The notes: a model not told the origin generated them from the sequence alone. DNA of 64,000 nt from Sulfurimonas sp. (GCF_029027405.1 NZ_CP093396.1:1488001-1552000); one strand, 5' to 3'; counted from the stretch's first letter, positions 1 to 64,000 are shown. Program-made: numbers and translations.

Positions 1-1
1 A

Positions 2-91
2 CATAAAGTTAGTGTTACTAACTTAAAACTTCAAAATCATCTCAAAAGCAGTCTTATTAAAATTGGCGATAGGTTAAAAATAAATGAGTAG
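2..91 (+). CDS. C-terminal end of upstream protein, probably LysM-containing (partial)
   Basis: An open frame enters from the left edge and stops with TAG at 89-91. The visible 29 residues include VTNLKLQNHLKSSLIKIGDR, which resembles the second half of a LysM peptidoglycan-binding repeat (N-x-L...I-x-G-x-x-L). The stop overlaps the rlpA start by 8 bases, so it is probably co-transcribed with rlpA. In Campylobacterota a LysM lytic transglycosylase of the MltD type often sits here, but its catalytic domain is outside the window, so the identity is inference. Confidence 0.6.
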   Translation, partial: HKVSVTNLKLQNHLKSSLIKIGDRLKINE

Positions 92-893
92 ATTTTTTTA
101 TATTATTTTTCTAGTAATTATTTTATTTTTTACTGCTTGCAGTACTAGAAGTAAAAGAGTTTACAATGATGCTCAATATAGCGCTCCTAAATCGTATTCT
201 TCAAACTATAGTTCAAAAATTGATAAAAAGACATACTCTCATCCAACGATGAAACCTTATGTTATAAGGGGAATCAGATATTATCCAACAGTTGTAAGCG
301 TTGGAGATAGATTTAGTGGACGAGCTAGCTGGTACGGTCCTGATTTTCACGGTAAACATACCTCTAATGGTGAAAGATACAATATGTATGATATGACAGC
401 AGCACACAAAACTTTACCTATGAACACCATAGTAAAAGTTACAAATCAAAGCAATGGTTTGAGCATTATTGTTAGAATTAACGATAGGGGACCTTTTGTA
501 AATAGCAGAATTATAGATTTATCTAAAAAGGGGGCTGATAAAATCAATATGATAGCAACAGGGACAGCTCCTGTTGAACTTGAGATTTTAGGCTTTGAGA
601 CTAAAGGTAAAAAAAGAATACCAACGAAAAAAGAGTTAAAAAAAGCTCCTCAAAAGAAGTCCATTTCTGGTTTTGCTATTCAAATAGCATCTTTTTCAAA
701 CATAGATGGGGCCTTAAAAATACAAGAAGCTTTTGATAAAAAAGATGGCTACTCAACAGTTATAAAAGATATGGAGACAGAAAGTGGCAGAACTTTTAAA
801 GTTTGGCTAAAAGGTTTCAAGAGTGAACAAGAAGCAAGAGACTACAAAGCTCAAGGGCATTTTAAAAATGCATTCATAGTACGAGAGGAATAA
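84..893 (+). CDS. rlpA: RlpA-like septal/peptidoglycan lytic lipoprotein (DPBB + SPOR)
   Basis: 269 residues. Residues 1-19 form a signal peptide ending in a lipobox-like FTAC, so the protein is probably lipidated at Cys19. Residues about 78-170 are a double-psi beta-barrel domain (GRASWYGPDFHGKHTSNGE, then a VRINDRGPF block with the conserved Asp). Residues about 195-269 are a SPOR domain (FAIQIASFSN start) that binds denuded septal glycan. RlpA proteins cleave denuded glycan strands during daughter-cell separation. The gene overlaps the upstream LysM gene by 8 bases and is followed 4 bases later by hisB, so it belongs to the envelope operon at the left of the window. Confidence 0.93.
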   Translation: MSRFFYIIFLVIILFFTACSTRSKRVYNDAQYSAPKSYSSNYSSKIDKKTYSHPTMKPYVIRGIRYYPTVVSVGDRFSGRASWYGPDFHGKHTSNGERYNMYDMTAAHKTLPMNTIVKVTNQSNGLSIIVRINDRGPFVNSRIIDLSKKGADKINMIATGTAPVELEILGFETKGKKRIPTKKELKKAPQKKSISGFAIQIASFSNIDGALKIQEAFDKKDGYSTVIKDMETESGRTFKVWLKGFKSEQEARDYKAQGHFKNAFIVREE

Positions 894-897
894 AAAT

Positions 898-1470
898 ATG
901 ATAAATAAAACAAGAAAAACAAAAGAAACAGATATTACGATTTCATTAGAGTTATACGGAAAAGGACAAAGCAATATAGATACTGGTGTTGGTTTTTTAG
1001 ATCACATGCTAGTAAGCTTTTCTAAACACTCACTTATTGATATGAATGTAAAGTGTGTAGGTGATACTCATATAGATGATCACCATAGCGTAGAAGACAT
1101 TGGAATCGTTCTTGGATCTTTAATAGCAGATGCTATCTATCCAGTTGCCCATATAGAGAGATTTGGCAGTGCTACTATTGTAATGGATGAAGCATGTGTA
1201 TCTTGTGACTTAGACCTTAGCAATAGACCATTTTTAGTTTATGAGTCAGATGTAACTGGAAAAGTAGGAGGCTTTGATACTGAACTTGTTGAAGAGTTTT
1301 TTAGAGCTTTTGTGTTAAATGCAAGAATAAGTACGCATATCATAATGCTCAGAGGAAGAAATAAACATCATATTATTGAAGCGTCTTTTAAAGCACTGGC
1401 GGTTGCCATTCGTCGTGCAATTACAAAGAATGAAAGAATTGGTATTCCAAGCACCAAAGATGTACTATGA
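898..1470 (+). CDS. hisB: Imidazoleglycerol-phosphate dehydratase
   Basis: 190 residues, the usual length of a monofunctional HisB without the phosphatase domain found in enterobacteria. It dehydrates imidazole glycerol phosphate to imidazole acetol phosphate, step six of histidine synthesis. Conserved metal-binding motifs are visible: GVGFLDHML and DDHHSVED in the first repeat, and RGRNKHHIIEASFKA in the second. It lies between rlpA and kdsC, with the stop overlapping the kdsC start by 4 bases. Finding a histidine gene inside an envelope operon is common in this lineage. Confidence 0.97.
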   Translation: MINKTRKTKETDITISLELYGKGQSNIDTGVGFLDHMLVSFSKHSLIDMNVKCVGDTHIDDHHSVEDIGIVLGSLIADAIYPVAHIERFGSATIVMDEACVSCDLDLSNRPFLVYESDVTGKVGGFDTELVEEFFRAFVLNARISTHIIMLRGRNKHHIIEASFKALAVAIRRAITKNERIGIPSTKDVL

Positions 1471-1961
1471 TAAAACTAATTGTTTTAGATGTTGATGGTT
1501 GTTTAAGTGATGGTAAACTTATCTATTCAGCAGAGACAATCGAAAGTAAAGTTTTCAATGTAAAAGATGGACTTGGGATTACTACATGGATTAAGCTTGG
1601 TAATAGAGTCGCAATAATAACAGGTAGAAAGTCAAGTATTGTTAAAAAACGTTCGGATGAACTTGGTATACAGCATCTTTTTCAAGGTATAAAAGATAAA
1701 GATAGAGTTTTAAAAGAATTAATAGACTCTCTTGATTTAAAATACTATGAAGTTGCAGCAATTGGTGATGATTTAAATGATTATAATATGCTAAATTTAG
1801 TAGGAAGAAGTTTTACTCCCAACGATGGAGTGAAAGAGATAAGAAAAACGGTAAATAAAGTCTTAGCAAGTGATGGTGGCAATGGTGCCGTCAGAGAGAT
1901 GATAGATATTCTTGTTGATGAAAACAATCAAAGAGATGACTTTATGAAAGTTTGGATATAA
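1467..1961 (+). CDS. kdsC: KdsC-type HAD phosphatase (KDO-8-phosphate phosphatase)
   Basis: 164 residues, a cap-less HAD phosphatase of typical KdsC size. Motif I is LDVDGCLSDG (nucleophile and acid Asp 8 and 10), motif II is ITGRKS, and motif IV is IGDDLNDYNML. It removes phosphate from 3-deoxy-D-manno-octulosonate 8-phosphate, giving KDO for lipid A core. ATGA overlap with hisB upstream; lptC starts 12 bases downstream. The position next to lptC/lptA fits the kdsC-lptC-lptA arrangement known from other Gram-negatives. Confidence 0.92.
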   Translation: MIKLIVLDVDGCLSDGKLIYSAETIESKVFNVKDGLGITTWIKLGNRVAIITGRKSSIVKKRSDELGIQHLFQGIKDKDRVLKELIDSLDLKYYEVAAIGDDLNDYNMLNLVGRSFTPNDGVKEIRKTVNKVLASDGGNGAVREMIDILVDENNQRDDFMKVWI

Positions 1962-1973
1962 GGCGACACCTAC

Positions 1974-2498
1974 TTGAATATAAATATATTTTTTTTAGCA
2001 ATTTTAGCAGGTTTACTAATGATATTTCTTGGCTTTAAACCACTTGATATTAAACAACAAGAGTTTATTGATGTCCCAGTTTTTCAACTTAACTCGTTTA
2101 CTCTTCATGAGTTTGATGACAAAAGTTTAGTTACATTAATGAAAGGGGCAAAAGGAACAAGATACGCAGATAGGTACGAAGTTTCAAATATTGACTATAC
2201 AGATAATTCAAAAAAGTATATCGCAAATATGCGTGCTGACAATGGGCTATACAGAGATATTGATGATAATGTTGATTTAAAAGGTAATGTATTTTATAAT
2301 AGAGAAGATGGTTTGATTTTCGAGACTCAAGAAGCGACATACAGCAAAAAAACATCTATTGCAAAAACGAGAACCTCCTATGTTATGCATAGAGGTTTAA
2401 ATAGAGCAACAGGTAGTGACCTTGAGTACAACAATAAAACAAATAAAATTAAATCAAAAAATATAAAAATAAATTATAAACTAAAAGAGAAAAAATGA
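1974..2498 (+). CDS. lptC: LPS export protein LptC
   Basis: 174 residues starting with TTG; an AAGGCG stretch about 10 bases upstream is a weak ribosome site. Residues 3-20 are one membrane anchor, followed by a periplasmic beta-rich region with the YIANMRADNGLYRD...DVDLKGNVFYNRED pattern typical of LptC/YrbK. It forms part of the periplasmic LPS bridge and hands LPS from LptBFG to LptA. The last 4 bases overlap the lptA start. Sequence similarity in this family is weak, so the call rests on fold pattern and order kdsC-lptC-lptA. Confidence 0.85.
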   Translation: MNINIFFLAILAGLLMIFLGFKPLDIKQQEFIDVPVFQLNSFTLHEFDDKSLVTLMKGAKGTRYADRYEVSNIDYTDNSKKYIANMRADNGLYRDIDDNVDLKGNVFYNREDGLIFETQEATYSKKTSIAKTRTSYVMHRGLNRATGSDLEYNNKTNKIKSKNIKINYKLKEKK

Positions 2499-2971
2499 AC
2501 AAATGCTTAATAATTTTAATAATTTTTTTGACAATATCTTTAACAGCAAGCGAGTTAAAGATAAAAGCAAGTCAATTTAATGCTGATGAGAACAAAGGTA
2601 TATCGATATTTCAAGGAAATGTAAATATTAAAAAAGGTTCAGATGAACTAAATGCAACAAAAGTTACTGTATTCACCAATAAAAAGCATCAACCAACAAA
2701 GTTCATAGCAGTAGGTAATGTTTCTTTTTATATCATGACTAAACAAGGTGCTATATATCGTGGTAAAGCAGAAAGAGCCATATATATGCCTCTGATTAAA
2801 GAATATCATTTTTTTAAAAATGTTCACTTAACTCAAGTTGATGAAAAAAAAGAAATTATTGGCGAAGAGGTTGTTCTAAAAACAACAGAAGGTAAGGCAT
2901 ATGCCAAAGGTGCAACAAAAGAACCAGTTATTATGATTTTTAAAATGTCATCGCAAGAGGAACAAAAATGA
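2495..2971 (+). CDS. lptA: LPS transport periplasmic protein LptA (OstA-like)
   Basis: 158 residues. Residues 1-19 are a Sec signal peptide. The mature part is an OstA/LptA beta-jellyroll, seen in KIKASQFNADENKGISIFQG and the following repeated strands with conserved Gly and Asn (GNVNIKKGSDELNATK, VGNVSFY). It carries LPS across the periplasm between LptC and LptD. Overlaps lptC by 4 and engB by 4 bases, so it is translationally coupled on both sides. Confidence 0.9.
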   Translation: MNKCLIILIIFLTISLTASELKIKASQFNADENKGISIFQGNVNIKKGSDELNATKVTVFTNKKHQPTKFIAVGNVSFYIMTKQGAIYRGKAERAIYMPLIKEYHFFKNVHLTQVDEKKEIIGEEVVLKTTEGKAYAKGATKEPVIMIFKMSSQEEQK

Positions 2972-3570
2972 TAGAAATAGTTGAATCAAAATTTATAACA
3001 TCTGCCCCAAATATAGAAGGAGCACCAGATGTTCAAGAGCAAAATGAAGTTGTATTTATGGCACGCTCAAATGTTGGAAAAAGTTCTTTACTTAACGCAT
3101 TAACAAACCATAAAGGACTTGCAAAAGTATCTTCAACACCTGGTAAAACAAGACTTATAAACTATTTTGATGTAACTTTTATAAATAGAGAAGACTCTGT
3201 CAAAAGCCTTGCAAAGTTTGTAGATTTACCAGGTTTTGGATATGCTAAAGTTTCAAAATCAATAAAATACGATTGGGAGAAGAACTTGACTGATTATATT
3301 TCACAAAGAGAACAAATTAAACTTTTTATACATCTGATTGATTGTAGACATCCGCATCTAGACATTGACACTTCAGTAAGTGAGTTTTTGTTTAACAATC
3401 GAAGGGAAAATCAGTATATATTACAAATATTTACAAAAATAGATAAGTTAAACCAAAAAGAGCAGAATGCACTTAGAAGGCAGTTCCCAGATGCCATGAT
3501 GGTATCTAGTTCAAAAAAAAGAGGGATGCAAAAAGCTATAAAAGTTATTTATGAGATACTAAATGATTAA
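2968..3570 (+). CDS. engB: Ribosome biogenesis GTPase EngB/YsxC
   Basis: 200 residues, one TRAFAC-class GTPase domain. G1 ARSNVGKSSLLN, G2 threonine in SSTPGKTR, G3 DLPGFGYAK, G4 FTKIDKLN and G5 VSSSK are all present in order. EngB proteins assist large-subunit maturation. The gene overlaps lptA by 4 bases and the following GNAT gene by 8. Nothing unusual in the sequence. Confidence 0.96.
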   Translation: MIEIVESKFITSAPNIEGAPDVQEQNEVVFMARSNVGKSSLLNALTNHKGLAKVSSTPGKTRLINYFDVTFINREDSVKSLAKFVDLPGFGYAKVSKSIKYDWEKNLTDYISQREQIKLFIHLIDCRHPHLDIDTSVSEFLFNNRRENQYILQIFTKIDKLNQKEQNALRRQFPDAMMVSSSKKRGMQKAIKVIYEILND

Positions 3571-4021
3571 CTATCAAAAAGCTAAACTCAGTAATATTAC
3601 CAAAATGCAAGAACTTGTTAGTCCAGAAATTGAATCTGGAATAATTCTAAACAGAACAGACGATGAAGTATCAACAAATATAAGATCCTACACCTTATGT
3701 TTAGATGACGAAAAAATAGTTGGTTTTTGTGCTCTTCATATACATACTCAGTATTTAGGAGAAATCAGGTCTTTAGTTGTTAGGGAGAGCGAAAGAGGTA
3801 AAAAAATAGGCAAAAAACTAGTTGAACAATGCTTAGAAGAAGCTAAAAATTTAAAGCTTCAAAAAGTTTTATCTTTGACTTATAAGCAAAGCTTTTTTGA
3901 AAAGTTAGGTTTTATAGAAATTTCTAAAGATTCTATCCCCGAACATAAGATTTGGGCTGATTGTATTAAATGTAAACATTTTCCAGTATGCAACGAAGTA
4001 TCATTAATCAAAGCCCTCTAG
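3563..4021 (+). CDS. argA: GNAT N-acetyltransferase, ArgA-like (short N-acetylglutamate synthase)
   Basis: 152 residues, a single GNAT domain. The acetyl-CoA loop is RESERGKKIGKKLVE and the C-terminal strand is FFEKLGF. The stretch GEIRSLVV and the HKIWADC tail match the short, ArgA-type N-acetylglutamate synthases of Campylobacterota, which lack the amino-acid-kinase domain of E. coli ArgA. The tail carries C-x2-C-x5-C (CIKCKHFPVC), a feature of this subgroup and possibly a metal site. Substrate cannot be proved from sequence; the family assignment is sound. Starts 8 bases inside engB and ends inside the next gene. Confidence 0.75.
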   Translation: MINYQKAKLSNITKMQELVSPEIESGIILNRTDDEVSTNIRSYTLCLDDEKIVGFCALHIHTQYLGEIRSLVVRESERGKKIGKKLVEQCLEEAKNLKLQKVLSLTYKQSFFEKLGFIEISKDSIPEHKIWADCIKCKHFPVCNEVSLIKAL

Positions 4022-4440
4022 CACCTTTCGTCTATGTGCTGTTATTTATAGCATACGAAAGTCTAAGCAGCATCTATTTATTTCTTCCTCCACTTTTTGC
4101 TATTCTTTTTGTATTTTTTATAAATGCTGTCAAAAAAGAAGATGGTGTTGAAATATTTTTAATATCTTTATGTCTCCTCGTATATGAATCACAAATGGGA
4201 TTTCCTGTTTTTAGTTCTATAATATATTTTGGTATGATTTATAAATTTGTAATGCCTAAGTTAAAAAAGAACTTTGATTGTAGATCTTGCATTAAAGTAG
4301 CATCTGTTATATTATCTTATTTTGGGTTTTATCTTTTTCTTGTGCTTGTTTCAAATATTTTCTTAATTCCAATGCCATCAATTAATTATTACATGCTTTA
4401 CTACATAGTAATTGAATTTTTTATTGTGAGTATTTTATGA
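3988..4440 (+). CDS. Small integral membrane protein, MreD-like by position
   Basis: 150 residues with about four to five hydrophobic segments (residues about 13-50, 55-88, 103-125, 133-150). No soluble domain. It starts 34 bases inside the GNAT gene and overlaps the start of mrdA by 4 bases. Size, topology and place directly before PBP2 resemble MreD, the elongasome membrane protein, but I see no diagnostic MreD motif, so this is inference from context. Confidence 0.6.
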   Translation: MQRSIINQSPLAPFVYVLLFIAYESLSSIYLFLPPLFAILFVFFINAVKKEDGVEIFLISLCLLVYESQMGFPVFSSIIYFGMIYKFVMPKLKKNFDCRSCIKVASVILSYFGFYLFLVLVSNIFLIPMPSINYYMLYYIVIEFFIVSIL

Positions 4441-6221
4441 AAATTAAATTTATACTTACTATTTTTATATCTATTTGGTTAGCTCTAATCGTAAGAATTT
4501 TTTTTCTTGCGGTTGAGTCAAATAGTTACTATGAAAAACTATCTTATTCTAATACTATAAAAAGTGAAAAAATAGTCCCTGTTAGAGGTGAGATAGTAGA
4601 TAGGAACAACAGACCAATAGCTATTAACAGATTAGGATTCAAGATACAACTTCGTCCACACTTGCGCCTAAAAAAGAATATAGCCTCTTTTAATGAGGAA
4701 ATAGATAATTTATTAAAATTATTACCTTCTTTGAAAAAAGATAAATTGATAAAAAATTATATAAAAAAAGATTCTTATTACAATCATAATTACATAGATA
4801 TTGTTCACTTTATTACATACAAAGATATTATGCCAGTATATTCAATACTCAGCTTAAGAGATAAGATAAAAATAGTTCCTGCCCCTAAACGGCACTATCC
4901 ATACGGAAAAGTTGGCGCACATATGATAGGCTATGTTTCTCGTGCAAATAAAAAAGATATAAAAGATGATAAGCTCTTAGAGCTAATCGGCTATATAGGA
5001 AAAACTGGTATTGAAAAATCGTATAACAATTATTTACAGGGTAACGCAGGACTTAGAAAAATAAAAGTTAATGCTAACAATCAGGAAATACAAGAATTAT
5101 CTAACATTCTAGCAGATGAGGATAGAAAACTAACTCTTGCAATAGATATTGAACTTCAAAAATATATATCATCATTATTTAAAAAGAAAGCTGGTGCAGT
5201 TATTGTTATGGGTGTGGATGGGAAAATATTGTCTGCAAGTAGTTTTCCAGAATATGATTTAAATACTTTTGTATCTGGAATATCTCATAAAATGTGGAAT
5301 AAACTCTCAACAAATCTTGATAAACCGTTTACAAATAAACTTATAAACGGGCTATATCCTCCAGGATCAACAATAAAAACAGGCTTAGGATTACTTTATG
5401 CGACCACAGAAATAGATAGCAAGTGGAGTGTTGATTGTAGGTCATCAATGCCATTAGGTAAGCGTGTATTTAGATGCTGGAAGAAAAAAGGACATAGAAA
5501 AACAAGTCTAAAAAAAGCTATAAGAGAGAGTTGTGATGACTATTTTTATAAAGGCAGCCTTCAAGTTGGTATAAAAAAAATGAGTGAAGGTTTACTAAGA
5601 TATGGTCTAGGTAAAAAAACAGGCGTTGATTTACCAAATGAGTTCATTGGTATTGTTCCTTCTCGTGAATGGAAAAAGAAAAAATATAATCGTCCTTGGT
5701 TTATAGGAGAAACAGTTAATACCTCTATAGGGCAAGGAGATTTTTTAGTAACACCTATGCAAATAGCTCAATTTACAGCACTTATGGCAACATCAAAGCT
5801 CCCAACACCGCATTTTGCAACGATGATTGGAGATAAAGAATTAAATCCACCATCAAAAGATATATTGAATGAAAAAGAGTTAAAAAAACTACCTCTAATA
5901 CAAAGAGCAATGTATGAAGTATGTAACTATCCAAAAGGTACGGCAACACAATACCTTAGTTCAAAAGTCACAATAGCAGGTAAGACAGGAACGGCACAGG
6001 TTGTTACAATTTTGCAAGATATAGAAGAAAGAGTGTTAGAGCATGAGATGTCTTATTATAGCCGTTCTCACGCTTGGTTTACATCTTATGGCCCATATAA
6101 AAATCCTCAGTATATTGTTTTAGTTATAGTAGAGCATGGCGGACACGGTGGATCAGCAGCTGGTAAAATTGTATCTAAAATATACAATAGACTGTTAAAG
6201 CTGAAATATATTAAACAATAA
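4437..6221 (+). CDS. mrdA: Penicillin-binding protein 2 (peptidoglycan transpeptidase)
   Basis: 594 residues, the usual length of PBP2. An N-terminal anchor (residues 5-25) is followed by the pedestal domain with VPVRGEIVDRNNRPIA. The transpeptidase domain has the active serine in PPGSTIKTG (Ser311), SCD in RESCDDYFY as second motif, and KTG in IAGKTGTAQ (Lys516). It crosslinks lateral-wall peptidoglycan with RodA and MreCD. The start ATG overlaps the upstream membrane protein (ATGA). The end overlaps by 11 bases the convergent antiporter gene. Confidence 0.96.
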   Translation: MKIKFILTIFISIWLALIVRIFFLAVESNSYYEKLSYSNTIKSEKIVPVRGEIVDRNNRPIAINRLGFKIQLRPHLRLKKNIASFNEEIDNLLKLLPSLKKDKLIKNYIKKDSYYNHNYIDIVHFITYKDIMPVYSILSLRDKIKIVPAPKRHYPYGKVGAHMIGYVSRANKKDIKDDKLLELIGYIGKTGIEKSYNNYLQGNAGLRKIKVNANNQEIQELSNILADEDRKLTLAIDIELQKYISSLFKKKAGAVIVMGVDGKILSASSFPEYDLNTFVSGISHKMWNKLSTNLDKPFTNKLINGLYPPGSTIKTGLGLLYATTEIDSKWSVDCRSSMPLGKRVFRCWKKKGHRKTSLKKAIRESCDDYFYKGSLQVGIKKMSEGLLRYGLGKKTGVDLPNEFIGIVPSREWKKKKYNRPWFIGETVNTSIGQGDFLVTPMQIAQFTALMATSKLPTPHFATMIGDKELNPPSKDILNEKELKKLPLIQRAMYEVCNYPKGTATQYLSSKVTIAGKTGTAQVVTILQDIEERVLEHEMSYYSRSHAWFTSYGPYKNPQYIVLVIVEHGGHGGSAAGKIVSKIYNRLLKLKYIKQ

Positions 6222-7140
6222 CATTTTGTAAAAATAACGCTAGTATAATTAGTAAAAAAATTGCTCCTGCTTTGTTATAAAGCTTATTTGCCAAAATAAA
6301 TAGAAGCGTTATAGACGCTGCTACTAAAATTAACATATCAAATTTTGTTGATATTAGATCAACAGTAAGTGGGTTAATTAGAGAAGCTCCACCTAAAACC
6401 ATTGAAAAATTTGCAACATTTGAGCCTATTATATTTCCGATGCTCATTTCAGCATTGCCTTTTTTTACCGCCACTATAGATACAACAAGCTCAGGTAAAG
6501 AAGTTCCTAAAGAGATTAAAAATATTCCTATTATCCATTCACTTATTCCAAAAACTCTAGCTATATCTGTTCCGCTTTCTATAACAAAATTTGCACCACT
6601 AATAGTTAAAGCAAAACCAATCATTAGCAATATGATGGTTTTACCCCATTTAAATTTTTCTTTCGCTAAATCTTCATCAACAGAATTTTCCAAATCATCT
6701 TTAGAATCACTAAATAAAAATACTATGTATGAAAGCATAAGAAGAAGATATAGAATCCCATCAACTCGACCAATTACACCATCTTGAACCATAATAAAGA
6801 AAAATACAAGAGGAACAATAACCCAAGCACTATCTTGAGCAAAAAGATTTCTTTTTGGATGCATTTTTTTACTTATTAAAAATACTATTCCTAAAACAAG
6901 AGTAATATTGAAAATCACACTTCCTACTACATTTGCGACCGCCATATCGCTCTTACCTTGAGAAGAAGCCATCATAGATGCTGCCATTTCTGGTAAAGAG
7001 GTGCCAAATGCTATGAGAGTTGCACCAATCACAAACTGTGATATATTAAAATGCAGAGCAATTCTTTCAGACTCTTTTATTATAAAATCTGCTCCATAAA
7101 TTAGAGCAGACATTGCAACAATAAAAATTATAAAATCCAT
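6211..7140 (-). CDS. CaCA-family sodium/calcium antiporter (YrbG-like)
   Basis: 309 residues, about ten transmembrane segments in two homologous halves. Each half has the alpha-repeat signature: FGTSLPEMAASMMA with NVVGSVIFN in the first, LGTSLPELVVSIVA with NIIGSNVANF in the second. These form the ion-binding site in CaCA exchangers. It probably exchanges Ca2+ or K+ for Na+ across the inner membrane; ion specificity cannot be read from the sequence. Its start lies 3 bases from the end of ybeY on the same strand, so the two are likely co-transcribed. Confidence 0.9.
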   Translation of the reverse strand: MDFIIFIVAMSALIYGADFIIKESERIALHFNISQFVIGATLIAFGTSLPEMAASMMASSQGKSDMAVANVVGSVIFNITLVLGIVFLISKKMHPKRNLFAQDSAWVIVPLVFFFIMVQDGVIGRVDGILYLLLMLSYIVFLFSDSKDDLENSVDEDLAKEKFKWGKTIILLMIGFALTISGANFVIESGTDIARVFGISEWIIGIFLISLGTSLPELVVSIVAVKKGNAEMSIGNIIGSNVANFSMVLGGASLINPLTVDLISTKFDMLILVAASITLLFILANKLYNKAGAIFLLIILALFLQNVIV

Positions 7141-7143
7141 TTT

Positions 7144-7563
7144 TTAACCTTGTGTTCTTGTTATTAAGCTTTTTGGCAAGTTAAATTCATTTATTAACCT
7201 TGTTTCTTCTTTTCTCATCTCTCCGTTATCTATTTCATGGTCAAAACCTAAGAGATGAAGCATACCGTGAATAAAAAGAAGATTTAATTCATCATTATTT
7301 GTATGACCTAATTTACTAGCTAAGTCTTTTACATGAGAGGAAGATATCACGATGCTTCCGAGTGGACTCATCGGCATCTCTTCATAAGGGAAACTTAAAA
7401 CATCTGTTGATTTATCTATATTTCGATGAAGTTTATTTATATTTTTAATTTCATCTTCTTCAACAATAAGTAGCTCTATTTCTTTCCCTGTGAGTTTTTT
7501 AACAATAGTATTTAAAAATGATTCATCTATTTTAAGTGAGGTTCTATTATCTAAGTCAATCAT
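7144..7563 (-). CDS. ybeY: Endoribonuclease YbeY (16S rRNA maturation)
   Basis: About 139 residues from the ATG at 7563; a TTG at 7581 would add six residues (MDIILF) that are unlike the family start, so I prefer the ATG reading MIDLDNRT. The zinc site H-x3-H-x5-H is present in HGMLHLLGFDHE. Other family marks are STDVLSFPYEE and LGSIVISS. YbeY is a metal-dependent RNase used in 16S rRNA 3'-end processing and ribosome quality control. It is immediately upstream of the antiporter gene. Confidence 0.93.
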   Translation of the reverse strand: MIDLDNRTSLKIDESFLNTIVKKLTGKEIELLIVEEDEIKNINKLHRNIDKSTDVLSFPYEEMPMSPLGSIVISSSHVKDLASKLGHTNNDELNLLFIHGMLHLLGFDHEIDNGEMRKEETRLINEFNLPKSLITRTQG

Positions 7564-7606
7564 AAAAAGGATTATATCCAATAAGACTTAGATTTTGTAA
7601 AAAATT

Positions 7607-7786
7607 TTAACCGATAAGGTTTAAGCTATTTCCAATACCTGTTTTTTGTGCATTCGTCTGTTTTGATTGTTCAGTTGCGCTTTCAATAATCTTTTCAACT
7701 TGTTTTTCTTGAACATCAACAGCTTTTTCTAAAGGGGTTCCTCCAGATTCTACTGGTGTTTGTTGTGAGGAAGATGATACATCCAT
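7607..7786 (-). CDS. 59-residue small protein, possibly motility-associated
   Basis: An open frame of 59 codons with a textbook ribosome site (AAAGGAGATAATT directly before the ATG at 7786) and its own upstream gap. The protein starts MDVSSSSQQTPVESGG, continues with an amphipathic helix (KAVDVQEKQVEKIIESATEQ) and ends TGIGNSLNLIG. The short length, MDV start and GxGxxLxL-like end recall the YjfB-type putative motility proteins, but similarity is too slight to be certain. No signal peptide or membrane segment. Confidence 0.7.
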   Translation of the reverse strand: MDVSSSSQQTPVESGGTPLEKAVDVQEKQVEKIIESATEQSKQTNAQKTGIGNSLNLIG

Positions 7787-7869
7787 AATTATCTCCTTTT
7801 ATGTATTATAACTCATTATATTATTTGTTTGTTTTAATAAAGATTAAAAATATATGTTAAAATTCTTTT

Positions 7870-8544
7870 ATGAAAAAAGATAATAAAAAAGCATTATGCG
7901 TAATGAGCGGTGGCATGGACTCAACACTTAGTGCATATATGATGAAAGAAAGTGGATATGACATAATTGCTCTTCATTTTAACTATGCACAAAGAACACA
8001 AAAAAAAGAACTAGAGTGTTTTTATAAAATATGTAAAAGTTTAAATGTAAAAGAAAAATATGTTTTAGATTTAGATTTTTTCTCTAAAATTGGTGCTTCT
8101 GCTTTAACTGACAAAAAAATTGATATTCCAACTGCTGGAATAGAAGAAGGTGTTCCTATCACTTATGTTCCTTTCAGAAATGGTATTTTTTTAAGTATGG
8201 CAGCAGCTATCGCTGAAAAAGAAGGTGCTAGTGTTATTAGCATAGGAGTGGTTGAAGAAGATAGTAGTGGTTATCCTGATTGTAGAGAATCATATATAAA
8301 AAGTATGGAACACTCTATAAACTTAGGCACAAAAGATGAAACAAATATAGAAATAAAAATGCCATTAGTTCATTTGCAAAAATCTCAGATAGTACATCAG
8401 GCGTTAGACTTAATGGTTCCTCTTGAATTTACTTGGAGTTGTTATAAAAATGAAGATAAGGCCTGTGGAGTTTGCGATAGTTGCAGACTTAGGCTAAATG
8501 GTTTTAAATTAGCTGGAGTTAAGGACCCTATTGATTACGAATAA
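7870..8544 (+). CDS. queC: 7-cyano-7-deazaguanine synthase
   Basis: 224 residues, standard QueC length. The PP-loop ATP site is VMSGGMDST near the N terminus. The zinc ligands are in the C-terminal [18 protein letters not shown] (four cysteines). QueC converts 7-carboxy-7-deazaguanine to preQ0 for queuosine in tRNA. No other queuosine gene is adjacent. The stop overlaps by 14 bases the TTG start of the next gene. Confidence 0.96.
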
Positions 8545-9199
8545 TATAAAGTTTAAAGATTTAGATATTGTGCATGTGCATAACAAAAGATTAAAACATA
8601 GCTATATCAACATAAATTCAGATGCTAAAGTAATAGTAAAAACATCATCGGCATCTATACTTTATGTGCAGGATTTGCTCTTAAAAAAAGAAAAATGGAT
8701 AAGAAAACAACTTCAAAGCAAAAAAGAAACTAAAATTATAAAAATAAATCTTGAAGATGAAGTTTTACTTTTTGGAGAGATTTATAGCGTAGATGCCTCG
8801 GAAGCCGAAGGACTGCGTAAACTACTTCATCGCTTAAGAAAGCCAAATCTAGATACCATCACTAGGCGCTACGACAAATTTTATAAACTTTATTCACAAA
8901 TATACCTAAAACAAAGAGTTGAGTATTTTGCAAATATCATGAATTTAAAATATTCTGAGATTAAATATAAAAAAATGCGAAGCAGATGGGGTAGTTGTAG
9001 CTCACAAGGCATCATAACTTTAAATACACAGCTTTTAAAGCTAAAAAAAAAGCAAATCGACTATGTTGTAGTCCATGAACTAGCACATCTAAAGTTCATG
9101 AATCATTCAAAAAAATTTCACGATTTAGTTTCACAGTATATATCAGATTCAAAAAATATAAGGCATGAAATAAGGCATAGGCAAAATTTTACTTTTTAG
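8531..9199 (+). CDS. YgjP-type zinc metallopeptidase (DUF45, SprT-like)
   Basis: 222 residues. Zinc-binding motif [16 protein letters not shown] (HExxH with a third His downstream) at residues about 180-195, preceded by the family block [16 protein letters not shown]. The start is TTG at 8531 inside the queC end; the reading frame upstream of the conserved domain supports it. Function in the cell is not established for this family. The 3' end overlaps the convergent glycoside hydrolase gene by 11 bases. Confidence 0.88.
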
Positions 9200-10415
9200 G
9201 TTTAAAATACTCTAAATGATACTTACTAGATGGTGACCACATCATCCAACCGCTTGTATTAATATCTCTGCTTGCTCGCATCTGTTCATTTACTTCAAAT
9301 TTTCTATAGTGTTTTCTTGTATGCGCATAATCTTTAAAGTATTGAAGCCAAGGTCTAATTCTTTGTGGATTAATCCTATCTTGAACATTTTTAATACTTC
9401 TATATATAACAATATACGGTTCCTCAGATGGAGCGTCCAAGCCAAATGAACCACTTGCAAAACCGGAAGGGTAGAGCATTGGTGAAATATAATCACTATA
9501 CTTTGAAAGGGACTCTATCTTTTGCCCAATACCACTATCTCCTTTCTCCCAACAAACATTTCCATAAGTATCTACTGATATAAACACTCCATATTTTCTA
9601 AGTTTATTTCGTGCTAATCTTAAAAAATCTTCTATTGCTTTTATACGATTTTCTTGAGTATTTTTTTTAGATAACTTCAACCATCTTTTTGCTGGAAATC
9701 TAATATAGTCAAAGTTTATCTCATCAAATCCTCTTGCAGCAGCATCCTCTGCAATAGCAACTGTATATCTATGACTTCTTTTATCAAAAGGATCAACCCA
9801 TGCCATATTGTCATGGTTTCTCCAGATGCTACCATCTGTTTTTTTGATTGCATAATCTTCATTATTTGATGCTTGAAGTTCATCTTTAAAAACTACAACC
9901 CTAGCAATAGTATAGATGCCCTTAGACTTCATAAGCTTCATAAAGTTTTTAATATTTCCAATAGTTCTTTTTTCATAAGCTCCATAGCTATTTGCTTGTT
10001 TAAACGAAGTTCTATAAGAGGTGGAGCCATACTCATTTTTAACATCAACAACTATCGCATTAATCTGTGTTTCTTCAATAATTTTCAATATTTTTGCTGT
10101 TGTTTTAGAGTAAATATTTGCCCCCCAAAAAGTCAAATAAAGTGCTTTTATATTAATGGGCTCTATACTAATGGTTGTATTATTTAAGTCTTGAGTAAAG
10201 CTATAAGGTCTGTATCCATAAGCTTTAATATGATAGTTTTTTTCTTTAGAATTTATACTAAAAGAGCCATTTTCATCAGACTTTACAGTTATTTTAGAAT
10301 CACTAATCATAGCTTTACGTATAGGCTTATTAGTTTTATAGTCTATTATTGTTCCACTAAATGAAGCAAAAAGAAGAGTGTGGGTTGCTATTAAAGCAAA
10401 TAATAATTTTATCAA
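9189..10415 (-). CDS. Secreted putative glycoside hydrolase (DUF4015)
   Basis: 408 residues. Residues 1-17 are a signal peptide. Residues about 19-80 look like a carboxypeptidase-regulatory-like beta domain (GTIIDYKTNKPIRKAMISDS). From residue about 90 comes a TIM-barrel-like DUF4015 domain: NAIVVDVKNEYG, IYTIARVVVFKD, GFDEINFDYIRFP, VFISVDTYGN and YISPMLYPS. The DYIRFP acidic residues are the probable catalytic ones. Likely periplasmic or surface; substrate unknown. It follows the TRAP binding-protein gene after a 60-base gap on the same strand. Confidence 0.85.
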   Translation of the reverse strand: MIKLLFALIATHTLLFASFSGTIIDYKTNKPIRKAMISDSKITVKSDENGSFSINSKEKNYHIKAYGYRPYSFTQDLNNTTISIEPINIKALYLTFWGANIYSKTTAKILKIIEETQINAIVVDVKNEYGSTSYRTSFKQANSYGAYEKRTIGNIKNFMKLMKSKGIYTIARVVVFKDELQASNNEDYAIKKTDGSIWRNHDNMAWVDPFDKRSHRYTVAIAEDAAARGFDEINFDYIRFPAKRWLKLSKKNTQENRIKAIEDFLRLARNKLRKYGVFISVDTYGNVCWEKGDSGIGQKIESLSKYSDYISPMLYPSGFASGSFGLDAPSEEPYIVIYRSIKNVQDRINPQRIRPWLQYFKDYAHTRKHYRKFEVNEQMRASRDINTSGWMMWSPSSKYHLEYFKPKK

Positions 10416-10475
10416 ATATATTCTCTAGTTTTAAGTTGTTTTTTATAAGCATTTATCATGCCATAGAATTATACT

Positions 10476-11609
10476 TTATCTCTCATTTAAAAAGTAACGC
10501 AGACTTACATCGCTCCACTTTTTTGAGAGAATTAAATGCTTATCAATAGAAGTATAAACTTTTTCAAAGTCACTATTTCTTGAGCTAAGTTCGGCTATTA
10601 CTTCCTTTAAAGCTTTTTTTCCAGCATCTATGACATCACTTGGGTATCGTTTTATCGATATATTTAACTTGGTAAGTTTTGCCAACGCTTGAATATTTTT
10701 GGCATGAAACTCATATGTCATGTTCGAGTTCATTTCACTTGCTGAAACTTCTATCATAGATTGGTGTTCAAAACTAAGTTTACCCCAAGATTGTTTGTTA
10801 AAAGTAAGTTCTAGAATAGAACCCGGTTCATGCCAACCAGAGTAGTAATATGGTGCGACTTTATAAAATCCCATTTTAATATCAAGCGCTGGGCCAACCC
10901 ATTCAGTAGCATCTATAACACCTCTTTCAAGAGATGTATATATTTCTCCCGCAGGTAAAAGAATTGGATTAACACCCATCTTTGCAAAAACTTCTCCACC
11001 AAGACCAGGAATACGCATTTTCAAGCCTTGCATATCTTCTAAAGAATTTATGGGCTTTCTATACCATCCACCCATTTGAATGTTAGTATTACCTCCCATA
11101 AAGGGATGAAGGTTGTACTTAGCATACTGTTCTCGCCAAAGTTCCATCCCGCCTCCAAAAGTCATCCAAGAGTTAATTTCTTCTGCTGTAAAACCAAATG
11201 GAATCCCGCTATAAAGAGAAAAAGCAGAATTTTTACCTTTCCAATAATATGGACCAGAATGAAAAGCGTCTATCTGTCCACTAGAACAAGCATCAAAAAC
11301 AGCAAGAGCAGGGATGAGAGTATTTTTTGGATAAAGTTTTACTTCAAGAGAACCAGAGCTAATATCCTTTAGTCTTTTAACAAATTTTTCAACGCCTGTC
11401 CCCATTATAGGAAAATTTGCAGGCCAACTAGTAGCAAGTTTTATGATTGTCTTTTTATTCTTATTTATATTAATGCGTTTTTTATTAGGTAAATCTTTTT
11501 TTATTTGTTTTGAATAATATATCGCCTGCCTATTGCTTTCATTACACCCTGAGAATGCAAGTGCTACTGATGTTGCTGAGACAGTGCTAAGAAAATTTCT
11601 ACGATTCAT
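10476..11609 (-). CDS. dctP: TRAP transporter substrate-binding protein, DctP family (orphan)
   Basis: 377 residues. The N terminus NRRNFLSTVSATSVALAFSG carries a twin-arginine motif and ends with a lipobox-like FSGC (Cys22), suggesting a Tat-exported lipoprotein. The body is a DctP/TakP-type periplasmic binding protein: SGSLEVKLYPKNTL, the AFHSGPYYW segment and GLKMRIPGLGGEVFAKMGVN around the conserved Arg that binds a carboxylate. Likely ligand is an organic acid. No DctQ/DctM membrane subunits are nearby. It lies 2 bases after the acidic 115-residue gene. Confidence 0.88.
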   Translation of the reverse strand: MNRRNFLSTVSATSVALAFSGCNESNRQAIYYSKQIKKDLPNKKRININKNKKTIIKLATSWPANFPIMGTGVEKFVKRLKDISSGSLEVKLYPKNTLIPALAVFDACSSGQIDAFHSGPYYWKGKNSAFSLYSGIPFGFTAEEINSWMTFGGGMELWREQYAKYNLHPFMGGNTNIQMGGWYRKPINSLEDMQGLKMRIPGLGGEVFAKMGVNPILLPAGEIYTSLERGVIDATEWVGPALDIKMGFYKVAPYYYSGWHEPGSILELTFNKQSWGKLSFEHQSMIEVSASEMNSNMTYEFHAKNIQALAKLTKLNISIKRYPSDVIDAGKKALKEVIAELSSRNSDFEKVYTSIDKHLILSKKWSDVSLRYFLNER

Positions 11610-11611
11610 TT

Positions 11612-11959
11612 TTAGTATTCATCTTCTTCTTCACTATCATATATAGCAAATTTTAAAGCTTCACAAGTTGCTTGAGTTGCTTCAATTTTTAAATCATCAA
11701 AACTAACTTTATTTTTTTGTATGTATTCTTCAAGTTCTTTTGTTGTATCAAGGTTATAGCATTTCAAAACTGCACTATCTTTTATATTCATATCTTCATA
11801 TATTGTTAAAAAATCCTCAACCGTATCTGATTGAAGGAGACTATTCATATTTTCATTAAAGGGAAGCATTTTATCATTTATTTCTTCTAAAACATCTTCA
11901 TCTTCAACTTCACTAATCAACTCTTGCATCTCTTTATTTATATCATTAATCGTTGTCAA
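11612..11959 (-). CDS. Uncharacterised acidic 115-residue protein
   Basis: I do not recognise this family. The product is strongly acidic (runs such as ISEVEDEDVLEEIND and the C-terminal DSEEEDEY), mostly helical in appearance, with two cysteines and no signal peptide or membrane segment. It sits between rraA (12 bases upstream) and the TRAP binding protein (2 bases downstream) on the minus strand and is almost certainly in the same operon. A real gene by spacing and codon use; function unknown. Confidence 0.75.
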   Translation of the reverse strand: MTTINDINKEMQELISEVEDEDVLEEINDKMLPFNENMNSLLQSDTVEDFLTIYEDMNIKDSAVLKCYNLDTTKELEEYIQKNKVSFDDLKIEATQATCEALKFAIYDSEEEDEY

Positions 11960-11971
11960 TATTTTTCCTTG

Positions 11972-12451
11972 TTATATTATTATTTGCGGAGTAACTATAA
12001 CTCCGTCAGTATCAGCATAAAGATAATCTCCATCTTTAAAGCCAACTCCACCAAATGAAAGATGAATATTTCTTTCCCCACTAGTTATAGGAATATACTT
12101 TCTAGGACAAGTCCCAAGAGCATAGAGAGCAACAGGAATATCTTTTATTTGAAAAGTATCTCTGATATAACCATTTACAACAATTCCTGCATAGTTGTTT
12201 TTATGTGCAAACTTCATCAGATTTTCACCAACTACTGCAAAATAATCTTCTCTCACATCAACAACAACAACTTTTCCCTTTCCATCTTCATCACGAAGTA
12301 ATTTTATTAAATCTGAATTATTTTTATCTAGTTTTATTGTTACAACTTCGCCTTTACACTTATTTGCTCCACCATAGTTTTTATATTGTGGATCAAGTAC
12401 AAAAACCTTTTCTATATGCTCATCGCAAATATCTGCTGTAAAAAAGTCCAT
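11972..12451 (-). CDS. rraA: RraA-family protein (RNase E inhibitor-like / aldolase fold)
   Basis: 159 residues from the ATG at 12451, which has GAGG nine bases upstream; a TTG at 12472 would add seven residues and is less likely. Family blocks: TADICDEHIEKVFVLDPQYKN, VVVDVREDYFAVVGENLM, YAGIVVNGYIRDT, ALGTCPRKY. In E. coli RraA inhibits RNase E, but the same fold includes hydroxymethylglutarate aldolases and Campylobacterota lack a typical RNase E, so the cellular role is open. First gene of a minus-strand operon, divergent from the glutamate mutase genes. Confidence 0.88.
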   Translation of the reverse strand: MDFFTADICDEHIEKVFVLDPQYKNYGGANKCKGEVVTIKLDKNNSDLIKLLRDEDGKGKVVVVDVREDYFAVVGENLMKFAHKNNYAGIVVNGYIRDTFQIKDIPVALYALGTCPRKYIPITSGERNIHLSFGGVGFKDGDYLYADTDGVIVTPQIII

Positions 12452-12561
12452 AAATATATCCTCTTTATTCAATTATGGATGTATTCTAGCACCTTATAAC
12501 CTAGTTTTTACATAAATTTTGCTATCTTTACATCTATAAAATATGAATAGGTATAAAATAT

Positions 12562-12972
12562 ATGAAAGTAGTTACAGGCGTAGTTGGAAATGATATACAT
12601 GTCGTTGCAAACAGACTTATAGAGCTATCTTTAAACTCAAGAGGTTTTGAAGTATTTAATCTAGGTGTAAACACCTATTTAGAAGAATTTTTTGACGCTG
12701 TTGTTGAAACTGGTGCAGATGTACTTCTTATTTCTTCACTTAATGGCGAAGCGGAAGGTTGGGCAAGAGAGGTCAAACTTTTAAAATCAAAATACAAGAG
12801 TTTAGATAATCTTGTAATGATGATAGGTGGAAACTTGGTTGTTGGAAGCGCTAGTGCTGATACAATAGTTCCAAAGTACAAAAAATATGGCTTTGATTTA
12901 GTTTTTCATCAAGTAGATTTAAACACTGGACTAGACACCTTAGAAGAGTTTTTAAAAGAGAGAAATAAATAA
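12562..12972 (+). CDS. glmS: Glutamate (methylaspartate) mutase, B12-binding sigma subunit
   Basis: 136 residues, the size of clostridial GlmS/MutS. It is a cobalamin-binding Rossmann-like domain. The cobalt-ligating histidine is in VGNDIHVVA (His13), where the usual DxHxxG reads DxHxxA. The nucleotide-tail pocket motifs LLISSLNG and IGGNLVVG are present. It binds adenosylcobalamin and pairs with GlmE to convert L-glutamate to (2S,3S)-3-methylaspartate. The gap from rraA is 110 bases, with a possible -10 (TATAAAAT, 12535-12542) and only a weak ribosome site. The stop overlaps the region just before the glmE ATG. Confidence 0.93.
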   Translation: MKVVTGVVGNDIHVVANRLIELSLNSRGFEVFNLGVNTYLEEFFDAVVETGADVLLISSLNGEAEGWAREVKLLKSKYKSLDNLVMMIGGNLVVGSASADTIVPKYKKYGFDLVFHQVDLNTGLDTLEEFLKERNK

Positions 12973-14336
12973 TGAGTTTGCTCCAAGAAGAAAGAGAAAT
13001 AATACTAAACAATGAATTTGTAGATAGTTTTGACTTCGCAGAAGTTGAAGACTTTGTACGAAATGCAAGTAAAGACCTGTTTATTTCACATGCTTTTAAA
13101 ACACAAAAGAAAATGTTAGTTCAACCTCGTGGTGGTTTCCCAACTTATAAAAAGCAATACGCTTTAAATGAGTTTTTCATCGAAGCAAATGTAGATGTAT
13201 TACCACTAACTATTGATTCAAATACTAGACTTAATGACTATGCTACTGCTAAAAAGATGCTTCGCCTTAGTGAAGAAAATGAAGTAGACATGCTAAACGG
13301 TTATCCTTTGGTAAATCATGGATATAGAACCACAAGAAAGATGATAACACACTTCAACAAGCCTGTAAGCCTAAGACATGGAACTCCAGATGCTAGACTT
13401 TTAATAGAAACTGCTATAGCATCTGGTATTTTTGAGATAGAAGGTGGACCGATTACTTATCTTCTTCCTTATTCAAAAAACTTTCCTCTTGATAAAGCAT
13501 TTTTATATTGGAAATATGTTGAAAGAGTATGTGCAAACTACTCAAAACTAAATGAGCCTATAAATAGAGAATCATTTGGTCCTCTGACAGCTACTTTAGT
13601 TCCTCCTGCAATAACTATAGTTATACAAATATTAGAAATGATGCTTTCACTAGAAGAGGGTGTTAAATCTTTTTCTGTTTCTTTTTCTCAAACAGGCTCA
13701 ATGAATCAAGATATCGTAATGGGAGCAGTAATTAAAAAACTCTCTCGTCATTACGCGAAACAAATAAACTGTGAAGATGCAAATATACATCTAGTTTATC
13801 ACCAGTGGATGGGAGCATTCCCTACAAACAAAAACTTTGCAGAACAACTAATCAATATGTCAACTATCATAGCATCTATGGTTGGTGCAGATAAAATAAT
13901 AACAAAAACTAGAGAAGAAGCATCTGGAATTCCAACAAAAGAAGCAAATGCAAAAACTGTTGCAAATACTCAATACACTCTTGGCATACTAAATGGTCTT
14001 CCTAATATTGTAGATGCTGAGGAAGAAGAGATACTTACACTTGAGGTTCATGCTATCATGGAAGCCGTTCTTAACGACTCTGCTGATACTCTTTGGAGAA
14101 AAGTATTCAACTCTATTAAAAATGGAATCATCGATGTACCATTTTCTCCTCATATTATAAATCATAATGAAATGATTACAATAAGAGATGCCAAGAAAAA
14201 TATTAGAATTATAAAAAGAGGAAATGTCCCTATACCAGATAGATGTTTTGAATACGAAAAGGCACAATGCGACCTCACAAAAGATACAACAAGTATAGTA
14301 AATGACATTATCCACGACATAGGAATCATGCAATGA
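12972..14336 (+). CDS. glmE: Glutamate (methylaspartate) mutase, catalytic epsilon subunit
   Basis: 454 residues against about 483 in Clostridium, a TIM-barrel mutase subunit. Residues matching the known substrate-binding arginine claw are present with a constant offset of about 14: Arg53 (QPRGGFPTY), Arg86 (TIDSNTRLND) and Arg135 (PVSLRHGTPDAR). Glu157, Tyr163 and Tyr167 (FEIEGGPITYLLPY) match the amine and carboxylate binders. Lys312 and Glu316 (ITKTREEASG) match the adenosyl-contacting pair. The correspondence uses remembered Clostridium numbering. This supports a working enzyme. Starts 1 base into the glmS stop and overlaps glmL by 4 bases. Confidence 0.93.
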   Translation: MSLLQEEREIILNNEFVDSFDFAEVEDFVRNASKDLFISHAFKTQKKMLVQPRGGFPTYKKQYALNEFFIEANVDVLPLTIDSNTRLNDYATAKKMLRLSEENEVDMLNGYPLVNHGYRTTRKMITHFNKPVSLRHGTPDARLLIETAIASGIFEIEGGPITYLLPYSKNFPLDKAFLYWKYVERVCANYSKLNEPINRESFGPLTATLVPPAITIVIQILEMMLSLEEGVKSFSVSFSQTGSMNQDIVMGAVIKKLSRHYAKQINCEDANIHLVYHQWMGAFPTNKNFAEQLINMSTIIASMVGADKIITKTREEASGIPTKEANAKTVANTQYTLGILNGLPNIVDAEEEEILTLEVHAIMEAVLNDSADTLWRKVFNSIKNGIIDVPFSPHIINHNEMITIRDAKKNIRIIKRGNVPIPDRCFEYEKAQCDLTKDTTSIVNDIIHDIGIMQ

Positions 14337-15511
14337 GTAAACTTTTAATAGACATAGGAAGCACTTACTTTAAAGTATGCACAGAAGAAAGCATAGAGCA
14401 ACACTTCAGAGATTTTAACAAAGATATACTTGATGATTTAACATATAAATGTGGTGAAACTATTCATAACTTTGAAAAAGATGATGTTTTTATTTGCTCA
14501 TCTGCGAACGGAGGATTAAGCACCTTAATCATAGGAATAACAAATCTTTTTTCTCTAAAGTATGCTAAAAATATAGCCTTTAATTCTGGTATAAATATTA
14601 TAGAAACAGTTTTGTATCAAAACATCAAAGAGTACTCTATTCCTAGTGATTTAATTGATGTTGTTATTGTTGCTGGAGGTATTGACTCATCTAGTTCTAA
14701 ATTTGGTGATGATTTATATGATTATCTTGATAAACTAAACTACTCAAACATCGTATTTGTGGGAAGTGAAGAAGAATCTAACACATTAAATGAAAAAATA
14801 AATGACCTTATTATATTACCTAATATCATTGACAATAAACTCCATATTGTTGAGGAAAATCTTAAAGAATATCTAACAAATCTTTACCAAGCTGATATAG
14901 TTGGAAAAGAGGAAATAAAACACCTTTATGACATCACTTCAAATCAAATATTTTCTACACCTTATATTGTAAATAAAACACTGCCACTTATAAATACAAA
15001 GTTTGCTGTAGTTGACCCTTTTATCCTTATAGATATTGGTGGAGCAACAACAGATATACACTATTCAAAAGATTTAGTTGATGAGAATATAGTTACAAAA
15101 AATGAATACGACAGGCTTGTATTTAAAAAACTAGGCGTATATAAATCAAAAGAATCTTTGATTTTTGCAGCACAAAATAATGAGTTTGTATATGAGCTTT
15201 TAACATATCTAAAAGTTACAGAAAATATCTTTGAAGAGCAGAGTGAAAAAGCTACAAGAGTTTTAATGCAATTAGCTATATTTTTGGTTTTATGCAAAAT
15301 GTCGCACTATAAAAAAGCCTACATAAACTTAAAACTACTCTCGATTAACTCTATCATTTTAACAGGCGGAATAACAAAAGTACTCTCTTCTTTAGAGATT
15401 GAAGACATCATCACATTTTTTTATAAAAAAATACTAAACTCAGAGCATAATCCAGCTACTATTTTAGATAGTAACTATGATATTTGGACTCTCGGAATAA
15501 AAGGAAACTAA
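14333..15511 (+). CDS. glmL: GlmL/MutL-type ASKHA ATPase for glutamate mutase
   Basis: 392 residues. Actin-like ATPase motifs: LLIDIGSTYFKVC at the N terminus (phosphate 1), ILIDIGGATTDIHYS (phosphate 2) and IILTGGITKVL (adenosine). GlmL proteins are encoded with B12-dependent glutamate mutases and are thought to act as reactivating chaperones that swap damaged cobalamin. It overlaps glmE by 4 bases and is followed 1 base later by the AMP-forming ligase. Somewhat shorter than clostridial MutL (about 460 residues). Confidence 0.88.
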   Translation: MSKLLIDIGSTYFKVCTEESIEQHFRDFNKDILDDLTYKCGETIHNFEKDDVFICSSANGGLSTLIIGITNLFSLKYAKNIAFNSGINIIETVLYQNIKEYSIPSDLIDVVIVAGGIDSSSSKFGDDLYDYLDKLNYSNIVFVGSEEESNTLNEKINDLIILPNIIDNKLHIVEENLKEYLTNLYQADIVGKEEIKHLYDITSNQIFSTPYIVNKTLPLINTKFAVVDPFILIDIGGATTDIHYSKDLVDENIVTKNEYDRLVFKKLGVYKSKESLIFAAQNNEFVYELLTYLKVTENIFEEQSEKATRVLMQLAIFLVLCKMSHYKKAYINLKLLSINSIILTGGITKVLSSLEIEDIITFFYKKILNSEHNPATILDSNYDIWTLGIKGN

Positions 15512-15512
15512 T

Positions 15513-17081
15513 ATGTCAATAAATTGTATAAGAACATTAATTGAAGATGCACAAGTTACTCATAAAGATAAAATAGCTTTAGTTTTGAATGAAAAAAATA
15601 TAACTTACGGTGAACTTTACACAAAAGTAAATCAGGTAGCTTACTATCTAAGTGAATTAAACTTACCAAAAGATTCAAGGATTGGCGTTTATTCAAACAA
15701 AGGTATAGAGCAAGTTATTGCAATTCTTGCTATTTTATCGACAGATTATATATTAGTTCCTCTTACAAAACTACTAAAACCAGAACAAATCGAGTACATC
15801 ATTAATGACTGTGATATCAAATGTATAATCACAGATAAACTAAAACTCCAGAGCATTGAAGAGATAGATTTTAGTGGTCATATTATTTCGTATGAAACTA
15901 CTGACAAGGAAATAGCTTCCTTTGAAGAGATTTTTAAATACTACAATAAACCTTATACTTGTGATATAAATGGGCATAACAACGCACTAATTACTTACTC
16001 TTTTGGTGTATCTGGAACTCCAAAAGGTATAGTTATTTCGCATAGAAACCTGATAGATTCTGCACGAGTCGTTTCTGGGTATTTAAACTTAAAAGAAGAT
16101 GATGTTATTTCTGGTTTACTGATTTTCAACCTTGACTATGGGTTAAATCAAATTTTTTGTACGCTTTATAAAAGGGCAACTTTAGCTTTGCATAGATTTA
16201 TACTAGCAGGAGATTTTTTTAACCACATCATAGATGACAGCGTAACTATAATTCCTCTAATGCCTATAAACATAACTCAAATGTTTGATGAAGAGATACA
16301 AAGACTACCAAGTGCTGAACTTTTTGAAAATGTAAAAACAATAACTTCATCTGGAGGAAATGCCACACACAAAATGATTTCTGAGTGTAAAAAACTTTTT
16401 AAAAATGCAGATTTTTATTCAATGCATGGCTTAACTGAAGCTTTTCGTTCAACTTATCTAGATCCTTCTCAAGTTGAAATAAGACCAGACTCCATAGGTA
16501 AAGCAATTCCTGATGTTGAACTATATGTTATTGATGAGAATGGAGCTGAGTGTGGAGTTCGAGAAGTAGGGGAGTTGATTCACAGAGGTGGCTACATCTA
16601 CAAAGGTTTTTGGAATGCACCTGAGCAAAATTCACAGAGATTTAAATCAATTCAAATTTTAAAAGATGTTATAAACCTAGAAGGACAACTCACAGATGAA
16701 ATAGTTGTTGCAACAGGTGACTATGTATACAAAGATGAGGAAGGCTACTTCTATTTTGTTTCAAGACATGACAATATGATAAAGACTAGAGGATTTAGAG
16801 TTTCTCCACTTGAAATTGAATCTGCGGTATCAAAAAATATACCTCAAATAGAACAATGCGCAATTTTTTCAATAAACAATGAACAAATAGAAGAAGAAAT
16901 AATTATGATTTATTCTTCGCCAAGTGAAATAGCACCGAAAGAGATATTATTTGAGCTTAAAAAGCATCTAGCTTCTTATATGATTCCAAGCAGAGTTATA
17001 TATAAAAAGTCTCTTCCTCTGATTCAAAGTGATAAAAATAAGATAAATATAGATGAGCTAAAGAGAGAGTTAGAAGTCTAA
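15513..17081 (+). CDS. AMP-forming acyl/aminoacyl ligase, similar to exosortase-A-associated ligases
   Basis: 522 residues, a full ANL-family adenylating enzyme. The A3 core is ITYSFGVSGTPKGIVISH, A5 is MHGLTEAFRST, A7 is ATGDYVYKDEEG, A8 is RHDNMIKTRGFRVSP, and the C-terminal catalytic lysine is in QSDKNKIN. The stretch LTEAFRST...RPDSIGKAIP...GELIHRG closely matches my memory of ligases found with exosortase A/EPS clusters (TIGR03098 type). It likely activates a carboxylic or amino acid as adenylate, then CoA or carrier thioester. Immediate coupling to glmL suggests it handles 3-methylaspartate or a derivative, but that is inference. Overlaps the convergent next gene by 12 bases. Confidence 0.85.
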   Translation: MSINCIRTLIEDAQVTHKDKIALVLNEKNITYGELYTKVNQVAYYLSELNLPKDSRIGVYSNKGIEQVIAILAILSTDYILVPLTKLLKPEQIEYIINDCDIKCIITDKLKLQSIEEIDFSGHIISYETTDKEIASFEEIFKYYNKPYTCDINGHNNALITYSFGVSGTPKGIVISHRNLIDSARVVSGYLNLKEDDVISGLLIFNLDYGLNQIFCTLYKRATLALHRFILAGDFFNHIIDDSVTIIPLMPINITQMFDEEIQRLPSAELFENVKTITSSGGNATHKMISECKKLFKNADFYSMHGLTEAFRSTYLDPSQVEIRPDSIGKAIPDVELYVIDENGAECGVREVGELIHRGGYIYKGFWNAPEQNSQRFKSIQILKDVINLEGQLTDEIVVATGDYVYKDEEGYFYFVSRHDNMIKTRGFRVSPLEIESAVSKNIPQIEQCAIFSINNEQIEEEIIMIYSSPSEIAPKEILFELKKHLASYMIPSRVIYKKSLPLIQSDKNKINIDELKRELEV

Positions 17082-18065
17082 GGTTAATTGCGTTTGTTTG
17101 ATTACAGGTTGATTAAGGATTGACTTCTCTACGCCAACAATAAGGGCAAAATGAAAGCTATTTTCTTTTAGTACCGTGAAAATATCTTCTGTATTTTCAT
17201 AAACAAAGACATTTATATCTTCCATTTGTTTTATATCGGACGGAATTATAAAAATTATATTTGCCCAAGATGCTCTTGTTTGTAAAAAACTTATCTCGCT
17301 ATCTATAAGACTTGTATTTGGCTCAAAAATAAGAACTTTATCACTAGCTCCAAAGTTTTTAATTTCAAATTTTTTATTTGTAAAAACTGCTTCAAAATGC
17401 TCTATAGGTGTAAACTTCCTAAGTCTAAAATTGATTTTTAAATTTTTCAACAAATGTAAAAGTTCTTCAAGGTAAGGTATAAAAAATGGAGAAATCAATT
17501 GTCTTTCATAAAAAATATCATCATATATAAATGATGTTTCAAATAGTGTTTGTTCCATGATTTCTATGGGCTGTATTGCCGTTTTTGGTAAGGTTTTAAT
17601 ATTTGCAAACATATCTTCGTCGTTTAGAGTAGGGCAGAATAAAACTGTTGCTCTATCTTCTAGATGCCAAAGAGATTTAAAAATAGTTTTAATATTTCCA
17701 CTAAGAACTAAAAAATTTGTTTGCGTTATGACTTGAAGAGCAAGCTTTAAAATTATTTCATTACACTCATACGCTACAATCTCTTTTTCTATTAGTTTAA
17801 ATCGTAAAAGTCTTTTTAAAGCATCATCGAGATTAGTAACCTCTATCCAAGCAATTTCACTATCACTTACTTGCGTTACTTTGTCAAAGACAATACCATA
17901 AGCACCATTTTGTACTGCGATATCTACATCTTCAACATCGAAGTTAAAAAAAAGATCACCTCTTTTTACTTTATGTGCTTCAAAAACAATATTTTCAAAA
18001 TTACTTACACATGGTTCATTAACAAGTTTCGCGCGAGTAAGTGCTAGGAAGTTTTCTAGTCTCAT
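17070..18065 (-). CDS. Mur-ligase-like protein lacking an ATP-binding P-loop
   Basis: 331 residues, cytoplasmic. The first 100 residues resemble the N-terminal UDP-binding domain of MurE/MurF: FEAHKVKRGDLFFNFD, then AVQNGAYGIVFDK and WIEVTNLDDALKRLLRFK. The middle region, where Mur ligases carry GxxGKT, reads LVLSGNIKTIFKSLWH, so the phosphate-binding loop is absent. It overlaps metG by 4 bases, so it is co-transcribed with it. Probably a degenerate MurF paralogue with a binding or regulatory role; function unknown. Confidence 0.65.
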   Translation of the reverse strand: MRLENFLALTRAKLVNEPCVSNFENIVFEAHKVKRGDLFFNFDVEDVDIAVQNGAYGIVFDKVTQVSDSEIAWIEVTNLDDALKRLLRFKLIEKEIVAYECNEIILKLALQVITQTNFLVLSGNIKTIFKSLWHLEDRATVLFCPTLNDEDMFANIKTLPKTAIQPIEIMEQTLFETSFIYDDIFYERQLISPFFIPYLEELLHLLKNLKINFRLRKFTPIEHFEAVFTNKKFEIKNFGASDKVLIFEPNTSLIDSEISFLQTRASWANIIFIIPSDIKQMEDINVFVYENTEDIFTVLKENSFHFALIVGVEKSILNQPVIKQTQLTLDF

Positions 18066-20008
18066 CCAATAGGTGTGCCTGCCTTTTTAGGTTTTTCAGG
18101 TCTAACTAAACATAGACCATCTTCATCTTTAGCAGCAAGAAGCATTCCTTCTGACATCATTCCCATTAATTTCGCTGGTTTTAAGTTTGCTACAACACAA
18201 ACCTGAGTACCAATAAGTGATTCTGCACTATAAAACTCTTTTATTCCAGCAACTACTTGTCTTGGAACATCTTCACCTAAGTCAACTTGTAGTTTTAAAA
18301 GTTTTTTACTTTTAGGAACTTCCTCTGCTTCTATGACAATACCAACTTTCAGAGATGTTTCAAAAAATTGACCTATTTCTATAAGGTTATCCAATTCTAT
18401 CTCTTCTTTCTTTGCCTTCATATCTTCTTTCATTTTATCGTTTGGTTTATCATCTGGCATAGCTTTTGGAGCCTCAGGCATTAAAGGTTCGTCTACTCTA
18501 GGAAAAAGAGGAGAAACTTTTTTAATATTAAATAATTTCAATAGTTTTTTACCTAAAACAAGCTCTTTGTATCTTTCATTATTTATCTTAAAACTAAGTG
18601 CATCTGCTATTATTGCTGTTGTTTTTGGCATAACTGGACTAAGCATTATAGATGCTTTTGCTAAAATATTTGCAACAAGAGCAACAGTAGCCAAAGCCTC
18701 ATCCTTTCTATCTTCCTTCATCTTTACCCAAGGAGCATGCTCTTCAATAGCTTTATTCCCAATAGCAAAAAGTTTCCATAACTCTTCTAAATATCTATGA
18801 GTTTGCATATTTTGCATAAAAGCATCTAGGTTACCGAGTGCTTCATTCATTGCATCTAGTTCTTTTGCATGATATCTTTCAACATCTACACTATCAATTT
18901 TAAAATCAGAATATTTTCCGCTCATGCCTATGATACGATTTAAAAGGTTACCTAAGTCATTGCTAAGTTCTGAGTTTATTCTATCAATAAATGCGCGTTG
19001 AGAAAAATCTCCATCTTGGCCAAATGGAACTTCTCTAAGCATGAAATATCTTAAATTTTCAACGCCATAAGCATCTGAAACCTCTTTTGGAGATATAACA
19101 TTGCCTTTTGATTTACTCATTTTTTCGCCATCTCTAGTCCACCATCCATGAGCACCAATATGCTTAGGAAGAGGTAATCCAAGACTCATCAAAAATGCAG
19201 GCCAATAAATAGCATGAAAACGAAGAATATCTTTACCTACAAAATGTGTAGATGCTGGCCAATATTTCATATCTGCTTCATCTTTTCCATATCCTAAAGC
19301 TGTTATATAGTTCATCAAAGCATCTAGCCAAACATACATAACATGGTTCTTATCATTCATTGATTTTGGTAGCTCAACACCCCATGTAAAAGAGGTACGA
19401 GTAACAGAAAGGTCACGAAGTCCACCTTTTACAAAGTTAATCACTTCATTTGCACGAGAACGAGGAAGAATAAAATCAGGGTTATCTTTGTAATGCTTTA
19501 GCAGCGCATCCTCATATTTAGATAATTTAAAAAAATAACTTTCTTCCTTTACGGTACTGGTAGCTCTACCGCAATCAGGACAAAATTCACCATCTATAAG
19601 TTGTGTTTCTGGGAAAAAAGTTTCACAACTTACGCAGTAGTGACCTTCATAAAAATCTTTATAAATATCGTCTTTAGCGTGCATTACTTCAAAAGCTTTT
19701 TGTACACCTACTTTATGATCTGCATCTGTAGTTCTAATAAATTTATTATAATCTATTTCAAACTCATCCCATAAGTTTTTAAAAGTAGCACTTATCTCAT
19801 CTGCAAATTCTTGAGTAGGTTTATTGTTTTTTTGTGCAGATTCTTCGATTTTCTGACCATGCTCATCTGTTCCAGTTAAAAAATAAGTGTCATACCCTAG
19901 TAGTTTTTCATATCTAGTCATAGTATCAGCAATAAATGTTGTGTAAGCATGCCCAATATGAGCTTCCCCATTAACATAATAAATAGGAGTTGTTATATAT
20001 TTATTCAA
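18062..20008 (-). CDS. metG: Methionyl-tRNA synthetase
   Basis: 648 residues. HIGH motif in EAHIGHAYT, KMSKS in GEKMSKSKGN, and a zinc knuckle with four cysteines (CVSCETFFPE and GEFCPDCG) at residues about 125-145. The C-terminal 100 residues are an EMAP/Trbp111-type tRNA-binding domain beginning SLKVGIVIEAEEVPKSKKLL. A charged linker (KAMPDDKPNDKMKEDMKAKK) separates it from the anticodon domain. Complete and typical. It is followed by the Mur-like gene with a 4-base overlap. Confidence 0.97.
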   Translation of the reverse strand: MNKYITTPIYYVNGEAHIGHAYTTFIADTMTRYEKLLGYDTYFLTGTDEHGQKIEESAQKNNKPTQEFADEISATFKNLWDEFEIDYNKFIRTTDADHKVGVQKAFEVMHAKDDIYKDFYEGHYCVSCETFFPETQLIDGEFCPDCGRATSTVKEESYFFKLSKYEDALLKHYKDNPDFILPRSRANEVINFVKGGLRDLSVTRTSFTWGVELPKSMNDKNHVMYVWLDALMNYITALGYGKDEADMKYWPASTHFVGKDILRFHAIYWPAFLMSLGLPLPKHIGAHGWWTRDGEKMSKSKGNVISPKEVSDAYGVENLRYFMLREVPFGQDGDFSQRAFIDRINSELSNDLGNLLNRIIGMSGKYSDFKIDSVDVERYHAKELDAMNEALGNLDAFMQNMQTHRYLEELWKLFAIGNKAIEEHAPWVKMKEDRKDEALATVALVANILAKASIMLSPVMPKTTAIIADALSFKINNERYKELVLGKKLLKLFNIKKVSPLFPRVDEPLMPEAPKAMPDDKPNDKMKEDMKAKKEEIELDNLIEIGQFFETSLKVGIVIEAEEVPKSKKLLKLQVDLGEDVPRQVVAGIKEFYSAESLIGTQVCVVANLKPAKLMGMMSEGMLLAAKDEDGLCLVRPEKPKKAGTPIG

Positions 20009-20035
20009 AATTATTTTCCTTAATTTTTTTTATTA

Positions 20036-20242
20036 TTAAAATTCGAATCCGCCTGTTTTGCCTTTAGACATGCTGTTATAAACAGACTTTATATAGTCGT
20101 TTCTTAACTTACAAGGCAGATACTCTTCACAAAAACTACAAGTCTTTAAAGCTTTATGCTCTTGACAAGTTTGAATCTCTTTTATCATTTCATCTAGATG
20201 AAGTTCAAACTTATCTGCTTCTTGATTATGCGTTTCTTGCAT
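20036..20242 (-). CDS. Small Cys-containing protein of unknown function
   Basis: 68 residues, soluble. Four cysteines lie in [19 protein letters not shown], a spacing that could bind zinc or an Fe-S cluster, and the C terminus is Gly-rich (GKTGGFEF). It overlaps the end of fbp by 17 bases and precedes metG by 27 bases on the same strand, so it is part of the fbp-metG run. Family not recognised beyond a hypothetical seen in relatives. Confidence 0.65.
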
Positions 20243-21068
20243 AAACTTCTTTTACTCTAGCTATCTCATACTTTGAACCAAAAAAGCATGGCGAAGTATC
20301 ATGAATGTGCTTGTATCCAAGCTCCATCAAATCGACTTTACCATCGATTGCCTCTCCACCAGCAGTATTATATATAAAAGCAAAAGGGAATACTTCAAAT
20401 AATTTACGAAGTTTTCCACTTGGAACATCACTCGTGGCAGGGTAACTAAATAGACCACCACCTTTAAGTAAAATCTGGTGTAAATCTGGAACCATACCCC
20501 CTGAATATCTAAGACGATAACCTTCGGCAAACAATCCATCAACCATCTCTTTATGGTAGCTTGGCCAATTTTTCTGAGTGCCACCTGGAGCATTTAATTT
20601 GCCTTTTTCATTTAGGCGTATCTCTTTTACAAATTCAAAACTTTCACCTTGAAGTAGATGAAGTTTTGTTTTATTGTGAGCAAAAACCATCTCAACACGA
20701 GGTCCAAAAATAACATAGCAAGAGGCAATCATATTTTTTGCCCCAAAAGCATTTTCATAGATGCCAAAGATAGAACCAACGCTAAGATTTACATCTACCA
20801 AAGAAGAACCATCTAGTGGGTCGTAGGCTATAAAATACTTACCATCTTTATGAAGTAGCATCTCTTTTTCTTTTTCTTCACTTGCAATAGTATGAATAGA
20901 TGCTACTTTTGAAAACTCTTCTTCTATAATCATATCGCATTGAATATCAAGCTGAAGTTGAGTTTCTCCAGATGCATTTGCTTGTTGAGAATATCCTATA
21001 TCCTTTACATCAATAGCTTTTTTAATTCTTTTTGCAGTTTTTTGAATCGCTTCAAATATATCAGTCAT
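20226..21068 (-). CDS. fbp: Class I fructose-1,6-bisphosphatase
   Basis: 280 residues, slightly shorter than E. coli Fbp (332). The metal and substrate motif [10 protein letters not shown] is present, as are VGSIFGIYE and [14 protein letters not shown]. It hydrolyses fructose-1,6-bisphosphate to fructose-6-phosphate, the key gluconeogenic step, which an autotroph using reductive carbon fixation needs to make sugars. Located directly after mobB with no gap. Confidence 0.95.
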
Positions 21069-21572
21069 TTATACTTCCTTCGCATTTTTTAGTATCCAAG
21101 ATATAACATCTTCACAATTATTTAAGTCTAATATATCAACATTACTTGGTATGTCATACTCAGCTGTATAAATGCTATCATCAATTGCTAAAGCATTCAT
21201 ATATGGAAAATAATCACTATCTAATCTATCTCTAAATATACTAATTCGTGGTAAAGCTAAAGTTTTCAATCCTTCAACCAACAATATATCAAACTTATCA
21301 AATAAACGAATCATTTCATCTAAATCTTTGTTTCTTTTTGAAAAGTAAGTTGTTCTAGCAGGGGAGGTTACAATTACCTCGGCTCCTGTATCAGAAAATT
21401 TATAACTATCTTTACCAACCACATCAAAACTTGCCTTATCGCTAGGATCATGCTTTATTATAGCTACTTCTTTTTTATACTCATGGATTAATTTTCTTGC
21501 TACTTTTAATATAAGAGTAGTTTTTCCACTATTTGAGGGACCTGTAAATGCTACTGCTAATCTTTTTTTCAA
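21069..21572 (-). CDS. mobB: Molybdopterin-guanine dinucleotide biosynthesis protein MobB
   Basis: 167 residues, a P-loop GTPase-like protein. Walker A is FTGPSNSGKTTL at the N terminus; IIKHDPSDKASFD and LLVEGLKTLALPRI are typical MobB blocks. It supports insertion of the molybdenum cofactor dinucleotide used by enzymes such as nitrate reductase or formate dehydrogenase. Ends one base before the fbp start on the same strand. No mobA is adjacent. Confidence 0.92.
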   Translation of the reverse strand: MKKRLAVAFTGPSNSGKTTLILKVARKLIHEYKKEVAIIKHDPSDKASFDVVGKDSYKFSDTGAEVIVTSPARTTYFSKRNKDLDEMIRLFDKFDILLVEGLKTLALPRISIFRDRLDSDYFPYMNALAIDDSIYTAEYDIPSNVDILDLNNCEDVISWILKNAKEV

Positions 21573-21661
21573 TTTTATATCTTTAATATTTATTTATCTA
21601 AATTTTTAGTGATTATACAAAATACTCATTAAAAACTTGTTTAATAAGCTATAATTCTTCA

Positions 21662-22156
21662 ATGAAATATATTTTAACATTAACAATCTTTTTTCTACTC
21701 TTTACTGGATGCGCAGACAAAAATGCTTTCTCTAAGTTTAATATGCAAAAAGAACAAGAATTAAGTGCATCAAATTCTCAAAGTTCCAAAATAAAGACTG
21801 CTCAAAAAATAGATGGAATAGTATCTGCAATATACCTAAACAATGTCTATCCAAACACTTATACTTCAAATGAATATTTTTATATTTATTTATATTTAAA
21901 AAATGAAAAAGAGATGTATGACCCAACCAGCGTAGACGATATCAATTTAACCATAAGATTGAATAATAAACTACCAATAAAGGTTGAAAAATTAACCAAT
22001 AAAAATAAATTTTCTCATCTATCTTCTGTTGAAAATGAGTGGAGAAGGTACTATCTTTTAGCATTTAAAAAAGATAAAAATAATGCACTTAACCTTGTTC
22101 TCGAAAGCGGTCAGTCATTTTCGGGTAAGTTAGCATTTCAAAAAGATGAACAATAG
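21662..22156 (+). CDS. Small lipoprotein of unknown function
   Basis: 164 residues. Signal peptide with lipobox FTGC (Cys17). The mature protein has a beta-sheet-like pattern (NEYFYIYLYLKNEKEMYD, DINLTIRLNNKLPIKVEKL, WRRYYLLAFKKD), as in immunoglobulin-like envelope proteins. No catalytic motif. A divergent single gene facing mobB; its 3' end overlaps the convergent transglycosylase gene by 68 bases. Function unknown. Confidence 0.75.
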   Translation: MKYILTLTIFFLLFTGCADKNAFSKFNMQKEQELSASNSQSSKIKTAQKIDGIVSAIYLNNVYPNTYTSNEYFYIYLYLKNEKEMYDPTSVDDINLTIRLNNKLPIKVEKLTNKNKFSHLSSVENEWRRYYLLAFKKDKNNALNLVLESGQSFSGKLAFQKDEQ

Positions 22157-23708
22157 AGACTTCTTCTCCTAAAACTTTTTTGTACATCACATAGTTTGCT
22201 AAAACTTTTTTACCATATTCTCTACTTTCACTATTAGACATCATTTCCATACTTAAAAAAGGCTCATATGCACCAGTGTTAAAATTGCCTTTCATTAAGT
22301 GCCTTCTAAAAAAACCCATTCCTCCATTGTAAGCATATGCCATAAAAAGAGGATGATATAGAGATTTTTGCATCCATTGAAGGTGGTTTAGTGCATAATA
22401 AATATTATTTTTTGGAATAAACATTTCATCATAATTTTTTATTGGTTTTTTTATATTTTTACTTATCGCATCTGTAACAAAAGGCATTATTTGCATTAAA
22501 CCAAGAGCGTAAGAACGAGATAAAGCAGCTGGTATTAGTTGGCTTTCTTGACGCATTATTGCATAAACTAAAGCTTTTTTATCGGTAGTAACTTCTCTTA
22601 AGTATCTATCATAAGGCATCACATAACCATGTATATTTAAACCATAAGCTTTTTCTAAAATCAAAGTTTGAACAGGAATCATTTCTTGTTCCATATACTT
22701 TCTCGATAATTTATATAGTTCATCTTTTGGTGTTTTATTTATATCTTCTAATATTTTAGACCATTCAAATGGATTTTGTAAGTCTCTTTTATTTTTATTA
22801 TCATTTATTTCTACTACACTAAAGTAATTTGAAAAACTTTTTTTTGTAATCTCACTTGCATAAAGAGTATATATATTTATATCTCCACTAAGCATTAAGC
22901 TATCTAAATATTTTGTATTTTTTGTTACTTTATACATCCAAAAATAATTTTTATCTCTATCTATTTTTCTTTTAGCTTTTAACATTGATATATTAAAGTG
23001 ATGCATGGCATAACTCTCATTGTTGTGTTTTAGATGATTTAAAGCTAAGTAAAAGTTACTTTTTGAATTAAGATTCTCACCTTCAAGATTCAATAATGAT
23101 AACTGAAGTCTATTTAAACGATTATCGTGCGTAACAATTTTTATTAATGTTGAAATTTTCCAACAAGAAGAAAGTTTATTTACAAACTCCCCAGTTAAAT
23201 ACAGGTTTAAATGTTTTCTTCTATGTTTTCTAGTTGTGCTTATAAAAAGTGTTAAAATAGCACTACTACTATATTTTTCATATGCTTGTTGAGAGAAGGG
23301 CTCATTTTGAATTTTTAATAATTCTTTTCTTGATTTTGATAATTCTTTTCTTGATAATCTATCTCTTTGCGTATTACTTAAATATAAAGTTTTGTATGGA
23401 GAAAAAGCCAATGCTAAACATTTTTTATCTTTTATAGACAATAAGTCATTTCTTTTTATACAATAAATTTCTCTCTTAATACTTTTCTTATCTGTTTTTT
23501 TTGCATAAAGAAGAAGTAACTTTCTACTTTTTCCTTTAACTTGAGAGTAAGCTTTATCAGCCTGAGAAGGAGTGATGTCTTGCTTTAAATATTGCCATAT
23601 CATAAAGTTTTTAGCACGGCTTGGTGGTTTAGAGTTGATATTTTGCAGGGTAATACTGGCATCTATAGATGCCAGTATTACACAAAGTAATAATAAAAAC
23701 TTCATCAT
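22089..23708 (-). CDS. slt: Soluble lytic murein transglycosylase (Slt family)
   Basis: 539 residues. Residues 1-16 are a signal peptide. A long alpha-helical N-terminal part of about 350 residues corresponds to the doughnut-shaped superhelix of Slt70. The C-terminal SLT domain has the catalytic Glu in YAIMRQESQLIPAALSRS, then GLMQIMPFVT and AYNGGMG. It cleaves glycan strands forming 1,6-anhydroMurNAc. It begins 13 bases after yggT on the same strand. Its last 68 bases overlap the convergent lipoprotein gene. Confidence 0.93.
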   Translation of the reverse strand: MMKFLLLLCVILASIDASITLQNINSKPPSRAKNFMIWQYLKQDITPSQADKAYSQVKGKSRKLLLLYAKKTDKKSIKREIYCIKRNDLLSIKDKKCLALAFSPYKTLYLSNTQRDRLSRKELSKSRKELLKIQNEPFSQQAYEKYSSSAILTLFISTTRKHRRKHLNLYLTGEFVNKLSSCWKISTLIKIVTHDNRLNRLQLSLLNLEGENLNSKSNFYLALNHLKHNNESYAMHHFNISMLKAKRKIDRDKNYFWMYKVTKNTKYLDSLMLSGDINIYTLYASEITKKSFSNYFSVVEINDNKNKRDLQNPFEWSKILEDINKTPKDELYKLSRKYMEQEMIPVQTLILEKAYGLNIHGYVMPYDRYLREVTTDKKALVYAIMRQESQLIPAALSRSYALGLMQIMPFVTDAISKNIKKPIKNYDEMFIPKNNIYYALNHLQWMQKSLYHPLFMAYAYNGGMGFFRRHLMKGNFNTGAYEPFLSMEMMSNSESREYGKKVLANYVMYKKVLGEEVSIVHLFEMLTYPKMTDRFREQG

Positions 23709-23721
23709 TAAATAACAGTTG

Positions 23722-24021
23722 CTACAAAGAAGAAGCTATTAATGCAAAAATATAGTCCATTAAAATCACTACAACGTTTAAGCCTATAATTATTATTAAA
23801 GGTGCTAAATCTATGCCATTCATTATATTAGTATTAACAAATTTACGCACAAAAACATACGCAGGGTTTGTTATTCTATATAAAAATTGAATAACTGGAT
23901 TGTAAGGGTCTGGATTAACAAAGCTAAGCAATGCCGCTATTATTATCACCCAAATATACATCTCTATTATACCCGTAAACAGACCGCCAAGTTTTAAAAT
24001 TGTTACGCCTAAAGAACTCAT
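23722..24021 (-). CDS. YggT family membrane protein
   Basis: 99 residues with two hydrophobic segments (about 18-38 and 72-95) and the family motif LSFVNPDPYNPVIQFLYRIT followed by P in TNPAYVFVRKF. YggT proteins are small inner-membrane proteins linked with osmotic stress or division by neighbourhood; function is not established. Overlaps gltX by 4 bases, so translationally coupled. Confidence 0.88.
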   Translation of the reverse strand: MSSLGVTILKLGGLFTGIIEMYIWVIIIAALLSFVNPDPYNPVIQFLYRITNPAYVFVRKFVNTNIMNGIDLAPLIIIIGLNVVVILMDYIFALIASSL

Positions 24022-25316
24022 TTTATAATTTCTCCTATATAGTTTTTAATATATTTGTATACATCAGCAATATCTGGACCATCTTCTGTACCCGTAAGCA
24101 AATATTTTAATGGTTTAAGTAAAGTTTCATCTCTAAATCTAGAATTTTGTACAATATACTTTTTAAATTCACTATATTCTTCAAAGTACGGAGCATTTTT
24201 GATAATTGTAGATAATATTTTTGCAGGCTCAATAAATTCTTCTGGAATATTTTTTGTAGAAAAAATTAGTTCTATTTTAGATTTTAGCTCTTTTGTAGTG
24301 CTGGTATCTTCCAAATAGGCTTTAGCAAGCTTACCTATATCAGCATCTGCAAAACCAACATACCTAGAAAGTTCTGTATCGTCTAAATTTTTTAAATGTT
24401 CTTTGTTTATATGTTTTAATAAATTTATGCTAAAGCGAGAAGGGGACTTCGATATGTTTTCAAGATTAAACCACTCAACAGCCTCTTTGGTATCAAAAAC
24501 CTTTTGCGGAGTTTTATTTCCTATTAATATTAAATAATTTGAAATAGCAGATGGTAGGTAGCCTTCTTCAAGCAACCATTTAACGCTAAATTCATCTTCT
24601 TTATTACTCATTTTTTCACCACTATCATTTAAAATAATTGGTAAATGAGCGTATTGTATATTTTTTTCATAGCCAAGTAAACTTCTTATATGCTCTTGTT
24701 TTGGTGTATTGCTCATGTAATCTTCACTTCTTATAACTATTGAAATATCACTTAACATGTCATCAACAGCACAAGCAAAATCATATGTTGGTACTTTATC
24801 TTGGCTCATTATTTTAAAACTATCTACGGCATCTGGATTAAAATTAACATCACTTTTTATGCAATCTTTTACAGTAATTGTTTCATTTGGTCTTTTTATT
24901 CTAATTGTAAAAGGGTTAATATTGTCGATTACTAGTTCAGCGGGTAAGTTACGACAAGCATCATCATATCTATATATTTTTTTATTCTTTTTAGCTTCTT
25001 CTCGTTTTTTTTCAAGCCATTCTCCTGAACAAAAACAACTAAAGGCTTTTTTCTCATGTATAAGCTGTAGTGCCATTGCTGAGTGAAAACGAACACTTTC
25101 TGTCTGGTAGATAACTTGAGAGTACTCTATACCAAAAAGAGAAAGAAGTTCTAATATTTCCTTGTCTTTTCCATCTACGTTTCTTTCTTTATCTATGTCT
25201 TCTATACGAATAATAAAGTCTTCATTTTTTTGTTTTGATACTACGTAGTTGAGTAGGGCAACTCGAAGATTGCCTATGTGCATATCACCAACTGGACTAG
25301 GTGCAAATCTTAGCAT
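24018..25316 (-). CDS. gltX: Glutamyl-tRNA synthetase (one of the two-copy GltX type)
   Basis: 432 residues. The HIGH motif reads GDMHIGNLRVALLN; the KMSKS equivalent reads GEKMSNKEDEFSV, a variant loop. Catalytic-domain marks RIEDIDKERN and YDFACAVDDMLSDIS are present. Campylobacterota usually carry two GltX, one charging tRNA-Glu and one charging tRNA-Gln for later amidation. Which one this is cannot be told from the sequence alone. First gene of gltX-yggT-slt. Confidence 0.92.
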   Translation of the reverse strand: MLRFAPSPVGDMHIGNLRVALLNYVVSKQKNEDFIIRIEDIDKERNVDGKDKEILELLSLFGIEYSQVIYQTESVRFHSAMALQLIHEKKAFSCFCSGEWLEKKREEAKKNKKIYRYDDACRNLPAELVIDNINPFTIRIKRPNETITVKDCIKSDVNFNPDAVDSFKIMSQDKVPTYDFACAVDDMLSDISIVIRSEDYMSNTPKQEHIRSLLGYEKNIQYAHLPIILNDSGEKMSNKEDEFSVKWLLEEGYLPSAISNYLILIGNKTPQKVFDTKEAVEWFNLENISKSPSRFSINLLKHINKEHLKNLDDTELSRYVGFADADIGKLAKAYLEDTSTTKELKSKIELIFSTKNIPEEFIEPAKILSTIIKNAPYFEEYSEFKKYIVQNSRFRDETLLKPLKYLLTGTEDGPDIADVYKYIKNYIGEIIK

Positions 25317-25404
25317 TAAAATTCCTAAATTATTTTTTAAAATTTTAACAAAATTTTACTTAGTTAAGGCATATTAAATAGATTAAAATGCACATTTTTT
25401 TTAA

Positions 25405-26235
25405 TTAACTCATCTTTGCACTAATCTGTCTGTTCTCATAATAACACATTATCTTTTTATCTTCAAAAATTATATGATTTATTAACCATATATCGATATA
25501 GGTAAGTAGCTCTTTCTCAAATTCAAGAAGAGTCATTGAAGCAATATTAACTATCAATCCATTTATTTGATTTATAATATTTTGATGTAATATTTTGTGC
25601 TCTTCAAGTCCAGGATATTCTATAGATTTCATAAAATCTTCTTCATGGTCAAAATGCTTTTTCATATAATTATTTAGATCTATAATAATTTGTCTAATAT
25701 GAACTTTGAGATCTGAATCATTTTTAAACTTTAAAGCTTTTAGAGCAATTTTAAAAAGTCCTTGATGCTCTTCATCTATCATTTCTATATTCAATTTATA
25801 ATCATTCTTCCAAGTAAACATAGCCCGAAGACCAAGTTTATTTCGTTTGAAGTGTTGTAATTTTTTATCTTCAATAATAATGTGCTGCACTAGCCCATTC
25901 TTAACGAAGTCGCATATTAATTCATAAGTTCTATCCTGAGAATTTTTAGACATATCAAGTACAATCTGATTTAAAGATTCAACTATCTGTTTATGAATAC
26001 TAATATGCTCTGCAAGCTTCTCGTATTCTAATTCACGCATATAAATCTCTTCACTTCTAAAATGAAACTTAGTATATTTAACCAGTGTTTTTACAGCTAA
26101 TTCAAGTTGATTTTTATTATCTTTACACTCTTCAATCACTACAGCCAACTCAAACAATTTTTTATGCTCAGAATCAATTTTACTATCACCTAGAGAGTAA
26201 ACATTCATCCATTCCATAGTATCACAACCATTCAT
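25405..26235 (-). CDS. Tandem bacteriohemerythrin
   Basis: 276 residues containing two hemerythrin domains. The first (about 8-125) begins MEWMNVYSLGDSKIDSEHKK, with further iron ligands in FHFRSEEIYM, HISIHKQIV and HIIIEDKKL. The second (about 138-265) begins FTWKNDYKLNIEMIDEEHQG with KHFDHEEDFM, EHKILHQNI and HIIFEDKK. Both diiron sites appear complete. Such proteins bind O2 or NO and may deliver or sense oxygen in microaerophiles. The start has GGAGG seven bases upstream. Single-gene unit. Confidence 0.92.
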   Translation of the reverse strand: MNGCDTMEWMNVYSLGDSKIDSEHKKLFELAVVIEECKDNKNQLELAVKTLVKYTKFHFRSEEIYMRELEYEKLAEHISIHKQIVESLNQIVLDMSKNSQDRTYELICDFVKNGLVQHIIIEDKKLQHFKRNKLGLRAMFTWKNDYKLNIEMIDEEHQGLFKIALKALKFKNDSDLKVHIRQIIIDLNNYMKKHFDHEEDFMKSIEYPGLEEHKILHQNIINQINGLIVNIASMTLLEFEKELLTYIDIWLINHIIFEDKKIMCYYENRQISAKMS

Positions 26236-26529
26236 ATTAGGCCTCCATATTAAATTACAAAGTATAATATAGTAGTTTTGCTTAAAAAATATGTATGCTG
26301 TAGAATAACATTAATTAATAACACCAATTTTAAAAATAGAGGATTAACCGACAATCTATTTCAACGAAGTCGCATTAAATATAACAGTCACCTAGAGATA
26401 AAGATACTACACTACAGCTTTAATTAAAGCAGGTTGAATTGGCGTCACAAAACTCCATAGATGTAAAAGTTGCACTTTATTATTAGAATAGGCGTTGTTT
26501 GGGAGGTGCATAGAATAGGCGCTTAAGTG
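26236..26529 (-). other. Gene-free stretch upstream of the hemerythrin gene
   Basis: No convincing open frame or RNA on either strand. It must hold the hemerythrin promoter and the downstream trailer of tRNA-Glu. An 11-base direct repeat TAGAATAGGCG occurs at 26484-26494 and 26511-26521, spaced 27 bases, just downstream of the tRNA. Significance unknown. Confidence 0.4.
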
Positions 26530-26604
26530 TGGTGACCCCGAGGAGAATTGAACTCCTGTAACATGGATGAAAACCATGGATCCTAACCGCTAGACGACGG
26601 GGCC
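26530..26604 (-). tRNA. tRNA-Glu (anticodon TTC)
   Basis: 75 bases with encoded CCA. Acceptor stem GGCCCCG pairs with CGGGGTC (one G-T). The D arm contains TCTAGCGGTTAGGA, the anticodon stem-loop is CATGG-TTTTCAT-CCATG with TTC as anticodon, and the T arm is AGGAGTTCAATTCTCCT. Matches the glutamate tRNA of Campylobacterota. It stands alone, away from rRNA. Confidence 0.96.
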
Positions 26605-26686
26605 ACATATGTGTGAGCCGAAATTATATTGATTTATATCTTAATAAATCATAAAATAATAACGACTATGAAAATATTTACTTTAT

Positions 26687-27232
26687 TTATTCGTAAAAAC
26701 CTCTAAGAGCTCTAATAATAACAGCATTCTTAGAGATACTCTCTGCTTTTGCGTTATCATTTACTAAATCATATAAATCTAAAGGAAGAGAAATAGAGAA
26801 AGTTTTTGTTTCAATTTTTCTTTTTTTAGTAATCATTGATATAACGCTTGTTAAAAGTTCAATAATTTTTTTAGTATCAATAGGTTTTTGAACAAAGCTA
26901 TTAACTCCTATTTCAATTGATTCTGAGATTTTTTCGATGTCATTACTAGCAGAAATAACTATAATAATTTGATTTGGATTAATTTCACGAATCTTACGCG
27001 AAAGCTCGATACCATCCATTCCTGACATAATGATGTCTACAAACACAACATCTGGTTTTGCCTTATTATAAGTAGCTAATGCTTCTTCGCCATTAAAACA
27101 TGAATAAACATCAGAAAAAAAGTTTTTAAATGTAGAACTTAAAAGTTCGTTTGTTACTTTTTCATCTTCTACTATCATTGCTGTTAGTTTTTTAGTATGT
27201 TCCGTTAGTTGAACTAAATCTATATTTGCCAT
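26687..27232 (-). CDS. Response regulator: receiver domain fused to ribbon-helix-helix domain
   Basis: 181 residues from the ATG at 27232, which has AAGG upstream; an in-frame ATG at 27265 would add 11 residues and is less likely. Residues about 15-135 are a CheY-like receiver: acidic pair in VEDEK, phosphoacceptor Asp in VFVDIIMSGMDG, Ser in IVISAS, Lys in VQKPID. Residues about 142-181 (TFSISLPLDLYDLVNDNAK, then SKNAVIIRALRGFYE) fit a CopG/MetJ ribbon-helix-helix. A basic KKRKIETK linker joins them. Probably a phosphorylation-controlled DNA-binding regulator; no kinase is adjacent. Receiver-RHH architecture is rare compared with receiver-HTH. Confidence 0.85.
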   Translation of the reverse strand: MANIDLVQLTEHTKKLTAMIVEDEKVTNELLSSTFKNFFSDVYSCFNGEEALATYNKAKPDVVFVDIIMSGMDGIELSRKIREINPNQIIIVISASNDIEKISESIEIGVNSFVQKPIDTKKIIELLTSVISMITKKRKIETKTFSISLPLDLYDLVNDNAKAESISKNAVIIRALRGFYE

Positions 27233-27413
27233 TTTGATACCTTTTTTGTAAATTAATACTGACATTATATAGATATTTTGGTAACAAATGAAATGACTAT
27301 TCTATAAAAAGATACAACGATGTGATACATGTACCTAAAAATAGGCTTTTAGAAGTCGTTAAAGTTACTGTTTAAAATTATTAATTTGAAGCTGTTAAAA
27401 ATAGAACAAACAA

Positions 27414-27626
27414 CTAAACGCTATATTTCTTGAATTTTTCAAGCCAAATAGTATTAGATTCGATTAAATCTTCTTTTTGTTTTAGTAAAGAATCTATAAC
27501 ATTAATCAATGTACTTTCATCCATAAATTTTAATAATTCTGGATTTATATTAGTTGTATTTTCATCATCATAAGAATTTAGAAGATTTTGTATATCTTCT
27601 ATTAGTTGTGTTTTTTTCATATTCAT
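27414..27626 (-). CDS. Small helical protein of unknown function
   Basis: 70 residues, acidic and helical (LIEDIQNLLNSYDDE, STLINVIDSLLKQKEDLIES). No cysteine, signal or membrane segment. The start overlaps the end of the glucosaminidase gene by 4 bases, so it is translationally coupled to it and probably real. Not recognised. Confidence 0.65.
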   Translation of the reverse strand: MNMKKTQLIEDIQNLLNSYDDENTTNINPELLKFMDESTLINVIDSLLKQKEDLIESNTIWLEKFKKYSV

Positions 27627-28393
27627 CTATTTTTCCAAGCAGTATTAAAATCCATTGATTTAAAATAGATATCACTTGTCAATTCTACCAGTCCTACCTT
27701 TTTCATTATTAACTTTACTTTTTTAGGCCAAGTTTTCCTATAGTTAAAAGAGTGAGAATGTCCACCGATTCTTAAGATAAAATCTTGGTTTGTTTTTTTA
27801 GAAAATAAGATACTAACTCCTTTCTCTTTTACAAGTTTATCTAACCAAAGTCTAGTTTCTTTAAAAACTTTAATATTAGAATTGTCTGTTATCCATCTTG
27901 TCGCGAAATCATTAAGACATGCAATTGTTGCTTTTTTTCTTAAACCTTCATCATAAGTTAGCAATTCTAAATTATTTACTGTTCCTGCATACTTAGAAGG
28001 TCTATAATCTCTTTTTAAACTTTTTTCTCGTTGCTTCCATGCTAAATCATCTTTTAAATACTTTTTTATTTCTTTAGAATCAAAAATAACCATTTTTTTA
28101 GATTTAGAGTAGGGCAAGTATAAACTTGGTAATTCTTTATCTTTTTTGAACGCGCCTAAGCTTAATATATTTCCTGTTATTTGTGCTACATAACCACTAC
28201 CATAACCTGATTCTAATCCAGCCATTGCTAAGATTGCAGCTGGAGGTAAGTTGTATTTTATTGATATTTCTATTGCATCATTTGCATTATAAGCATAAAA
28301 TTGCTCTACATGGCTATATTTTCTAAAACTAAAGTCACTCGCATTTAACATAGTTGTCAATAAGCACACAATAGTAAGTATTTTAAAATTCAT
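27623..28393 (-). CDS. Bax/FlgJ-type glucosaminidase-domain protein
   Basis: 256 residues. Residues 1-18 are a signal peptide. The glucosaminidase/LT-like domain at about 38-185 includes LPPAAILAMAGLESGYGSGY with the catalytic Glu, then QITGNILSLGAF and RPSKYAGTVNNLELL. Likely cleaves peptidoglycan in the periplasm. The Bax family is the best match. Followed by the 70-residue gene with a 4-base overlap. Confidence 0.8.
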   Translation of the reverse strand: MNFKILTIVCLLTTMLNASDFSFRKYSHVEQFYAYNANDAIEISIKYNLPPAAILAMAGLESGYGSGYVAQITGNILSLGAFKKDKELPSLYLPYSKSKKMVIFDSKEIKKYLKDDLAWKQREKSLKRDYRPSKYAGTVNNLELLTYDEGLRKKATIACLNDFATRWITDNSNIKVFKETRLWLDKLVKEKGVSILFSKKTNQDFILRIGGHSHSFNYRKTWPKKVKLIMKKVGLVELTSDIYFKSMDFNTAWKNR

Positions 28394-28568
28394 ATATAAT
28401 TTCCTTGATTTATGTAGATGGTTAACATAATCTAAATTCTCTTGAAAAATAGTTCTAATGCTCTCGTGAAGAATTTAATTTAATATTAATTAGTATTTTC
28501 AGATACGGTTATAAGCCGTACTTGCCTTGCACCATGCCTATGTTGCGGTGTTTACTGTTGCAAAACGG

Positions 28569-29003
28569 TTACAATTCATCTCTTCTCTTCTTTTTTTTAG
28601 AATTTTTATCTTTTTGTTTGCATCTATTAGAACAAAATTTAGATTTACCTGTGCCTGTAAAAGATAATCCACATACAACACAAATTTTATTAAATTGATT
28701 TTTAGATGCCATAGGATTGTTGAAAAATTTCTCATTAAACAAATCGTCTAGTTGACTCATATAATTAGGAAGAATATCATTATCTTTTAAATTGTTCTTC
28801 CACAGCTCATTACTGATGTAAGTTATTAAGCAAAGGAATTTAGAATTGGTATCTATTTTCTGAAATCCTAAAGAAATATAATCATCCCCTATCTTCTGAG
28901 TTATTGGGAGAGTATCATCTTCTTCAATCTTTATGATGCTCACCTTTAAGTTTAGACACTTAGCATTTTTTTTAGTATAGTCTATTTTCCATTCAATTTT
29001 CAT
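28569..29003 (-). CDS. Zinc-ribbon protein of unknown function
   Basis: 144 residues. The C terminus holds a zinc ribbon, CVVCGLSF...KSKFCSNRCKQKD (C-x2-C, then C-x3-C), followed by a very basic tail (KDKNSKKKKRRDEL). The first 100 residues show no recognised domain. Isolated gene between the glucosaminidase and rnpB. Its stop codon lies in a 14-base sequence, AAACGGTTACAATT, that recurs 596 bases away at 29159-29172, so this gene is bracketed by a short direct repeat. Confidence 0.65.
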   Translation of the reverse strand: MKIEWKIDYTKKNAKCLNLKVSIIKIEEDDTLPITQKIGDDYISLGFQKIDTNSKFLCLITYISNELWKNNLKDNDILPNYMSQLDDLFNEKFFNNPMASKNQFNKICVVCGLSFTGTGKSKFCSNRCKQKDKNSKKKKRRDEL

Positions 29004-29209
29004 GATTCCCCTTTATTTTTCTTCAATATGAAGAGTAAAATCTCTTTTTGTAGATTTGCAGTTGTAAATAAAATATTCTTTGTTAGAGCTGATTTTATTA
29101 AGTTGTTCTCAATTGCATTAATAGTGTAATTGAGTATAAAAATATTAATTTAGGGACTAAACGGTTACAATTAAAAATAAAAAACCTAAAATAGGCTATT
29201 GTAAAAATT
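29004..29209 (-). other. Intergenic stretch between rnpB and the zinc-ribbon gene, with hairpins
   Basis: No gene seen. A hairpin at 29108-29134 (CTCAATTGCA / TGTAATTGAG, one G-T) may end transcription. Just past the rnpB 3' end the minus strand reads a short stem CCTA-TTTT-AGG followed by TTTTTTATTTTT (29177-29196), a weak Rho-independent terminator for rnpB. The second copy of AAACGGTTACAATT is at 29159-29172. Confidence 0.45.
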
Positions 29210-29577
29210 GGGTATAGCTTATAAGCCGAGTTTTGTTTTCTAAAGAAACATTTTTGCAAAACAAAAAGCGGTCTCCTTGTTTTGATAGCATTAATCTACA
29301 ATACTATTTACATAGTATCTCTAGCGAAGCAGTAGCATTTATAAGACGCTGACCATCTACTTCTTGCTGCCATGTTGGGTTTTCAAGCTCTTCATGTTGC
29401 CATAGAGACTGGTGGTCTCTTACACCACCTTTTCACCTTTATTATCCAAATAGATAAAAGTATATTTTCTGTTGCACTTTCCCTCGTATTACTACGGCCA
29501 TTCGTTAAATGGAACACTGTCTTATAGCAGCTCGGACTTTCCTCTTGCCTAAAACAAGTATCTATCCACTATACCTA
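29210..29577 (-). ncRNA. rnpB: RNase P RNA
   Basis: About 368 bases on the minus strand. The universally conserved P4 strand GAGGAAAGTCCGAGC lies near the 5' end (29530-29544). Further bacterial type A marks are AGTGCAACAGAAA and the 3' CTCGGCTTATAAGCTATAC. The 5' GGTATAG and 3' CTATACC form helix P1, which sets the ends to within a few bases. It processes tRNA 5' ends. The upstream region is shared with the divergent TetR operator array. Confidence 0.95.
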
Positions 29578-29621
29578 TGAAATACTACTAAAAAGTTCCT
29601 TTATATTAGTTTTGACTACAT

Positions 29622-29729
29622 GAACTATTGTTCTTTTTAGAGATACAACAAATGAACAACTGTTCTTTTAGTCATAAGCATATATTAACATCTGTTCATG
29701 TATAATATACTTAAAGTTAACACTTGTTC
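29622..29729 (+). promoter_or_regulatory. Four phased TetR-type operators
   Basis: Four copies of a palindromic 12-mer with consensus GAACAnnTGTTC: 29622-29633 GAACTATTGTTC, 29654-29665 GAACAACTGTTC, 29686-29697 TAACATCTGTTC, 29718-29729 TAACACTTGTTC. Starts are exactly 32 bases apart, about three helical turns, so bound dimers would lie on one face of the DNA. The sequences between the cores are not alike, so this is not a simple tandem duplication. Sites 3 and 4 bracket the tetR -10 box. Very probably the autoregulatory sites of the adjacent TetR protein; an effect on divergent rnpB is possible. Confidence 0.85.
29701..29706 (+). promoter_or_regulatory. Probable -10 box of the tetR promoter
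   Basis: Perfect TATAAT, 45 bases before the tetR ATG, placed between operators 3 and 4. A start point near 29712-29713 would put operator 4 just downstream of it. Occupation of either site should block transcription. Confidence 0.6.
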
Positions 29730-29750
29730 ATTTTAAAAATAAGGCTTATT

Positions 29751-30368
29751 ATGACCGAAGACAAAGCGCAAAACAAAAGAAATGGCACAAAACAAAAGAT
29801 ACTTAAAGTATCCACTACCCTATTCTCAGAATTAGGATACAAGGGTACTAGCATTAGGAAAATTGCTAGGAATGTAGGAATAAGAGAGAGTGCTATCTAT
29901 AATCATTATAGGAGTAAGGAAGATATATTCTTAGATGTTGCAAAAGATATTTTTAGTTCACCCTTCTCTACTCAAAACTCTGATATTAAAGAAGAAGCAC
30001 TGAAAGGAAAAAGTTTTGTACAAAACTTTACAATGCAGTACAAGCTGCTTTCTTTTGATAAGAGCAGCGAAAAAATGTTTAGGCTACTCATGATAGAGCT
30101 TTTTCAAAACAAAGAGCTTAGAGAGCAGTTTATGAGTGAGTTTCATGCAAAGAATATAAAGATGTTATCTGAAGCTTTTTTTATAATGATGCAGAACTCT
30201 ATTATTAAATCTCAAGACCCAATGATGATTTCTTATGAATTTTTATCAACACTCTTTTACATAAGATTACAAATAACCTTAATGAAATTTGACAATGATT
30301 CTACCACTGCCATATCTACTATATTTGAAAAGCATGTTGAGTTTTTCTGGGAAAGTATAAAAATATAA
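29751..30368 (+). CDS. TetR/AcrR-family transcriptional regulator
   Basis: 205 residues from the ATG at 29751, preceded by AAGG; an upstream TTG at 29724 lies inside an operator and is unlikely. The N-terminal HTH at about 15-62 reads STTLFSELGYKGTSIRKIAR, then VGIRESAIYNHYRSKEDIF. The C-terminal ligand domain is helical and not diagnostic. Stands alone: rnpB is divergent, the oor operon convergent. Target genes other than itself are probably elsewhere. Four operator copies upstream indicate strong autoregulation. Confidence 0.92.
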   Translation: MTEDKAQNKRNGTKQKILKVSTTLFSELGYKGTSIRKIARNVGIRESAIYNHYRSKEDIFLDVAKDIFSSPFSTQNSDIKEEALKGKSFVQNFTMQYKLLSFDKSSEKMFRLLMIELFQNKELREQFMSEFHAKNIKMLSEAFFIMMQNSIIKSQDPMMISYEFLSTLFYIRLQITLMKFDNDSTTAISTIFEKHVEFFWESIKI

Positions 30369-30393
30369 TACTAATTAATATTAGCATATCTCA

Positions 30394-30425
30394 TAAAAAA
30401 AGGTAATCAAATGAATGATTACCTT
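30394..30425 (-). terminator. Rho-independent terminator of the oor/suc cluster
   Basis: Perfect 10-bp stem AAGGTAATCA / TGATTACCTT with a six-base loop (30400-30425). On the minus strand it is followed directly by a run of seven T. It lies 13 bases after the oorC stop and ends the long minus-strand metabolic cluster. The A-rich left side makes it weaker for tetR coming from the other direction. Confidence 0.9.
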
Positions 30426-30438
30426 AAGAGTTAGTTAT

Positions 30439-30993
30439 TTAAGCCATAGCTTTTTTAGCATAACTTTCGCCAAGTTCATAAGCTTTTTTATTTACTTCAT
30501 GAACTTTAGCTGGTACTTTAGAAAGCATTGTATCAATTAAAACAGTTTTATCAAGAGCGTTCATCATCGTGTTTGCAATCGCAAGAGCAACTACAGACTG
30601 AGTAATTACATTTCCAACCTCTTCTTTTGCAATTGTAATAATAGGAATCTCATGAATATCCCATATTTTTCTATCTTCATCAGTTGGCTTAACAAGGTTA
30701 GGGTCAACAACGATTGTTCCACCTGGTTTAACACCATCTTTAAAAGAATCATAACTTACTTGAGCAACTGAAAGCATAAAACCTATTTCACCATCATTTG
30801 CATATGGATAATAAATTTCTTCATCATCAAGTTGAATATCAACAACAGTTGGTCCACCGCGAACTTGTGATGTGTATGTAGCAGTTTTCAATCCATTACC
30901 ACCAGCTTTAATCTTTGCAGCAGCAAAAATTTCTCCAGCAAGAAGAACACCTTGTCCGCCAACACCTGTAAATCTCATTAAAGTTCTAGACAT
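30439..30993 (-). CDS. oorC: 2-oxoglutarate:acceptor oxidoreductase, gamma subunit
   Basis: 184 residues, the gamma domain of 2-oxoacid:ferredoxin oxidoreductases. Marks: FTGVGGQGVLLAGEIFA, TYTSQVRGGPTVVDIQLDDE and NVITQSVVALAIANTM. Last gene of oorDABC; 9 bases after oorB. The complex interconverts 2-oxoglutarate plus CoA with succinyl-CoA and CO2 using low-potential electrons. In a reductive TCA cycle it runs as 2-oxoglutarate synthase. Confidence 0.94.
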   Translation of the reverse strand: MSRTLMRFTGVGGQGVLLAGEIFAAAKIKAGGNGLKTATYTSQVRGGPTVVDIQLDDEEIYYPYANDGEIGFMLSVAQVSYDSFKDGVKPGGTIVVDPNLVKPTDEDRKIWDIHEIPIITIAKEEVGNVITQSVVALAIANTMMNALDKTVLIDTMLSKVPAKVHEVNKKAYELGESYAKKAMA

Positions 30994-31002
30994 TGTATCT
31001 CC

Positions 31003-31860
31003 TTATATCTTTTTCGCAAAGTCATCTTGAGTGATTTTCTTTCTTTCACCCTGATGTACTTTTTGAATTTCTGCATACATGTCACAATATTCATCAGCAT
31101 CTTTGTCTTCGTGTAAGATGCCAAGTGGTAATAAGTTAACCTGCTCTTCTGTGCTTAATACATCAAATTTCTTTTTAGCAAGAGAAATACTTTTGATCCA
31201 ATCAAGATTTTCCATAGCAGAAACCATTTTATTTTTTCTACCTAGGTTGATATGACAGTTTGAAAGTACTTCCGCAACTGAAAAGCCTTTATGCTCCATA
31301 GCTTTAATAAACATTTTTTCAAGTTTCTTAGGCTCTATCATAGTTTCTCTAGCAACAAAAGAAGCTCCAGAAGCTATAGCAAGCTTACATGTGTCAAAAG
31401 TTGGATCAATATTACCAGCTTTTTGAGTTACAGTCCACATACCCTTAGGTGTGGTAGGGGAAGTTTGTGAGTTTGTTAAACCATAAATAAAGTTATTAAT
31501 AATGATAAAAGTAATATCTATATTTCTTCTACAACCATGAATTGTATGATTACCACCAATAGCAAGAGCATCTCCATCACCAGCAACACAAATAACTTTT
31601 TTAGTTGGGTTAGCTAACTTAACACCTGTTGCATAAGCAACTGTTCTACCGTGAGTTGTATGAACTGTATTGAAATCAACATAAGAAGAAAATCTTCCTG
31701 AACATCCAATTCCTGAAACTAGACAAATATCATCTTGCTTCCAACCTAATTTTTCAACAGCTCTTACGAATGACTTTAGAATAACACCATCGCCACAACC
31801 CCAACACCATAGTGTTGGCATTTTTTGAAGTCTTAAATATTTTTCATAATTAAATGCCAT
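31003..31860 (-). CDS. oorB: 2-oxoglutarate:acceptor oxidoreductase, beta (TPP) subunit
   Basis: 285 residues. The thiamine diphosphate motif is VAGDGDALAIGGNHTIHGCR with the following NNFIYGLTNSQTSPTT. Cysteines CWGCGDG near the N terminus and the GIGCSGR motif are typical of KorB/OorB and help hold an Fe-S cluster. It is one base from oorA and 9 from oorC. Confidence 0.95.
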   Translation of the reverse strand: MAFNYEKYLRLQKMPTLWCWGCGDGVILKSFVRAVEKLGWKQDDICLVSGIGCSGRFSSYVDFNTVHTTHGRTVAYATGVKLANPTKKVICVAGDGDALAIGGNHTIHGCRRNIDITFIIINNFIYGLTNSQTSPTTPKGMWTVTQKAGNIDPTFDTCKLAIASGASFVARETMIEPKKLEKMFIKAMEHKGFSVAEVLSNCHINLGRKNKMVSAMENLDWIKSISLAKKKFDVLSTEEQVNLLPLGILHEDKDADEYCDMYAEIQKVHQGERKKITQDDFAKKI

Positions 31861-31861
31861 C

Positions 31862-32992
31862 TTATAACTCCTTTACTTTATTTACAATCTCATAAGGAGA
31901 TATTGGTCTACCATTAACTTTAAATAAACCATCTATGTCTAATCTAGATGTAGCACGCTGTACTTCATCTCGATATTGACCAATATTAAGTTCTACAACT
32001 AAAACTTTTTTAATTTTATTTGCATACTCTCTCATCTTATTAGCTGGAGAAGGCCATAAAGTAATTGGTCTAAATAAACCTGCTTTTATACCATCTTTTC
32101 TTAAGTGGCGAATTGCTTCTTTAGCAGCCAGTGAAACTGAACCATATGCAATAATCATAATTTCAGCATCAGACATTTCAAACTCTTCATAAGACTCAAT
32201 TTCATCTTTATGAAGCTCTACTTTATCTTCTAATCTTTGAATTAGTTTTCTACAAGTTTCAATTTCTTCTGTTGGAAAACCATTTTTATCATGGTGCAGA
32301 CCTGTAAAGTGATATCTATAACCTTCAAACATAGGGTTAAGAACAGCAGGCTCATCATGTTCACACTCATATGGAAAGTACTCTTCAGCAGGTCCATCAA
32401 ATCTTTTTCGTGGAACAATTCCAGCTTCAACCTCTTCTAAAGTAGGGATAACTGCTTTTCCATGCATGTGACCAATAGTTTCATCTAAAAGTACAAATAC
32501 TGGTTGCATAAATCTGTCTGCAAGATTAAATGCTCTAACAGTTTCTGTGTAACATTCTTCTAAACTACCTGCGCATAAAGTAATTGATTTATAATCACCA
32601 TGAGATGGGTTCTTTGCTTGAGCTACATCTCCTTGAGAAACACGAGTTGGAAGACCAGTAGATGGACCACCACGCATAACATTAATACAAACTAAAGGCA
32701 CTTCTGCCATTTGAGCAAGACCTAGGTTTTCAGCTTTAAGTGAGATACCAGGACCAGATGTCGCAGTAAGTGTTCTTACTCCACTCATTCCAGCACCAAT
32801 AACAGCACAAATTCCAGCTATTTCATCTTCCATTTGGATTGAAACACCACCTTTTTTTGGTAAAAGATCAGAACATACATGCATAATTTCACTTGATGGT
32901 GTCAATGGATAACCACCAAAAAACATACAACCAGCGTCAATAGCAGCTTCTGCAGCTAATTCGTTTCCATTTCCTATAACTTCTCTTGACAT
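31862..32992 (-). CDS. oorA: 2-oxoglutarate:acceptor oxidoreductase, alpha subunit
   Basis: 376 residues. The N-terminal pyrimidine-binding-like domain has GNELAAEAAIDAGCMFFGGY and TATSGPGISLKAENLGLA, with substrate-related GGPSTGLPTRVSQGD; the C-terminal half carries the transketolase-C-like fold (MIIAYGSVSLAAKEAIRHL). Its ATG overlaps the oorD stop by one base. Size and lack of a fused gamma domain place it with OorA of Campylobacter and Helicobacter. Confidence 0.95.
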   Translation of the reverse strand: MSREVIGNGNELAAEAAIDAGCMFFGGYPLTPSSEIMHVCSDLLPKKGGVSIQMEDEIAGICAVIGAGMSGVRTLTATSGPGISLKAENLGLAQMAEVPLVCINVMRGGPSTGLPTRVSQGDVAQAKNPSHGDYKSITLCAGSLEECYTETVRAFNLADRFMQPVFVLLDETIGHMHGKAVIPTLEEVEAGIVPRKRFDGPAEEYFPYECEHDEPAVLNPMFEGYRYHFTGLHHDKNGFPTEEIETCRKLIQRLEDKVELHKDEIESYEEFEMSDAEIMIIAYGSVSLAAKEAIRHLRKDGIKAGLFRPITLWPSPANKMREYANKIKKVLVVELNIGQYRDEVQRATSRLDIDGLFKVNGRPISPYEIVNKVKEL

Positions 32993-33339
32993 TATCTTGC
33001 CCCCTGCTCTATTGAATAGTAGTTGTTTGCTTTTATAGCTTCTTGACGAGTTTTTGCTTCATCAGTAAGTTTTGCAAAGCTTAAACCAACTTCTTTTAAA
33101 TCTTTTCTATCTGCTACATATATAGCGAAATCAGGACATGATAATTCACACTCAGAACAGCCAATACAAGCTTCTGGATGCTCAATAGAAATCATTGCTC
33201 CTAGTGTTGAAGATATTTCATATCGCATTGCAAGTACGCCAGATGGGCATACAGAAACACAAATATCACACGCTTTACAATTGCTAGTGTTTACCCATAC
33301 CGGTTGATCACCAGGATTTACAGTCTTAAAAGTTCCCAT
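32992..33339 (-). CDS. oorD: 2-oxoglutarate:acceptor oxidoreductase, delta (ferredoxin) subunit
   Basis: 115 residues, a 2[4Fe-4S] ferredoxin-like subunit. The two cluster motifs are CKACDICVSVCPSG and CIGCSECELSCPDF. It passes electrons between the OorAB core and soluble ferredoxin or another carrier. AGGAGAA ribosome site before the ATG. First gene of oorDABC; 130 bases separate it from sucD upstream, enough for its own promoter (a TATTAT-like -10 is visible). Confidence 0.93.
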   Translation of the reverse strand: MGTFKTVNPGDQPVWVNTSNCKACDICVSVCPSGVLAMRYEISSTLGAMISIEHPEACIGCSECELSCPDFAIYVADRKDLKEVGLSFAKLTDEAKTRQEAIKANNYYSIEQGAR

Positions 33340-33469
33340 TTATTCTCCTATAATATTTAATACAAATTATATTTGTACACCACTCTTCGTAATTCAAAGA
33401 GTAGCTAAGTTTTAATAAGTTTATCCTAAAACAGACTAGTTATTTATATAAATGTTATTATTCATCATA

Positions 33470-34348
33470 CTAGCTTATTTTAGACATAACCTCTGCTATT
33501 GCTTTCCCAATATCAGCAGGAGAAACAACAACTTTAACACCAGCAGCTTCAAGTGCGTCCATCTTTTCTTTTGCAGTACCAGCAGAACCAGAAACGATTG
33601 CTCCAGCGTGACCCATAGTTTTACCTTTTGGTGCAGTTTGACCAGCAATAAAAGCAACTACAGGTTTAGTGATTTGTTCTTTGATTAACTTGGCAGCTTG
33701 AATCTCAAGATCTCCACCAATCTCACCAATCATAACAATTGCTTTTGTGTCTGGATCTGCTTCAAACATTGGTAAAAGTTGGTTGTATGAAAGACCAATA
33801 ATTGGATCCCCTCCAATACCAACAGCAGTAGTAATTCCAAAACCTTCATTACAAACTTGATTTGCACCTTCATAAGTTAATGTACCTGATTTAGAAATCA
33901 GACCAACACTACCTTTTTTGAAAACCATACCAGGCATAATTCCAATTTTACACTCCTCAGCAGTAATAACACCCGGACAATTTGGTCCAATAGTCATCAT
34001 GCCATGCTTAGTTGCATGAGCTTTAGCCGCTTGCATATCTTTAACTGGTGCACCTTCAGTAATAATTACCGCAAGTTCAATTCCAGCTTCTGCAGCTTCC
34101 ATTACAGCGTCACCAACAAATGCAGGTGGAACAAATATCATAGAAACAGTAGCACCAGTTGTAGAAACAGCTTCAGAAACTGTATTAAAAACTGGTTTGT
34201 CTAAATGCTCTTGACCACCCTTGTTTGGTGTAACACCACCAACAATTTTAGTACCATAGTCTAAACATTGTTCAGCATGAAAAGTACCCTCTTTACCTGT
34301 AAAACCTTGAACGATTACTTTTGTATCTTTATTTACTAAAATTGACAT
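33470..34348 (-). CDS. sucD: Succinyl-CoA synthetase, alpha subunit
   Basis: 292 residues, normal for SucD. CoA-binding N terminus [15 protein letters not shown]; the phosphorylated histidine is in [12 protein letters not shown]. With SucC it interconverts succinyl-CoA, ADP and phosphate with succinate, CoA and ATP. Overlaps sucC by one base. In transcription order it lies between sucC and the oor genes. Confidence 0.97.
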
Positions 34349-35520
34349 TAGTTTCCTTTTGCAGCTGCAATAGCTTTAGCTGCGCCATCACCTAAATCAT
34401 TACCAACAATTAAGTTTGCAATGTTAGCATTTTTAAGAATCTCTGCAGCTTCTGGTGCATTTGTTCCATCTAGTCTAACAATAACAGGAACTCTAACATC
34501 TGTTATTTTAGTAGCTTCAATAATACCATTTGCAATACGGTCACAACGAACAATACCACCAAAAATATTAACAAAAATAGCTTTTACATTTTGGTTTTTA
34601 AGAATTATCTCAAAACCTTTTGCAACTGTTTCAGCATTAGCTTTTCCACCAACATCTAAAAAGTTAGCTGGAGTTCCACCCATATAGTTAATAGTATCCA
34701 TAGTACCCATCGCAAGACCAGCACCATTTACCATACAACCAATTTCACCATCTAGTGCAACATAAGAAAGACCATATTTAGCAGCTTCTAATTCATCTGC
34801 ATCTTCTTCAGTTAAATCTCTCATTGCTTCAATTTCTGGTTGACGACCAAGAGCAGAGTTATCAAAGCCCATTTTTCCATCTAGTGCAATAAATTCACCT
34901 GTGCCCGTTTTTACAAGAGGATTGATTTCAATCATCTCTGCATCGTTTTCCATATAAAGCTTAAATAATTTTTTTGCAAAAGTAATGATATTTTTTTGTT
35001 CACCTTTATCTGTGATACCTAAACCAAAAGCTAGTTCACGACCGTGAAAACCTTGAAAACCTATTGCTGGATCAACAGGTACTGTAATGATTTTTTCAGG
35101 AGTGTTTTCAGCAACATCCTCAATATTCATTCCACCTTCAGTAGAAGCCATAATTAAAGGCATTTCTAATTTTCTATCAAGAACAACGGAAAGATATAAT
35201 TCTTCTTTAATATCTGCGCCATCTTCGATGTAAAGCTTTTGAACAAGTTTACCTTCAGCAGTTGTTTGGTGAGTAACCAAAGTCATACCTAAGATTTCAT
35301 CAGCAAGTTCTCTTACTTCATCAATAGACTTAGCAAGCTTAACACCACCGCCAAGACCACGACCACCTGCATGAATTTGAGCTTTAACAACCCAAACAGG
35401 ACCACCTAATTCTTTTGCAGCTTCTACTGCAGCATCAACGCTCTCTACCATTATACCTTTAGGTACAGGTACGCCATACTTAGCAAAAACTTGTTTTGCT
35501 TGATATTCATGTATATTCAT
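34348..35520 (-). CDS. sucC: Succinyl-CoA synthetase, beta subunit
   Basis: 390 residues. N-terminal ATP-grasp fold begins [20 protein letters not shown], with [19 protein letters not shown] as nucleotide and metal contact region. C-terminal [19 protein letters not shown] is the power-helix segment typical of ADP/GDP-forming SucC. 24 bases after fumC. Complete. Confidence 0.97.
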
Positions 35521-35544
35521 CTATTCTCCTTGTTTTTAAATGGG

Positions 35545-36936
35545 TTAAGCACTTGGTGCAATCATATTTTCTGGTATAACATACTTGTCAAATTCTTCAG
35601 CAGTTAATAAACCTAGGTCTATTGCTGTTTCTTTTAAAGTAGAGCTATTAGCATGAGCTGTTTTTGCAATTTTTGCCGCATTATCATAACCGATATGAGG
35701 ATTTAAAGCAGTAACTAGCATTAATGAGTTGTGAAGATAAAAATCAATCTTATCAGCAACAGGCTCTAAACCAACAGCACAATGGTCATTAAAACTAACA
35801 ATACTGTCAGCTAATAAACGACAACTTTGTAAATAGTTTAATGCGATTACAGGCTTGTAAACATTAAGTTCAAAGTTACCTTGAGAAGCACCCATAGAAA
35901 TTGCTACATCATTACCAAAAACTTGACATGTAACCATAGTTACAGCTTCAGCTTGAGTTGGATTAACTTTACCTGGCATGATTGAACTTCCTGGCTCATT
36001 TGCTGGAATTTCTATTTCGCCAATTCCACAACGAGGACCAGATGCTAACCATCTTACATCATTAGCAATTTTCATCATATCAGCAGCTAAAGCTTTTAGC
36101 GCTCCATGAGAATATACTAATGCATCATGAGAAGTTAAAGCATGAAACTTATTTGGAGCAGTGATAAAATCATGTCCTGTAAGTTCAGTTAATTTATCTG
36201 CAACTCTTTTTCCAAGTTCTGGGTGTGCATTAAGTCCTGTTCCAACAGCTGTTCCGCCTAAAGCTAGTTCACGAACTGCTTCAAGAGAATCTGTAGCCAT
36301 TTTTTCACATTTATTTAGCATCTCTACCCAGCCAGATATCTCTTGACCTAGTGTAATTGGAGTAGCATCCTGAAGATGTGTACGACCAATTTTAACAACA
36401 GATTCAAATTCAGCTGATTTACTTGCCAAAGTTGCTTTTAACTTAGCGATTGCAGGTAAAACTTGTGTTTCTACTGCGATAATTGCTGCTACATGTAAAG
36501 CTGTTGGATAAGTATCATTTGAAGATTGAGATTTATTTACATCATCATTAGGGTGTACAAGTTTTTCTGTTCTAAAATCACCACCCAATATTTCAGTTGC
36601 ACGATTTGCTAAAACTTCATTATTATTCATGTTTGATTGCGTACCAGAACCTGTCTGCCATACAACTAATGGATAATTTGCATCTAGTTTACCAGCTAAC
36701 ATATCATCTGCCGCAGATGCAATAGCATCAGCTTTTTTAGCATCTAGCTTGCCTAAGTCTTTATTTACTATAGCAACAGCTTTTTTAAGAAATGAAAATG
36801 CTCTTGTAATTTCATACGGCATAGTTTCTTCACCGATAGCAAAGTTCTGTATACTTCTTTGAGTTTGTGCTGCCCAATAAGCATCTATTGGAACCTCAAT
36901 TTCACCCATAGTATCTTTTTCAATACGTGTACTCAC
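35545..36936 (-). CDS. fumC: Class II fumarate hydratase
   Basis: 463 residues from a GTG at 36936 that has AAGGAG seven bases upstream; an ATG at 36966 would give an odd ten-residue leader and place the ribosome site inside the gene. The family signature is [13 protein letters not shown]. Other marks are [14 protein letters not shown] and [14 protein letters not shown]. It is the iron-free fumarase reversibly hydrating fumarate to malate. Sits between the fused ETF gene and sucCD. Confidence 0.95.
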
Positions 36937-37104
36937 AGTTAATCTCCTTTTTGATAAAATTATCATAAAATAAATTCTAAAATTTTACTTCTAAATAGTA
37001 TTCGAATTATTCTATCACTCTTTTTATAATTCTACTCATTTTTTTTATCTATTTTTAAAGATAAACAAAAATGTGTAGTTTTTACTCAATAAAATTTTAT
37101 TCTT

Positions 37105-39042
37105 TTATTTAACTTCAAGGCCGAATGTAAATCCGTCATTTACCTTTGCTATAAGCTCTGGTAAAACATCTTCATAATCGCCTACAATTCCAAAATCTGC
37201 ATTAGCAAAAATTGTTTCTTTTGAGTTGTGATTGATAGCTATAATTGTTTCTGATTCTTTCATACCTGCGATATGCTGAACAGATCCACTTATACCAACT
37301 GCAATATAGATTTTTGGTCTAACAGTTTTACCAGTTTGTCCAATTTGTCTAGCATATTCAGCTAAACCTTCATCAACAACTGGACGACTTACTGCCCATT
37401 CTGCATTTACACCTTGCTTATTTAATGCAGCAGCTAAATCTTTAACTAACTGCATCTCATCACCAACAGTACCTCTACCACCAGTAATAATAACATCTGC
37501 TTCAAATAAGTTTTGTAAACCACCTTCACCTCTTACTGTTTCAATGATTTCAGTTACAAAATCATCTTCTATAAGTTCTGGAGTGAATGATGTAACTGTA
37601 CCTTCTCTGCTTTCATCTAATGTTGGTACTTCAAAAGTTCCAGCTCTTGCAGTAGAAATTTGAGGAGTAACAAAACCTAAAATCGTAGCAAGTTTAGACT
37701 CACCATAAGTAGGTCTTCTTGATTCTAAGATAGGATAAAATCTTACTTTTTTCTTTCTGTCATAATGTTCACCGATTTCAAGTGCAGTACAGTCGGCTGT
37801 AACCCCACCATCAACCTTAACACCAATTCTAGGAGCAAGTTCACGACCTGCCGTTGTTGCTGCAAAAAGTGCAATTTCTGGGTTTATGTTCTTAATAACT
37901 TGTGCAAAGATAGATGCAAAAGGTAAAATTCTATACTCTTCTAATCTTTCATCATTTACAACTATTACTTCATCAGAACCAGATGCTATAAGCTCTTTAG
38001 CTAAATCATCAGTTCCATTACCAATAATTAAAGTAACAACTTTAGTATCAGCATCCAAATCAGCAGCTAAGTTTCTTGCTGGAGTTAAAAGCTCTAAAGA
38101 AGGTCTAGAGATTTTTCCGTTAACTACTTCTGCCCAAGTTAAGATGCCAGAAGCACCATTTCTAAAGTCAACATCTTCAAAACCTTCTGGTTTTTTCTTT
38201 GCTTTTTTAGCTTTTTTCTCTTTAACTTCTATTGTATTTTTACCAGATTTAATATTTTCAATCAAACTAGCTACTAATTCAACTTCTCCGTGACCTTCAC
38301 ACATTTTAATCGGTGCACGCTCACTTACTATATTTGCAACTTTTGCAACAATAGTAGGAGAACCACTTAGTCCAATCATCTTGTCACTTAAGTTAATGTC
38401 AGTAATACTAAATACTTTTACTTCAGACTTTCTAGCTTTTACTGCACCACTTAAAGATGGGCGTCTAGGGTCAATCCCAGTTGGAGTAAAAGAAAGAGTA
38501 CATGGAAGAGGTAATTTCATCATCTGATAACCACCCTCAATAATTCTTTTTGCTACGATATGTCCATCTGTTAAAGAAGCAACTTCAATAAATGTAGCTT
38601 GAGGAATTCCTAAGTTTTCGGCAACTTGGGATGGTACATGTGCTGTATCTCCATCGCTTGTTTGTCTTCCTGCAACGATAATAAAATCTTCATTTAGACC
38701 TTTACCAAAACCTAAATGTTTTAGCATAGTAGCAATTGCTAAACCAGTAGCATAAGTATCCGAGCCTCCAAGTTTTCTATCACTTAAAAGATACGCTTCA
38801 TCGTATCCCATTGAGATTGCTTTTTTCAAAGAAACCACAAAAGATGGTGGTCCCATTGAACATACAATTAATTTTGCATCTGGGTTATCATTCTTCATTT
38901 GGATACCAGCTTCTAGAGCATATCCACAATCTATATTAATAATAGATTTCGCTTTCGTTCTATCCATTAAACCGTCGTCGCCCATTCTCATCTCAGATGG
39001 TAATGGAACCTGTTTCATTAAACTGATTATTGTTAAAGCCAT
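37105..39042 (-). CDS. Electron transfer flavoprotein, beta and alpha subunits fused in one chain
   Basis: 645 residues. Residues 1 to about 265 are EtfB/FixA-like (MALTIISLMKQVPLPSE; nucleotide site GRQTSDGDTAHV at 125-136). A lysine-rich linker KEKKAKKAKKKP (274-285) follows. Residues about 300-645 are EtfA/FixB-like, ending with the FAD domain: SRPVVDEGL, GQTGKTVRPKIYIAVGISG, VQHIAGM, ADFGIVGDYEDVLPEL. ETF is normally a heterodimer; here the order is beta-alpha. The DGDT form of the beta motif resembles FixA and bifurcating ETFs rather than the DDDC form of mitochondrial ETF. Lies 17 bases after its likely partner, ETF:quinone oxidoreductase. Confidence 0.9.
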   Translation of the reverse strand: MALTIISLMKQVPLPSEMRMGDDGLMDRTKAKSIINIDCGYALEAGIQMKNDNPDAKLIVCSMGPPSFVVSLKKAISMGYDEAYLLSDRKLGGSDTYATGLAIATMLKHLGFGKGLNEDFIIVAGRQTSDGDTAHVPSQVAENLGIPQATFIEVASLTDGHIVAKRIIEGGYQMMKLPLPCTLSFTPTGIDPRRPSLSGAVKARKSEVKVFSITDINLSDKMIGLSGSPTIVAKVANIVSERAPIKMCEGHGEVELVASLIENIKSGKNTIEVKEKKAKKAKKKPEGFEDVDFRNGASGILTWAEVVNGKISRPSLELLTPARNLAADLDADTKVVTLIIGNGTDDLAKELIASGSDEVIVVNDERLEEYRILPFASIFAQVIKNINPEIALFAATTAGRELAPRIGVKVDGGVTADCTALEIGEHYDRKKKVRFYPILESRRPTYGESKLATILGFVTPQISTARAGTFEVPTLDESREGTVTSFTPELIEDDFVTEIIETVRGEGGLQNLFEADVIITGGRGTVGDEMQLVKDLAAALNKQGVNAEWAVSRPVVDEGLAEYARQIGQTGKTVRPKIYIAVGISGSVQHIAGMKESETIIAINHNSKETIFANADFGIVGDYEDVLPELIAKVNDGFTFGLEVK

Positions 39043-39059
39043 ATTATATCTTCTCCACT

Positions 39060-40718
39060 CTACATCATATTATAGTCTGGACCATCGCCACCATAAGGTG
39101 TAGTCCAAGTAATTCCACTGTTTGGTGATTTAATATCACACGTTTTACAGTGAACACAGTTTTCAGCATGCAATCTAAGTGATTTATCACCACTTTTTTT
39201 ATCGATATGAAGTTCATATACTTCAGCGGGACACATTGAAGCACATGGTAAGCCATATTCTTCTATATTAGATGATTTAAACTGCTCAGGATTATTTACT
39301 ACTAAGTGAGGAACTTGAACTTCATCATGCATAGCTTTTGAATAATAAACAGTTGTAACTTTATCAAAGGTAAGTTTTTTGTCATACTCTAATTTACTAC
39401 CAAATCTTTCTTTAAATGGTTGTTTTGAGAATTCAGAAAGCTTTTTAGTTGTTTTAAAATCATCTTCTGTTTGCGGTACCATAAGACAAGCTCCACCAGT
39501 AACAAGCTGAAGACCAATTTTAAGTCCACCAATAACCATGCCATCTTGCATTACTGCTCTCATATTTCTAGTTGGATATAGCTCCTTATATATAAAACTA
39601 CTATTTACAAGTTTTTCATACATCGATAAAGAAGCTTCACTTGTATCTTTATTTATTAATGCTTCTATTGCGGTAGTTGCTGCACAGATACCAGATCTTA
39701 CAGCCAAGTGAATCCCCTTAAGTCTTGCAGTAGATAGGAAGCCTGCACTATCTCCAACAATCATCATATTATCAGCATAATATTTTGGTACCGAGTTCCA
39801 TCCACCTTCAGGTAATGTTTTGGCACCAGCTTCAACAACTGAACCACCTGCAAGGATTTTAGAAACAGTTGGATGAGTTTTCCATACTTGCATGGCAGAA
39901 TGAATATCAAAGCTTGGATCTTGATAATCTAATCCAACTACTAATCCAATTGCAACTCTATTTTCACTAAGACCATAAATGAAACCGCCGCCAAACTCTT
40001 CTTTATCTCTTAATGGATATCCAAAAGTATGCTTAACTGCACCAGCTTCTATATTTCCCTCAGGAACTTTCCAGATTTCTTTTACACCAAGAGAATATAT
40101 TTGAGGATTTTTACCAGCATCTAGACTTAATCTTTGGATAACTGTTTTTACTGCAGAACCTCTAGTTCCTTCAGCAAATACTGTTATAGAAGCTTCTATC
40201 GTAGTACCCTCTTGAAAGTTCTTTTGTTTAACACCATGATGATCAACACCAGTATCTTTAGTTTTTACACCAATTACTTTATTTTCATCATTAAAAACTA
40301 CAGAATCTACAGCAAAACCAGTGTAGATTTCTACACCTCTGTCTTCTGCTAGTGTAGCTAAGTATTTACAAACTTTTCCAAGTGAAGCAATATAATTTCC
40401 ATCATTTGACATATATGGTGGATGAAAAGGTAGCGTCGTATCACTTCCATCTTCATTTATTTTTATCACATTATCAGAACCAACTTTTGAATCAAATGGA
40501 ATTCCATCAAACTCTCCAGTTGTTAATAAATCTCTAAATACTTGTGGTCTAATGACAGCCCCAGAGAGTATATGAGAACCAATTGAACTTCCCTTTTCAA
40601 TTAGCATTATTCTTTTGTCTTTACCTCGTTGCTTTAGCTTGTCCGCCAAAGCGATTGCTGTTGCAAGACCAGAGGGTCCTCCACCAACAATAAGCACATC
40701 TGTTGAAATATTATCCAT
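39060..40718 (-). CDS. Electron transfer flavoprotein:quinone oxidoreductase
   Basis: 552 residues, the length of ETF-QO. N-terminal FAD site VLIVGGGPSGLATAIALAD; second FAD contact MMIVGDSAGFLS; C-terminal ferredoxin-like domain with cysteines in CASMCPAE and CVHCKTCDIK binding one 4Fe-4S cluster. It moves electrons from reduced ETF to the membrane quinone pool. Directly upstream of the fused ETF gene and surely its partner. The ribosome site is GGAG. The dehydrogenase feeding the pair is not in the window. Confidence 0.93.
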   Translation of the reverse strand: MDNISTDVLIVGGGPSGLATAIALADKLKQRGKDKRIMLIEKGSSIGSHILSGAVIRPQVFRDLLTTGEFDGIPFDSKVGSDNVIKINEDGSDTTLPFHPPYMSNDGNYIASLGKVCKYLATLAEDRGVEIYTGFAVDSVVFNDENKVIGVKTKDTGVDHHGVKQKNFQEGTTIEASITVFAEGTRGSAVKTVIQRLSLDAGKNPQIYSLGVKEIWKVPEGNIEAGAVKHTFGYPLRDKEEFGGGFIYGLSENRVAIGLVVGLDYQDPSFDIHSAMQVWKTHPTVSKILAGGSVVEAGAKTLPEGGWNSVPKYYADNMMIVGDSAGFLSTARLKGIHLAVRSGICAATTAIEALINKDTSEASLSMYEKLVNSSFIYKELYPTRNMRAVMQDGMVIGGLKIGLQLVTGGACLMVPQTEDDFKTTKKLSEFSKQPFKERFGSKLEYDKKLTFDKVTTVYYSKAMHDEVQVPHLVVNNPEQFKSSNIEEYGLPCASMCPAEVYELHIDKKSGDKSLRLHAENCVHCKTCDIKSPNSGITWTTPYGGDGPDYNMM

Positions 40719-40867
40719 TTAGCACTCCATAATTCGCTTAAATTTTAAAAACATGTTAAGATATCAAAATATAAATTAAACTTATATTTAAAAAGGGAAA
40801 GTAATAGAAATAGGATTTTTTTGTTACCTATTGAAACGAAAGATATAGATTATTTTATTTTGTTATA

Positions 40868-40893
40868 TTAAGTTGTCATTAATGACAACTTAA
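40868..40893 (-). terminator. Perfect 26-base palindrome after mdh
   Basis: TTAAGTTGTCAT-TA-ATGACAACTTAA, a 12-bp perfect inverted repeat seven bases beyond the mdh stop. It could end mdh transcription, but the following minus-strand sequence is only moderately T-rich, so a protein-binding site is also possible. Confidence 0.55.
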
Positions 40894-40899
40894 CTATAT

Positions 40900-41847
40900 T
40901 TAGCTGTAAAAACCACTTGAGTATAAAGTGTCAATAAGCTCTTTTACACTTCCAATAGATTTGGCAAATTTTCTGTCCTGATCATCATTTAGGTTCGCCT
41001 CAATGACTTTTTCAACGCCACGAGCTCCAATCATAACAGGTACCCCTGTTACAACTTGTTCATATCCATATTCTCCATCAAGCATTACTGCACATGGATA
41101 TATCTGTTTCATATCAGTAAGAACAGCTTCCACCATAAGAGCTGTTGACTTAGCAGGAGCATAGTAAGCGCTTCCATCTTTAAGTAGTCCAACTATTTCT
41201 GCTCCGCCTTTTCTAGTTTTTTCAACAATCTCATTTATCTCATCCCAAGTTAAAAGATCAGTTAGAGGAACACCTGCTACAGTAGAAAATCTAGGAAGAG
41301 GAACCATATCATCGCCATGACCACCCATCACAGAACATCTTATTTGCCCTGCTCCATAACCAAGTTTTTCATAAACAAAGTGAGCCATTCTAGCACTATC
41401 TAAAATACCTGCCATTCCAAGAACCCTGCTTCTATCCCAACCTGTTTCTTTAAGTGCTACATATACCATTGCATCTAAGGGATTGGTAACTGGGATAATA
41501 ACTGCATTTGGAGAAGAAACTTTTATAACACTCATTACTTCTCTCATGATAGTAGCATTTTTAATTAATAAATCATCTCTACTCATACCTGGAAGTCTAG
41601 GACTTCCAGCTGTAATAACTACTACATCACAATCTTTTACATCTTCTAATGTTTCAGCCACTGTAATAACAGTATGTTTTCTAGCAGCTTGAGCAGCTTG
41701 AGATAGGTCCAAAGCCTTACCTCGTGCTTTATCCACTTCAATAGCTCTTATTATTACTTCATGACAAGAACCACTCATAGCTAAAGAATAAGCAACTGAT
41801 GAACCAACATTACCGACACCGACTATTCCTACTCTTTTTCCTCTCAT
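40900..41847 (-). CDS. mdh: Malate dehydrogenase (LDH-like type)
   Basis: 315 residues. Rossmann motif GIVGVGNVGSSVAY; the acidic residue of EVDKARG favours NAD. Active-site arginines in GSPRLPGMSRDDLL, catalytic histidine in MGGHGDDMVPL. It links malate and oxaloacetate. Located 35 bases after icd and 180 before ETF-QO, in the same orientation. The lactate/malate discrimination loop (RLPGMSR) indicates malate. Confidence 0.94.
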   Translation of the reverse strand: MRGKRVGIVGVGNVGSSVAYSLAMSGSCHEVIIRAIEVDKARGKALDLSQAAQAARKHTVITVAETLEDVKDCDVVVITAGSPRLPGMSRDDLLIKNATIMREVMSVIKVSSPNAVIIPVTNPLDAMVYVALKETGWDRSRVLGMAGILDSARMAHFVYEKLGYGAGQIRCSVMGGHGDDMVPLPRFSTVAGVPLTDLLTWDEINEIVEKTRKGGAEIVGLLKDGSAYYAPAKSTALMVEAVLTDMKQIYPCAVMLDGEYGYEQVVTGVPVMIGARGVEKVIEANLNDDQDRKFAKSIGSVKELIDTLYSSGFYS

Positions 41848-41881
41848 GGTACCTCCTTTTAATTTTAGTATACCCTTAAAG

Positions 41882-44083
41882 CTATATTGAATCTATAATA
41901 GAATTTAATATAGCTGATGGACGCATTGAAGCTTCAGCTTTGGCGACATCTGGATTAAAATATCCACCAATATCTTGAGCTTTACCTTCAACTGATTGTA
42001 ATTCAGCAAGAATTTTAGTTTCATTTTCTTTTAGTGCTTTGGCAATAGGAGCAAACTTTGTAGCAAGTGCGGAATCGTCTGTTTGATTTGCTAAAGCATC
42101 TGCCCAATATTGAGCAATAAAAAAGTGAGAAGCTTTATTATCATTTTCACCACATTTTCTAGATGGTGCGTTATTATTATCTAAGTAACTATTGTTTGCC
42201 TCGTCAAGAGCGGCAGTAACTACACTAAGATCTTTAGAATCATTTTTTTGTGATATAAAGCGTAAAGATTCAGCTAAAGCTAAAAACTCACCTAAAGAAT
42301 CCCATCTAAGATGTCCTTCTTTTAAAAACTGTTCAACATGTTTAGGTGCTGATCCACCTGCACCCGTTTCAAAAAGCCCACCACCATTGATAAGAGGAAC
42401 TACAGAAAGCATTTTTGCTGATGTTCCAAGCTCTAAAATTGGGAAAAGGTCAGTTAAATAATCACGAAGTACATTTCCAGAAACAGAAATAGTGTTCTCA
42501 CTTTTTCTAATTCTAGCTAGTGAGTAAGTCATAGCTTTTGCAGGTGTCATTATTGGAAGATCTAATCCAGAAGTATCATGATCTTTTAAATACTCATTTA
42601 CTTTTTTAATCATATTAGCATCATGGGCTCTATTTTCATCTAACCAAAATACAGCAGGAACACCTTCAATCCTAGCTCTTTCAACAGCAAGTCTTACCCA
42701 ATCTCTAATAGGAATATCTTTAGATCTAGACATTCTCCAAATATCACCTTTTTCAACATCAAAACTCATAAGTTCTGAGCCATCTCTATCTAAAACCTTA
42801 ACAGTTCCAGCTTCTGAGATTTCAAAAGTTGTAGGGTGAGAACCGTACTCTTCAGCTTTTTGTGCCATAAGTCCAACATTTGAAACTGAACCCATTGTTG
42901 TAACATCATACTGACCGTTTGCAACACAATCTTCAATACATACTTTGTACATAGTTGCGTAGCATCTATCTGGAACTACTGCAACACACTCAGCAAGCTT
43001 ATCATCACTATTCCACATTTGACCGCCATCCCTTACAACAACAGGAAGAGAAGCATCTATAATCACATCGTTAGAAGCATGTAAGTTTGTAATACCCTTA
43101 GAAGAATCAACCATAGCAATAGATGGTTGAGTAGGATAAACATCCATTATTGCTTGCTCAATTTGAGCTTTTTTATCAGCAGGTAAACTATCTAGTTTTT
43201 TATATAAATCACCAAGACCTAGGTTAGAGTTGTATCCAACACTATCTAAATCAGCACCAAATTTAGCAAATACATCTTTGAAGAATACTTCAACTGCATG
43301 ACCAAACATGATAGGATCAGAAACTTTCATCATTGTAGCTTTTAGGTGTAGTGACCAAAGGACACCTTCCTCTTTTGCTTCGGTAATTGTTTTTTGTAAA
43401 AAATCTCTTAAAGCAGAAACGCTCATAAATGTAGCATCTAAGATTTCTTTATCTTGAATATCAGTTAATTCTTTTAATAAGTTACCATTCAATTCGATTC
43501 TTACACTTCCAGCACCAGATTTTACAATTGATTGCTCATTACCATAAAAATCTCCACTTTCCATGTGAGCCACAGAAGCTTTAGAGTTTTTTGAAAATGC
43601 TTTTAATCTATGAGGATTTTTCTTTGCGAAGTTTTTAACTGCAACAGCAGCTCTTCTATCTGAGTTTCCTTCACGAAGAACTGGGTTTACTGCTGAACCT
43701 AAACAAGTAGAGTAAGTAGCTTGAATACTTTTTTCTTCACCTGTTTGAGGAGATTCAGGATAATTTGGAATATCATAACCTTGTCCCTGAAGTTCTGTAA
43801 TACATGCTATAAGTTGAGGAATAGATGCAGAGATATTTGGAAGCTTGATAATGTTTCCATCAGGTTGAAGTACTATTTCTCCTAACTTAGATAGTTCATC
43901 TTCAATTTTTTGAGCATCTGTTAAGTTTTGAGGGAACTTAGATAAAACTCTACCTGCTAATGAAATATTTTTAGTTTCTACTTCAACTCCTGCTGCTTGA
44001 GTAAAAGCATTTACAATCGGCAATAATGAATAAGTTGCTAAAGCTGGAGCTTCATCAATTTTCGTCCAAATAATTTTTGACAT
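41882..44083 (-). CDS. icd: Monomeric isocitrate dehydrogenase (NADP)
   Basis: 733 residues, matching the 80-kDa monomeric IDH family, unrelated in length to the 416-residue dimeric enzyme. Typical blocks: IWTKIDEAPALATYSLLPIV, NGNLLKELTDIQDKEILDAT, FGHAVEVFFKDVF, AVFWLDENRAHDANMI and ETGAGGSAPKHVEQF. Interconverts isocitrate and 2-oxoglutarate plus CO2. The ribosome site AAGGATAG precedes the ATG. First gene in the metabolic cluster, followed by mdh. Confidence 0.97.
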   Translation of the reverse strand: MSKIIWTKIDEAPALATYSLLPIVNAFTQAAGVEVETKNISLAGRVLSKFPQNLTDAQKIEDELSKLGEIVLQPDGNIIKLPNISASIPQLIACITELQGQGYDIPNYPESPQTGEEKSIQATYSTCLGSAVNPVLREGNSDRRAAVAVKNFAKKNPHRLKAFSKNSKASVAHMESGDFYGNEQSIVKSGAGSVRIELNGNLLKELTDIQDKEILDATFMSVSALRDFLQKTITEAKEEGVLWSLHLKATMMKVSDPIMFGHAVEVFFKDVFAKFGADLDSVGYNSNLGLGDLYKKLDSLPADKKAQIEQAIMDVYPTQPSIAMVDSSKGITNLHASNDVIIDASLPVVVRDGGQMWNSDDKLAECVAVVPDRCYATMYKVCIEDCVANGQYDVTTMGSVSNVGLMAQKAEEYGSHPTTFEISEAGTVKVLDRDGSELMSFDVEKGDIWRMSRSKDIPIRDWVRLAVERARIEGVPAVFWLDENRAHDANMIKKVNEYLKDHDTSGLDLPIMTPAKAMTYSLARIRKSENTISVSGNVLRDYLTDLFPILELGTSAKMLSVVPLINGGGLFETGAGGSAPKHVEQFLKEGHLRWDSLGEFLALAESLRFISQKNDSKDLSVVTAALDEANNSYLDNNNAPSRKCGENDNKASHFFIAQYWADALANQTDDSALATKFAPIAKALKENETKILAELQSVEGKAQDIGGYFNPDVAKAEASMRPSAILNSIIDSI

Positions 44084-44170
44084 TTTCTATCCTTAGGTTT
44101 AATATTTTTTATAACAGAATAATACCACTAAGATAAATAATATTTGATTAAGGAGATTAAAAAGATTTCA

Positions 44171-45133
44171 TTATTTTTTTATAGTGTTTCGTTTTGTAAC
44201 ATGCTTTATATTGCGTAAATGGGTAGAATAGTTACATGAGAAATCATGTCCTCCACTCTTTGATTTCATAAAATAAAGATAGTTTGTTTTGGCTGGAAAT
44301 ACAGCAGCTCTAATTGCATCGAAGCTAACATTACATACAGGAACCTTTGGAATACCCCTATTTTTGTATGTATTATAAATACTATTGTCTTCTCTAATTC
44401 TTTTTGAAGTTATTTTTATATGAGAATATTTACCATAATTTAGAGTTCCATCCATTTGTAATCTCATACCTTTTTTAATTCTGTTATAAATCACAGAACT
44501 AACAAGGGGCATCTCTTTTATATTTGCAGATTCTTTTTGTATGATAGATGCTATTGATACAAAATGAAACCATTTTTTTTCATTATATGTACCAAACAAT
44601 TTTATAGATAGCTCTTTCATCTGCTTATGTGAGTTATATAAAAATATTTTTATTAATTCCTTCTCTGAAATACCTATTGGTAATTTATATGTGTTTGGAA
44701 CTAAGGCACCCTCTTTTTGTGAACATTGCTTTGAATATTCTTTTTGTAATGTTTGAAAATCTAAATTTAATTTATGTGAGATTTGCTTTAGAAAAATATA
44801 AGTTGTTTCTCCGGGGATTAGTGTTATGTTTTGAAGAGCTGCTTTTGCATGAGATATCTTATATAAAAAGTCACCTCTTAAAATTGAATTTTCTCCTATC
44901 TCAATCCATCCACTCTGTGGAGAACCAATGATTCTTAAAAGCAAAGAATCTAATTTTGAAACATTGTAATTTCTGCTCTTAAGTTGTGTTATAATCTGAT
45001 TAATAGACCCTTGAGAAATATAAACAACTTTTTGGGTTTGAACAGGCTGATTTAGGTAGTACATGAACGATAAAGTAATTATTAATACAATTTCAAAAAT
45101 CCACTTTATTATTGTTAGCGCTTTATTATTCAT
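44171..45133 (-). CDS. mltG: Endolytic murein transglycosylase MltG (YceG-like)
   Basis: About 320 residues from ATG at 45133 (GTG at 45142 adds three). One N-terminal membrane anchor (residues about 8-27). The YceG domain contains IIQKESANIKEMPLVSSVIY with the catalytic Glu, LQMDGTLNYGKY, and YNTYKNRGIPKVPVCN. It cuts nascent glycan strands and sets strand length. The first 71 bases overlap, antisense, with the start of the divergent AsmA-like gene; both overlapped segments encode membrane anchors. Confidence 0.92.
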   Translation of the reverse strand: MNNKALTIIKWIFEIVLIITLSFMYYLNQPVQTQKVVYISQGSINQIITQLKSRNYNVSKLDSLLLRIIGSPQSGWIEIGENSILRGDFLYKISHAKAALQNITLIPGETTYIFLKQISHKLNLDFQTLQKEYSKQCSQKEGALVPNTYKLPIGISEKELIKIFLYNSHKQMKELSIKLFGTYNEKKWFHFVSIASIIQKESANIKEMPLVSSVIYNRIKKGMRLQMDGTLNYGKYSHIKITSKRIREDNSIYNTYKNRGIPKVPVCNVSFDAIRAAVFPAKTNYLYFMKSKSGGHDFSCNYSTHLRNIKHVTKRNTIKK

Positions 45134-48100
45134 TTTTCTCACACTTTCTATTTTATTTATACTACTACAAAATGGTCTTTACATTCAAAAAATTTCACTA
45201 CCAAATATTCATATTAACAAATTATACATAAAATGGAATGAAAAACTAAGTATTAGCATTCAAAATATTAAAATAATTAAAGATTCAAATAAAAATAAAA
45301 TAGATATTGCTGAAGCAGATAAATTATTTAAGGCGCTTTTTCTTTTTGACAATTGGTTTGAAAAAATAGAGATAAATAAAATACACTTTAACGAAATAGA
45401 AGCTTCATTTAAATACCTAGATGGACAAGATGGCTTTTTGTATGCATCATCCAAGTATTTTTCTTTAAAAAGTTCACTTTTTTTTGAATCTGGTTTCTTC
45501 AACGCAAAAATAAATGAATTTAAAGACCTTCAAAGAAATATAAATATAAATGGAAATATAATCTTTAAGGGGCATGACAACAGTGAGTTGATTTCATATT
45601 TAAATGTAAACATTAATGAAGATATAAAACTTAAAGTCTATGCCTTAGCCAACAAAAAACAACTTTTTTATAAAGTAACTTCCGAAAAAGGTATTAAAAA
45701 TATCACACATGTAGTAAATATGTTAAGTATTCCAAATGAGGTACAGTACTGGGTGCGCGATGCAATAAAGATGTCAAGAGTAGAAATTCAATATGCCCAT
45801 GGTTGGATAAACTACAACAATATAGAAGGTGCTCTAAATAACCTACAAGTAAGGGCTGATATTCATGACCTAGAGTATACTTACAACACTTCTCTTGAGC
45901 CTGTTTTATCAAAAAAAACAGAATTAGAATTTAAAAACTCTATCCTTTTTATAAGACCAAAAAAGACATATCAATACAACTTTCACCTAAACAAGAGTTG
46001 GCTTAAAATAGATTTTTCAAAGAAAGAAGAACTTTTAACTATTCACCTACTTTTTAACGCGAAAGTAAACAAGGACCTCTTGCACCTTTTAAATACTTAT
46101 AAAATCAACCTGCCCTTTTTACAAAATAAAGGTAGTGTCGATACGGACTTAAAAATTGAAGTAGGATTAAGAAATATTGATGTTACAGCAAAAGGAAGTT
46201 TCTATACAAAAAAAGCAAATTTTCATTATTTGGGACTAGACATAGATATATTTAATGCACATATTTTTTTAGATAACTATGATATTAAAATTAGAAAAAT
46301 GTACTCTAAATACAAAGATATAGCAACAGCAAATGTCGATGTTAATTTTAATGCTAGTAAAAAAGAAGGATATATAGACTTCGATGTTTTAGATGTGAAT
46401 TTTAAAGATATAGATTTAAAACTGAAAAAAACAAAGACACCGCTAAAGATACTCTATAAAATATCAAAAAAACAAGACACAATAAATGTAAAAAAATCAA
46501 AATGGTTGTACAAAGGTAAAACAATAGAGTTAGATAAAACCACTCTTCTTTTTAATATAGATACTCTTGTTGCTCATATACCAACAACATACATAAAGGT
46601 GGGAAGTTTAGCAACTGCGTACACTTCTGGTACCTTTTCGCTTAATCCAATTAAAATTAATCTAAATATTGATTTATTAAGTTTTATCCTATCTGATATA
46701 AAGATGGATCAATCAAGTGCTTCACTAAAAATACAATATGACAAAAAGGTTAATATTGAAATTAAAGAAACCATTAGGTTCGATGCTAATAGTCTTAACT
46801 ACCTACTTCGAGATACCAAAATAGAAATAAATGATAAAAAATTTAAAATTATAGATGCTTCATTGCAAATAGATGAATTTGCAAGCACTCGCTTTGATGC
46901 TAAGTTTTCTTTTAAAGATGAAAATGGTGTTATTAATTTAAAAAATTTAAAATTTAAAAATAAAGATTTAGGAGAAATTTTTTCTTCTAAAGAGGCTATA
47001 AGATTAGATTTTACATCTAATAAAAAGAAAACTAAAATTACTTCAAAAAAACTTGATATGTATTTTATTCTTAAAGAAAATAGATGGAAGTTGAAATTCA
47101 ATTCTATTGATAATTTTGCAATTAAATCAAAACTTTTAAAGGATTACAATATAAGTAATGGAAACTTTTCTCTTAGTAAAAGAAGCAATCAAAAAAATAT
47201 ACAATTTTCAGCTATAACAAACTATCCCTATAAACTTCTTGTTTTAAATAATAATCCTATACAAAACTATATAATAAAAGGTGAAATTGATGACAAGACA
47301 AAAAATATTATTCTTAATATTAATAAAACAATAGATATAGTTGTAAGTAAAGATATTCAAGTCAAAGCTAAGAATATTGGAATTAATATAAATGAAGTTT
47401 TAAGATATTTTAATGACAGAGAATCAGGTTCTAAAAAAGGTAAGAATATTATCTTTAATGCGCAAAACTCTTATATTTATATTTCAAAAGATAGGCATGC
47501 TATTTCTGATGATATAGAGTTACAATATTTTAATAATGTTGTAAATGCTCAGTTAAAATATAAAGATGCAAATGCCGGCTTTGAACTTAAGAATAAAAAG
47601 TTTTATTTTTTTGGAGAAAACTTTAATGATAAATTTATGGAAAACTTGTTTGCTCTGTCAAAATTCAAAGATGGAACACTCTCGTTTTCTATGGCTGGCT
47701 CAACACAAGAATACGATGGTCTTCTGCACATAAAAAAAACCACAGTAATTGATTATAAAATTTTAAATAATATACTTGCTTTTATAAATACAATTCCATC
47801 TCTTGTGACTTTTTCACTTCCTGGATATAGCAAAAAAGGCTTAGAAGTAAAAAGTGCTTATATGCATTTTTATTCTAAAAACGGTGATATAGATATAAAA
47901 AATATTTCTCTTAATTCTAAGGAGATGAATATCGTTGGTAAAGGTAGTGCAAATATTAAAAATGACACCATAGATTTAAATTTAAATTTAAAAACAGACC
48001 TAGGTAGTAATCTTGCAAAAATTCCGATTGTTGGTTTTATACTTTTGGATAAAGATACGATATCTACCTCGATGAATATTAGTGGGAAACTAAGTGACCC

Positions 48101-48218
48101 TGATATAAAAAGTTTAATCGTCCAAGATATTATTATTGCCCCATTTAATATTTTATGGAGAACACTTATGCTTCCATTTCATCTATTTGAGAGCAAAGAT
48201 GATAATAAAAACAACTAG
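45063..48218 (+). CDS. AsmA/YhdP-like large envelope protein (DUF3971-type)
   Basis: 1051 residues. One N-terminal transmembrane segment (about 13-36), then a long periplasmic stretch of repeating beta strands with alternating charged and hydrophobic residues, as in AsmA/TamB/YhdP bridge-like proteins. The C-terminal 150 residues hold the AsmA-like end (SLPGYSKKGLEVKSAYMHFY, then IVGKGSANIKNDTIDLNL). Such proteins are implicated in phospholipid transfer to the outer membrane. Divergent from and overlapping mltG by 71 bases. Next to a Lol permease and secA, all envelope genes. Confidence 0.82.
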   Translation: MNDKVIINTISKIHFIIVSALLFIFLTLSILFILLQNGLYIQKISLPNIHINKLYIKWNEKLSISIQNIKIIKDSNKNKIDIAEADKLFKALFLFDNWFEKIEINKIHFNEIEASFKYLDGQDGFLYASSKYFSLKSSLFFESGFFNAKINEFKDLQRNININGNIIFKGHDNSELISYLNVNINEDIKLKVYALANKKQLFYKVTSEKGIKNITHVVNMLSIPNEVQYWVRDAIKMSRVEIQYAHGWINYNNIEGALNNLQVRADIHDLEYTYNTSLEPVLSKKTELEFKNSILFIRPKKTYQYNFHLNKSWLKIDFSKKEELLTIHLLFNAKVNKDLLHLLNTYKINLPFLQNKGSVDTDLKIEVGLRNIDVTAKGSFYTKKANFHYLGLDIDIFNAHIFLDNYDIKIRKMYSKYKDIATANVDVNFNASKKEGYIDFDVLDVNFKDIDLKLKKTKTPLKILYKISKKQDTINVKKSKWLYKGKTIELDKTTLLFNIDTLVAHIPTTYIKVGSLATAYTSGTFSLNPIKINLNIDLLSFILSDIKMDQSSASLKIQYDKKVNIEIKETIRFDANSLNYLLRDTKIEINDKKFKIIDASLQIDEFASTRFDAKFSFKDENGVINLKNLKFKNKDLGEIFSSKEAIRLDFTSNKKKTKITSKKLDMYFILKENRWKLKFNSIDNFAIKSKLLKDYNISNGNFSLSKRSNQKNIQFSAITNYPYKLLVLNNNPIQNYIIKGEIDDKTKNIILNINKTIDIVVSKDIQVKAKNIGININEVLRYFNDRESGSKKGKNIIFNAQNSYIYISKDRHAISDDIELQYFNNVVNAQLKYKDANAGFELKNKKFYFFGENFNDKFMENLFALSKFKDGTLSFSMAGSTQEYDGLLHIKKTTVIDYKILNNILAFINTIPSLVTFSLPGYSKKGLEVKSAYMHFYSKNGDIDIKNISLNSKEMNIVGKGSANIKNDTIDLNLNLKTDLGSNLAKIPIVGFILLDKDTISTSMNISGKLSDPDIKSLIVQDIIIAPFNILWRTLMLPFHLFESKDDNKNN

Positions 48219-48219
48219 C

Positions 48220-49422
48220 TTATTCATTTCTTAATACAGTTAAGATATCGACTTCACTTGCTTTTTTTGCTGGATAAAATGAAGAAGCAATTACAATAAC
48301 AAATGCACCGCTTACAATAAGGAAAAAATCTTTTATACTTAAGTCTAAAGGTAAGGTAGTTGTTGGATAAACATCTTTTGGTAAAGAAACAATATCAAAA
48401 TTACTCAAAATCCATAAACCTCCCATACCAAATATTACACCTGAAAATATTCCTGTTATACCTATTGCAATGCCAAGGTATAAAAATACTTTTTTAATCT
48501 CTCCTGTCGTTGCACCAAGTGATAAAAGAAGAGCAATTTCACTTCGTCTATTCATAACTGTCATTAGTAATGAAGAAATTATATTTATAGATGCTATAAG
48601 GATAATAAGCATTAATACTATAAATAATGAGGCTTTTTCCAACTCTAATGCCGCAAAAAAATTAACATTATCCTCCCACCATCCTTTTACAGTAACATTA
48701 ATTGGCAATATTTTTTTTATTTTTAAAATATCATCATGAGGATTTTCTGAAAAAATATGAATTCCATCATATTGATTTGATGGAATGTGTAGCATTGTCT
48801 GCATAGATGCTAGAGTAGTATAGCTATATGCCTTATCATACGCACTAAGCCCAGAATCAAAAATACCTTTTACTTTGAATCTTTTTATTTTTGGTGTTAT
48901 AGACAAGCCTCCTGGTTCAACATTTGTAAAGATATACATTAGTCTATCATCTATAAAAACATTAAACTCTTCTTTTAAGCTTTTACCAATCAATACATCA
49001 AATTTCGAATATTTACTATTTTTTATAGCTTTTGCTAAGATACTATTTACTTTAATTTCATCTTCAAAATTCACACCGAAGATGTATCCACCTTCTAAAT
49101 TTCTTCCACTTCTTGCCATTACAGCTGACTGAACATAGGGGCTAAATTTTAAATTTGGAAACTTTGACTCTAAGTCAATTAGGAGATTTTCATTTACTGC
49201 GCCATAAAATTTTGGAATAATTGTAAGTGGATAGTTCATAATAGTTAGTTTTTTCTTAAATTCTTTATCAAAACCATTCATCAAAGCCATAGCAATTAAA
49301 AGTACCATTACGCCGAGAGTAATACCTAAAAATGCTAGTAAGGCTGATAGAAATATAAAAGGTTGATCCTTGTCAAATCGTAAGAAACGCTTGACAAGAT
49401 ATTGTACTATTGATTTATTCAA
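48220..49422 (-). CDS. lolC: LolC/LolE-type lipoprotein-release ABC permease
   Basis: 400 residues. An N-terminal membrane helix (about 25-48), a large periplasmic MacB-like domain, and three C-terminal helices of the FtsX domain, with [20 protein letters not shown] and the final [13 protein letters not shown]. The product with LolD would extract lipoproteins from the inner membrane for LolA. Campylobacterota usually have a single LolC/E protein. Start overlaps the secA end by 4 bases. lolA lies just beyond secA, which strengthens the call. Confidence 0.88.
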
Positions 49423-51995
49423 GAAGCAAAGGCACCTTTTTTTGGTCCGCTTTTACCGCAACATTGCTTATATTTTTTTCCACTTCCACAAGGACAAGGT
49501 TCATTTCTTGATATTTTTTTAACGCTGATTTTTTCATTGTCTTTTGATTTATGGTTAAGTTCTCTTGCGGCTTCATCAAGTTTTCTTTGTAGTTCTAACT
49601 GCTGAGCAACCTCGGCTGCTTCATCTTCTGGTGCTTCCATTCTAAACTGAATAATTTGAAGAGTTTTAATAGTGTTGAATTTAATATCTTTTATAAGTTC
49701 AGTAAAAAGATTATAACTCTCTTTTTTATACTCAACAAGAGGGTCTTTTTGATTGTATGCACGAAGTCTAATGCCTGTTTTCATAGTATCCATAGAGTAT
49801 AGATGCTCTCTCCACGCATTATCTAACTCTTTTAAATACAATTCTCTTGCTATTTCATGCTGTATATCTTCTTCTAAAACACTCATTTTATCATTGTATG
49901 ATTTTTTAATTTCAGTTGTAATTTTTTCTTGAAGTTCTTCAAAATCTAAAGATTCATAATCTTGTAAAATTAGATCAAGATTTATCTCTTCTTTTACAAC
50001 TTCAAGTAGCTTCTTAAGGTTAAAGTCTTCTCTTGCTCCACCATCAAAAATATCACAGTTATTTAAAATATTGTCAACATACTCAACTCTAACTTCATCA
50101 ATCTTCTCAATTATATCAAAGTCCGAATCTAAAAGCTGATTTCTAAATTTATATACGATTTTTCTTTGTTCATTTGCAACATCATCGTATTCAACAATCT
50201 GCTTTCTACCCTCATAGTGCATATTTTCAACTTTTTTCTGAGCTTTTTCAACCGCACGAGTAACCATTTTAGACTCTATAAACTCTCCATCTTCAACGCC
50301 TAATCTTTCCATAATAGATTTTATCTTATCGCTTCCAAAAATACGAAGTAAGTTGTCTTCTAGTGATAGATAAAATTGGGTAGTTCCGGCATCGCCTTGT
50401 CTACCACTACGACCACGAAGTTGGTTGTCAATACGGCGATTTTCATGCCGTTCAGTACCTACTATGTATAAACCACCAAGTTCTGTTACTTCAGCATTTA
50501 CTTTGATATCAACACCACGACCTGCCATATTAGTTGCAATAGTTACAGCACCTTTAACACCAGCATTTTTAATGATTTCACCCTCTTGTTCGTGGTTTTT
50601 AGCATTTAAAACAGTATGAGCAATTTTTTCTTTCTTTAATACATCGTGTAAATCTTCAGATTTTTCTATAGATGCAGTACCTATTAATATTGGTTGACCT
50701 GTTTTAGATAATTTTTTAATTGTTTCTATAACAGCAGTAAATTTTTCTTCTTCTGTTTTATAAATTAAATCATTTAAATCTGCTCTTGTGATTGGTATAT
50801 TTGTAGGTATAGAAACAACATCAAGTGAGTATATTTGAGTAAACTCAGTAGCTTCTGTTTCTGCTGTTCCAGTCATACCAGCTAGTTTATCATACATTCT
50901 AAAGTAGTTTTGAAATGTAATATCTGCTAGAGTTTGAGTTTCTTCTTTAATCTCAACTTTTTCTTTTGCTTCTAGTGCTTGATGAAGTCCTTCACTAAAA
51001 CGACGACCTTCACTAAGTCTTCCTGTAAATTCATCAACAATGACAACTTCACCGCTATTAACTACATAATCAACATCTTTTTCAAACAAGTAGTTTGCTT
51101 TAAGTGCTTGATCAAGAGCATGGGGCAAAGATGAGTTTTCAACACTATAAAGATTTTCAACCCCAAAAAGTTCTTCTGCTTTAGTAATTCCATCTTCTGT
51201 AATAAGAACTACCTTGTCTTTTTCATCAACCGTAAAATGCTCATCTTTTGTTAGCTTTAGAGCTATGCCATTAGCATCTGCATAGTCTTGCATCGTTCTA
51301 TTTGTTGGTCCAGAAATAATAAGTGGTGTTCTTGCCTCATCAATTAAAATACTATCAACTTCATCAACAATTACAAAATTATGATTTCTTTGAGCCATCT
51401 GATCCGCTGAATAGCTCATATTATCTCTCAAATAATCAAATCCAAACTCGTTATTTGTTCCATATGTTATGTCACACTTATATGCTTGTATTTTTTCTTC
51501 TGGAGTTGCATTACTTTCAAGAACAGTACCAACAGTAAAACCTAAATAATTATACAAAACACCCATTTCTGTAGCATCTCTAGATGCTAAGTAATCATTT
51601 ACGGTGACTAGATGAACACCTTTTGAGCTAAGTGCATTTAAAACAATAGCCAATGTCGCAACAAGTGTTTTACCCTCACCTGTTTTCATCTCAGCTATTC
51701 TACCTTCATGTAAAACCATGCCACCGATCAACTGAACATCAAAGTGTCTCATCTCTAAAACTCTCTTACTTACTTCTCTAGTAATAGCAAAAGAATCCTC
51801 AAGTACATCATTTAAAGTTTTCTCTTTATTTTTAACAGCATCTCTTATCTCATCAAATGCTTTTTTTAATTCATCATCACTTAAAGCCTCATATTGAGCT
51901 TCTAGTGCATTTATTTTTTTAACTCTTGTTGAATATTTTTTCAATTCTCGATCATTTGAAGTACCAAAAATCTTACCCATTAATGCTTGTAGCAT
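49419..51995 (-). CDS. secA: Preprotein translocase ATPase SecA
   Basis: 858 residues. Walker A region [13 protein letters not shown], Walker B region [16 protein letters not shown], helicase motifs [11 protein letters not shown] and [11 protein letters not shown]. The C-terminal zinc finger [14 protein letters not shown] binds SecB or the ribosome. Drives export through SecYEG. Full length. Coupled by a 4-base overlap to the Lol permease gene. Confidence 0.98.
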
Positions 51996-52121
51996 TCGCT
52001 TACCTTAATATAGGCAACTATATAATATACTATATAGTTGCCACTGAAATTGCCCTCATTCTAGCATAGTAATAATTACAGTTTGCATAAATTTGATATA
52101 ATTTCTAAAACAAGGAATTTT

Positions 52122-52637
52122 ATGAAATATATTTTAACTCTACTTCTATCTTCAACACTAAGTTTTGCCTCTATTGATACACTAAAATCATTCAAGGCAA
52201 ACTTCACACAAACCATAACAGATGAAAAGAACAAGTCTTTAGTTTATAGAGGACAAATCATAGCTTCAAAGCCACAAAATGCTCTTTGGAACTACAAAAA
52301 ACCAATAAAAAAAAATGTATATATAAACAGCTTTAGAGTTGTTGTTGTAGAACCAGAGATAGAACAGGTTATTATAAGAAATATAAAATCTGATTTTGAT
52401 TTTTTTAAAATACTCAAGAGTGCCAAACAAATCAATAAAAATACTTATGAAGCAAAATATAGAGAATCAAAATTTACAATTATTATAGAAAAAGAGATTA
52501 TTAAATCAATTTCATATATTGATGAGTTTGAAAATAATGTAAAAATAATTTTTAGTAATCAGGAACAAAATAAAAAGATTAATAATGAGATATTTATTCC
52601 AAAGTACCCTTTAGAATTTGATGTTATAAGAGATTAA
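52122..52637 (+). CDS. lolA: Outer-membrane lipoprotein carrier LolA
   Basis: 171 residues from the ATG at 52122, with AAGGA seven bases upstream; an earlier TTG at 52083 would put 13 residues before the signal peptide and is unlikely. Residues 1-17 are a Sec signal peptide. The mature start has LKSFKANFTQTITDEKNKS and LVYRGQIIASKPQNALW with the Trp-Tyr pair typical of LolA. It ferries lipoproteins across the periplasm. Single gene with its own terminator, convergent to acnB. Confidence 0.9.
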   Translation: MKYILTLLLSSTLSFASIDTLKSFKANFTQTITDEKNKSLVYRGQIIASKPQNALWNYKKPIKKNVYINSFRVVVVEPEIEQVIIRNIKSDFDFFKILKSAKQINKNTYEAKYRESKFTIIIEKEIIKSISYIDEFENNVKIIFSNQEQNKKINNEIFIPKYPLEFDVIRD

Positions 52638-52661
52638 AAAAAAGGGCTTTGCCCTTTTTTT
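52637..52661. terminator. Bidirectional Rho-independent terminator between lolA and acnB
   Basis: Stem AAAAAAAGGGC / GCCCTTTTTTT with a three-base loop. The T run follows the stem on both strands, so it ends lolA (+) and acnB (-). It overlaps the last two bases of the acnB stop codon and the last base of lolA, a very compact arrangement. Confidence 0.92.
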
Positions 52662-55227
52662 ATTTAATCATTGCAGATAGTTCGTCTTTACTAACTTTGT
52701 TAAAGTTAAGATATTTATAAATCTCATCAGTCATTTCTGGTTTGATTTTATTTTCAACCATTGAAAGATACTCAGATGCTGAAGGTAATGCACCTTTAAG
52801 AGCTACAACAGCTGCAAGTTCAGCAGAACCAAGATAAACTTGAGAACCTTTACCTAATCTGTTATCAAAGTTTCTTGTTGAAGTTGAGAATACATAAGCA
52901 TTAACAGCAACCGAAGCTTGATTACCCATACATAAAGAACAACCAGGAATCTCAGTTCTAGCTCCAGCCATACCAAATACAGAGTAATAACCCTCTTCTT
53001 GAAGAGTTTTCTCATCCATCTTAGTTGGAGGACAAATCCAAAGCTTGTTTGCAACTGCACCCTCACCTTTAAGAATCTCACCAGCAGCTCTAAAAAGACC
53101 AATATTTGTCATACATGAACCAACAAATACTTCATCAATTTTTGTGTGCATGCCCTGCGCATGAATTTCACTTAACGACTTAACATCATCTGGATCATTT
53201 GGACAAGCTAAAAGAGGCTCAGTGATCTTATCCATATCTATTTCGATTATAGCTGCATACTCTGCATCTTTATCAGCTTTTAAAAGTTCAGGATTAGCAA
53301 TCCATGCTTTCATTTTATCAGCTCTTCTTTGTAGAGTTGCTGCATCTTGATAACCTTGAGCAATTAACTCTTCAATTAGCACTATGTTTGACTCTAAATA
53401 CTCAATAATTGGTTCTTTATTAAGACTAACAGCACATGCTGCTGCTGAACGCTCCGCTGAAGCATCTGAAAGCTCAAAAGCTTGTTCAACTTTTAAATCT
53501 GGAAGACCTTCAATCTCTAAAACACGACCAGCAAAAATATTTTTCTTACCCGCTTTAGCAACAGTTAATAAACCATCTTTAATAGCTTGGTAAGGAATAG
53601 CATTAACCATATCACGAAGAGTGATACCTGGTTGCAAACTACCTTTAAATCTAACAAGTACAGATTCTGGCATAGTAAGAGGCATCATACCTGTAACACC
53701 TGCAAATGCGACAAGACCTGAACCAGCTGGAAAAGAGATACCAATTGGGAAACGAGTATGTGAATCTCCACCTGTACCTACAGTATCTGGCATACAAAGT
53801 CTATTTAACCAAGAGTGAATTACTCCATCACCTGGACGAAGAATAAAACCTTTTCTTTCAGTCCAAAATTTTGGAAGAGTATGTTGAAGATTGATGTCTG
53901 CTGGTTTTGGATAAGCAGCAGTATGACAAAATGACTGCATAACCATATCTGCGCCAAAATTCAGAGCAGCAAGTTCTTTTACTTCATCTCTTGTCATTGG
54001 ACCTGTTGTATCTTGAGAACCAACAGTTGTCGCAATTGGCTCACAGTAAACATTTGGTTTAATACCTTCAACACCACAAGCACGACCAACCATTTTTTGT
54101 GCTAGTGTATAACCTTTACCATTATCTGCAGGTTGTGAAGGAGTCATAAATAAATCTCCTACATCTAAGCCTAATGCTTCTCTAGCTTTTGCGGTTAAAC
54201 CTTTTCCAATAATAAGCGGAATACGACCACCAGCTCTCATTTCATCTGGAAGAGTATTTGGAGAGATTTCATAAGTAGAAACTACTTTTCCATCTTTTTC
54301 AATTGTACCATCAAATGGTTTAACTGTGATAACATCACCCGTATTTAGTTCTGAAGTTGGTGCTTGAATAGGGATACATCCTGAATCTTCTGCTGTATTA
54401 AAGAAAATTGGAGCAATAATATCACCAATAACGATACCACCTGTTCTTTTATTTGGAATACCTTTAATATCAACACCCATATGCCATTGAACAGAGTTAA
54501 TGCCAGATTTGCGAGAAGAACCGGTACCCACAACATCACCAACATATGCTAATGGGTGACCTTTTTCTTTTAGTTTTTCCATAGTTTCTAATGGATTTTC
54601 CATTCTGCTTACTAGAAATGCTTTTGCATGAACAGGAATATCTGCCCTCGTAAAAGCTTCAGATGCAGGAGATAAATCATCAGTATTTGTTTCACCTGGA
54701 ATCTTATATACTGTTACAGTGATTTCTTTAGACATTGCAGGCTTATTAGTAAACCATTCACCGTTTGCCCAAGACTCAATAATTTCTTTAGCTCTAGCGT
54801 TACCTGTGTCCATTAATGTTTTCACATCATTAAACACATCATATACTAAGATTGTATTTTTAAGTTGCTCTGCTGCAGCATCTGCAACATCAGAATCAAG
54901 CTTAAGTGCTTCAACCAATGGAGTTACATTAAAACCACCAAGCATTAAACCTAAGATTTCACATGCTTTCACAGCATTTATAGCGTCACAAGGAGCTTTT
55001 CCTTGGACTACATCATTTAAAAATGCAGCCTTTACATAAGCAGCATCATCAACACCAGCTGGAATTTTATTTTCAAATATATCCATTAAATAATCTTCCT
55101 CCACAATTGGTGAAGTTTTCAATAATTCAACAAGTTCTGCTGTCTGCTCAGCAGTTAAAGCTAATGGTGGAACACCCTCTGCCCCTCTCTGTGCTGTATG
55201 TGTTTTATAGTCTTCAATAAACGCCAT
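52660..55227 (-). CDS. acnB: Aconitate hydratase B
   Basis: 855 residues, the AcnB type with N-terminal HEAT-like and swivel domains ([29 protein letters not shown]). Cluster cysteines are in [10 protein letters not shown] and [10 protein letters not shown]. Substrate contact [19 protein letters not shown]. Interconverts citrate and isocitrate, feeding icd at 42-44 kb. Single-gene unit with AT-rich tandem repeats in its upstream region. Confidence 0.98.
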
Positions 55228-55340
55228 AATAATCCTTATGTTTAAATTTATAGAGGGATTATAGCCAAATTATGAGAGTAGGAATAATTAGTGTTACTTA
55301 TAGTAGCTTTACTTTTAAATATGTTAAGAATAGTAACATA

Positions 55341-55390
55341 AAATTAAATTAAATTAAATTAAATATTTTTAAATATTTTTAAATATTTTA
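55341..55390. repeat. Short tandem repeats upstream of acnB
   Basis: Four exact copies of AAATT (55341-55360) run into three copies of a ten-base unit AAATATTTTT (55361-55390, last copy one base different). The array fills most of the space between the ftsK stop, which it overlaps, and the acnB promoter region. It could act as an UP-like or bent element; length variation by slippage is possible. Confidence 0.8.
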
Positions 55391-57514
55391 TAAAATTTCT
55401 CGAACACCTTTTGCGTTTGTAGTAGACAAGATACCTTCGCCCTCAAGTTGCTCTATAATTCTTGCTGAACGATTGTAGCCTATTTGTAATTTTCGTTGCA
55501 GGTAGGAAATAGATGTTTTTCTATCTGTAAGTATCACATGTTTTGCTTCATTGTATAAGGAATCTAACTCTTCGTATGATTCACTTTTAAATTCACTTGT
55601 TTCAAGAGTATCTTCCAACAGAAAGCTTTTATCATAGCTAGGTTCTCTTTGTGACTTAATAAACTCAACTATATCTTCTATCTCTTTTTCTGTACTCCAT
55701 GGAGCATGAAGACGCACTAAACCAGTTGAGCCAGGTGGAGTAAAAAGCATATCCCCTCGTCCCAATAATGACTCAGCACCCATCTGGTCTAAAATGATTT
55801 TAGAATCAACTTTTTGCCCTACTCTATACGATATTCTAGATGGTAAGTTTGCTTTTATAAGTCCAGTTACAACATCAACAGATGGTCTTTGAGTAGCAAC
55901 TACCAAATGAATTCCAGATGCTCTTGCCATTTGAGCAAGTCTTGCTATTGAATGTTCAACTTCTTTACCGCTTGTCATCATTAAATCTGCTAACTCATCT
56001 ATTATAACAACAATATATGGAAATGATTCTCCACCTTCCTTTTTTGCTTTTTCGTTGTAGTTTTCTATATTTTTAGTTCTTGTCTCAGCCATCATTTCGT
56101 AGCGTCTTTCCATCTCACTAACCATATTATTTAAAGCTACTATTGCTTGTTTTGGTTTTGTTATCACAGGAGTAAGAAGATGTGGAATATCATTATAAAT
56201 AGAAAACTCAAGCATCTTAGGGTCAATCATTAAAAGTCTAAGTTGATCAGGCGAATTTTTGTATAGAAGTGATAAAATCATTGCATTAATACCAACACTT
56301 TTACCACTTCCTGTTGTACCAGCAATTAGAAGATGTGGAAGCTTTTTAAGGTCTGTTACAAAAGGTTTTCCAACAATATCTTTTCCAAGTGCGATTGTAA
56401 GTGGTGAAGATGAGTCTTTAAAAAGTTTAGAATCAAGCAAATCTCTCAAATAAATAGTATCTACACTATCATTTGGTATTTCAATACCCACAACATCCTT
56501 TCCAGGTATAGGTGCCTGAATACGAATTGTTTCAGCTGATAAAGCCATCGCTAAATCATCTTGCAAATTTAATATTTTACTAACTTTTACATTTGCTGCC
56601 GGTTTAAACTCAAAAGTAGATACAACAGGTCCAGCATAAGTTCTAACAACATCTCCATCTATCTTAAAATGAGCTAATTTTTCTATTAAATAGCGTATCT
56701 TATCATCTAGCTCACTTTCATCAATATTATGTTTTGTAATATCTGCTTTTTGCAAAAAATCGACAGACGGAAGAGTAAAGTTTTTTGGTTTTTCAACTTT
56801 ACCTTTTTCAATACTTTCTAATAATTTAGTATTTTCTTCTAGCTCATCTACAATTAAAGCATTTTTTTGCTCTTTTACTTTTAGTGCAATATCTAAAATA
56901 GTATTTGTATGTTTTTCTTTAGAAACCTTTTTAACTTCCATCACTTGCTCTTTTTCTTGAGCTTGAATAAGTTTTTTATTCTCATTTTGTCGCAAATAAG
57001 CTGGTTCATCATACTCGCTGCTTGTGTTGTTCTCTTCTATAATATTATCAATTGACTTTTCTTTTTTTACTTTTACTTTTAATATTGAAGCGAGTTCTTT
57101 CATACTTTTATTTGCAAGTAGAAGCACTGAAACAGATGTAATAATAAACCAAAAAATCCAAAGTCCTAAAAGACCTATATATGGAGATAAAAAGTCGGTA
57201 AAATCCGCACCTATTTTTCCTCTAAACTCATTTTGAACAAGCATTGATTGTGCTAAAAGAAAAGAAAATAGTATTAAAAAAGAGGCAATTCCAAGCTCAA
57301 ATTTACGAATATTAAACGAAGGATTTTTGTATAAAAAATATAACGGTAACAAAAATAAAAGTAAATAGACAAAAGAAACATATCCAAAATACAAATGGTT
57401 ATATGTTGAAAAAGCAACACCATAACTTCCTATAAGACCACTATGTCCGAATATAGTGGCAAAACTTAAATAGATTATGATTCCAAATGTAGCAATAAAT
57501 ATGGTTTCTTTCAA
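55388..57514 (-). CDS. ftsK: DNA translocase FtsK
   Basis: 708 residues, shorter than E. coli FtsK (1329) because the linker is short. Four N-terminal membrane segments (within residues 1-155), a charged linker, then the motor: Walker A AGTTGSGKSVGINAM, Walker B VVIIDELADLM, and ATQRPSVDVVTGLIK. The C-terminal gamma winged helix starts LTDRKTSISYLQRKLQIGYN and reads polar DNA motifs. It pumps DNA at the septum for chromosome dimer resolution. 60 bases separate it from flgL. Confidence 0.97.
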   Translation of the reverse strand: MKETIFIATFGIIIYLSFATIFGHSGLIGSYGVAFSTYNHLYFGYVSFVYLLLFLLPLYFLYKNPSFNIRKFELGIASFLILFSFLLAQSMLVQNEFRGKIGADFTDFLSPYIGLLGLWIFWFIITSVSVLLLANKSMKELASILKVKVKKEKSIDNIIEENNTSSEYDEPAYLRQNENKKLIQAQEKEQVMEVKKVSKEKHTNTILDIALKVKEQKNALIVDELEENTKLLESIEKGKVEKPKNFTLPSVDFLQKADITKHNIDESELDDKIRYLIEKLAHFKIDGDVVRTYAGPVVSTFEFKPAANVKVSKILNLQDDLAMALSAETIRIQAPIPGKDVVGIEIPNDSVDTIYLRDLLDSKLFKDSSSPLTIALGKDIVGKPFVTDLKKLPHLLIAGTTGSGKSVGINAMILSLLYKNSPDQLRLLMIDPKMLEFSIYNDIPHLLTPVITKPKQAIVALNNMVSEMERRYEMMAETRTKNIENYNEKAKKEGGESFPYIVVIIDELADLMMTSGKEVEHSIARLAQMARASGIHLVVATQRPSVDVVTGLIKANLPSRISYRVGQKVDSKIILDQMGAESLLGRGDMLFTPPGSTGLVRLHAPWSTEKEIEDIVEFIKSQREPSYDKSFLLEDTLETSEFKSESYEELDSLYNEAKHVILTDRKTSISYLQRKLQIGYNRSARIIEQLEGEGILSTTNAKGVREIL

Positions 57515-57574
57515 ATTACCTTCGCCTTTAAAATATAGATAGTTGTTTAATAAATTGAAGTATAGCCAAAAATT

Positions 57575-59701
57575 CTACAAATAATTAACTAAACTAAGTT
57601 TTGATACTTTTCCAACTGTTAACAGCATAGCTTCATAATTTATAGTTAGTTTTTTTAATGTAAGCGCGGCTTCTGCCGCATCTGTATCTAAAACTTGCGA
57701 ACGCAAAGTCTGTGTGCTTATTTTTATAAGTTTTGTTCTTCCAAGAGATGATTTAAGTGCATTCGATTGTGATCCAACCATAGCGTGAGATCTGCTAATA
57801 TGATTTTGTAAATCATCAATCATAGTAAGTGCATTCTCTATTCCTGCATTCCTTGGACTGCCATCAGAAGCATCTGGATATACTTTATGATCTTCTACAG
57901 CTGTAATCATCTTATTTAGTTGCTTGAAAAAATCTGTTTTAGGGTCGCGAATAGTTAAAGCATTGTTTGAGTTAAAAGATCCAACAGATGCTGCACCAGA
58001 AAAATCATCACTATTTGAATCATAAAGAGATAATTTTGCTTCTGTACTTGTTGAACCTAACTCTTTAAAATTAATTTTTCCATCACTACTTAAAAATGTA
58101 CCTCCTTTTGCATTAGCATCTTTAACTGCTGCATCATATTGAGCTGCTGTACCAGCTGGAGAAGCTGTTGGAAGAGTATTTGTAACTACCATATTTACAA
58201 CATCCATTAATTGTTTATAGGTTAAGTCTCCTGCTGGAGTTCCAGTTCTAACACTTGCCACATTAAATATATCATAAGTATTTCCACCAACACTAAAAGT
58301 TGAACCAGCATCTGAAAGGTTGATATCTACATCATAGTTTGAACCATTAATATCAACACCCGTGAGCTTTAAAACTTTTCCATCTAAGCCACTTGCATAA
58401 GTTCCATCAGTATTATATGTAATACCAGAAAAAACTTCATGTAATTTTGTTGAATCACTAGCAAAAGCATTTGTATCTTTAAGTATTTGAGATACATTTG
58501 AAGATAATCTAGAACCATCTTTACTAAATTGTGTTCTGTCATGAAGCAAACCTTCAATATTTGTTGCCGCTGGGTTCGAGCCAGTGCTAGCAGATGTGAA
58601 ACCTGACTTAATAAATTCTTTTACATATAAGCCTGGGATACCACCAGTACTCAGAGTATTCATAATATTTTTAAAACTAGCTTCACCAGAATCTAAATCA
58701 TCTATATCTGTAATATTTGCGGCATCTGCGCCAGTTGTATCAAAGTCAACCGCCCCAACCATATGAAAGTCAAGCTTACTAGAACCTTTAATTTTATCTT
58801 CTACAACAATTTGACCAGAAGAATTTAGTGACACATTAACAACCTTTAAATTTGCAGTATTTCCATATGCCTGACCTATTCTGCTTAACAACTCATCAAC
58901 TGTATCTGTATCTTTCATGGATATTTTGCTTTTAAAAGAAGTGCCGTTACTAGTTGTTCCTCTTAAATAAAAATGATGCTTATTCGTTATAGAGTCTATG
59001 TTATCATCTGTATCTCCCATAAAATCACGAATAGTATCCTTGCTAGCCAGTGGCGAAGAAATAGTTTCATTGTCAGTTCCTGTCGCAAAATCATACTTTT
59101 TAGATACATTACTTTGCTCTACATTCGTTGTTATCTTTCTTTTGGTTAATACTTCTTCCCCAAAAAACAACTGATCTCCAGATATATTATATTGTTGCTG
59201 AGAGCCTGAACCTAAAAATGACTTTAATGAGCCATTATTTCCATGATATTTTCCATCAGACGATATTGGCTTAATGTCAACAGCTGTCCCTGAAAATAAA
59301 TACTGTCCATTTATTGATGTATTAGATAGATTTTTAAAATGCTCTTCAATTACTCTTAACTCATTAGCAATAGCATCTAACGATGCATCACTATGTGTAC
59401 CATTGGCTGCATTAACCAAAAGAGTCCTCATTCTAGTCATAGTTTTAGTAAACTCATTTAAAATAACATCTGTTTGATTTGAAATCTTATGTCCACTCTG
59501 AGTACTATTTATAATTTGTTCTAAACCAAAGAGCTCATTATCTAGCATCATCGTTTCTGCAAATATTCTTACATCACCTTTTGCATACTGAATTTTGAAT
59601 CCAGATGCTATCTGCTTGTTTACATCAAAAAGTTTATTACTCAATTTTGAGTTGTTTGTTTCATATATATTTTTGTCATACATACCCGATGTTATTCGCA
59701 T
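57575..59701 (-). CDS. flgL: Flagellar hook-filament junction protein FlgL
   Basis: 708 residues, far longer than the enterobacterial protein (about 317), as usual in Campylobacterota where a large surface domain is inserted. Conserved flagellin-like ends: MRITSGMYDKNIYETNNSKL plus the coiled region to about 150 (NGQYLFSGT) at the N terminus, and AMVGSQSNALKSSLGRTK ... DAAEAALTLKKL at the C terminus. The middle is Ser/Thr/Gly/Asp rich. Strong ribosome site GGAGGTG. A sigma-54 promoter lies 44 bases upstream. Confidence 0.95.
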   Translation of the reverse strand: MRITSGMYDKNIYETNNSKLSNKLFDVNKQIASGFKIQYAKGDVRIFAETMMLDNELFGLEQIINSTQSGHKISNQTDVILNEFTKTMTRMRTLLVNAANGTHSDASLDAIANELRVIEEHFKNLSNTSINGQYLFSGTAVDIKPISSDGKYHGNNGSLKSFLGSGSQQQYNISGDQLFFGEEVLTKRKITTNVEQSNVSKKYDFATGTDNETISSPLASKDTIRDFMGDTDDNIDSITNKHHFYLRGTTSNGTSFKSKISMKDTDTVDELLSRIGQAYGNTANLKVVNVSLNSSGQIVVEDKIKGSSKLDFHMVGAVDFDTTGADAANITDIDDLDSGEASFKNIMNTLSTGGIPGLYVKEFIKSGFTSASTGSNPAATNIEGLLHDRTQFSKDGSRLSSNVSQILKDTNAFASDSTKLHEVFSGITYNTDGTYASGLDGKVLKLTGVDINGSNYDVDINLSDAGSTFSVGGNTYDIFNVASVRTGTPAGDLTYKQLMDVVNMVVTNTLPTASPAGTAAQYDAAVKDANAKGGTFLSSDGKINFKELGSTSTEAKLSLYDSNSDDFSGAASVGSFNSNNALTIRDPKTDFFKQLNKMITAVEDHKVYPDASDGSPRNAGIENALTMIDDLQNHISRSHAMVGSQSNALKSSLGRTKLIKISTQTLRSQVLDTDAAEAALTLKKLTINYEAMLLTVGKVSKLSLVNYL

Positions 59702-59744
59702 AATGCACCTCCATTTGTATAAAACCTTAATATTGCTTTATTTA

Positions 59745-59760
59745 AGCAAAAAAAGTTCCA
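59745..59760 (-). promoter_or_regulatory. Sigma-54 promoter of flgL
   Basis: On the minus strand TGGAAC-TTTTT-TTGCT, with the required GG-N10-GC spacing (consensus TGGCAC-N5-TTGCA). It lies 44-59 bases before the flgL ATG. Middle and late hook genes of Campylobacterota are RpoN-dependent, so both position and target fit. Confidence 0.88.
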
Positions 59761-59805
59761 TTACAGTATATCGCCAAAATGTTATTTACTTTTAAGTAAA
59801 AAGTC

Positions 59806-59833
59806 GATTTAAAGTAAAATTTTTTAGGCTGAA
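59806..59833 (+). repeat. Left terminal inverted repeat of the IS
   Basis: Begins GATTTAAAGTAAA and ends TTTTTTAGGCTGAA. Complementary to 60842-60869 in 27 of 28 positions; the single difference is A versus T at position 14. Confidence 0.93.
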
Positions 59834-59882
59834 AAGTGCTTGAAACTACTGTATAGTAATGGTTAAAAAGGTTTTATTTACA

Positions 59883-60838
59883 ATGAGCTGTAAAAAAATG
59901 CAAAAATCTGTCCACACTGTACATCAAAAAAGACTAAAAAAAATGGTGAATTAGGTGGAATTCAGAGATATAAATGCTCAAGTTGTAATAGTTATTTTTC
60001 ATCAAAAAGACGACCAGATAAATTACAAGAAATTATTTTTAAAAAGTATATTTATAAGAGACAAACACTAAGTGATTTAGCAGAGGAATATAAGAAAAGT
60101 TCTCGATGGATTCAGAAGCAAATATTTGAATATGAACCAAATATAAAATATCATAAACCTAGAGCGATAGTTCTTATCTGTGATGCTACTTTTTATGGCA
60201 AACGCAAAGATAAACTTGGAACGCTAGTTTTTAAAGATGACATTACCAAAGAGATACTTTTATCCAAACATATTCAAAGTGAACTATCAGCTGACTATAA
60301 ACTATTACTCAATCAACTTTTAGAGCTTGGCTATACAGTTCTATCAGTCACAATAGATGGCAAAAGAGGCTTACAAAAGGTTTTTAAAGACTTTCCACTA
60401 CAAATGTGTCACTTCCATCAGGCAAAGACTGTGAGAAGATATATAACTAAAAGACCAAGACTACAAGCTGGAAAAGATTTGAAGAAAATCATGTATCGAC
60501 TCACTCAAACTAATGAAAAAAAATTTACTAAAAAGCTTGATGAATGGTATGAAACATATAAAAATTTTATAGAAGAAAAAAGTATCAATAATGATACTGG
60601 TAAATCATATTACACTCATCAAAAAGTTAGAGCTGCATATAGAAGTTTAAGAGCTAATCTTTCATATCTTTTTACAAGAAATAAATATAAAAATTTCAAG
60701 ATTCCAAACACAACAAATACTCTCGATGGTGGAACTTTTTCTCCATTGAAAATACTCATTAAAATCCACAGAGGATTAAGCAAAAGCTTGAAGTTAAAAA
60801 TGGTTGATGATTATTTATTAAACTATAAGAAAAAATAA
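59883..60838 (+). CDS. IS transposase, two frames joined at an A7 run
   Basis: The only good start, ATG at 59883, gives MSCKK and then runs out of frame to a stop at 59952. A -1 shift on the seven A at 59892-59898 joins it to a frame that is open to 60838 and has no ATG, GTG or TTG before 60404. The joined product has about 318 residues: zinc ribbon CPHC ... CSSC near the N terminus, DDE-type Asp in ICDATFYGKRKD, second Asp in VTIDGKRGLQ, then MCHFHQAKTVRRY, a Cys-His motif of IS256/MULE-like transposases. Either a slippage-dependent gene or one inactivated by a single-base indel. Confidence 0.82.
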
Positions 60839-60841
60839 TTA

Positions 60842-60869
60842 TTCAGCCTAAAAAAATTTACTTTAAATC
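60842..60869 (-). repeat. Right terminal inverted repeat of the IS
   Basis: Reverse complement of the left repeat with one mismatch. Read on the minus strand it supplies the last codons and stop (YDLK*) of the truncated patatin frame. Confidence 0.93.
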
Positions 60870-61382
60870 ATAATTTTCCATTCTAATTGGATTAAAATAT
60901 AGAGGTGCAGAGCAAGAAGATAAAACTGCGTCTTGAATTTTTCTATCTTTATCACGTTTAAATTCACTTATGTAATATGATTTTATTACATGAACGTCTC
61001 CATTGGATATATCAGTTGTCGGAATTAAGAGCCTTGTTTTAATTGAAGAATCTGACAATGTTTTATTTTGAAATTTTTCTTCTAATAGTTTTTTTAAATG
61101 ATCACTTCTATAACGACTTTTAAACAATCCCATAAACCCTAGTTTACGAAAGTTAAATATTTGGGAGCCTTCATTTTTATATAAATCTATAGCTTCACTT
61201 AATGGAATATCTAGTGCAAGTGCAGACGCAAGTATTGAACCTGTACTTGTACCAGCTATTAAATCAAAATGCTCATGAATTTTGATTTTAAATTTATCTT
61301 CTATTTCTTTTAAAATTAAAGCAGAATAGATTCCTCTTATCCCTCCCCCGTCAATAGATAAAATTCAAAAACTAAGACTCAA
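60858..61382 (-). pseudogene. Patatin-like phospholipase, CapV-like, doubly broken
   Basis: A ribosome site AAGGAG precedes TTG at 61382, reading MSLSF, then an in-frame TGA (61365-61367), then ILSIDGGGIRGIYSALILKE in the same frame. The oxyanion motif DGGGIRG and the serine nucleophile motif AGTSTGS are intact. The frame ends in the IS inverted repeat just where the catalytic DGG aspartate block should begin (after APLYFNPIRMENYDL). The rest is not found beyond the IS. The N terminus resembles CBASS effector CapV and other bacterial patatins; no cyclase is nearby. Inactive remnant. Confidence 0.88.
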
Positions 61383-61572
61383 GATTTTCTCCTTGATCCT
61401 CTTGTTGAATTTTTTAGTGCATAAGTCTTATATAAAATGCTTTACTTAAAAAAATCCACTTCTAAATTATTAATACATTATACCTTTAAATTTTCAACAC
61501 AAGAAAATATATTCATTTATGAATATATTTAGGTATCTTTTGGCATACTTCCATTTCAAGTTTTCAGCATAT
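61383..61572. other. AT-rich spacer before tRNA-Leu with an 11-bp hairpin
   Basis: No gene. A perfect inverted repeat AAATATATTCA / TGAATATATTT lies at 61505-61530 with a four-base loop. It should contain promoters for tRNA-Leu (+) and the former patatin gene (-). Confidence 0.5.
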
Positions 61573-61659
61573 GCCGCTATGGAGAAATTGGTAAACTCAG
61601 CAGATTCAAAATCTGCCGCCTTTACGGGCTTCTCGGTTCAAGTCCGAGTAGCGGTACCA
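61573..61659 (+). tRNA. tRNA-Leu (anticodon CAA)
   Basis: 87 bases with encoded CCA and the long variable arm of class II tRNAs. Acceptor GCCGCTA pairs with TAGCGGT (one G-T). Anticodon stem-loop GCAGA-TTCAAAA-TCTGC gives CAA. T arm CTCGGTTCAAGTCCGAG. A partial copy of its 3' half lies 169 bases downstream. Confidence 0.96.
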
Positions 61660-61711
61660 CCTTTAAAAAAATCAAAATACAAACTCAAGTAAATAATATT
61701 TCATGTATAAT

Positions 61712-61789
61712 TGCACATAATAAATTAACGGTGCTCAATAGCTATTTTTAAGTTTAATTTTAACTACTTACTGCACAGTTATTGCACAG
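61712..61789 (+). repeat. Three TGCACA boxes beside the tRNA-Leu fragment
   Basis: TGCACAT at 61712-61718, TGCACAG at 61772-61778 and TGCACAG at 61783-61789; the last two are 11 bases, one helical turn, apart. Such short repeats next to a tRNA attachment site are typical of tyrosine-integrase arm sites. No integrase gene remains. Confidence 0.5.
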
Positions 61790-61827
61790 AGACTCTTTAA
61801 ACCCCTTGTTTTAGGGGTTGAGTTCAG

Positions 61828-61886
61828 GATTCAAAATCTCCCGCTAGTAATAGTGTGCCGGTTCAAGTCCGGCTACTGGTACCACC
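61828..61886 (+). other. Partial tRNA-Leu 3' copy, probable island attachment site
   Basis: Shares GATTCAAAATCT (anticodon loop), GGTTCAAGTCCG (T loop) and GGTACCACCT (3' end plus two bases beyond CCA) with tRNA-Leu at 61573, but differs between them (acceptor strand TACTGGT instead of TAGCGGT). There is no 5' half; instead a hairpin AACCCC / GGGGTT (61799-61818) precedes it. This is the usual mark of an integrated element whose att site rebuilt a tRNA 3' end. The 170 bases between the copies hold no gene. Confidence 0.75.
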
Positions 61887-62013
61887 TATTTTTAATTTAT
61901 AAATAAACACTTTTTCTTCGTTATTAAATATAGATGTTTCAATTTTTCAGATATATGCTACATTTACTATAGATTTTATAAAGTAAACTAAAAAATAAAG
62001 AGGAATAGCTACT

Positions 62014-62652
62014 ATGACAAAGAAATTTCTTCTATTTGACAATGACGGCGTTTTAGTCGAGACTGAAAACTGGTATTACGAGGCAAATGTAATAGCTTTA
62101 GCCGAAATAGACATAGAGCTTACTTTTGATGTATATATGGAGATCATGGCAAGGGGTGGAACTGCTTGGGAAATAGCTAAGGCACAGAATATATCTCAGT
62201 CTGTTATAGATGTGCAAAGAACAAGAAGAGATGTCTACTATAGAGAGTTTATAAAAAATGAATACATTGAAATAGATGGTGTTATCGATACCCTCCAAGA
62301 GCTAAAAAAAGAGTATAAAATGGGAATTATAACTACATCAAGAAGAGTAGATTTTGACCTTATCCACAACAACAGAGATATCATCAAGTTTATGGACTTC
62401 TCTCTTTGTGTAGAAGAGTACCCCCGTGCAAAACCCTACCCTGATCCGTACCTAGCTGGTATGAAAAAGTTTTCTGCCACAAGAAATGAATGTCTAGTCA
62501 TAGAGGACTCTCAAAGAGGTTTAAACTCTGCTGTAAATGCCAAAATAGAGTGTGCGATAGTTAAAAACAACTTTACTTTAACTCACGATTTCTCAAAAGC
62601 AACTTATAAAATAGAGAAGTTTTCTGACTTGATAAGATTACTTAAAAACTAA
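62014..62652 (+). CDS. HAD-superfamily hydrolase (beta-phosphoglucomutase/phosphatase-like)
   Basis: 212 residues, HAD subfamily with an alpha-helical cap. Motif I FDNDGVLVETE (Asp 9 and 11), motif II ITTSR, lysine in RAKPYPDPY, motif IV VIEDSQRGLNSAVNAKIE. A phosphatase or sugar-phosphate mutase of the YieH/PGMB group; the substrate is unknown. It has a GAGG-containing leader (AAAGAGGAATAG) and stands as the first gene after the tRNA-Leu att region. Confidence 0.88.
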   Translation: MTKKFLLFDNDGVLVETENWYYEANVIALAEIDIELTFDVYMEIMARGGTAWEIAKAQNISQSVIDVQRTRRDVYYREFIKNEYIEIDGVIDTLQELKKEYKMGIITTSRRVDFDLIHNNRDIIKFMDFSLCVEEYPRAKPYPDPYLAGMKKFSATRNECLVIEDSQRGLNSAVNAKIECAIVKNNFTLTHDFSKATYKIEKFSDLIRLLKN

Positions 62653-62703
62653 TTAATAGTTTTTTATATATAATCACATTAAAAAGAGGGGAACTTTATA
62701 TAG

Positions 62704-63573
62704 ATGCTAACTAAGTTTATTCTTTTCATTTTATTAATCTCTCAAGTTTATGCAAATCATATTTTAAAAAACACATACTATGTAAACTCAAACGACATAT
62801 ATATTTCTACTTTAATTGAAAATTATTCAAAAGATGAAGTTCTTTATAAAATACCACCAAGCAGGCACACAAAAAAGGTCACTACAACAGAGTTGCTTAA
62901 TAGATTAAAAAAACATGGCTACACTGATATAACTACCAAAGGTAAATATATTAAATTCATAATTAAAAGCCCTATTGACACTTCAAAAATTGCTTTATAT
63001 ATAAAAAATTATTATTTAGAAAAATATGACATTATAAACATAACAAAAGTGGAAGTTTTACCTAGAAGTTATATAGCATCTCTACCTAGCCAGTATAGCA
63101 TCTACATACAAGCAAAGAACTATCTCTCAAGAAGAGATATAGTAAGTATCAAAACACTAAAAAATAAAAAAATATTTTTTAATTACAATATTTATGCAAG
63201 GCTTCCAATATATGTATCAAAAGAGAAAATTAAAAAAAACAGTGAGCTATCAAGTGTAAATATCACAAAAAAGAGTATAATATTAGATAAATTTATGACA
63301 AAACCTTTACAAAACTTTAAAGCACACGCTTTTGAGAGTAAGTACAATATAAAAAAAGATAAGATAATAACCTTAAAAAATGTTCAAGAACTAAGCTTAG
63401 TAAAGAAAAATTCTTATATTACTATTAGTCTAAACAAAAATAATATGTCTATTAGTTTTAACGCATTAGCCTTGGATAACGGTAAGCTAAATAGTATTAT
63501 TAGAGTTCAAAAGACAAATGGAAAAAGATTAAAAGTTAAGGTTACTGGAAAAAATCAGGCGGAGATTAGATGA
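62704..63573 (+). CDS. flgA: Flagellar P-ring assembly chaperone FlgA
   Basis: 289 residues. Residues 1-17 are a signal peptide. The C-terminal part is an SAF-like domain: NYNIYARLPIYVSKEKIKKN, IILDKFMTKPL, then LVKKNSYITISL and the closing NGKRLKVKVTGKNQAEIR, typical of FlgA. It helps FlgI form the periplasmic P ring. Its stop overlaps the ubiX ATG (ATGA), an arrangement seen in other Campylobacterota. Confidence 0.9.
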   Translation: MLTKFILFILLISQVYANHILKNTYYVNSNDIYISTLIENYSKDEVLYKIPPSRHTKKVTTTELLNRLKKHGYTDITTKGKYIKFIIKSPIDTSKIALYIKNYYLEKYDIINITKVEVLPRSYIASLPSQYSIYIQAKNYLSRRDIVSIKTLKNKKIFFNYNIYARLPIYVSKEKIKKNSELSSVNITKKSIILDKFMTKPLQNFKAHAFESKYNIKKDKIITLKNVQELSLVKKNSYITISLNKNNMSISFNALALDNGKLNSIIRVQKTNGKRLKVKVTGKNQAEIR

Positions 63574-64000
63574 AGAAAGTTGTTATTGCCATTAGTGGTG
63601 CAAGTGGAGTACACTTAGGCTTAAAAGCTTTAAGATTAATTCCAAAAAATATTAATAAGCACTTCATTATGACAAAAAATTCTAATATTGTTTTAGAAAA
63701 AGAAAATAATCTCACACTACATGAAAATGAAGATATTTCAGCAAGTATAGCATCTGGTTCTTTTGGTGTAGATGCCATGCTAATTGCACCTTGCAGTATG
63801 AATACACTTGCTAAAATTGCTTGTGGGATTTCTGATAATTTAGTTACTAGATGCGCTAGTGTGATGATAAAAGAGCAAAAGAAACTAATTATAGCTCCAA
63901 GAGAGATGCCCTTTTCTGCTATTGCCTTAGAAAACATGCAAAAATTAGCGCAACTAGGAGTTGTAATCGCTCCTCCTGTTATGGCTTACTATTCAGAACA
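63570..64000 (+). CDS. ubiX: Flavin prenyltransferase UbiX (cut by window end)
   Basis: 143 codons are visible; about 40-45 more would complete the family length of about 187. N-terminal FMN loop VIAISGASGVHLGLKAL; IAPCSMNTLAKIACGISDNL and KLIIAPREMPFS are the UbiX signature blocks. It attaches a dimethylallyl group to FMN, giving the cofactor of UbiD decarboxylases used for quinone synthesis. Overlaps flgA by 4 bases. Confidence 0.94.
   Translation, partial: MKKVVIAISGASGVHLGLKALRLIPKNINKHFIMTKNSNIVLEKENNLTLHENEDISASIASGSFGVDAMLIAPCSMNTLAKIACGISDNLVTRCASVMIKEQKKLIIAPREMPFSAIALENMQKLAQLGVVIAPPVMAYYSE

Follow-up and report, generated by a model that had tools for sequence, protein, structure and literature searches.

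A mobile gene unit joins glutamate mutase, a VinN-like ligase and an RraA-family protein in Campylobacterota and marine Gammaproteobacteria

The B12-dependent glutamate mutase is known as textbook fermentation chemistry or as a niche tool of antibiotic biosynthesis. In the vicenistatin pathway of Streptomyces halstedii, the mutase (VinH/VinI) works with a stand-alone adenylation enzyme (VinN), a carrier protein (VinL) and a decarboxylase (VinO). VinN binds (2S,3S)-3-methylaspartate as a beta-amino acid via D230, F231, S299, K330 and R331 (PMC11253843), and it takes L-aspartate weakly as a substrate (PMC11284099). Other points of comparison are the clostridial GlmES mutase with its factor GlmL, the TIGR03098 ligases associated with exosortase A and exopolysaccharide (EPS) loci, and the HMG/CHA aldolases together with catalytically competent RraA. 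RraA-like proteins in which the metal motif D-x20-R-D (or G-x20-R-D-x2-E/D) is present are presumed to act as class II pyruvate aldolases; a characterised aldolase of this superfamily decarboxylates oxaloacetate as well (PMC5065237).

We analysed a 64,000-nucleotide stretch (the window) from a marine sulfur bacterium of the genus Sulfurimonas, whose genome consists of a single 2.83-Mb contig; the nearest relatives of the locus described here lie in other Sulfurimonas genomes. A first-pass annotation had recognised four genes at 12562–17081 as a glutamate mutase operon joined to an AMP-forming ligase. Gene calls confirmed all four on the plus strand at these positions, with overlaps of 1 base between glmS and glmE and 4 bases between glmE and glmL, and with the predicted single-base gap between glmL and the ANL ligase gene. 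The annotated extent missed a divergent rraA-like gene, which gives the best hint of an additional chemical step. Because this gene is part of the conserved unit, the unit (hereafter, the block) begins at 11972 and not at 12562. Its features are as follows.

11972–12451, minus strand: rraA-family gene (block RraA), divergent from glmS; NF006875 at 145 bits, PF03737
12452–12561, no strand: 110-base intergenic region shared by the divergent rraA and glmS; no Rfam match
12562–12972, plus strand: glmS, cobalamin-binding subunit of glutamate mutase with a DxHxxA variant motif; PRK02261
12972–14336, plus strand: glmE, catalytic subunit of glutamate mutase; PF06368, TIGR01503
14333–15511, plus strand: glmL, divergent short ASKHA-type reactivating factor; PF13941, NF040745
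15513–17081, plus strand: stand-alone ANL (AMP-forming) ligase, predicted to act on an amino acid; sister group of TIGR03098, with VinN-like pocket residues D208, Y209, S280, F311 and R312

The start of the block rraA was placed at a conserved ATG at 12451, with the open reading frame reaching back to a TTG at 12472. An Rfam search of the window gave no riboswitch match near glmS, and a motif search of the intergenic region recovered nothing but the start of glmS.

The mutase appears complete, as had been claimed from the window. In profile searches GlmS scored above the cut-off of PRK02261 (151 bits); GlmE passed PF06368 (385 bits) and reached 365 bits against TIGR01503, below the equivalog cut-off of 390; GlmL matched PF13941 at 97 bits and NF040745 at 82 bits, far under the GlmL equivalog cut-off of 475. 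Residue alignment with the Clostridium cochlearium enzyme showed that the arginine claw of GlmE is intact (R66, R100 and R149 correspond to R53, R86 and R135 in the window). The amino-binding glutamate E171 is retained as E157, Y177, Y181 and H291 as Y163, Y167 and H277, and the adenosyl-contacting pair K326 and E330 as K312 and E316. All checked catalytic residues are invariant across ten block GlmEs. The base-off/His-on cobalamin motif of GlmS keeps its Asp and His and has Ala in place of Gly, reading DxHxxA rather than DxHxxG in all 73 block GlmS proteins where the motif was found. The predicted conversion of glutamate to 3-methylaspartate by GlmS and GlmE is well supported. The catalytic residues and the set of subunits are those of the clostridial system, whereas by sequence the block GlmEs are a separate subclade, the GlmS motif differs and methylaspartase is missing. 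The absence of this last enzyme, noted earlier for the window, extends to the whole genome, where the best TIGR01502 match reached 21 bits over 80 positions against a cut-off of 286, and to 31 other block-bearing genomes (32 in total).

The closest curated family of the ligase is TIGR03098, as suggested by its reported likeness to exosortase-A/EPS-associated ligases. This part of the claim stood; the score, however, is 416 bits against an equivalog cut-off of 592, the ligase is 31–32% identical to two true members of the family, and it is not exosortase-associated. When the pocket segment (residues 200–377) was used as a query, the top solved structure was VinN (3WV4/3WVN; E-value 6e-12), the next unrelated structure following at 5e-8. 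The two proteins align without a gap through the TE..R loop, which has the VinN length, and D230, F231, S299 and R331 of VinN correspond to D208, Y209, S280 and R312. Four of the five VinN residues are therefore conserved or conservatively replaced, and the second carboxylate-binding residue, K330, is replaced by Phe311. D208, Y209, S280, F311 and R312 are unchanged in 35 aligned block ligases. The region of the A10 catalytic lysine is variable in register, and the Lys is not strictly conserved. The AlphaFold prediction for the ligase had low confidence (mean pLDDT 66.5, below 50 in the pocket region) and was set aside. Exosortase-type TIGR03098 ligases without a linked glutamate mutase have identical residues at these pocket positions, so that the pocket code alone points to an acidic beta-amino acid; it is the mutase encoded next door that leads us to assign 3-methylaspartate. 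On these grounds adenylation of 3-methylaspartate by the ligase is fairly well supported.

Two Pseudomonadota genomes from our phylum sample, L205 and L206, provide independent cases in which a TIGR03098-type ligase adjoins or lies near a glutamate mutase. In L205 the ligase adjoins a GlmS-GlmE fusion and a TIGR03099-type PLP decarboxylase, with a divergent DltC-like carrier protein, inside an exopolysaccharide locus surrounded by glycosyltransferase genes; these component types are those of VinN, VinH/VinI, VinO and VinL. In L206 a carrier protein and the ligase lie near a GlmS-GlmE fusion in a sugar locus, the frames in between being acetyltransferase-like and methyltransferase-like (these two and the carrier protein were judged by eye). 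Both ligases have the block pocket code except for Ala in place of S280. As they are only about 30–35% identical to the block ligase, the mutase and this ligase family have been joined in at least three architectures. Unlike the block, both loci have GlmS fused to GlmE, a carrier protein and glycan biosynthesis genes around them. Given the VinN-like pocket and these related ligases beside fused mutases with a carrier protein, it is very likely that the block enzymes form 3-methylaspartate and adenylate it.

The surface-glycan idea of the first-pass annotation, that the operon supplies activated 3-methylaspartate for a surface polymer or small molecule, fits L205 and L206 well. For the window-type block, the pocket most resembling that of VinN agrees with the activation step, and the polymer part is unproven because exosortase, VinO-like decarboxylase and a conserved dedicated carrier protein were all missing. 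No exosortase was found in the window genome, for which the exosortase link was rejected, or in 28 of 31 block genomes. The TIGR03099 decarboxylase partner is absent from the window genome, where a search for a VinO-like decarboxylase matched only LysA-like and SpeA-like proteins, with no extra LysA-like copy. A PF00550 search of 24 genomes gave no consistent extra carrier protein in block genomes (G074 and G146 each hold a single carrier protein), and no glycan genes lie near the window-type block.

A scan of bacterial genomes yielded 215 candidate relatives, of which the best 80 (GlmE 80–94% identical) were analysed. In these, glmS, glmE, glmL and the ligase gene form one cluster on every contig of sufficient length; the cluster occurs across many genera and at differing chromosomal sites. 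The linkage that the earlier annotation had proposed to look for is therefore conserved in about 80 loci, a recurrence that argues against chance. Outer neighbours vary by lineage: genes of the yidD-yidC-jag-mnmE type downstream in Sulfurospirillum-like genomes were discarded as partners, being housekeeping genes, and cytochrome c genes in Arcobacter-type genomes were discarded as clade synteny. About 30 gammaproteobacterial loci carry an aspartate/aromatic aminotransferase gene (PRK09257, 570 bits) that is convergent to rraA and typically about 85 bases away; the copies compared are 71–92% identical. The window-type block is an accessory trait, present in 31 of the 298 Campylobacterota genomes and in 2 of the 398 Pseudomonadota genomes in our samples. 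In a GlmE tree, whose sequences had been picked for their likeness to the window and whose backbone supports are moderate, all non-Campylobacterota sequences form one clade nested within Campylobacterota diversity (one change by parsimony). The module therefore probably has its origin in Campylobacterota, with a single transfer to marine Gammaproteobacteria and a gain of the aminotransferase there.

The most frequent extra neighbour is rraA, found beside glmS and divergent from it in 69 of the best 80 loci. A full-scoring RraA occurs in 34 of the 298 Campylobacterota, namely in 31 of 31 genomes with GlmE versus 3 of 267 without (Fisher test, P-value 5e-39, uncorrected for kinship). One of these three, G207, retains rraA, glmS and a 67-residue ligase remnant and holds a decayed block. 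In G131, G234, G235 and others the gene is detached from the block, by kilobases or on a separate contig, yet retained. A block-type RraA is present in each of the 27 additional block genomes examined, mainly from gammaproteobacteria, the copy in G315 being broken into fragments; most of these genomes carry a canonical, higher-scoring RraA as well. Canonical RraAs fall apart from the block proteins in a tree, in which the latter cluster with other Campylobacterota RraAs. The gammaproteobacterial block RraA is a paralogue distinct from the canonical protein that accompanies it.

The block RraA belongs to the RraA-like fold family (PF03737; NF006875 above its cut-off), its best solved-structure match being 3c8o. 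It has an acidic-x20-R-D pattern resembling the metal motif of the HMG/CHA aldolases and competent RraA proteins, in the form E-x20-R-D in the window and D-x20-R-D in other block members; a downstream Lys is kept too, while the Vibrio canonical RraAs lack the acidic residue, the R-D pair and the Lys. Since the residues of this pattern are retained and motif-bearing relatives are presumed to be aldolases, we infer that the block RraA is an enzyme and not a regulator of RNase E. Its presumed reaction is read from the motif, in which the Asp of the aldolase is Glu in the window protein, and its genomic partner is glutamate mutase rather than aromatic degradation.

We propose, with somewhat better than even confidence, that the locus is a mobile five-gene module in which mutase, GlmL, ligase and RraA act in one pathway; this builds on the observed gene content, linkage, co-occurrence and retained residues, while the substrate, the acceptor and the RraA reaction are deduced and the end product is conjecture. 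GlmS and GlmE, kept active by GlmL, would convert L-glutamate to (2S,3S)-3-methylaspartate. The ligase would bind this compound as a beta-amino acid in the manner of VinN and use ATP to form the acyl-adenylate, pulling the unfavourable mutase equilibrium forward. In the absence of a conserved dedicated carrier protein, the acyl group might then, by conjecture, be passed on to CoA, AcpP (the general acyl carrier protein) or, directly, an amine. The RraA-family protein would serve the same pathway as a metal-dependent C-C lyase or decarboxylase acting on a 2-oxo acid. The simplest such step would turn 3-methyloxaloacetate, that is, transaminated 3-methylaspartate, into 2-oxobutyrate, as a disposal or branch reaction; use of a transaminated substrate would explain the aminotransferase beside many gammaproteobacterial rraA copies. 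A bolder reading, to which we give a probability clearly below even, is a widespread mobile marine pathway to an undescribed primary or signalling metabolite derived from 3-methylaspartate, in which an active RraA replaces the carrier-protein/decarboxylase branch of a vicenistatin-type route. In that case the RraA paralogue, annotated at present as a ribonuclease regulator, would gain a substrate and a pathway.

Parts of the same evidence could be read differently. Mutase, aspartate aminotransferase and RraA, the last as a 3-methyloxaloacetate decarboxylase, could form a route from glutamate to 2-oxobutyrate for isoleucine or propionyl units, the ligase acting on a downstream or separate acid. 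Aspartate aminotransferases accept beta-methylaspartate, rraA is the tightest partner of the mutase, and an aminotransferase joins it in the gammaproteobacterial loci described above; the proposed aldolase nature of motif-bearing RraA proteins and the oxaloacetate decarboxylation by the characterised aldolase (PMC5065237) also speak for this route. It is nevertheless rather unlikely, as it does not account for the universal linkage of the ligase, and the threonine deaminase IlvA is present in the window genome and in other block genomes as far as checked, so that the isoleucine need is already met. Replacement of threonine deaminase for isoleucine synthesis is disfavoured on the same ground. 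We find it distinctly improbable that the ligase activates plain aspartate or glutamate, as exosortase-type TIGR03098 enzymes may, with the mutase merely lowering or shifting the pool: the pocket code is indeed common to TIGR03098 ligases that are not beside a mutase, and VinN weakly accepts L-aspartate (PMC11284099), but the pairing of ligase and mutase recurs in three distinct architectures, and the two were co-transferred.

Slightly more doubtful still is a block RraA that serves as a regulator or protein partner. E. coli RraA is an inhibitor of RNase E, and the block protein clusters with the RraA equivalog model; yet in gammaproteobacterial hosts a canonical RraA is retained alongside it, the block proteins preserve the acidic residue, R-D and Lys that are missing from Vibrio canonical RraAs, and RNase E is, to our knowledge, not to be expected in Campylobacterota. 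A catabolic methylaspartate pathway (glutamate fermentation or the methylaspartate cycle) would account for a complete mutase, and would need an unrecognised ammonia-lyase. It is very hard to credit and was rejected, as methylaspartase is absent from the 32 block genomes and an ATP-consuming ligase was co-transferred instead.

All parts of the favoured mutase-ligase-RraA module are of known kinds, and the pairing of a mutase with a VinN-like ligase is known from vicenistatin. The block differs from that pathway in having no VinL-like dedicated carrier, VinO-like decarboxylase or polyketide synthase, in its GlmL and RraA-family partners, and in its mobility across many genera. What appears to be new is the occurrence, in chemolithotrophic and marine heterotrophic bacteria, of a mutase-ligase pair with GlmL and RraA and without a carrier protein. 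In the open PubMed Central literature we found no paper describing the block, glutamate mutase in Sulfurimonas or the ligase-decarboxylase-ACP trio, and none was evident on glutamate mutase in Arcobacter, Sulfurospirillum or Colwellia.

Glutamate mutase would be, in these organisms, the core of a compact unit that moved, as a linked whole, between Campylobacterota and marine Gammaproteobacteria. If the ligase does make activated 3-methylaspartate, the module points to a common undescribed metabolite, and the function of one class of RraA-like proteins becomes directly testable. The pocket shared with the block ligase further predicts that the TIGR03098 ligases of exosortase/EPS loci are acidic beta-amino-acid adenylating enzymes and not fatty acyl-CoA ligases.

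Genes on the minus strand flank the rraA-glmS-glmE-glmL-ligase block on both sides, and RNA genes lie further along the window:

11612-11959, minus strand: 115-aa protein, adjoining rraA in Sulfurimonas genomes
17070-18065, minus strand: 331-aa protein, convergent with the ligase gene and overlapping its end
26533-26604: tRNA
29205-29577, minus strand: RNase P RNA, bacterial class A
61573-61656: tRNA

The 331-aa protein is kept across Sulfurimonas and had no match in Pfam or NCBIfam; its N-terminus, judged by eye, resembles a MurF/MurE-type domain. No Pfam match was obtained for the 115-aa protein. The R-D motif of the block RraA recurs in a second RraA subfamily, found in Arcobacteraceae-like genomes (loci L177-L183) and without a tie to glutamate mutase.

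In the Campylobacterota genome G207 the block is decayed (L137:9266-10476): glmE and glmL are lost, leaving rraA, glmS and a 67-residue ligase remnant. A Pseudomonadota contig of genome G955 carries a partial, strongly divergent GlmE-like frame (L207:7463-8980, 127 bits).

Two further Pseudomonadota loci pair a TIGR03098-type ligase with a GlmS-GlmE fusion. One, close to sugar-biosynthesis genes (L206:8708-13950, the N-terminal boundary of the fusion being approximate), also holds a carrier protein and AAC(3)-like and methyltransferase-like frames. The other, an EPS-type locus (L205:7116-12490), adds a TIGR03099-type PLP decarboxylase and a DltC-like carrier protein; this gene set is a predicted vicenistatin-like 3-aminoisobutyrate cassette.
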